A DNA stretch of 33,876 nucleotides from Ilumatobacteraceae bacterium (GTDB lineage: Bacteria > Actinomycetota > Acidimicrobiia > Acidimicrobiales > Ilumatobacteraceae): positions 242 to 34,117 of the forward strand of contig JALQUZ010000012.1 of NCBI GenBank assembly GCA_023263695.1, read 5' to 3'. Positions 1 to 33,876 of the stretch are shown one piece after another. The notes under the pieces were generated by a model, which saw nothing but the letters and a program-made list of their open reading frames with translations, was not told the origin of the DNA and searched no databases. Numbering within the stretch: position 1 is the stretch's first letter; each line of letters starts with the position of its first letter. Both the position numbers and the translations under genes were made by a program.

Positions 1-345
1 TGGTTTTGTAAACCCAGTCACGCTGAACTGATATTTGAATCGATGTTTCAGCGAGACACCGATGGAATTGCTACTTCGCTTCGGGAACAAACAGATGCTG
101 TCAACGTTGATGATTGCTTTACCAATCCACTTGCACCACTCTCACTCTCGGTAAACGGTGTTGATCTTGTTCTCTCCAGCAATTGTTCACATTGGGTGGT
201 CTATGACCTCCCAACACACTCCACATGCATCGAGCCACAATCAGGTGCACCGAATGAAATCAACGATGCGCCGGTCATCCTTGCCCCCGGCGAGTCACTG
301 ACGAAGTGGTTTGACATCGCTTGGACTGGCAGACTTATTCATTAG
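1..345 (+). CDS. Aldose 1-epimerase (galactose mutarotase)-like protein, 5' end missing
   Basis: The reading frame is open from base 1 to a TAG at 343-345, so this is the C-terminal 114 residues of a gene that starts outside the window. The ending CIEPQSGAPNEIN, followed by LAPGESLTKWFDIAW, resembles the C-terminal end of aldose 1-epimerases, where the Glu of the C-I/V-EP segment is the catalytic base. The family converts beta- to alpha-galactose, the anomer galactokinase needs. Position directly upstream of an alpha-galactosidase, galT and galK fits that role. It could instead be a related glucose-6-phosphate epimerase-like protein. The gene ends at the start of the next one (TAGTG), consistent with one operon. 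Confidence 0.75.
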   Translation, partial: WFCKPSHAELIFESMFQRDTDGIATSLREQTDAVNVDDCFTNPLAPLSLSVNGVDLVLSSNCSHWVVYDLPTHSTCIEPQSGAPNEINDAPVILAPGESLTKWFDIAWTGRLIH

Positions 346-2447
346 TGGCAACTAACGATCAGCTCCTTCATTTGCATCATGACGACCTCAGTGTTGTCAT
401 CAGTACGCAGGGCAATGTTCCCGCCATTGTGTACTGGGGCAATGCATTAGGAGCAAGCTCTCTGCAGTCGAACATGTTTACCCGAGCTGTTCTTGGTGGC
501 GGCATAGACCTTGATCCACCACTTGGCATTATTCCTCAACACCACGACGGGTGGCTCGGCACATCGGGAATCGAAGGCTGCTTCCAAGATGGATCGGGAT
601 CATTTCCTCATTTCATCATTTCATCAAGCACCCACACCACTACGTCAGCCACATTCATTCTTTGCGATGATCATCTTGATCTAGAACTAGAACTCAACCT
701 CAAAATTCATCCAAGTGGCGTACTCGCTCTTGACGGATCGTTCACCAACCGCGGATCACTGCCGTATTTGCTGCATGGCCTGCGCTTTGCTCTTCCAGTC
801 CCATCACGTGCAGAGGAACTTCTCACCCTTGGCGGACGCTGGGGAATGGAGTTCGGTGAACAGCGCATCCCCTGGATGCAATCAACGATTTCAGTTTCCA
901 ACAGCAGAGGGCGAACTTCTCACGAAAAGTGGCCTGTCGTTTTTGCAGGCACCGCTCAATTCGGTGAACAACATGGCGAAGTATGGGGGTGTCACGTTGG
1001 ATGGAGCGGCAATTTTGACATCACGCTTGATGGCGTTACCGAACACCGCAAGCACATGTTGGTTGGAGAAAAAGTTGGTGCTGGAGAGCTTGTCATTCAC
1101 TCGAAAGAAACTTACTCAGCACCAACTGTTTACGCGGTGCATTCGCCCAATGGACTAAGCACTGCATCGCAGCACTTTCATCAATTTGTTCGCTCTCGTT
1201 TACGACACGAGGACACTTGGAGACCAGTCACGCTCAATACATGGGAAGCCGTGTACTTTGAGCACAACTTCGAAACGTTGACAAAACTTGCAGACGTTGC
1301 AGCACATGTTGGCGTTGAACGTTTCGTGCTTGATGATGGCTGGTTTTCGGGAAGAAGGAATGACACAGCTGGCCTCGGAGACTGGACCGTTGATTCTTCT
1401 GTCTGGCCAGATGGACTCCATCCACTCATCAATCATGTCAAGTCGTTGGGAATGGAGTTCGGAATTTGGTGTGAACCAGAAATGGTTAACCCAGACAGCG
1501 ATTTATTTCGTAAGCATCCAGACTGGGTGCTTCACCATGGCGTCAATCCTCCTATAACGGGAAGAAACCAATTCGTGCTTGACCTATCGCGATCTGAAGT
1601 ACGTGAATTTCTATTCACCTCCATATCGCAATTACTAGATACGCACGACATCTCGTATGTGAAATGGGATCACAATCGAGATCTCGTAGCCTCGCCCGCA
1701 CACGAGCAAACTCGTGGAATATATGAATTGCTCGGTCGACTAAAACAAACACATCCACAAGTGCAATTTGAATCGTGTGCATCCGGCGGTGGACGTATTG
1801 ACTTTGGAATTTTGCCCTTTGTCGATCGTTTCTGGACAAGCGACTCCATTGACCCTCTTGATCGAATTCTCATTCAGCGCGGTGCTCAGCGACTCATGCC
1901 ACCCGAAGTGCTCGGCTCTCACATCGGGTCACCAACCAGCCACATCACTCGACGAAATCACTCACTTGCATTTCGAGCAACGACCGCATTCTTTGGTTGG
2001 CTAGGCGTTGAATGGAACCTGCTTAATGCATCACCTCACGATCAAGCTCGACTTGCTTCTGTTGTCGCTCAATACAAAGAGTTGCGCCCACTTCTGCACA
2101 CTGGGAAAACTTTCCGTGAGGACCATTCAGACTCAAACATCCTGGTACATGGTGTTTCTACTCACGATCAATCGCGGTCACTTGTCTCTGTCACCCGACT
2201 AGCCAATGGCCCAAGTAGCCATATTGATCCAGTTCAGATTCACCACCTGGAAGAGGATGCATCCTTCACTATCAACCCACTGCATCTTGGAACACCTACC
2301 TATGCACCACACCGAAAACTTCCGCAGTGGATTGAAGACGATTCAATCACCATGACAGGACGGCAGTTGAAAGAAATCGGCGTCACTTGTCCGCCATTAT
2401 TGCCAGCCTCAAGTTTTCTTTTCCAGATTCATAAGGTGAAGAAGTGA
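321..2447 (+). CDS. Alpha-galactosidase, glycoside hydrolase family 36
   Basis: Predicted to remove terminal alpha-galactose from melibiose- or raffinose-type sugars. The 708-residue length is normal for bacterial GH36. An N-terminal beta-sandwich (about residues 1-300) precedes a TIM barrel carrying LDDGWF near 337, KWDHNRD with the expected nucleophile Asp450, and FWTSDSIDPLDR with the expected acid/base Asp508; CASGGGR lies between them. No signal peptide is visible, so the enzyme is probably cytoplasmic and acts on imported oligosaccharides. The start is uncertain: TTG at 321 overlaps the previous gene by 25 bases, while an in-frame GTG at 345 overlaps its stop by one base; neither has a clear ribosome-binding site. 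The stop overlaps the galT start by four bases (GTGA). Confidence 0.93.
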   Translation: MDWQTYSLVATNDQLLHLHHDDLSVVISTQGNVPAIVYWGNALGASSLQSNMFTRAVLGGGIDLDPPLGIIPQHHDGWLGTSGIEGCFQDGSGSFPHFIISSSTHTTTSATFILCDDHLDLELELNLKIHPSGVLALDGSFTNRGSLPYLLHGLRFALPVPSRAEELLTLGGRWGMEFGEQRIPWMQSTISVSNSRGRTSHEKWPVVFAGTAQFGEQHGEVWGCHVGWSGNFDITLDGVTEHRKHMLVGEKVGAGELVIHSKETYSAPTVYAVHSPNGLSTASQHFHQFVRSRLRHEDTWRPVTLNTWEAVYFEHNFETLTKLADVAAHVGVERFVLDDGWFSGRRNDTAGLGDWTVDSSVWPDGLHPLINHVKSLGMEFGIWCEPEMVNPDSDLFRKHPDWVLHHGVNPPITGRNQFVLDLSRSEVREFLFTSISQLLDTHDISYVKWDHNRDLVASPAHEQTRGIYELLGRLKQTHPQVQFESCASGGGRIDFGILPFVDRFWTSDSIDPLDRILIQRGAQRLMPPEVLGSHIGSPTSHITRRNHSLAFRATTAFFGWLGVEWNLLNASPHDQARLASVVAQYKELRPLLHTGKTFREDHSDSNILVHGVSTHDQSRSLVSVTRLANGPSSHIDPVQIHHLEEDASFTINPLHLGTPTYAPHRKLPQWIEDDSITMTGRQLKEIGVTCPPLLPASSFLFQIHKVKK

Positions 2448-3291
2448 GCGACAACGATCGTCTTGATCCGCATACTGGTGCGCGCGTGCATATTGTCGCC
2501 GCGCGACAGAACCGCCCGAATTTGCCGTCCTCAGAATGCCCATTTTGCGTTGGCGGTCTTGAATCACCAGAACCATACGACGTGAAGTCGTTTCCCAATC
2601 GTTGGCCAGCGTTGGCATCCGGTGTGTGTGAAGTGGTGTTGTACACATCGCAGCATGACGCAACTATTGCTTCGCTCGGAAGTGAAGGAATTCGAAAAGT
2701 CATCAATCTTTGGGCAGAGCGAACCACGCAATTGCAACAGCAAAGCGATATTGACTATGTCTTGATTTTTGAAAATCGTGGCGCCGAAGTAGGGGCGACT
2801 ATCAGTCACCCACACGGACAAATTTACGCATTTGATCATGTCCCGCGTCGCCAGCACACAATGCTGCAATCGCATTGGAAACCAGATCAGCAACCCACAG
2901 ATCGTTTGATATTCAACAGTTCGCACTTCACTGTTTACGCACAGTATGCAGCGATCCATCCGGTTTCACTTGTTATTGCGCCGCAACATCAAATCGCACT
3001 GCTGAGTCAACTAAACGATGATTTACGCGACGACCTTGCATCTGTTCTTCACAAAACTTTCGTAGCTTTGGACCAGCTCTTCGATGCCCCACTTCCCTAC
3101 ATGATGTGGGTTACTCAAGCTTCAGCAAAAACTCAATACGAAAATGTTTGGTTAAACATTGAAATAGTTTCGCCATGGAGAGCAAAAGGTGTGCAGCGGT
3201 ATATTGCAGCCGCCGAAATCTCGACCGAGGAATACTTCAATCCGGTAGATCCAGCAGACATTGCACAGCGCCTTCGTAATTTGGTGGTGTA

Positions 3292-3292
<1 letters not shown>
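2444..3292 (+). CDS. galT: Galactose-1-phosphate uridylyltransferase
   Basis: Transfers UMP from UDP-glucose to galactose 1-phosphate in the Leloir pathway. The N-terminus carries a zinc pair, Cys32 and Cys35 in CPFC. The active-site signature HPHGQ lies at residues 122-126, where His124 is the expected uridylylated nucleophile and His122 a probable metal ligand. FENRGAEVGATIS just before it is also typical. At 282 residues it is shorter than the roughly 350 residues of the E. coli enzyme, but both ends look intact, so I read it as a compact form, not a fragment. The GTG start overlaps the alpha-galactosidase stop (GTGA) and the stop overlaps the galK start by one base, indicating translational coupling. 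Confidence 0.95.
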
Positions 3293-7822
<4,530 letters not shown>

Positions 7823-7829
7823 GAAAGCA

Positions 7830-7835
7830 CCTCCT
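7830..7835 (-). promoter_or_regulatory. Strong Shine-Dalgarno for the hemolysin III-like gene
   Basis: AGGAGG on the minus strand, seven bases before the GTG at 7822. It decides that start over the in-frame ATG at 7813. It stands out because most starts in this window lack such a site. Confidence 0.85.
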
Positions 7836-7841
7836 ATGCAC

Positions 7842-7847
7842 AGCGTA
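7842..7847 (-). promoter_or_regulatory. Putative -10 element for the hemolysin III-like/lacZ pair
   Basis: TACGCT fits TANNNT and would place the transcript start near 7835, giving a leader of about 13 nt containing the AGGAGG. It overlaps the opposing -10 element of the M14 gene by two bases. No convincing -35 was seen. Confidence 0.5.
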
Positions 7848-7851
7848 ACCT
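7846..7851 (+). promoter_or_regulatory. Putative -10 element of a leaderless M14 peptidase transcript
   Basis: TAACCT lies exactly six bases before ATG 7858, placing the expected transcript start on the start codon itself. This is the main reason to prefer ATG 7858 over the upstream GTG at 7852. Confidence 0.6.
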
Positions 7852-7857
7852 GTGTCT

Positions 7858-9528
7858 ATGACCTACAACTTTGATCGCTTTCTTCGATATGACGAAATGG
7901 TTTCGTGGCTTCACGACTTAGCTTCACGATTTCCTCAGTTAGTGACATTAGAGACATACGGAAAGTCGCATAAGGGTCGAGATCTGTGGATTGCAACGGT
8001 CACCGATTCCACAACTGGATCGCACGACACAAAACCTGCACATTGGATAGACGCCAACATCCACGCCACAGAAGTAACGGGTGGAGTTGCAGCGTTATAC
8101 ATTTTGGAATATCTCACCAGTCAATTCGGTCGAGACCACCACACAACAGAAGCGCTTCGCACGCGCACGTTTTACATTGTTCCGCGCGTCAATCCTGATG
8201 GCGTTGAAGATGCGCTTCTTGATAGCCCGCGCTATCACCGTTCAAGTGTTCGTTCATGGCCATGGCGCGATGGACACCGCTGGCCAGGACTCAGCGTTGA
8301 AGATATTGATGGCGACGGAGCTGTGCGCACCATGCGTATTGCAGACCCTGACGGTGCGTGGGTGGAGCACGCCGATGATGCTCGCGTAATGGTCCCAGTT
8401 GGTCCATTTGGCGTGGCACCTGGAACTCAGCGCTATCGATTGCTCGATGAAGGTGTGCTCGAAAACTTCGATGGTTTCACTATTCCAATGCCGCGCGATC
8501 CAGCTGGGCTTGACCTCAATAGAAACTTCCCGGCAGGTTGGGGCACCACAGTGCTTGGTTCGGGAGACCACCCGATGTCTGAGCCAGAAATTGATTCGCT
8601 CGTTCGTGCTGCTCGATCACGTACGAATGTTTGCGGTTACAACGCATTCCATACCGCTGGTGGATTTATGTTGCGACCAAGTAGCACACGTCCTGATTCA
8701 ACACTTCCACCTTTTGATATTTGGGTGTACAACGAACTGGGCAAGGTTGGCATACAACACACGGGCTACCCCGTTCATTCGGTGTACGAAGACCTTACAT
8801 GGGATAAGAGCGACACCATGAGTGGTGCTGGTGACGACTGGGCATACGAGCACTTAGGTGTGTTCAGTTGGACCACAGAATTTTGGGACATCATTTTTCA
8901 AGCAACAGGCAAACATTCACCAACTGATGTTTGGTATGTCGGACCTACTCCAGAGCAAGAACTTGCAGTCTGCAAATGGACTGACACCCATGCACCTGGT
9001 TCATATTCGCCGTGGAAAAAGTTCAATCACCCACAATTAGGCGAAATTGAAATTGGTGGCTGTGACCAAATCAAAATCTGGTCGAATGCTCCTGCTTCAA
9101 AATTGCGCGACGAAGTCGCACCGCACGTACATTTCGCAATTTACCAAGCGCTGGCTTCACCTCGACTTGAAATCAAACGAGCCAATGCAGAAGCACTTGG
9201 CAACGGTGTGTACAAAGTTGAAATTGGCATTGCGAACACTGGCTGGCTAGGCACAGAAATCAGCGAATGGGCACACAAGAACAAGATTGTGCTCCCACTC
9301 ACTGCAGAAATTTCAGGTGCAACACTTGTTGAAGGTGCTCCACGAGTGAAGCTTGGTCAACTAGATGGGCGTGTCAAGTTTCGAGTGAGCGGAGATGCAA
9401 AATCAGACGGAACACCCGATCGCGTATTGCACAGCTGGTTAATTCGTGGAGAAAAAGGCCAGCGAGTGAACCTCACTGCCACACATCAACGCGCTGGCGT
9501 TGCATCTGCGGTAGTTGAACTTCCATAA
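7858..9528 (+). CDS. M14-family zinc carboxypeptidase-like protein
   Basis: A metallopeptidase-like protein of 556 residues. The zinc site is HATE (His69, Glu72) plus His265 in FHTAGG; Glu341 in TEFWD matches the catalytic Glu, and LDLNRNFPAGW is the family substrate-pocket motif. A large insertion around residues 130-200 (VEDIDGDGAVRTMRIADPDG) separates the first zinc motif from LDLNRNF, and about 150 residues after the catalytic Glu may form a beta-rich C-terminal domain. There is no signal peptide, so it is probably cytoplasmic; the substrate cannot be named. ATG 7858 is preferred because of the -10 element six bases upstream. Its 3' end overlaps the convergent PQ-loop gene by 43 bases. 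Confidence 0.9.
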   Translation: MTYNFDRFLRYDEMVSWLHDLASRFPQLVTLETYGKSHKGRDLWIATVTDSTTGSHDTKPAHWIDANIHATEVTGGVAALYILEYLTSQFGRDHHTTEALRTRTFYIVPRVNPDGVEDALLDSPRYHRSSVRSWPWRDGHRWPGLSVEDIDGDGAVRTMRIADPDGAWVEHADDARVMVPVGPFGVAPGTQRYRLLDEGVLENFDGFTIPMPRDPAGLDLNRNFPAGWGTTVLGSGDHPMSEPEIDSLVRAARSRTNVCGYNAFHTAGGFMLRPSSTRPDSTLPPFDIWVYNELGKVGIQHTGYPVHSVYEDLTWDKSDTMSGAGDDWAYEHLGVFSWTTEFWDIIFQATGKHSPTDVWYVGPTPEQELAVCKWTDTHAPGSYSPWKKFNHPQLGEIEIGGCDQIKIWSNAPASKLRDEVAPHVHFAIYQALASPRLEIKRANAEALGNGVYKVEIGIANTGWLGTEISEWAHKNKIVLPLTAEISGATLVEGAPRVKLGQLDGRVKFRVSGDAKSDGTPDRVLHSWLIRGEKGQRVNLTATHQRAGVASAVVELP

Positions 9529-10103
9529 CGCTTGTGCGACTGAATCGCACGAATGGAAATAAACAGTGCGCTGGGCACAATCACAACATTAGGTAGCGCT
9601 ACATAGGGATCACTAATCATCACTCCATAAATTCCCCAAGACGCCGACATTGTGACCACCATGATGAACGTGACCACCGAGACTCCAACGAGATGACTTG
9701 TTTTTGCAGCGCGAACTACCTGTGGGACAATTCCAGTTGCACCAACCACTACAGCGATTGATCCAAGAACATCTCGTGAAATTGCAAGTGCGATAAGCGC
9801 ACCGAACACCACAGAGATCTCAACAGTCAGTGCGCGTGCTAGTGATACTGCTTTAAGTCGTACCTGCATCAACACCACAGTCCCAAACCCACAGATCGTC
9901 ATGATGTTGGCCAGTACGACTAGGTGTGTTGAAGAAGCAACTCCATACACCACCCACAAAATCGACCCACTGACATTTTGTAGTTGCGAGGGCACAGAAA
10001 TGCCTTCAACGGTATTTTTCCTTACCACACGGTAAGCCTGCGGAATCGTGAAGCTAAAGGAAAGTGAGATACACCACAGGCTGAAAATGGTGCGAAAATC
10101 CAC
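9486..10103 (-). CDS. Two-repeat PQ-loop (SWEET-like) membrane protein
   Basis: A 205-residue protein with seven likely membrane helices arranged 3+1+3. Each three-helix half carries a proline-glutamine motif: IPQAYRVVRKNTVEGIS near residues 21-37 and VPQVVRAAKTSHLVGVS near 125-141. Bacterial SemiSWEETs usually have one such half and work as dimers, so this looks like an internally duplicated, SWEET-shaped transporter. Sugar transport is inferred from the fold only; PQ-loop relatives can carry other solutes. GTG 10103 is supported by TAGGGT six bases upstream, fitting a leaderless message. The short tail after the last helix is polar (KRYGSSTTADATPAR). It converges with and overlaps the M14 gene. 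Confidence 0.85.
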   Translation of the reverse strand: MDFRTIFSLWCISLSFSFTIPQAYRVVRKNTVEGISVPSQLQNVSGSILWVVYGVASSTHLVVLANIMTICGFGTVVLMQVRLKAVSLARALTVEISVVFGALIALAISRDVLGSIAVVVGATGIVPQVVRAAKTSHLVGVSVVTFIMVVTMSASWGIYGVMISDPYVALPNVVIVPSALFISIRAIQSHKRYGSSTTADATPAR

Positions 10104-10109
10104 TTCGCA

Positions 10110-10115
10110 ACCCTA
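10110..10115 (-). promoter_or_regulatory. Putative -10 element of a leaderless PQ-loop gene transcript
   Basis: TAGGGT on the minus strand with a six-base gap (TGCGAA) to GTG 10103. The geometry predicts a transcript beginning at the start codon. Confidence 0.6.
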
Positions 10116-10126
10116 GGCGGTCTCGT

Positions 10127-10132
10127 TAGCGT
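10127..10132 (+). promoter_or_regulatory. Weak -10 candidate for the coiled-coil protein gene
   Basis: TAGCGT fits TANNNT but sits only one base before ATG 10134. If used, transcription would begin near 10139-10140 and translation would have to start at ATG 10143. Low confidence. Confidence 0.3.
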
Positions 10133-10133
10133 T

Positions 10134-11672
10134 ATGGAGACCATGTTCACCACGTACGCGATGACGCTGCCCACAAAGAAATGGACAGAAGAAACTCGTG
10201 AGCGAGCCATTGGGGTTATTTCGCAGTGGCATCAGCAGTGGTTCCCTGCGGATCGCCTTCCTGTCAATATTCGAGTTCGAATTCGACACAGCCAAGACGA
10301 TGAAGTATTCAGGCTGGAAGTCCAAAACACCCATCCACAAACGGGCAGCACTCATCTGATTATCGCGACCCTCACTCCGTACAAGGGTCAGCTTGTTTTT
10401 GATTTACGTGTGAAATTCGCACCTGGCAAGGACTCGATCATTCCCCATCGCCGCGCGGAATTGCCGCCAAAACCTGTGCGAGCACTCGTTGCCGAAATGG
10501 CCAAACTGCTCGAGGTCTACGACGCAGAGCGGCGCATCAGCCCAACCATTCGCCAAGTTGCGTCTTCACTTGACGGCGAAGCGCTCGCTGCTGACTTCAT
10601 CAATGCACTCGCACGTCGTTTACCGATTCTTGTTGAGACAACTATTGATAAATCGGTGCAGTCATCACACACTGGTCCACTGCTTGAAGACCTCGTTGGC
10701 ATTGCTCACATTGCTCACATCACTTCAACCGAAGCGGTCAATTCGTTCAATGCTTATTGCAATAGCAAGGTGCTCGACAAAAACTACGTCACTATTTTGT
10801 GGCCACACCCTGCTCAACCAATAACGTTTCATACCGTCACGCCGAATCGTGAACAGATTGAAAACCCAATTCTTGAAGCCGCGGCCTTGCAGCCAGAGAT
10901 TCCAACTCAAGCGCCACCGCGGTTCGCAACAAGTCGTCCCGTTCAATCTGCTGCGCCTAAACCAGCCGCTGTTGAAACTCAGAACACAACAGATTTATCA
11001 CCGGTGGTTGAACAACTTAAACGCACGATAGACGAGCATCAACTACATATTGAACAACTTGACGATGCGTTAGAAGAAGTCGAAGCAGAACGTGATGAAT
11101 TTGCAGAATTACTCGAAGAGAAAGAAGTTGAAGCGGAGGAATTGTCAACTGAAGTTACGCTCCTCCGCGGGCGATTAGCCGAGCTCACGAGTCTGACGGT
11201 TGACCTTGACGCCGAACTTGCCCGAGCGCGTCCAGATCGTGTGCTTCGCACGGTGCTCGATGCTGTAAATCGTGCACGAACCGAGTGCAAACACCTTGAA
11301 TTTCTGCCAACAGCATTTACCACTGCTAATGAACTTCAAGGCCCTAACCCTCGCCAAGTGCTCCAGGATTTAAAGGCACTCGATAGTGCAGTTGCGAACT
11401 GGCGAAGAGATGTATTCCCAATTGCAGGACTGCAGTCGTATTTACGTGATAGCGCAGGGCTCGATTTTGCCCCGCGCATTTCTGAAGACACACACCATCG
11501 ACATGGCGAGTGGTATTCGGCAATGCATAAGAATCAACAAATTCACATTGGCGCCCATCTGCGCAGAGGAAAAAATCGCACGCTGATTCGCATCTATATG
11601 CATGTCAACACCACTGAAAAGACGATTGTTATCGCCAAAATTGTGCGACATGGACCAGACAGCACCAGTTAG
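10134..11672 (+). CDS. Unrecognised protein with central coiled coil and conserved-looking ends
   Basis: I do not recognise a named family. The 512 residues divide into an N-terminal alpha/beta region (about 10-235), including a hydrophobic stretch LLEDLVGIAHIAHI near 188-200; a Pro/Ala-rich linker (about 240-280); a strongly acidic coiled coil (about 285-365) with long runs of Glu and Asp; a helical segment; and a compact beta-like C-terminal domain (about 440-512, HGEWYSAMHKNQQIHIGAHL then TLIRIYMHVNTTEKTIVIAK). From memory this layout resembles uncharacterised actinobacterial proteins, but I cannot confirm that. No signal peptide or membrane segment is visible. Start may be ATG 10134 or ATG 10143. 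It stands alone between divergent and downstream monocistronic genes. Confidence 0.82.
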   Translation: METMFTTYAMTLPTKKWTEETRERAIGVISQWHQQWFPADRLPVNIRVRIRHSQDDEVFRLEVQNTHPQTGSTHLIIATLTPYKGQLVFDLRVKFAPGKDSIIPHRRAELPPKPVRALVAEMAKLLEVYDAERRISPTIRQVASSLDGEALAADFINALARRLPILVETTIDKSVQSSHTGPLLEDLVGIAHIAHITSTEAVNSFNAYCNSKVLDKNYVTILWPHPAQPITFHTVTPNREQIENPILEAAALQPEIPTQAPPRFATSRPVQSAAPKPAAVETQNTTDLSPVVEQLKRTIDEHQLHIEQLDDALEEVEAERDEFAELLEEKEVEAEELSTEVTLLRGRLAELTSLTVDLDAELARARPDRVLRTVLDAVNRARTECKHLEFLPTAFTTANELQGPNPRQVLQDLKALDSAVANWRRDVFPIAGLQSYLRDSAGLDFAPRISEDTHHRHGEWYSAMHKNQQIHIGAHLRRGKNRTLIRIYMHVNTTEKTIVIAKIVRHGPDSTS

Positions 11673-11701
11673 TCACCGCGCATAACACGCCGATAAAGGC
11701 G

Positions 11702-11707
11702 TATCGT
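11702..11707 (+). promoter_or_regulatory. Putative -10 element of a leaderless DUF885 transcript
   Basis: TATCGT followed by six bases (ATTGCC) and ATG 11714. No ribosome-binding site is present, matching a leaderless start. Confidence 0.6.
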
Positions 11708-11713
11708 ATTGCC

Positions 11714-13384
11714 ATGACCTCGCCTGTGTATTCACTCTCCGACGACTACATCAATAAGGTTGCTGAACTTGATCCAGCAGCAGCCACATATATGGGCATT
11801 GCTGGTCACGATCACGAGATGACTGACTTCAGTCCAGCTGGCCACGATGCACGTGCAAATAACGACCGCCAAACTCTTGCACAATTAAATGCACTTGATT
11901 CCAGTGCAAGCTCTGATCGCTTGGCTGCAGGTGTATTGCGTGAATCGCTAGAAATCTCTGGTGCAGAATACGATGCCAATGAACACCTGGTTTCAATTCG
12001 AGTACTCGCAGGCGACGTTGATGCCGCTCGAGGAATTTTCGACCTCATGCCAACCGATACAGCGGAACAGTGGTCGGTAATTGCAGAACGAATGTCAAAA
12101 GTTCCGCAGGCATTTGCCGGCATGCGTGAATCGTGGAAGCTAGGTCTTGATCGGGGTGTCAAGGCTCAACGCCGGCAAGTACTCGCGTCAAGCGAACAGC
12201 TCGCAACGTGGGCAGGTCGTAAAGATTCTCCTGCATTTTTTGAGCAATTCGCAGAATCGGCCGCTGCCGTTCCGGGTGCACCTCTTGAACAACTTCGCAA
12301 AGCTGCAAAAAACGCGTCGCAGGCACTCGGCGAGACTGCAGATTTTCTCATCAACGATTACGCGCCACAAGCCGACGTACGTGATGGAGTTGGACCAGAA
12401 CGCCATGCGCTCGCCCGCCGACGATTCATGGGAATGCAAGTTGAAGCTAAGGACGCCTACGAGTGGGGTTGGGCTGAAGTGCAACGCATCGACGCAGAAA
12501 TGGAACGCGTTGCAAAAGAAATTCTCCCTGGAGCAACACTCGCGGAAGTACGACACTTTCTCGATACCGATCCTTCTCGTTCAATACAAGGTGAGGGCGC
12601 TCTTCGCGACTGGTTGCAGGAGTTGATGGACGATGCAATGTCGTTCCTCATTGATAACAACCATTTTTCGATTCCAGATTCCATTCGCACTGTAGAAGCA
12701 ATGATCTCTCCACCAGGTGGAGCTGCTGCCATGTATTACACCGGTCCAAGCGAAGACCTCAGCCGACCTGGTCGGACTTGGTATCCAACGAATGGTCGCA
12801 CCGTGTTCCCACGTTGGAGTGAACCAACCACTGCATACCACGAAGGCGTTCCAGGACATCACTTGCAAGTTGCAATTGCCACCATCAACTCAGAAAAACT
12901 CTCGCGCTTCCAACGCAACACATTCGTGTCTGGTCACGGCGAAGGTTGGGCGTTGTATGCAGAGCGCCTGATGGACGAATTCGGATTCCTCGAAAACCCT
13001 GAGTACCGATTGGGCTATCTCTATGCGCAGGCTTTCCGCGCTGCCCGCATTGTCATTGACACCGGAATTCATTGTGGTTTTGCAATTCCACCAAGCTCGT
13101 CCTGGCACCCAGGTGAGCAATGGACTCCGGAACTCATGTTCGAATTCCTCAGCGCACATTCTTCAAGTGATGATGAATTCAATCGCTCAGAAATCAACCG
13201 CTACCTCGGTTGGCCAGGACAAGCAATCTCGTACAAGCTTGGAGAACGCGTGTGGCTTGACCTACGCGATGATGCCAAAAAGAAATATGGCGCTGAGTTT
13301 GATTTGCGCAAGTGGCACGCGCATGCACTTGACCTTGGCAACCTTGGTCTCGACCTCTTGAAATCGGAAATGGCTCGCTTCTAA
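11714..13384 (+). CDS. DUF885-family metallopeptidase-like protein
   Basis: A 556-residue member of the DUF885 family. The family hallmark HEGVPGH (His376, Glu377, His381) is followed by GHGEGWALYAERL, whose Glu would be the third zinc ligand of a gluzincin-type site. It is therefore likely to cleave peptides or amides, but the substrate is not established. No signal peptide is seen, suggesting a cytoplasmic protein. The start is supported by the -10 element six bases before the ATG. The gene ends six bases before the stop of the convergent L,D-transpeptidase gene, and no terminator hairpin was found there. Confidence 0.92.
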   Translation: MTSPVYSLSDDYINKVAELDPAAATYMGIAGHDHEMTDFSPAGHDARANNDRQTLAQLNALDSSASSDRLAAGVLRESLEISGAEYDANEHLVSIRVLAGDVDAARGIFDLMPTDTAEQWSVIAERMSKVPQAFAGMRESWKLGLDRGVKAQRRQVLASSEQLATWAGRKDSPAFFEQFAESAAAVPGAPLEQLRKAAKNASQALGETADFLINDYAPQADVRDGVGPERHALARRRFMGMQVEAKDAYEWGWAEVQRIDAEMERVAKEILPGATLAEVRHFLDTDPSRSIQGEGALRDWLQELMDDAMSFLIDNNHFSIPDSIRTVEAMISPPGGAAAMYYTGPSEDLSRPGRTWYPTNGRTVFPRWSEPTTAYHEGVPGHHLQVAIATINSEKLSRFQRNTFVSGHGEGWALYAERLMDEFGFLENPEYRLGYLYAQAFRAARIVIDTGIHCGFAIPPSSSWHPGEQWTPELMFEFLSAHSSSDDEFNRSEINRYLGWPGQAISYKLGERVWLDLRDDAKKKYGAEFDLRKWHAHALDLGNLGLDLLKSEMARF

Positions 13385-13390
13385 AACGAT

Positions 13391-13936
13391 TTACGGAACT
13401 ACAACAACCTTTGTTCCGGGTTTAGCCCAGTCATAAACAAACTTTGCGTCTTGCGTACTTGACCGTAAACAACCGCTTCCTAAGTATGTTCCAAGTTCTG
13501 CTTCGGTTTGCAGTGGCACGCCATTCTTTGTTGGGATTTCATGAAATCCGATGTTGCCACCATTCCTACCGATGGCAAACCGCGTCATGAAGCGAAACTT
13601 TACGCCCTCGAGTTCCTGACTAAACGATGACACGGACTGGTTCTTCACGAAGTACGAACCCTTCAGTGGTTGACCACGCATTCCTGACACCAAGAACGTG
13701 CGAATAACTTCGTCCGATCCGTTAATTACCCATACGCGCAATTGACGATTCGAGTACACAATTCGACGACCGATTCCCGAATTCTTTGGCACAGCAAGAT
13801 TTACTTCAGCGATGGTTGTCAGACTTGGCGCAACCGTTGTCGATGTTGTTGGAGTTGGATCAACGGCTGCATTGGCGACACCCTGACCGCACCATGCAGA
13901 TGTAAATACCGCTACAGCAATTATTAAGCGTTTCAT
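13391..13936 (-). CDS. Exported L,D-transpeptidase (YkuD domain)
   Basis: A secreted cell-wall enzyme that would form 3-3 crosslinks or attach proteins to peptidoglycan. Residues 1-23 form a signal peptide (KRLIIAVAVFTSAW, then cleavage after a VANA-like site). A short Pro/Thr linker follows. The catalytic signature lies at the C-terminus: IGFHEIP followed by GSGCLRSS with Cys156 as nucleophile. At 181 residues it is a small, single-domain member without a PG-binding domain. Its ATG overlaps the deoC stop by four bases (ATGA), so it is translated from the deoC message although the functions are unrelated. Confidence 0.88.
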   Translation of the reverse strand: MKRLIIAVAVFTSAWCGQGVANAAVDPTPTTSTTVAPSLTTIAEVNLAVPKNSGIGRRIVYSNRQLRVWVINGSDEVIRTFLVSGMRGQPLKGSYFVKNQSVSSFSQELEGVKFRFMTRFAIGRNGGNIGFHEIPTKNGVPLQTEAELGTYLGSGCLRSSTQDAKFVYDWAKPGTKVVVVP

Positions 13937-14595
13937 TGCAGACCACTCAAGATGACTCGTGAGGCCGACGCTCCAATGCGACTTGCTCCTGCTTCAATCA
14001 TTGCTACTGCATCTGCAGTTGTGCGTATACCACCGCTTGCTTTTACGCCGATGTCTTCGCCAACAGCATTGCGCATGGTGCGCACTGCATCTAATGAAGC
14101 TCCACCTACTTTGTGAAATCCCGTCGAAGTTTTGACATAGTCGGCACCACCAGAAACGCTGTGCTTACATGCTGCAACGATTTGTTCACTCGACCACAGG
14201 CCCGTTTCCAAAATAACTTTCAACACCACAGCCGCGCCGATTGCCCGGCGAACCTCTGCAACTTCATTTTCCAAATTCGACCAATTCCCACTTGCAATCC
14301 AACTCAGATTTGCGACCATATCTATTTCACTAGCTCCATCGGAAACTGCCTGGGCTGCTTCTGCAGCTTTAATGCCTGGAAGGTGGCTTCCTGATGGAAA
14401 CCCCGCCACGCTGGCAATTGGAATTCTGGTGTTTTTGCACGCAATCGATACCCAGTTAGGCGAAACGCATACTGCACCTACACCCAGCTCATCGGCTTCT
14501 GCGCACAGTGCAACTACGTCAGCAGATGTGGCTTCGGGAGTAAGCAATGTGTGATCAATCACCAGGGCAAGCATGGCTCGATCCAAGGTTCCCAT
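13933..14595 (-). CDS. deoC: Deoxyribose-phosphate aldolase
   Basis: Cleaves 2-deoxyribose 5-phosphate to glyceraldehyde 3-phosphate and acetaldehyde in deoxynucleoside catabolism. The Schiff-base lysine is Lys155 in YVKTSTGFHK; GVKASGGIRT near residue 183 holds the second conserved lysine; EIDMVANLSWI and VILETGLW are also typical. Length, 220 residues, is normal. I use ATG 14595 and not the upstream GTG 14604, because TAATGT lies seven bases before the ATG, matching a leaderless message, and the GTG would lie upstream of the predicted transcript. It is divergent from thymidine kinase, which fits a deoxynucleoside salvage theme. Confidence 0.96.
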   Translation of the reverse strand: MGTLDRAMLALVIDHTLLTPEATSADVVALCAEADELGVGAVCVSPNWVSIACKNTRIPIASVAGFPSGSHLPGIKAAEAAQAVSDGASEIDMVANLSWIASGNWSNLENEVAEVRRAIGAAVVLKVILETGLWSSEQIVAACKHSVSGGADYVKTSTGFHKVGGASLDAVRTMRNAVGEDIGVKASGGIRTTADAVAMIEAGASRIGASASRVILSGLQ

Positions 14596-14602
14596 GTCCT
14601 CC

Positions 14603-14608
14603 ACATTA
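14603..14608 (-). promoter_or_regulatory. Putative -10 element of a leaderless deoC-ldt transcript
   Basis: TAATGT on the minus strand, seven bases before ATG 14595. The GGAGG inside that gap would be untranscribed or too close to the start to serve as a ribosome-binding site. Confidence 0.55.
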
Positions 14609-14638
14609 CGCCAGGTGGATGAAGTACATCCGTCCGAC

Positions 14639-14644
14639 TACGGT
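14639..14644 (+). promoter_or_regulatory. Possible -10 element for thymidine kinase
   Basis: TACGGT fits TANNNT and would start transcription near 14651, leaving about five bases before ATG 14656. This favours ATG 14656 over ATG 14647. Confidence 0.4.
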
Positions 14645-14655
14645 TCATGATCGTC

Positions 14656-15264
14656 ATGGCCACCTTGCGATTCAGTTACGGCACGATGGGTTCGGGAAAG
14701 AGCACACTCGCTCTGCAAATTCATCACAACATGTCTTCGCGCGGGGTGAATGGATTGTTGCTGACCAAACTTGACCGTGATGGTTCACAAGTTACAAGCA
14801 GACTTGGCGTTTCGGCTCCCGCGATTGATGTTTCGACAGATCTTGATCTATTTGAACTCACCAAAGAACATATGCCACTGCAGTTTTTGGTTTGTGACGA
14901 AACTCAGTTCTACTCAGTCGAGCAATGCGATCAACTTGCACGTGTTGTGGACGAGCTCAATGTTGACGTATATGCATTTGGACTCATTACCGACTTCCGT
15001 GGATTGCTATTTGATGGCACCCGTCGTCTGTTGGAAATTGCTGATCAACGAATTGAAATGCAGGTCGAAGCACGATGTTGGTGTGGTGATCGAGCAAACA
15101 ACAATGCTCGATTGGTAAACGGAGTCATTGTGTACGAAGGTGAAACTGTTGTAGTTGGCGACACCGACAAAACTATGAGTGAACCGTTGTTTGGCGATGA
15201 AGTGCGCTACGAACTGTTGTGCCGAAAGCACTACATCAACGGCGAGCTCGGGCCTTTGCAATAA
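14656..15264 (+). CDS. tdk: Thymidine kinase
   Basis: Phosphorylates thymidine with ATP. The 202-residue chain begins with the family-typical FSYGTMGSGKST, a P-loop with Lys15. CDETQFY near residue 76 carries the Asp-Glu pair that binds magnesium and the catalytic base; YAFGLITDFRG follows. A zinc site is formed by CWC near residue 138 and a later Cys in LCRKHY. I chose ATG 14656 because type II thymidine kinases normally start only a few residues before the first beta strand; ATG 14647 would add three residues. The last 29 bases overlap the convergent VanZ-like gene. Divergence from deoC suggests shared control of deoxynucleoside salvage. Confidence 0.94.
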   Translation: MATLRFSYGTMGSGKSTLALQIHHNMSSRGVNGLLLTKLDRDGSQVTSRLGVSAPAIDVSTDLDLFELTKEHMPLQFLVCDETQFYSVEQCDQLARVVDELNVDVYAFGLITDFRGLLFDGTRRLLEIADQRIEMQVEARCWCGDRANNNARLVNGVIVYEGETVVVGDTDKTMSEPLFGDEVRYELLCRKHYINGELGPLQ

Positions 15265-15649
15265 TCTCTGCCACTACAAGAACAACCAACACTCCAACAC
15301 AGTTGCCGATTAAGTCGGTTACCTGACGGGTGCGCAATTGAGTAAACCAAGGTTGAACAAGTTCTACAAACACGGTCCAGGTAAACAGCAGCATTAACGC
15401 GCGGCGAACATAGATTGCTCGCACTGCGTAGGCAAGTAAACACGCACATGTTCCCCACACCATCGCATGCAGGTCAGCGTCGCCTGGTGGCCGATGATCA
15501 AGAACTCCCGTGGTAGCAGACGTGTTCACGCGTAAGGCGAATTCAATGATGTTGGACCACCACGTAATTGCAGTATCTGACCACATCAGTGCAGTTGCCG
15601 AAACGATTGCGCAAACAGCAATAACCACGCGTGTGGCACTTCGCTGCAT
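15236..15649 (-). CDS. VanZ-like membrane protein
   Basis: A 137-residue membrane protein with about four hydrophobic helices. DADLHAMVWGTCACLLAYA, then VFVELVQPWF and TDLIGNCVGV, match the VanZ-like pattern in which the conserved acidic and asparagine residues lie at helix ends. Teicoplanin resistance is known only for VanZ itself; most relatives are uncharacterised. I start at ATG 15649, two bases after the stop of the upstream saccharopine dehydrogenase-like gene (TAGTGATG), which indicates coupled translation; a longer frame reaching 15724 would overlap that gene without need. Its 3' end overlaps thymidine kinase. Confidence 0.8.
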   Translation of the reverse strand: MQRSATRVVIAVCAIVSATALMWSDTAITWWSNIIEFALRVNTSATTGVLDHRPPGDADLHAMVWGTCACLLAYAVRAIYVRRALMLLFTWTVFVELVQPWFTQLRTRQVTDLIGNCVGVLVVLVVAEIIAKARARR

Positions 15650-15651
15650 CA

Positions 15652-16938
15652 CTAGTTCAATCGAATAGCGCGCTTTACTGGGCGGTCCCAGCCGGGTTGT
15701 CCGGTTGGTTTCGGACTTGGCCACAAACCTGGACCCATTTCCACCATTCCATGGTGCGCGCCGTAGTCGCCGAGTAAGTTCAGGAACGGATCAGCATTAA
15801 ATGCTTCAGCGCCACGAACACCTGTGGACTTCCAACTTCCATTTGCAAGTAGTTCAAGTGCAACAACAGGACAAATTGCGGTTTGCCACAATACGGCTTG
15901 TGATCCCCAGTCGCGCATGGTGGTTTCGTTATCTGCAACGTGATACAGGTACACCTCGCGTGGTTTGCCGTCATAAGTTCCGCGAACCCACGTTCCTGCA
16001 CAGGTTTTGCCATGCATCAGGTGACCAAGTTTTGCGGGGTTCGGTAGCACTGCGGCCAAAACATCACGCGGTGAAACGCTGACATCTCCAACGCGCACGT
16101 GTTCCTTGCTATCAAGTCCAAGGTACGCAAAGGTCTTGAGCCAGTCAATGAATTCTGCACCAAGACTGTACTTAAACGTCACTCGATTGCATTCAATTTC
16201 GCGAGGAATCAGCAGTACTTCTTCGTGCTCTACGTTGACACACTCGTAAGGGCCAATGCCAGCTGGAAAGTGAAATACTTCTGGTTCCGAAAAGCAGTCG
16301 GTCGTATATAGTCCACGATTCTTTTCCCACACAATTGGTGGGTTCAAGCATTCTTCAATGGTTGTCCAAATTGAAAAGGTCGGTGCGAAGTCAAGCCCAT
16401 CAATCGACAGGTTTGATCCGTCGCGCACACCGATTTCGTCGATGGTGTCAAACAGGTTGTCTGCTGCATAGCGAGCGAACACATCGCTCAACCCAGGTTC
16501 TACGCCCATTCCAACTAGCGCAAGTAGTCCACGATCGCGCCATGCTTGGTCGGAAGCCAACTGGTCTGCGCCTAACGGTGAGCCAACTTCTTCGTATGGG
16601 TTTGATGCGTGTGGCTCGCTCAAGTTCATAGCCATGTCGATGTAGTTGCAATGAGCTTCATAAGCCGCATTGAAAATTGGCTCATTCATACGTGGATCAC
16701 AAGCGTTTACAACAACGTCTGCTTTTACGCGTTCGATGAGAGCCTTGATTGCGGTCATATCACGTGCATCGACTTGCTCTGCGACAAATTTTGATCGATC
16801 GTCAAGTTGAGCAATTGCCTCTTCGGCGCGAGAAAGAGAAATGTCCGCGAGGACAAATTGCGAGAAAAACGATCGGGTCTCAGCAATAGACGCCATTGAA
16901 GCGCCTACGCCACCTGCACCGATTACCAAGATATTCAT
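15652..16938 (-). CDS. Saccharopine dehydrogenase-like NAD(P)-dependent oxidoreductase
   Basis: A 428-residue oxidoreductase. The N-terminal Rossmann fold opens with VIGAGGVGAS (glycines at residues 7-12), followed by DVVVNACDP near residue 80 and CNYIDMAM, segments typical of saccharopine dehydrogenase and carboxynorspermidine synthase relatives. The C-terminal half should bind an amino-acid-like substrate. Which reaction it performs cannot be read from sequence: saccharopine, lysine or polyamine chemistry are all possible. It is followed directly by the VanZ-like gene. A perfect 20-bp interrupted palindrome lies 20-39 bases upstream of its ATG, so it is probably under a dedicated repressor or activator that is not encoded in this window. 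Confidence 0.85.
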   Translation of the reverse strand: MNILVIGAGGVGASMASIAETRSFFSQFVLADISLSRAEEAIAQLDDRSKFVAEQVDARDMTAIKALIERVKADVVVNACDPRMNEPIFNAAYEAHCNYIDMAMNLSEPHASNPYEEVGSPLGADQLASDQAWRDRGLLALVGMGVEPGLSDVFARYAADNLFDTIDEIGVRDGSNLSIDGLDFAPTFSIWTTIEECLNPPIVWEKNRGLYTTDCFSEPEVFHFPAGIGPYECVNVEHEEVLLIPREIECNRVTFKYSLGAEFIDWLKTFAYLGLDSKEHVRVGDVSVSPRDVLAAVLPNPAKLGHLMHGKTCAGTWVRGTYDGKPREVYLYHVADNETTMRDWGSQAVLWQTAICPVVALELLANGSWKSTGVRGAEAFNADPFLNLLGDYGAHHGMVEMGPGLWPSPKPTGQPGWDRPVKRAIRLN

Positions 16939-16957
16939 TACTCACCAGTTCTTCATA

Positions 16958-16977
16958 TGTACAACGTGTGTTGTACA
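16958..16977. promoter_or_regulatory. Perfect interrupted palindrome, likely operator
   Basis: TGTACAAC and GTTGTACA form a perfect 8-bp inverted repeat around a 4-base spacer (GTGT). The site is 20 bases upstream of the saccharopine dehydrogenase-like ATG, where its -10 region should lie (TACAT within the left arm). Dyad symmetry of this size in a promoter is typical of dimeric regulators such as TetR or GntR families. It differs from the usual actinobacterial SOS box core (GAAC-N4-GTTC) by having CAAC/GTTG. Confidence 0.65.
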
Positions 16978-17012
16978 AAGTTCTGTAAGAGTAAGTCTAC
17001 CCGTGTTATTAG

Positions 17013-17387
17013 TTAAAAAACATTCAGCAAATCAACAACAAACACAAGCGTTTCTCCACCTTTAATTACTCCGCCTGCACCACGACTTCCGTATCCCATG
17101 TCTGGCGGAATAGTAAGTTGACGACGTCCGCCAACTTTCATTCCAGCAACACCGTCATCCCAACCTTGAATTACTTGACCAGCACCCAATCGGAAATCAA
17201 ATGCTTCGCCGCGATTCCATGAAGCATCAAACTCTTGGCCATTACTCCAAGCGACTCCCACGTAATGCACAGAAACATTTTTCCCCTTCACGGCTTCGTC
17301 ACCGGACCCAATAGTGATGTCGGTCTTCACCAACTCTGTTGGAGGGGTTTCTTGTGGAATCGTGATTGATGGCTTGTTATTTGACAT
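17013..17387 (-). CDS. FKBP-type peptidyl-prolyl cis-trans isomerase
   Basis: A single-domain FKBP of 124 residues that speeds proline isomerisation in protein folding. Typical pocket residues appear in VSVHYVGVAWSNGQEFDAS, FDFRLGAGQVIQGWDDGVAG and GYGSRGAGGVIKGGETLVFVVDLL. No signal peptide or lipobox is seen, so it should be cytoplasmic. The ATG is supported by TATCCT (minus strand, 17394-17399) with a six-base gap, predicting a leaderless message. It lies between the initiator tRNA terminator and the saccharopine dehydrogenase-like operon and is probably monocistronic. Confidence 0.95.
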   Translation of the reverse strand: MSNNKPSITIPQETPPTELVKTDITIGSGDEAVKGKNVSVHYVGVAWSNGQEFDASWNRGEAFDFRLGAGQVIQGWDDGVAGMKVGGRRQLTIPPDMGYGSRGAGGVIKGGETLVFVVDLLNVF

Positions 17388-17393
17388 TTAGGC

Positions 17394-17399
17394 AGGATA
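17394..17399 (-). promoter_or_regulatory. Putative -10 element of a leaderless FKBP transcript
   Basis: TATCCT, then six bases (GCCTAA), then ATG 17387. No ribosome-binding site precedes the ATG. Confidence 0.6.
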
Positions 17400-17435
17400 A
17401 CAACGCATTCAGGTGCTTTGCCCACATACACAAAA

Positions 17436-17457
17436 GGCCCCCAGCGAACCGGGGGCC
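17436..17457 (-). terminator. Intrinsic terminator downstream of tRNA-fMet
   Basis: On the minus strand a seven-base GC stem (GGCCCCC with GGGGGCC) closes an eight-base loop and is followed by TTTTGTGT. It lies about ten bases past the tRNA 3' end and before the FKBP promoter, so it should end the tRNA transcript. The A-run on the other side (plus-strand T-run after the stem is only three bases) makes it mainly unidirectional. Confidence 0.85.
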
Positions 17458-17466
17458 CTTTGACCT

Positions 17467-17543
<77 letters not shown>

Positions 17544-17556
17544 TCGTAGAAGTTGT

Positions 17557-17586
17557 ACGGTAGCGAGCACACCATAGAGATCGCAA
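17557..17586 (-). promoter_or_regulatory. Promoter of the initiator tRNA
   Basis: On the minus strand TTGCGA (17581-17586) and TACCGT (17557-17562) are separated by 18 bases, with the predicted start near 17550, about seven bases before the mature tRNA. This is the clearest two-element promoter in the window. Confidence 0.55.
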
Positions 17587-17622
17587 CCTTCTCCCCAAAA
17601 CACTTGCACCACCTCACCCACC

Positions 17623-18006
17623 ATGGCACTTTTCGCTCGAAACCCAAAAGCAACCGTTACTGATCTTGATGAAGTTCGTACAGAACTGCAATCACTTCGC
17701 TCGGAAGTAACTAAGCGCACCAACGAGCTTTCGCTAGTCACCGCGGCAATCAACACACTTGAGCAACGACTAACCGTTTTTGATGGTCGCCTTTCAGCAA
17801 CAAACGCCGAAATGTCTAACCAATTACACGAACTTGGAAACGAAATTCAGGCACTTCTCGAAAAACAAGAAGACCCTGCTTCGCTCGCAGCATTAGAGCA
17901 ACTCCGCGTAAACCAAACACGCATCGCTAATGAGCAGGCACGCTATGAAATTGCGTTTCGCCAAGACCTTGCGATGCTCGCTGAAATTATTCGCGAATCT
18001 CGCTAG
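17623..18006 (+). CDS. Small coiled-coil protein of unknown function
   Basis: A 127-residue protein that I do not recognise. After a short basic start (ALFARNPKATV) almost the whole chain is predicted helix with heptad-like spacing of Leu, Ile and Val among many Glu, Gln, Arg and Asn residues, for example LDEVRTELQSLRSEV and LHELGNEIQALLEKQ. No membrane segment or signal peptide is present, so it may be a cytoplasmic oligomer or scaffold. The ATG has no obvious ribosome-binding site; a TACGGT at 17556-17561 could be its -10 element, giving a leader of roughly 55 nt. It ends three bases before the convergent UPF0182 gene stop. Confidence 0.72.
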   Translation: MALFARNPKATVTDLDEVRTELQSLRSEVTKRTNELSLVTAAINTLEQRLTVFDGRLSATNAEMSNQLHELGNEIQALLEKQEDPASLAALEQLRVNQTRIANEQARYEIAFRQDLAMLAEIIRESR

Positions 18007-18009
18007 CGA

Positions 18010-20943
18010 CTAATTACCAATAATTTGCAGTGCTTGTCGAATGAGCTCTCGCGCCTGCGACAACTTCATTTGATACGTAGCGAAATCTGGCGGAGTTTGT
18101 GCCAATGCAGCATCCGCTTGATCAAACAACGTTTCAGCTTGTGCCAACAAATCTGGAGCGGTTTGCGAACCAGTTGGGGCGCTGCTTGGAACCGTGGTCG
18201 CGGTAGTACCACCAGTGTCGGGCACTATTGCGTCTGGCGCAGCAACTTGCCCATCGCCAACGCGATCACCAAGCGAACCCGAATATCCGGGGAACAGGCG
18301 CATAATTGCCGTAGTTAAATCATCTGCAATCACCACTTTGTTGTTGTACGAGGCTAAAACCTTTCGCACAAACACTTGTCGAGCAGATGCATCGTCTGGA
18401 CGCACAAACAATGGGCGCACATAGACAAGCCCCTTAGCTACTGGCACGATCTGCAGGTCGCCAAAAATAACTCGAGAACCACGTTGGTCGAGCAGTGTTA
18501 CTTGTTGTGACACCGTTGGGTCGCTACCAAATTCCGCGGCAACCGTGGCCGGACCTTCTGGCAAAGGCTCCCCAACTTTGTACACCTTCAATTGACCGTA
18601 GGTCCGAGGGTCACTTGAGACGACCATGAATGCACGTAATTCTTTTCGCGCATTGTCTGAGGAAAATGGAACAAATGGACGCAACATCGAAAACACGCCA
18701 TTAGTTTCAGTTGCTCCAGGAGCATGAAAAATAGTGAAATACGGTTCAAAACGTGCAACGTTTGCATCTTGAACGTTGATCAAATCAGGTGTTAAGGCAG
18801 CGTCAGCAGAGCTCACTACGCCAGTGGTACCTTCTGGCTCACTTGGCGGTGCTTGAGCAACGCTCCATGCTGCGTCACGGTTAAAAAACAGCGTTGGGTC
18901 GTCAAACTGATAGCGACCGTACATATTGGTTTGTACGCGGAACAAATCTTCTGGGTAACGGAAGTGAGCGATCAGATCGACCGATGCCTCAGAAACTGGA
19001 GTGAGCAATTTTGGAAACACTTTTGCCCATGTGTTCGCAATTGGATCATTGGCATCTACTTGGTAAAACGTTGCTTCTCCGGAGTACGCATCAACGACCA
19101 CTTTCACACTGTTGCGAACATAGTTAAACGTGGAGTTCAGCCCTGATCCTGCGGACAATTGATCGGTGTTTGCCGATTGTGAGTTTGGATAACGGCTGGT
19201 TGTTGTGAATGCATCAAGAATCCACACCACCTTTCCATCAACTACGGCTGGATACGGATCAGAGTCGTACTTGAAAAATGGTGCAATCTTTTGCACTCGG
19301 TCTTTAATGTTGCGAATCCACATAATGCGCGAGTCAGATGAAATCAGGTTTGATCCAAACAGGTTGTACTCGCCAAAATGAAGCGCAAATGCAACACGAC
19401 GTGTAGGCGATGAAAGTTTTACTCCGCCAGTTCCCGAGTACGCAGTTGCCGTGGTGTCTGGACAAGCTTGTTCAACTTGATTGGTGCCAACTATCGAGTA
19501 GCCATCCAGCCCTTCACCTACATACAACTGAGGGGTCTTCACTCCAATGTCGATATACGTCGGACGACCATCAACCGTCACTCGACTCGCAGGCGCTGCA
19601 ACGACTCCGCAACCGTGCGTATAAATGAGGTGTCGTGAAACCCACGTACGGTTGGGAATGCCGTCAGTATTGAGTTCTCGGGCACCAAGGATTACTTGCT
19701 GCAGCCTGCCATCAATGACGTATCGATCAACGTCGAGGTCTCGAATGGCATAGAACGAAGTTTTTCCTTCGTCCAAAGCAAATCGATCACGCATCTCCAA
19801 AGGATCGAGTTGACGAACATCGCGCAATGGAGTTTCATTCGCAGAAACATCAGCAGCGCTGATTGGCCCAAAGGTTATTGACTCCTGTGCCACTGCATCA
19901 ATATTGAATGCAGCTTTTGTTGCAATCAAGTTGTGTTCAATGTACGGGAGCTCCTTGGTACTTACGTTTGGTTGAACCGAGAATCGTTGAATAACCGCTG
20001 GGTAAATTGTTCCAGCAACTACTGCAACCAGCATCCACATCAATGTTGCAAGCACTGGAATTCTCCAGCCCTTTTGTCGCACATTCCACAAAAACAAAGC
20101 TGCTACAGCAAATGAAACCAAGATCATCAAGTTGGTAGCAGGTAATTGCGCCTTCACATCGGTATAGGTAGCTCCTTGCACCACTCCACGAGTTGAATCG
20201 GTAAGCGAGAAGCGCGACAACCAATAACTGGCAGCCCTAATAACAGCAAGTCCTGCAAATAACACCGATAGATGTGCTTTTGCCTGCGGAGTTACTTTGC
20301 GACCTTGTACCTGCAAGCGAATTCCACCGTTCAAATAGTGAATTGCGGCAGTGACAACCGTGATAAGGACAAGCGCGCCAAATAGCCAATTGACTACAAA
20401 CTCTGCAAACGGTAAACGGAAGACGTAAAAACTGATGTCCAGGTTGAACAACGGTTCTTTAACCCCGAATGATTGCTGATTTCTAAACAGCAGCCACTCT
20501 TGCCACTGTGTCATTGCTGGCAGCCCAACCATGAGACCTAGCACTACCGAGATAACTGCTCTTACGATCCATTGTTTGCGACCAACTAGTTGTCGATAGC
20601 CGGCAAGAGCTCGCTCTTCAGGTGATGGGGCAATTGATTCCGGAGCGATGCGATCTGCGAGCCAGCCATTAACCAGCATCAAAACAACAAAAACGGTGAC
20701 AAATACAGAGCCCAATAGGGCCTTTACGCCCAGCGTCCCCCAGAACACATCTCCACGTCCAAGCGTGTCATGCCACAACGCATCAACATAAAAACCCGAG
20801 ATGCTCTGCGCCGAGAGAAATAGCGCAACAATCACACCAATTACTGCTGTCGCAATTATGCGACTACGACTGGGACGCTTTAGGCGAAAACCGCCCTGTG
20901 GGTTGCGGGGACGGCGAGGAGGTAAGTCTGAAGGGTTGCGCAC
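18010..20943 (-). CDS. UPF0182 family membrane protein
   Basis: A 977-residue integral membrane protein of the UPF0182 (COG1615) family, common in actinobacteria and of unknown function. A basic, Pro/Arg-rich N-terminus (residues 1-28) is followed by seven hydrophobic helices within about residues 29-330, the first being IIATAVIGVIVALFLSAQ. A large extracytoplasmic domain runs to about residue 890 and contains family stretches such as GPISAADVSANETPLRD and VKVVVDAYSGEATFY. A Thr/Pro-rich acidic linker then leads to a final helical segment of about 50 residues rich in Ala, Gln and Asp. GTG 20943 is supported by a TAATCT seven bases upstream. The gene converges with the small coiled-coil gene. 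Confidence 0.95.
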   Translation of the reverse strand: MRNPSDLPPRRPRNPQGGFRLKRPSRSRIIATAVIGVIVALFLSAQSISGFYVDALWHDTLGRGDVFWGTLGVKALLGSVFVTVFVVLMLVNGWLADRIAPESIAPSPEERALAGYRQLVGRKQWIVRAVISVVLGLMVGLPAMTQWQEWLLFRNQQSFGVKEPLFNLDISFYVFRLPFAEFVVNWLFGALVLITVVTAAIHYLNGGIRLQVQGRKVTPQAKAHLSVLFAGLAVIRAASYWLSRFSLTDSTRGVVQGATYTDVKAQLPATNLMILVSFAVAALFLWNVRQKGWRIPVLATLMWMLVAVVAGTIYPAVIQRFSVQPNVSTKELPYIEHNLIATKAAFNIDAVAQESITFGPISAADVSANETPLRDVRQLDPLEMRDRFALDEGKTSFYAIRDLDVDRYVIDGRLQQVILGARELNTDGIPNRTWVSRHLIYTHGCGVVAAPASRVTVDGRPTYIDIGVKTPQLYVGEGLDGYSIVGTNQVEQACPDTTATAYSGTGGVKLSSPTRRVAFALHFGEYNLFGSNLISSDSRIMWIRNIKDRVQKIAPFFKYDSDPYPAVVDGKVVWILDAFTTTSRYPNSQSANTDQLSAGSGLNSTFNYVRNSVKVVVDAYSGEATFYQVDANDPIANTWAKVFPKLLTPVSEASVDLIAHFRYPEDLFRVQTNMYGRYQFDDPTLFFNRDAAWSVAQAPPSEPEGTTGVVSSADAALTPDLINVQDANVARFEPYFTIFHAPGATETNGVFSMLRPFVPFSSDNARKELRAFMVVSSDPRTYGQLKVYKVGEPLPEGPATVAAEFGSDPTVSQQVTLLDQRGSRVIFGDLQIVPVAKGLVYVRPLFVRPDDASARQVFVRKVLASYNNKVVIADDLTTAIMRLFPGYSGSLGDRVGDGQVAAPDAIVPDTGGTTATTVPSSAPTGSQTAPDLLAQAETLFDQADAALAQTPPDFATYQMKLSQARELIRQALQIIGN

Positions 20944-20950
20944 GCAGTGG

Positions 20951-20956
20951 AGATTA
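20951..20956 (-). promoter_or_regulatory. Putative -10 element of leaderless UPF0182 transcript, built on a stop codon
   Basis: TAATCT on the minus strand, seven bases before GTG 20943. Its first three bases are the TAA stop codon of the preceding DivIVA gene (20954-20956), so gene end and promoter share bases. Confidence 0.55.
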
Positions 20957-22822
20957 GTCGCCTATTGGCGCAATAAGGCATCGGCATCCAGCATGTGCTG
21001 TTGGATGAATATGCCCTGTTGGAAACTCGCTACCAAGATCTGTCGATCCTGCAAGTGAATTGTCTTCAGCGTCGGCGCAGCTTGGGCCATTTGGATCGAC
21101 CATCCAACACACTTTTGTACCTTGATCTAAAACCAAATATGCACCGCGACTGTACGCCATGCGAGCAATGTCTGAAACTTGCTGCTCGACACGCTGCATT
21201 TTCATTTCGCGATACACGCTACGAATGAGGTTTGACATCTCGTCTCTGTCGCCATTGCTTTGCTCGACTGCACGCTGAATTTTTTCACGAAATGGACGAA
21301 TTGTTGATTCATCTATTGTTCGTGAAACAACCTGCATCACTGCGCTGCGAGTAATTCGCTTTCGCAAATCTGCTTTCAGACTCTTCGACAAACTTTGTGC
21401 TCCGGCCATAGCTGCCGAGATCACGTCTTCTGCGAGTGCTTCCACATACATCTGCAAATGTTCATCAGCTGCTGGCAAAACTTTCTCAAGAGCAACACTT
21501 GACTTCTTGCCTTGTAAGTAGGTCAGCATCGAGTTTTCTTCGTCTGCCAAAACGCGCTTCATTTTTCGCGCGAGGAGCACCAAAATTGGCTCTAGTGCCG
21601 CATCCCGATGGTCAAAAACACCTTGATCCACCTTCGGAACTACAACTTTTGGCTTAGCCGTTCGGGCAACCTCAGCAGTATTAGTTTGCTTGAGTCGAGC
21701 AAACAGGTCATCAACTGATTTCTTCTGCGACGTTAATGCTGCTGGTTGCTTCTTTACTTCTGTAACTTCTACAACCTCTTCTGCTTCTAGAGGAGACTCA
21801 ACAACTTCAACGACTACCTGTTGAGCCTCGGCTTCTTTGCGTTTTTTGCCAAACAGCTGCACGACTTCAGCAATGTGTTCTTGTGCTGGTGGTTCAGACG
21901 AAGGGTGTTCAGACATTCCTGCAGGTGCCTCATGCATCTCGACCACAGTGGTGTCTGGTGTTTCTTCAACAAGTTCTTCGACTTCAATTTCCTCGGCAGC
22001 TTCAACGACTTCAACTGTGGTTGAGTCGATCGACTCCGCGATTACACCAACTACTTCTTCAATTTCAATCAATTCGGATGACTGTGGAATTGCGTCTGGA
22101 TCTTTGGTGTGATCAAAAAAGATCGGTGCAGTTGCATCTACTGGCGTGTTCAACCCACTAATTCGCGCAACTTCTTCAGACAGTTCGTCAAACTCTGTTA
22201 AATCGCCTACGACATCGTTTGCGGCAAGTCGAGCCCGATCAAATGCCGCGACCAAACGATCGCGATCATGAATGAGATGTTCAATTTGTTCGCGCGCCAA
22301 TTCACGCCGTCGCGCCAATTCACTCAACACTTTTTCGCGATATTCGCGTGCTTCATTGACCATTTCGCGGCCTTGTTGCTTTGCGAGTTCGATTTCTGCT
22401 TCAACATCTGCAACTGCATCATTTCGCTGACGCGCCGATTCAATTTCAGCCTCTTGACGAATGCGTGCGGCGTCTGAACTTGCTTCGCGCACCAGGCGTT
22501 CCGCTGTTTCGGCTGCTCGCGCAATCTGCTGTTTCGCGGCTTCACGCGCAGATGTAAGTACCCGCGCAGTTTCTTCTCCAAGAAGTGCAGTCACCATCTC
22601 TTCGTCTAATGCACCGGGAGCTGAAAGTCCACGAGTTTGCATTGCGCGAAGTTCACTTTCTAAAAAGCGTTCGCGCTCCTGCAACCGTGCAAGCTCTGCG
22701 GAAACGCCACGAAGCAGGTCTCGAACTTCTTCCTGTTCAAACCCACGCCTAACTACGCTGAATTGCGCAGACCCAACAGCCGCCGGTGACGACGGGTCGG
22801 GGCGTGAAAATGAAATTGCCAT
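20954..22822 (-). CDS. DivIVA-domain protein with C-terminal phage gpF-like Cys/His motif
   Basis: A 622-residue protein of mixed origin. Residues about 18-75 (FSVVRRGFEQEEVRDLLRGV, then helix) resemble the DivIVA/Wag31 N-terminal domain that binds curved membrane at poles and septa. A long charged helix (about 75-210), a very acidic low-complexity linker (about 235-335, rich in Glu, Val and Thr) and a helical region (about 385-560) follow. The C-terminus has Cys572 in VCWMVDPNG, Cys582, then a His-rich stretch and HAGCRC with His610, Cys613 and Cys615, the arrangement seen in phage Mu gpF/SPP1 gp7-type head morphogenesis proteins. A role at the cell pole or septum is inference. ATG 22822 is supported by TACTGT seven bases upstream. 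Confidence 0.85.
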   Translation of the reverse strand: MAISFSRPDPSSPAAVGSAQFSVVRRGFEQEEVRDLLRGVSAELARLQERERFLESELRAMQTRGLSAPGALDEEMVTALLGEETARVLTSAREAAKQQIARAAETAERLVREASSDAARIRQEAEIESARQRNDAVADVEAEIELAKQQGREMVNEAREYREKVLSELARRRELAREQIEHLIHDRDRLVAAFDRARLAANDVVGDLTEFDELSEEVARISGLNTPVDATAPIFFDHTKDPDAIPQSSELIEIEEVVGVIAESIDSTTVEVVEAAEEIEVEELVEETPDTTVVEMHEAPAGMSEHPSSEPPAQEHIAEVVQLFGKKRKEAEAQQVVVEVVESPLEAEEVVEVTEVKKQPAALTSQKKSVDDLFARLKQTNTAEVARTAKPKVVVPKVDQGVFDHRDAALEPILVLLARKMKRVLADEENSMLTYLQGKKSSVALEKVLPAADEHLQMYVEALAEDVISAAMAGAQSLSKSLKADLRKRITRSAVMQVVSRTIDESTIRPFREKIQRAVEQSNGDRDEMSNLIRSVYREMKMQRVEQQVSDIARMAYSRGAYLVLDQGTKVCWMVDPNGPSCADAEDNSLAGSTDLGSEFPTGHIHPTAHAGCRCLIAPIGD

Positions 22823-22829
22823 GCAAACA

Positions 22830-22835
22830 ACAGTA
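22830..22835 (-). promoter_or_regulatory. Putative -10 element of leaderless DivIVA-like transcript
   Basis: TACTGT, a seven-base gap (TGTTTGC), then ATG 22822. It lies in the short gap after the PDZ-Lon stop codon. Confidence 0.55.
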
Positions 22836-22843
22836 CGCCCCGC

Positions 22844-24013
22844 CTAGAGCGAGATTGTGGCATTCGTAAGTCCACTGCCACCAAGGGACTCAAGAAGAGT
22901 TAATGCCTCTTCAAGATTTGCCACAGTAACGAGTTTTATTGAAGACCCAAGTACTGCTCGAGCAGCGGCTAATTCCTCTGGCGACTGAGATTTAGGAACG
23001 ATAAACAACTTTGCACCTGCGGCTTTAACCGCCACTGCTTTTTGCGGTAAGGCGCCGATTGCGCCAACCGTTTCATCTTCATTTATCGTCCCAGTAGCCG
23101 CAACTTTCACCCCTCCAAACAAGTCACCAGGCGTCATTTCATCAAGCAAAGCAAGGGTAAAAGCGAGTCCTGCAGATGGTCCGCCAATACGGTCAGTGTC
23201 AATAGAGACTTCAAACGGAAGGACCACCGTTCGTGTGTCGGCTGGAATGAACCCGATGATCGTTCGACCTGGCTCATCGGGGCTTTCAATCAATTGAATC
23301 TTTCGGTCCTCTGGTTCAGTGGCCATGTGCGGGATAACGCTGATGGTCACGATGTCACCAGGTTCATGCCCTTCCATCAAAGGAGCCAGTTCAGCCAGTG
23401 TCGGAATGGATTTACCTTCAAAAGCAACCAGAGTGTCTCCGGGCTGCAACTGCTTGCATGCGCTGAGTGTTACCGGCAGATCCAAACACACCACCTCTTC
23501 AACGATCACACTTCCAAGCTCAAATGAAGCATCGAGCCCCAGCTTGGTAAATGCCACATACTCAGCAATCTGTTTCGCCGTGGTCATCGACTGAAAGCCA
23601 AGCTGCTGCTGAGTTCCAGGTGAGCTTTTTCCAAACCTTTCCTCAAACGATTGAACATCTACGTCCGAATCAATCGAGCCAACAAAAGTTTCAAGAGCTG
23701 AAAGTTGCCCGCCGAACGCGGTGACAAAGAGAACCGAATTTTCTGATGGGTAGCGAGTTACATGCGCAAGCGCTTCCTTGGTGAATTCAAGCCTGTTTGC
23801 CACTGGTTCGGCCGAACCTGGCGCCACTTCCCAGAAACGAACTTGAACACTTGCCGCGACAACAATGCCAATAAGCGCCAACCAGGCGCAGGTCAGCAAT
23901 GGCAATGCCCACCACAATTTGCGCAGTTCTGCTCTATCTACTGGTGTTGGAACAAGGGTCGGTGGTGGTAGCGGTACGCTATTTGGCATCGTGACGTCGT
24001 TGTTTTCGCTCAT
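22844..24013 (-). CDS. Membrane-anchored PDZ-Lon protease (YlbL type)
   Basis: A 389-residue protease made of one N-terminal membrane helix (LWWALPLLTCAWLALIGIVVAAS, about residues 25-50), an extracytoplasmic PDZ domain (about 180-250) and a Lon-type proteolytic domain without an ATPase. The catalytic dyad is Ser280 in GGPSAGLA and Lys325 in ALPQKAVAVKAAG; their spacing of 45 is close to the 43 in E. coli Lon. It probably degrades proteins at the outer membrane face. I choose ATG 24013, with AGGT seven bases upstream; an in-frame GTG at 24037 would add eight residues. It is divergent from the surface-sugar operon, with only 31 bases between the two starts. Confidence 0.92.
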   Translation of the reverse strand: MSENNDVTMPNSVPLPPPTLVPTPVDRAELRKLWWALPLLTCAWLALIGIVVAASVQVRFWEVAPGSAEPVANRLEFTKEALAHVTRYPSENSVLFVTAFGGQLSALETFVGSIDSDVDVQSFEERFGKSSPGTQQQLGFQSMTTAKQIAEYVAFTKLGLDASFELGSVIVEEVVCLDLPVTLSACKQLQPGDTLVAFEGKSIPTLAELAPLMEGHEPGDIVTISVIPHMATEPEDRKIQLIESPDEPGRTIIGFIPADTRTVVLPFEVSIDTDRIGGPSAGLAFTLALLDEMTPGDLFGGVKVAATGTINEDETVGAIGALPQKAVAVKAAGAKLFIVPKSQSPEELAAARAVLGSSIKLVTVANLEEALTLLESLGGSGLTNATISL

Positions 24014-24022
24014 CGATTTACC

Positions 24023-24028
24023 TATTTT
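24023..24028 (+). promoter_or_regulatory. Possible -10 element for the surface-sugar operon
   Basis: TATTTT fits TANNNT and would start transcription near 24035, about ten bases before GTG 24045. Weak, because TANNNT is common in AT-rich sequence and no -35 is clear. Confidence 0.3.
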
Positions 24029-24044
24029 CGCTTCCACATTCGGT

Positions 24045-24314
24045 GTGACGGTTAGGGCTTTGCTTGCCTGTGCTCTGGCAATTGGCGCCCTCGTCGTTCT
24101 CAGTGGCTCTAAGCCTGCCAGACAGGGCCGCCCAAATGTTGTTCAGGTGCAAACAAAGACAACTCCTCTATATACAGAGCCGTCAGAGAAGCAGCGAAAG
24201 ACCAGCGCCATTGGGCTTCTTGGTGGAAGTGTTCTGGCGGGAGCTTTGAGCGCAATTGTCATATCCGTCGTACTTGCCTACCTCGTCACCACACTGACGA
24301 GCTTGCTGAAATGA
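24045..24314 (+). CDS. Small two-helix membrane protein
   Basis: I do not recognise this family. The 89 residues contain two hydrophobic helices, about residues 4-21 (RALLACALAIGALVVLSG) and about 56-85 (IGLLGGSVLAGALSAIVISV), joined by a polar loop of about 35 residues. The frame is open further upstream, but that part overlaps the PDZ-Lon gene antisense, so I place the start at GTG 24045, the first start past the divergent gene. Its stop overlaps the ATG of the next gene by four bases (ATGA), good evidence that it is real and the first gene of the nonulosonate operon. A membrane accessory to glycan export or a Lon-associated factor are equally possible. Confidence 0.62.
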   Translation: MTVRALLACALAIGALVVLSGSKPARQGRPNVVQVQTKTTPLYTEPSEKQRKTSAIGLLGGSVLAGALSAIVISVVLAYLVTTLTSLLK

Positions 24315-25477
24315 GCTTTGTGAACGAATCAGCAATAGCAATCATCCCCGCCCGCGGCGGTTCAAAAGGAATTCTAAATAAGAACCTTCAGACCGTGGGT
24401 GGAGTTTCGCTATTAGCTCGAACAATTTCTTCTTGCCTGCAATCTAAGTCGATCTCCGCTGTCTACGTATCTACCGATAGCGATGAAATTGCTGCAGTTG
24501 CATTAGCTTGTGGCGCACAAGTAGTTCGACGGCCAGCAGAGATCTCTGGTGATTCCGCATCAAGTGAAACGGCTTTACTGCACGCACTTGTTGAAATCGA
24601 GAAGCAAAATTCGCTTGCAAAGAACTTGCTGTTTGCTCAATGTACTTCTCCATTTATTTCATACACAGATATTGACGGCATTCTTGAATTGCTCAAGGAT
24701 CACGATTCTGCGCTCACCGTTACCCACAACCATGCATTCATTTGGCGGAGGGACCACACAGGAAACGCCATTGGGATAAATCATGATTCATCGATTCGTC
24801 TTCCTCGTCAACAACTGGAACCTGAATACAAAGAAACTGGCGCTTTGTATGCCATGAACATTGAACAGTTTCGAAATAACGGTCATCGGTTTTTTGGACG
24901 GATTGGAATGTACGAAGTTCCAACAGATCGATCAATGGAAATTGATGAACCCGCGGACCTTCGACTCGCCAACACGCTTGAAACACAAGAAAAGAGTTTG
25001 CCAAGCACTGAGTTGCTGCAGGCAATTAAAGCCATCGTCTTTGATTTTGATGGAGTCATGACCGATGATCAGGTATACATCACAGAATCCGGCGAAGAGA
25101 TGGTGATGGCTAGTCGATCTGACGGAATGGGTATTTCCGCATTAAAGAATGCTGGTCTTAAGTTGCTCATTCTTTCAAAAGAGCGAAATCCGGTTGTTGC
25201 AAAGCGAGCAGAGAAGTTACAGATTGAAGTGATCCAGGCGTGCGATAACAAATTAGATGCTCTTACAGAATGGTTATCAAAAAATCAATTACCGCTTTCA
25301 CAATGTGCATACGTTGGTAATGACATTAATGACATTCAATGCATGCAGGCTGTAAGACTTGCAATTGCGCCAATTGACGCTCACCCACTTGCAGCACAAG
25401 CAGCACACTGGAGACTTACACGTGCTGGCGGAAAAGGCGCGATTCGCGAGCTTTCCGATGCAATCACCAATCGCTAG
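24311..25477 (+). CDS. neuA: CMP-nonulosonate (sialic acid-type) cytidylyltransferase fused to KdsC-type HAD phosphatase
   Basis: A 388-residue two-domain enzyme. Residues about 8-230 form an acylneuraminate cytidylyltransferase, with the nucleotide signature IIPARGGSKGILNKNL at 11-26 and SETALLHAL near 92; it would make the CMP-activated sugar. Residues about 240-388 form a KdsC-like phosphatase with the HAD nucleophile pair in FDFDGVMTDD (Asp245, Asp247), a Lys in LSKERNP and GNDINDIQ as the magnesium-binding motif. Vertebrate CMP-sialate synthetase has the same domain order, and the phosphatase could remove a 9-phosphate. Which nonulosonic acid is used is not shown; it could be pseudaminic, legionaminic or KDN-like. 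Translation is coupled to the small membrane protein upstream. Confidence 0.92.
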   Translation: MSFVNESAIAIIPARGGSKGILNKNLQTVGGVSLLARTISSCLQSKSISAVYVSTDSDEIAAVALACGAQVVRRPAEISGDSASSETALLHALVEIEKQNSLAKNLLFAQCTSPFISYTDIDGILELLKDHDSALTVTHNHAFIWRRDHTGNAIGINHDSSIRLPRQQLEPEYKETGALYAMNIEQFRNNGHRFFGRIGMYEVPTDRSMEIDEPADLRLANTLETQEKSLPSTELLQAIKAIVFDFDGVMTDDQVYITESGEEMVMASRSDGMGISALKNAGLKLLILSKERNPVVAKRAEKLQIEVIQACDNKLDALTEWLSKNQLPLSQCAYVGNDINDIQCMQAVRLAIAPIDAHPLAAQAAHWRLTRAGGKGAIRELSDAITNR

Positions 25478-25491
25478 TTGCTCTATTGCAT

Positions 25492-25497
25492 TAGGGT
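25492..25497 (+). promoter_or_regulatory. Putative internal leaderless promoter -10 before the NeuB-type gene
   Basis: TAGGGT, six bases (ATTTAC), then ATG 25504, in the 26-base gap after the neuA-type gene. It suggests that the rest of the operon has its own promoter. Confidence 0.55.
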
Positions 25498-25503
25498 ATT
25501 TAC

Positions 25504-26379
25504 ATGACAAATAAAGTCTCTGTCGGCAAAAAGTTCATTGGCGAAGGTGAGCCTGTTTATATCATTGCGGAAATCGGGATCAACCATAACGGGGATATCA
25601 AAATTGCAAAGCAATTGATGGACGTAGCGGTTGAAACTGGTTGTGACGCTGTGAAATATCAAAAGCGAACTCCAGAAATTTGTGTTCCAGAAGAGCAGAA
25701 AAGCATTCCACGTGAAACCCCGTGGGGCACCATGACATATTTTGACTATAAGAAGCGCATTGAATTTGAACAAAACGAATTCGAGCAAATTGATGCGTAT
25801 GCAAAGAAGATTGGAATCGACTGGTTTGCATCGCCGTGGGATGTTCCATCAGTTGACTTTCTTGAAGGATTTGGCGTCCCGTGCCAAAAGATTGCATCAG
25901 CTTGCCTCACTGATTCAGAGCTACTTTCTTCGATCAATAAGACCAAGACCACAACAATTCTGTCGACTGGAATGTCGTCAATAGATGAAATAGACAAAGC
26001 GGTTTCACTGCTCAATAATGTCCCACTTGCAATCGCACAGGCTACTTCTACCTATCCGGCTGAAGCATCTGAATTGAATCTTCGCACAATTCAGACATTC
26101 GCCGAAAAATACAAAGTGCCAGTTGGGTATTCGGGTCACGAGCGTGGATTGCAAGTGACCGTCGCAGCAGTTGCACTAGGTGCAACGTTTATCGAACGAC
26201 ACATCACTCTTGACCGCAGTATGTGGGGCACTGACCACTCAGCAAGCCTTGAGCCAGAAGGGCTAAAGAAATTGGTTCGTGATATTCGAATCATTGAACT
26301 TGCACTTGGTGATGGAAAAAAGAAGGTCTACGACAGCGAGATTCCAATTCGAGCAAAGCTTCGTCGAGTCCTTTCGTAA
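25504..26379 (+). CDS. neuB: NeuB/PseI-family nonulosonate synthase without SAF domain
   Basis: Condenses phosphoenolpyruvate with a six-carbon amino sugar to a nine-carbon nonulosonic acid. TIM-barrel signatures are present: IAEIGINHNGD near residue 20, AVKYQK near 57, DWFASPWD near 104, YSGHERG near 204 and ERHITLDRSMWGTDH near 225. The chain stops at 291 residues, right after the barrel, whereas NeuB and PseI are usually about 335-350 with a C-terminal SAF (antifreeze-like) domain that supplies a substrate-binding Arg to the partner subunit. The expected QHCVSSYP motif reads QATSTYP. The substrate is therefore uncertain. The gene may have its own leaderless promoter; seven bases separate it from the next gene. 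Confidence 0.92.
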   Translation: MTNKVSVGKKFIGEGEPVYIIAEIGINHNGDIKIAKQLMDVAVETGCDAVKYQKRTPEICVPEEQKSIPRETPWGTMTYFDYKKRIEFEQNEFEQIDAYAKKIGIDWFASPWDVPSVDFLEGFGVPCQKIASACLTDSELLSSINKTKTTTILSTGMSSIDEIDKAVSLLNNVPLAIAQATSTYPAEASELNLRTIQTFAEKYKVPVGYSGHERGLQVTVAAVALGATFIERHITLDRSMWGTDHSASLEPEGLKKLVRDIRIIELALGDGKKKVYDSEIPIRAKLRRVLS

Positions 26380-26385
26380 AGAGGC

Positions 26386-27600
26386 ATGATTTCAAAAATC
26401 CGCCGCGTATATCGAGTTATTCGAAATACACATATTTCATTTCGATTGTTGCGCCAATCACCTGTCGTTCAAATTCATCGTGACGGGATAGAAATACTTA
26501 CTCGCTACGTCGACCGTTCATCTATTTCGATTGTTGACCCGTCTGAACTCAACTTCTGGGTACTTTTCCGATGCTTACTTACGGCAAAGTTCCAGATGAA
26601 GAGCTACATGGCCGCGGTGATAAAGACCCAGCAGCCTCGTGTCGTCATCACATTTATTGATAACGATCCCACCTTCTACCTTCTTAAATCTCTTAATGCC
26701 TCGCCTGTTTACATTGCTGTCCAAAACGGACTACGGCACAATTATGCACATGCGTATCGGAGTGGTTTTGTGGATCACCTCGCTAATGCAGGAGGGAAGG
26801 ATCAGCTTGTAGCTGACCTCATATGTACTTTTGGTAAGGGTTCATCATTGTTTTTTGAAAACCATATTCACGCAAAAACCCTTGTCACGGGAAACCTAAA
26901 AAACAATTTGCTGGACTTGGACGAACCCAAAAGACCAGATTTTGACATCGTATTTATGTCCCAACATGCGCCATTTGACATTACAAATAGCGAAGAAACT
27001 ATCTACCTAAATAATTCCTCGGTATCAATACATAAGTTTTATGAAATAGAGGGCACGGTGGCAAAATTCCTTGCGCAATTCTGCACGGATCATTCGCTAC
27101 GGTTTGCGGTTTCGGGTAAACGAGGAGTTGAGGATGTTTTTGAACAGGAATTCTTTTCTAAAGCAATTGACAACCTGCCTTTCATTTTCTTACCTCGCAT
27201 CAGTGGGCATTCGAGCTATGTAAATGCATTCAACGCAAAACTTGTCGTAGTAATTGACAGCACCATCGGATACGAGCTGCTATCCAGAGGAAGAAAAGTT
27301 GCGTTTTTTTCTGCTCGAAGAATTGGAGAGTCAAGGGTGGTCGGCGAAGACAGAGACACCTGCTTCGGCTACCCGAATGTTTATCCCGATAATGGGGTCT
27401 TCTGGACCAACTACGCAGAGACCGCTGAGTACTCAAGAATCCTCAATTCATTATTGGGTATGACCGATGCAGAATGGGCACATCAAATTCAGCCATACAC
27501 TGAAGATTTGATGGTTTATCAGCCAGGGAATTCTGCATTCATTCAGATGCTTCAAAATGAGGGCATCCCATTAAAGAACGAGGGGTCACAACGTGCTTAG
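26386..27600 (+). CDS. Putative surface-carbohydrate biosynthesis transferase
   Basis: A 404-residue protein without signal peptide or membrane helices. ITFIDNDPTFYLLKS near residue 88 followed by VYIAVQNGLRHNY near 111, TFGKGSS and LVTGNLKNN resemble a family annotated as surface carbohydrate biosynthesis proteins, related in pattern to GT-B folds such as CDP-glycerol glycerophosphotransferases. VVIDSTIGYELLSRGRKV near 287 would be the nucleotide-binding half. I infer that it transfers or modifies the nonulosonate glycan; donor and acceptor are unknown. By eye it is more AT-rich than its neighbours, which could reflect transfer. The stop overlaps the next gene by eight bases. The start has AAAGAGG too close (one base) to be a good ribosome-binding site. 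Confidence 0.72.
   Translation: MISKIRRVYRVIRNTHISFRLLRQSPVVQIHRDGIEILTRYVDRSSISIVDPSELNFWVLFRCLLTAKFQMKSYMAAVIKTQQPRVVITFIDNDPTFYLLKSLNASPVYIAVQNGLRHNYAHAYRSGFVDHLANAGGKDQLVADLICTFGKGSSLFFENHIHAKTLVTGNLKNNLLDLDEPKRPDFDIVFMSQHAPFDITNSEETIYLNNSSVSIHKFYEIEGTVAKFLAQFCTDHSLRFAVSGKRGVEDVFEQEFFSKAIDNLPFIFLPRISGHSSYVNAFNAKLVVVIDSTIGYELLSRGRKVAFFSARRIGESRVVGEDRDTCFGYPNVYPDNGVFWTNYAETAEYSRILNSLLGMTDAEWAHQIQPYTEDLMVYQPGNSAFIQMLQNEGIPLKNEGSQRA
27580..27585 (+). promoter_or_regulatory. Shine-Dalgarno for pseB
   Basis: GAGGGG seven bases before GTG 27593. It fixes the pseB start inside the last codons of the preceding gene. Confidence 0.75.
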
Positions 27601-28591
27601 CGGTTCTTCCATACTGATTACCGGCGGCACGGGTTCATTCGGGCACACCTTTGTTCCGATGACGCTCAAAAAGTACAACCCCCGCCGACTCGTCATTTTT
27701 TCTCGTGATGAAATGAAACATTGGGAAATGGCAAAGGATTACGCGAACGATGATCGAGTTCGCTTCTTTGTTGGAGACGTGCGCGACAAAGACAGGTTGT
27801 CGCGAGCTCTAAAGGGAATTGATTACGTCGTTCACGCAGCCGCTACCAAGATTGTTCCAACTGCCGAGTATAACCCGTTTGAATGCGTGAAAACTAATGT
27901 CATTGGCGCAATGAACTTGATTGATGCTTGTATTGATCAAGGTGTAAAACGCGTCGTTGCACTTTCTACTGATAAGGCAAGCAGCCCAATCAATTTGTAT
28001 GGCGCAACAAAGCTCACCTCCGACAAATTATTTGTTGCAGGAAATTCCTATGCAGGAAAAGACGACACTCGTTTTGCGGTAGTGCGTTATGGCAATGTCA
28101 TGGGATCACGTGGTTCAATCATCCCGTTTCTTCTGTCAATTGCTGATAGTCCGTCGGTGCCAATTACTGATGAGCGCATGACACGATTCATGATCACTCT
28201 TGAACAAGGCGTTGAATTGGTTTGGAAGGCCTTTGATGACATGAGCGGCGGCGAAATCTACGTAAAGAAGATTCCTTCAATGAGAATCACTGATGTTGCC
28301 CGTGCAGTCGTTCCAAACGCTAAGCACGATCTTGTGGGTATTCGTCCAGGAGAAAAACTGCATGAACAGATGATCAGCCCAGACGATGCGCCACATACGT
28401 ACTCATACGGTGATTACTTCAAAATCCTTCCAGCTATCCATAACTGGAGCTCAGATGCAGGACGAATCGGCGATGGCGTGCCGGTAGGCGAAGGATTCGA
28501 CTATTCATCTGACAACAATCCCGAGTGGATGTCCGTTGAAGAGCTGCAGAAATGGGTTGCGGCAAACAAGGCAAAAATCGGTTCGTTTTAG
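27593..28591 (+). CDS. pseB: UDP-N-acetylglucosamine 4,6-dehydratase (inverting), PseB type
   Basis: First step of pseudaminic acid-type synthesis: dehydrates UDP-GlcNAc at C4-C6 with inversion at C5. This short-chain dehydrogenase fold starts with the cofactor motif TGGTGSFG (residues 10-17). The catalytic set is Asp127, Lys128 and Tyr136 in STDKASSPINLYGATK, with the same spacing as Asp132, Lys133 and Tyr141 of Helicobacter pylori FlaA1. ERMTRFMIT and GIRPGEKLHEQMIS are characteristic of PseB. Length (332) is normal, and it lacks the membrane domain of the larger PglF-type retaining enzymes. It is immediately followed by its usual partner, the PseC aminotransferase, four bases downstream. 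Confidence 0.95.
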   Translation: MLSGSSILITGGTGSFGHTFVPMTLKKYNPRRLVIFSRDEMKHWEMAKDYANDDRVRFFVGDVRDKDRLSRALKGIDYVVHAAATKIVPTAEYNPFECVKTNVIGAMNLIDACIDQGVKRVVALSTDKASSPINLYGATKLTSDKLFVAGNSYAGKDDTRFAVVRYGNVMGSRGSIIPFLLSIADSPSVPITDERMTRFMITLEQGVELVWKAFDDMSGGEIYVKKIPSMRITDVARAVVPNAKHDLVGIRPGEKLHEQMISPDDAPHTYSYGDYFKILPAIHNWSSDAGRIGDGVPVGEGFDYSSDNNPEWMSVEELQKWVAANKAKIGSF

Positions 28592-28595
28592 CAAT

Positions 28596-29762
28596 ATGGT
28601 CATTCCCTACGCGCGTCAATCAATTAGCAAACAGGATTTAAACGCGGTTGCGGAAGTTCTCCAATCTGACTACTTAACGCAAGGCCCAGTGGTGCCTGCT
28701 TTTGAAGAGGCAGTTGCCCGGCTTGTTGCCGCAAAATTTGCAGTTGCTGGAAATAGCGCCACTTCAATGTTGCATATTGCCTGTCTCGCCCTGGGCGTCA
28801 CCACAGGAGACCTGGTGTGGACTTCACCAATCTCGTTCGTTGCAAGTGCGAACTGTGCTTTGTACTGCGGTGCGGAAATTGATTTTGTTGATATTGATAG
28901 TGAAACTTTCAACATCAGTCCTGTTGCACTTGCAGCCAAACTTGAACTGGCAAAGAAATCGAACCGATTGCCAAAGGTGATTATTCCCGTTCACATGGGA
29001 GGGCAATCCTGCGACATGCAAGCAATTGGATCACTTGCACAGCAATATGGGATCAAAGTCATTGAGGATGCCTCACACGCCATTGGTGGGTCGTACAACT
29101 CGCAGAGAATTGGAAACTGTGCACACAGTGACATCACCATTTTTAGTTTTCACCCGGTAAAAATCATCACGTCTGGCGAAGGCGGCATGGCTATCACACA
29201 AGATGAGAGTTTGGCGCACAAAATGCGCATGTTGCGTAGTCACGGAATAACGCGTGATGCCACTGAGTTTGAATTCGCCAATGATGGACCTTGGTATTAC
29301 GAGCAACAGGAACTTGGTTTCAACTATCGACTAACTGATGTTGCTGCTGCGCTTGGGCTAAGTCAGCTGCAACGCATTGATTCGTTCATCCATCAACGAA
29401 ACTCCATCGCCTCTCGATATAGCGAAGCTTTTGCATCAACGCTTGTAGTAACTCCACATATCGCTTCCAAATCAATCTCGGCGTTTCACTTGTACATCGC
29501 ACGTTGTGACTTTGAAAAGCTGAGTGTCACTCGGGTTCAGCTATTCCAAAGGATGAAGGACATGGGCGTGTTGCTCAACCTTCATTACATTCCCATCTAT
29601 CGCCAGCCATACTTTGCAAAGATGGGTTTTGATCCAAAAGCATTCCCAAACGCAGAACGCTATTACGAACAAGCTTTCAGTATCCCGATGTATGCAGATC
29701 TAACTGAAACCGATCAAAACACGGTGATTTCTAGCCTTTTGAACGCCCTTTCAACCCAATAG
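28596..29762 (+). CDS. pseC: UDP-4-amino-4,6-dideoxy-N-acetyl-beta-L-altrosamine transaminase, PseC type
   Basis: Second step after PseB: a PLP-dependent DegT-family enzyme that places an amino group at C4 of the 4-keto sugar, using glutamate. The start MVIPYARQSISKQDL is typical; VIEDASHAIGGSY near residue 155 holds the cofactor-binding Asp; the PLP lysine is Lys189 in FHPVKIITSGEGG. GFNYRLTDVAAALGLSQL follows as in PseC. Length is 388. The ATG at 28596 is chosen because it matches the family N-terminus and begins four bases after the pseB stop; the frame is open upstream within pseB only by chance. Confidence 0.95.
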   Translation: MVIPYARQSISKQDLNAVAEVLQSDYLTQGPVVPAFEEAVARLVAAKFAVAGNSATSMLHIACLALGVTTGDLVWTSPISFVASANCALYCGAEIDFVDIDSETFNISPVALAAKLELAKKSNRLPKVIIPVHMGGQSCDMQAIGSLAQQYGIKVIEDASHAIGGSYNSQRIGNCAHSDITIFSFHPVKIITSGEGGMAITQDESLAHKMRMLRSHGITRDATEFEFANDGPWYYEQQELGFNYRLTDVAAALGLSQLQRIDSFIHQRNSIASRYSEAFASTLVVTPHIASKSISAFHLYIARCDFEKLSVTRVQLFQRMKDMGVLLNLHYIPIYRQPYFAKMGFDPKAFPNAERYYEQAFSIPMYADLTETDQNTVISSLLNALSTQ

Positions 29763-29774
29763 GGTTGAGGGTCA

Positions 29775-30638
29775 ATGAATCGAATTGTGCTCGGTGGAGC
29801 CCAACTTGGTCTCCCGTATGGAATTCTGAATGGTGGAGAGACGCTTAATCGCGAAGAGGTTGCACGCATTCTTGATACAGCAGTTGACCACGGAATTGAT
29901 GCAATCGATACAGCAATCGCTTATGGCCAGTCTGAGTCGATGATCGGAGAGACAGCGCTGAACCGATTCAAGATCATCTCAAAACTGCCTCCAATTCCAT
30001 CAGATGTGTCCAATGTTTCTCAATGGGTGCGCACACAAGTAGACGCATCGCTTTCACGATTGAATAGTAAATCGTTGGACGCCCTGTTGCTGCATCGTCC
30101 ACAGGACTTGACCGATTCCCTCGGCGCCGAACTGTACGCCGCAATCAATTCCTTACGGTTTGAAAAAGTCATCCACCGTTTTGGTATTTCTATTTACACA
30201 CCGAACGAACTTGCAGGAATAATCGGGAAATTTGATATCGACGTTGTTCAAGCACCATTGAATGTGTTTGATCGCAGAATTCTTGGAGTCATGGACCAAC
30301 TATCGGCACTAGACATTGAAGTGCATGTTCGGTCGGTATTCCTACAAGGCGTCCTCGTGGCCAAGCCTGAAGATCGACCCCAAAGATTCCAGCAGTGGTC
30401 TGAACATTTCACGAGGTTCGATAAATGGGTGAACGCGTCTGGAATGTCGGCAATGGCGTGCTGCCTTGGGTTTGCGCTTCAGCAGCCGGGAATTGCAAAG
30501 TTGGTAATCGGTACCACAAGTGCAAAATCACTTGCTGAAATCATGACCTCAATACCGAACACTCATTTGGAAGTGCCAGCACATCTACAGTCATCAATCG
30601 AACAACTCATTGATCCACGATCTTGGAGTGCTGGATGA
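29775..30638 (+). CDS. Aldo/keto reductase
   Basis: A 287-residue NAD(P)H-dependent reductase of the aldo/keto reductase superfamily. The catalytic tetrad is complete: Asp45 in AIDTA, Tyr50 in AYG, Lys70 in ISKLP and His107 in LLLHRP. The start LGGAQLGLPYG is typical of the group found inside surface-sugar clusters. Such a reductase could act on a keto sugar intermediate or an unrelated carbonyl; the exact step is not known. GTTSAKSLAEIM near the end is the usual cofactor-phosphate-binding region. The stop overlaps the ATG of the next gene by four bases (ATGA), so the two should be made together. Confidence 0.92.
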   Translation: MNRIVLGGAQLGLPYGILNGGETLNREEVARILDTAVDHGIDAIDTAIAYGQSESMIGETALNRFKIISKLPPIPSDVSNVSQWVRTQVDASLSRLNSKSLDALLLHRPQDLTDSLGAELYAAINSLRFEKVIHRFGISIYTPNELAGIIGKFDIDVVQAPLNVFDRRILGVMDQLSALDIEVHVRSVFLQGVLVAKPEDRPQRFQQWSEHFTRFDKWVNASGMSAMACCLGFALQQPGIAKLVIGTTSAKSLAEIMTSIPNTHLEVPAHLQSSIEQLIDPRSWSAG

Positions 30639-32662
30639 AAATCGTTGTAGTAGTTCAAGCCCGACTCGGATCAACACGTTTGCCCAATAAGGTCCTCGCG
30701 CCAATTGGAGATGTTCCACTCATTGAGTTTTTACTTAGTCGATTATCAAAGTCTGAACGCATTTCTGAAATCGTTTTGGCTACTTCAACAAACGAAGTTA
30801 ATGATCAACTTGCCGAGGTAGTTGAAAATTTGGGATACAAAGTCATTCGTGGATCGGAAAACGATGTGCTTCAGCGGTACGTTGATGCCGCAGCAGCAAC
30901 TAATGCAGACGTCGTCATCCGTATCACGGGTGATTGTCCATTTGTTGATCCCCAATTGATTGACGAAATGCTTGAAGATTTTGTTGCATCAACTATCGAC
31001 TACATGTCTAATACCAATCCGCCAACATTCCCGGATGGCCTTGATATTGAGATATTTAAAATGAGTGCGCTATTGCAGTCAGCCGAGATTGCAACTTCGC
31101 CTTTTGAACGGGAACACGTAACCCCGTGTCTTCGAAATAATTCCCAGTTCTCACGGAAAAACAAGGCTGCAGTAGTTGATGCATCCCACCTGCGATTAAC
31201 CGTTGATGAGCAGAGAGATTTGGACGTAGTTCGTGGCATCGCAAACCTTTTTGCACCTCGCACAGACTTCTCATTATCCGAAATTCTTAGTGTGATAACC
31301 ACTAATCCACACCTCGTTACTGGCAATCTAGATATTGAACGAAATGAGGGTGCAACGATGAACACAGGTCAGAAACTTTGGAAGCGTGCACAACACGTAA
31401 TCCCGGGCGGAAATATGTTGCTCTCTAAACGCCCTGATCAGTTTTTGCCAGAACATTGGCCAGCTTATTTTTCAAAAGCACATGGCTGCACGGTTTGGGA
31501 TCTTGATGACAATGCACTCACTGATATGTCGATCATGGGTATTGGCACTAATTCTCTTGGTTACGGTCACCCAGAAATTGATGCTGCAGTTGCAAAGACC
31601 GTTCGCGATGGCAACATGAGCACACTCAACTGTCCAGAAGAGGTGTACCTAGCCGAGCGACTAGTAGCTATGCACCCATGGGCCGAGATGGCGCGATTTG
31701 CTCGTACTGGCGGAGAAGCCAACGCCATTGCGATTCGCATCGCTCGCGCTGCAACGGGGAAATCAAAAGTTGCAATCTGTGGATACCACGGATGGCACGA
31801 CTGGTACTTGGCTGCAAACCTTGGTACTGAGAACACTTTGGCTGGGCATTTGCTCCCAGGCCTTGAGCCACATGGCGTACCCGAAAATCTTCGTGGTTCT
31901 GTGCTCACATTTAACTACAACCGAATTGACGAACTTGAAGCACTTATCTCAACAAATGAGTTAGGTGCAATCATGATGGAAGTTTCACGAAACTTTGGTC
32001 CGGAAGATGACTTCTTGCAGAAGGTTCGTGACCTCGCCACCAAACATGGAATTGTGTTGATGTTTGACGAATGCACTTCTGGTTTCAGACAAACATTTGG
32101 CGGACTCCACAAGATGTACGGCGTTGAACCAGACATGGCAATGTTTGGCAAAGCATTAGGCAATGGATACGCAATCACCGCAGTTCTCGGTAAGCGGTCC
32201 GTAATGGAAGCAGCCCAAAACACATTCATCAGCAGCACATTCTGGACTGAGCGGATTGGGCCTACCGCTGCTCTGGCAACACTTGATGTAATGGAACAAA
32301 CAAAATCTTGGGAAATCATTACCAAGATGGGCCTTTACATCACCGAACAATGGAAATCAATTGCCAAATCAACCGGAATTGCTATTAAAACCAGTGGGTT
32401 ACCTGCACTGACTTCCTTTTCAGTTGACTCGAAGTTCGCACTTGAATACAAGACGCTTATTACACAAGAGATGCTGAAAAAGTCATATCTTGCTGGAACG
32501 AGTGTTTATGTTGCGACTGTACACACGAAGGAAATTGTTGACCGTTTCTTTGCTGAACTTGAACCTGTCTTTGCATTAATCAAAGACTGTGAAGACGGAC
32601 GTGACGTAAATGCTCTGCTTGACGGTCCGACGTGTAGCTCAGGCTTCAAGCGATTGAATTAA
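30635..32662 (+). CDS. SpsF-type nucleotidyltransferase fused to GSA-type class III aminotransferase
   Basis: A 675-residue bifunctional protein. Residues 1 to about 235 are an SpsF-like cytidylyltransferase-type domain with VVQARLGSTRLPNKVL at 5-20 and RITGDCPFVDP near 92. From about residue 242 the chain is a class III PLP enzyme of the glutamate-1-semialdehyde aminotransferase type, with WKRAQHVIPGG, FARTGGEANAIAIRIAR, MFDECTSGFR and the PLP lysine Lys506 in FGKALGNGY. It is unlikely to serve heme synthesis; in sugar clusters such enzymes probably aminate or isomerise a sugar precursor. Met242 has its own ribosome-binding site (31346-31350), so a free aminotransferase may also be produced. 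The GSA part ends in a Cys-containing tail (TCSSGFKRLN). Confidence 0.94.
   Translation: MKIVVVVQARLGSTRLPNKVLAPIGDVPLIEFLLSRLSKSERISEIVLATSTNEVNDQLAEVVENLGYKVIRGSENDVLQRYVDAAAATNADVVIRITGDCPFVDPQLIDEMLEDFVASTIDYMSNTNPPTFPDGLDIEIFKMSALLQSAEIATSPFEREHVTPCLRNNSQFSRKNKAAVVDASHLRLTVDEQRDLDVVRGIANLFAPRTDFSLSEILSVITTNPHLVTGNLDIERNEGATMNTGQKLWKRAQHVIPGGNMLLSKRPDQFLPEHWPAYFSKAHGCTVWDLDDNALTDMSIMGIGTNSLGYGHPEIDAAVAKTVRDGNMSTLNCPEEVYLAERLVAMHPWAEMARFARTGGEANAIAIRIARAATGKSKVAICGYHGWHDWYLAANLGTENTLAGHLLPGLEPHGVPENLRGSVLTFNYNRIDELEALISTNELGAIMMEVSRNFGPEDDFLQKVRDLATKHGIVLMFDECTSGFRQTFGGLHKMYGVEPDMAMFGKALGNGYAITAVLGKRSVMEAAQNTFISSTFWTERIGPTAALATLDVMEQTKSWEIITKMGLYITEQWKSIAKSTGIAIKTSGLPALTSFSVDSKFALEYKTLITQEMLKKSYLAGTSVYVATVHTKEIVDRFFAELEPVFALIKDCEDGRDVNALLDGPTCSSGFKRLN
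31346..31350 (+). promoter_or_regulatory. Internal Shine-Dalgarno at the fusion junction
   Basis: GAGGG seven bases before an in-frame ATG at 31358, exactly where the aminotransferase domain begins. It could drive internal initiation of the second domain, or be the remnant of formerly separate genes. Confidence 0.55.
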
Positions 32663-32665
32663 GGA
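32661..32665 (+). promoter_or_regulatory. Shine-Dalgarno of the last gene
   Basis: AAGGA overlapping the preceding TAA stop, nine bases before TTG 32675. It supports the TTG as the start of the LIC12162-family gene. Confidence 0.5.
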
Positions 32666-32674
32666 TCACTGTCG

Positions 32675-33876
32675 TTGATTGATTCCAAGTCTGAGTGGTT
32701 CGATGAAACAAGCGTCGTGTTTCGGCAGGTTTTAGACCAAGTTGCGTTGAATCTCAACGAGATTCATTCTGTTCAATTCAGCACTAGATACTGGAACATT
32801 TTTGTCGGTCCATGGCTTCAACAGTTTGTTGACATGGTTATGTTTCGTGTTTACGACACGCATCAGCATCGCGAATTCGAAAACCTTTTTACAGAAACTC
32901 AGCCTTCAGTTTCACTCAGAGAATTCAATCAACTTGCAAAGACCACAAACTTCGTTGAATCGCTCCATGCAGATGTGCTTAGGAACTCGAAAGAGTTCTC
33001 AATTCAGACTGCTGTATCTAGGCCGACTCGTGAGATCCAACCAACTCAGATCACAAAAGCGAAACTGGGTAAGCCATTCATTTCTGCCACCTATTTGCCT
33101 CGTTGTATTGAGAGTTTGCTCCAGCTCCGATTTGGTCGACTCCCACGGCATCTCAGATATTCGCAAATACCTATCTCAACTAATAGCCATCAGAAGCGCG
33201 GTCTCATAAGCAGGACAAGGGAATCATTGTCTAGCAATGCTGAGACTGTTCTTGCGTTACTTCCAAGATATATGCCGAACGTTTACATAGAGGGATACAA
33301 CTCTCTATCTCATTCTGCAAAACCATGGAATTCAAGAAATTTTCCTCGAATTGTTTTTACCGCTAATCGCCATCTCTACGACGACGTGTTTAATTATTGG
33401 ACAGCGCTGGCGGCGGAAAACGGCTGTCGACTAGTCCTCGCGCAGCACGGTGGAAATTATGGAATCTCCGAATTTCCTTCGTTCTCAGAACGCCACGAAA
33501 CACTGGTCGCCGACAGATACATCACTTGGGGATGGGAATCGAGCGGTCCTACATATAGAGGGTTCGCGCTACCGCTGGTTCGTCGAACATTACATTTACC
33601 GAACCGCAGTGGTTTGTTGCTTGTTATTACAGACCAGCTTTGGAAGTACCCGCGATCAATGTTTTCAGATACATCAGAGAGTTCAACATACCTTGATCAC
33701 TTGAAGTCAACCATTGATGGTCTGCTCCCCGAAGTACGTTCGAAGGTTCTTCTTCGAATACATCATGCACACGAAGACGCCGCGTCGTCGCAGATTGATT
33801 GGTGGAAGTTGAATAGTCCAAACATCAGCCAAGATGCTGGAGGAATTGGATTTCAGAAACGACTTGCCGAAAGTCG
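32675..33876 (+). CDS. LIC12162-family transferase, 3' end missing
   Basis: An open frame runs without stop from TTG 32675 to the window edge (400 codons). It is in the same frame as the preceding gene, separated from it by the TAA at 32660-32662. The N-terminus (LNEIHSVQFSTRYWNIFVGP) and LAQHGGNYGISEF (Gln257-His258-Gly259-Gly260), then RHETLVADRYITWGWE, match the LIC12162 family of putative surface-polysaccharide transferases first noted in Leptospira. Members are about 600 residues, so roughly a third is missing here. Function is inferred from its place at the end of a nonulosonate operon: attaching or modifying the activated sugar. The start codon is a TTG with AAGGA nine bases upstream; no ATG or GTG gives a complete N-terminus. 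Confidence 0.87.
   Translation, partial: MIDSKSEWFDETSVVFRQVLDQVALNLNEIHSVQFSTRYWNIFVGPWLQQFVDMVMFRVYDTHQHREFENLFTETQPSVSLREFNQLAKTTNFVESLHADVLRNSKEFSIQTAVSRPTREIQPTQITKAKLGKPFISATYLPRCIESLLQLRFGRLPRHLRYSQIPISTNSHQKRGLISRTRESLSSNAETVLALLPRYMPNVYIEGYNSLSHSAKPWNSRNFPRIVFTANRHLYDDVFNYWTALAAENGCRLVLAQHGGNYGISEFPSFSERHETLVADRYITWGWESSGPTYRGFALPLVRRTLHLPNRSGLLLVITDQLWKYPRSMFSDTSESSTYLDHLKSTIDGLLPEVRSKVLLRIHHAHEDAASSQIDWWKLNSPNISQDAGGIGFQKRLAES

Follow-up and report, generated by a model that had tools for sequence, protein, structure and literature searches.

What would a domain from phage head assembly be doing at the end of a protein that begins like DivIVA, the polar scaffold of bacterial cells? 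The question is raised by one gene in a 33,876-nt stretch of DNA (the window; contig JALQUZ010000012.1, positions 242 to 34,117) from an Ilumatobacteraceae bacterium. A preliminary description of the sequence had proposed that its N-terminus is DivIVA-like and its C-terminus resembles Mu gpF and SPP1 gp7, and that a virion-assembly domain might have been co-opted for a cell-envelope or division role. The reading frame and its two ends are as described there, and the gene, its regions and its neighbors were delimited as follows.

20954..22822, minus strand: DivIVA-MuF fusion gene, an open reading frame of 622 aa
22424..22777, minus strand: DivIVA domain and start of the coiled coil (residues 16-133; PF05103, E 2.5e-8)
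21623..22132, minus strand: acidic, fast-evolving linker (residues 231-400)
20957..21622, minus strand: MuF (gpF/gp7-like) domain (residues 401-622), assigned through family-level PF04233/PHROG matches, hhalign, AlphaFold2 and Foldseek
20957..21118, minus strand: Cys/His knob (residues 569-622) with Cys572, Cys582, His610, Cys613 and Cys615
18010..20943, minus strand: UPF0182 seven-TM membrane protein (PF03699, E 1.6e-235)
22844..24037, minus strand: PDZ-Lon membrane protease (Lon_C, E 1.3e-6, plus PDZ)

The UPF0182 gene lies next downstream of the fusion gene across a 10 bp gap and the PDZ-Lon gene next upstream across 21 bp, both on the same strand. Elsewhere in the window, a plus-strand cluster at 24311-32662 encodes a CMP-sugar transferase together with HAD, NeuB, Polysacc_synt_2, DegT aminotransferase, aldo/keto reductase, CTP_transf_3 and class-III aminotransferase proteins, and resembles a pathway for a nonulosonic (sialic-like) acid; a GH36 melibiase and a LacZ-type GH2 enzyme encoded close together (321-2447 and 4249-7152) point to galactoside use.

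The DivIVA assignment of the N-terminus was confirmed. The window protein scored 34.4 bits against PF05103, above the gathering cut-off of 28, and all 30 of 30 sampled family members, divergent N-termini included, matched the same profile (E <= 0.01). The solved DivIVA N-domain 2wuj was matched as well (E 6.6e-12). The protein shares with the DivIVA/Wag31 polar scaffolds (PF05103) an N-terminal DivIVA domain, a coiled coil and the lack of any TM-like segment, but differs from them in its 170-residue acidic linker, its folded MuF head and its UPF0182 neighbor, and it matches the Wag31 equivalog model NF050102 weakly, at 23.4 bits, far below the 260 required. The linker is acidic as first described (residues 231-400 carry a net charge of -23, with 38 D+E vs 15 K+R), and its length is nearer 170 residues than the roughly 100 given then; its dN was the highest among five protein regions in every pair compared. 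A second DivIVA was looked for in 23 genomes of the window's genus and none was detected, leaving the fusion as the only recognizable DivIVA there and hence a candidate main polar organizer, which in this genus may be the only one. Relatives with larger genomes carry a separate second DivIVA elsewhere.

The MuF end was less directly recognized. Searched alone, the window protein gave no match to PF04233 (gathering score 29.6 bits), so that the profile search proposed for its own C-terminus failed; relatives within the class reached 22.7-28.4 bits, still under that score. Its match to the portal-MuF family phrog_2662 was weak (E 0.0012) and fell at positions 496-705 of 717, the MuF part. It was the family profile and the predicted fold that revealed the domain. 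Among the 36 sequences of the cellular alignment A1, 30 matched phrog_2662 (best 2.7e-15), with further PHROG head-morphogenesis families ranking after it, and 14 matched PF04233 (best 2.6e-5). Alignment of the cellular against the viral MuF profiles with hhalign gave 99.4% probability (E 1.8e-21) over 193 columns, the helical part included. The AlphaFold2 model of residues 385-622 (mean pLDDT 89.6, pTM 0.86) shows a bundle of helices with a short beta/Cys-His knob at its end, and Foldseek returned 32 matches among viral models at E <= 0.001, with a probability of 1.00 to phage head proteins; those with names were nearly all head morphogenesis, minor capsid, MuF-like, portal or related phage proteins. 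A scan of viral contigs yielded 39 relatives; each of the six tested matched PF04233, with five exceeding the cut-off, and a portal domain was present in two of the six as well, one above its own cut-off. For scans of collections a narrower alignment was used, the broad one being too diverse. A tblastn search of phage records with a cellular MuF domain found nothing; it takes profiles, viral contigs or folds to bring out the link between cellular and phage MuF. Searching the PDB with the MuF alignment gave marginal matches only (ZorA helical region, E 0.008), and a fold search of the MuF model against solved structures gave no match.

Profile and fold thus place the domain in the MuF superfamily over both its helical region and its knob, and the C-terminus is gpF-like at the level of the family. 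The domain is homologous to MuF but divergent, and is therefore classed as MuF-related rather than as a member of PF04233. We regard this homology, and the fusion of the domain to DivIVA, as practically certain. A convergent origin, in which knob and helices are unrelated to MuF, would agree with the missing PF04233 match of the window protein alone, but it is nearly refuted by the profile, profile-profile and fold searches, all of which rank MuF first, and we hold it to be extremely improbable. With phage MuF proteins (PF04233; Mu gpF, SPP1 gp7, phrog_2662) the cellular domain shares the helical region, the W...CxxC...PPxHxxCxC knob and the predicted fold. Unlike them it is fused to DivIVA, has no portal or terminase gene nearby and, as the alignments show, has not retained the phage RAxxIAxTE signature; in the window's lineage, moreover, Ala replaces the second Cys and the Trp is preceded by a Cys.

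The conservation of the knob was counted by column in 149 cellular rows with an intact end and in 34 viral rows. Cys613 and Cys615, forming CxC, are invariant (149/149 cellular rows), and nearly so are the Trp following Cys572 (146/149), His610 (143/149) and Cys582, the first Cys of CPxC (141/149), while the second CPxC Cys is kept in 119/149; the viral rows show the same pattern. This conservation is far beyond chance. In the four nearest pairs the knob has a dN/dS of about 0-0.07, indicating strong purifying selection. All five positions named in the preliminary description (572, 582, 610, 613 and 615) stood, with the qualification that the second Cys of the canonical CPxC is Ala in the window's lineage, where Cys572 directly precedes the near-invariant Trp. 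The conserved Cys and His residues suggest a zinc-binding knob, one that is probably metal-stabilized. A Cys at position 572 occurs mainly in lineages that lost the second CPxC Cys, being present in 25 of 30 rows without that residue vs 2 of 119 rows with it. On the tree this swap goes back to a handful of origins, and a test with independent pairs, itself under-powered, found no significance; the swap therefore does no more than suggest a ligand exchange within the putative metal site.

The same architecture was found in 54 of 61 near genomes. Across the class, 133 of 198 genomes encode a MuF-type domain, as do 57 of 397 across the phylum, where about seven families outside the class are represented; Acidimicrobiales, Aquihabitans, Acidiferrimicrobium and Aciditerrimonas are among the carriers. 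Nearly every one of the matching genomes has a single copy. When the window protein served as the sole reference, a DivIVA N-terminus was detectable in 131 of the 161 ORFs that carry MuF and are 450 aa or longer, the remainder being cut by contig or locus ends or divergent; none of the viral MuF proteins found here has a DivIVA end. When 59 cellular and 30 viral MuF domains were placed in one tree, the cellular sequences formed one side of a branch with support 95/95. This is consistent with one capture, in an unrooted tree whose viral members had been selected for their similarity to the cellular query. As the tree is unrooted, the direction from phage to cell rests on the diversity and general occurrence of MuF in tailed phages (PMC5576092). 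Our explanation of the scaffold, which as a whole we judge somewhat better than an even bet, includes a phage origin of the domain and its early fixation in Acidimicrobiia-type actinobacteria.

The survey proposed at the outset found the neighborhood of the fusion to be conserved; at the level of the family, all three proposed checks (DivIVA, MuF and gene context) thereby favored the initial proposal. Of 136 testable loci, 134 have UPF0182 immediately downstream on the same strand; PDZ-Lon is the immediate upstream neighbor in 74 of 121 and lies a few kb further up in others. Among the loci examined, a PAS/HAMP sensor histidine kinase lies between PDZ-Lon and the fusion in L075, L147 and L115, accompanied in L075 and L147 by a short lipoprotein-like protein; a membrane histidine kinase recurs in the fusion operon in several lineages. 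The ORFs scanned around the window gene included no phage structural gene, in agreement with the earlier statement that nothing else phage-like lies nearby, and the neighbors are UPF0182 and PDZ-Lon rather than portal, terminase or other prophage genes. This sets the fusion apart from the MuF polymorphic toxins (Jamet 2017, PMC5576092), which likewise use MuF as a module in a larger protein. There, 96% of bacterial muf genes lie in prophages or their remnants and the toxin follows MuF (PMC5576092), whereas in the fusion MuF stands at the C-terminus of a chromosomally encoded protein that has no toxin domain. The operon, the vertical conservation and the absence of prophage genes all agree with the proposed co-option, and we consider an envelope or polar role of the fusion likely.

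The slot before UPF0182 also varies. L229 and L245 have a DivIVA without MuF, and L090, L091, L230 and L232 a DivIVA with the helical part of MuF but without the knob, so MuF is not indispensable. L090 and L091 belong to one genome (G072), in which two operon copies lacking the Cys knob each stand beside their own UPF0182; L243 (G324) holds a frame-broken remnant of the fusion, and L245 (G393) the DivIVA-only gene, in that slot. UPF0182 also occurs without any DivIVA neighbor.

UPF0182 is modeled (pLDDT 85) with seven long helices at its N-terminal end plus a large folded domain, and no relative was found among solved structures in the PDB. Its counterpart in M. tuberculosis is presumably Rv3193c. 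That protein, which has seven TM helices, interacts genetically with the divisome gene rv0954 by TnSeq and is listed alongside rodA, pbpA and lamA (PMC8093794). SPP1 gp7, in turn, binds the phage portal strongly (PMC6316719). From these two observations we regard protein docking, most likely to UPF0182, as the most probable function of the MuF head; the lost RAxxIAxTE signature means that docking of the portal type may not carry over.

Starting from the homology, fold, fusion, operon, vertical inheritance and selection observed here, we favor, with a probability of about 0.6, a polar or septal scaffold of the DivIVA type that bears a phage-derived MuF effector head. By analogy with the DivIVA family, the N-terminal domain would bind curved membrane and the coiled coil would oligomerize, so that the acidic linker would hold out many copies of a folded helical head capped by the probably metal-stabilized knob. 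This head would act as a protein docking module, much as gp7 docks on the portal, and would most likely recruit the co-encoded UPF0182 to sites of growth or division, in some lineages with the sensor kinase and the lipoprotein-like protein as well. Operon adjacency does not prove contact between MuF and UPF0182, and we put this particular docking forward as a guess with odds clearly below even. Slightly less doubtful, yet still tentative, is the broader picture of one early capture that turned a virion head-assembly domain into the head of a polar scaffold, docking a seven-TM envelope protein to organize growth or division; the fusion's place as the cell's only DivIVA in some lineages is included in that picture at the same tentative level.

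Other jobs for the head were weighed against docking. It might set the size of scaffold clusters by self-assembly or capping, with no outside ligand, as its long helical fold and its dispensability in some lineages would allow; this would leave both the near-fixed UPF0182 neighbor and the invariant CxC knob unexplained, and we think it unlikely. Nor do we give much more weight, indeed slightly less, to a tether in which the head would hold the chromosome at the pole by binding DNA or a nucleoprotein, one chain doing the job that DivIVA plus RacA or ParB does elsewhere. DivIVA does anchor oriC through ParB in actinobacteria (PMC8872289), and the title of Stiege 2003, cited in PMC5576092, calls SPP1 gp7 a DNA-binding protein. 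The idea is weakened, however, by the acidity of the cellular MuF domains (median net charge -12 vs -4.5 for viral ones), and the linked genes encode membrane proteins. Least probable of the three is a decoy that would interfere with phages by competing for their portals as heads are put together: kinship with a virion component would suit it, whereas vertical conservation in a housekeeping-like operon across the class speaks against it. The docking scaffold thus remains our preferred reading.

Among the openly accessible papers searched, we found none joining DivIVA with MuF domains or with phage head morphogenesis. Domesticated phage structural parts are mostly known as secretion and injection devices, and a MuF domain in a polar scaffold, if our reading is true, would be a different sort of domestication. 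In a whole branch of actinobacteria, it seems, a component of virus assembly has become part of core cell architecture. The role of MuF itself is poorly understood, and the fusion would show what the domain is capable of outside the virion; it also offers a way into the study of UPF0182, a membrane family widespread in actinobacteria and without known function or solved fold.
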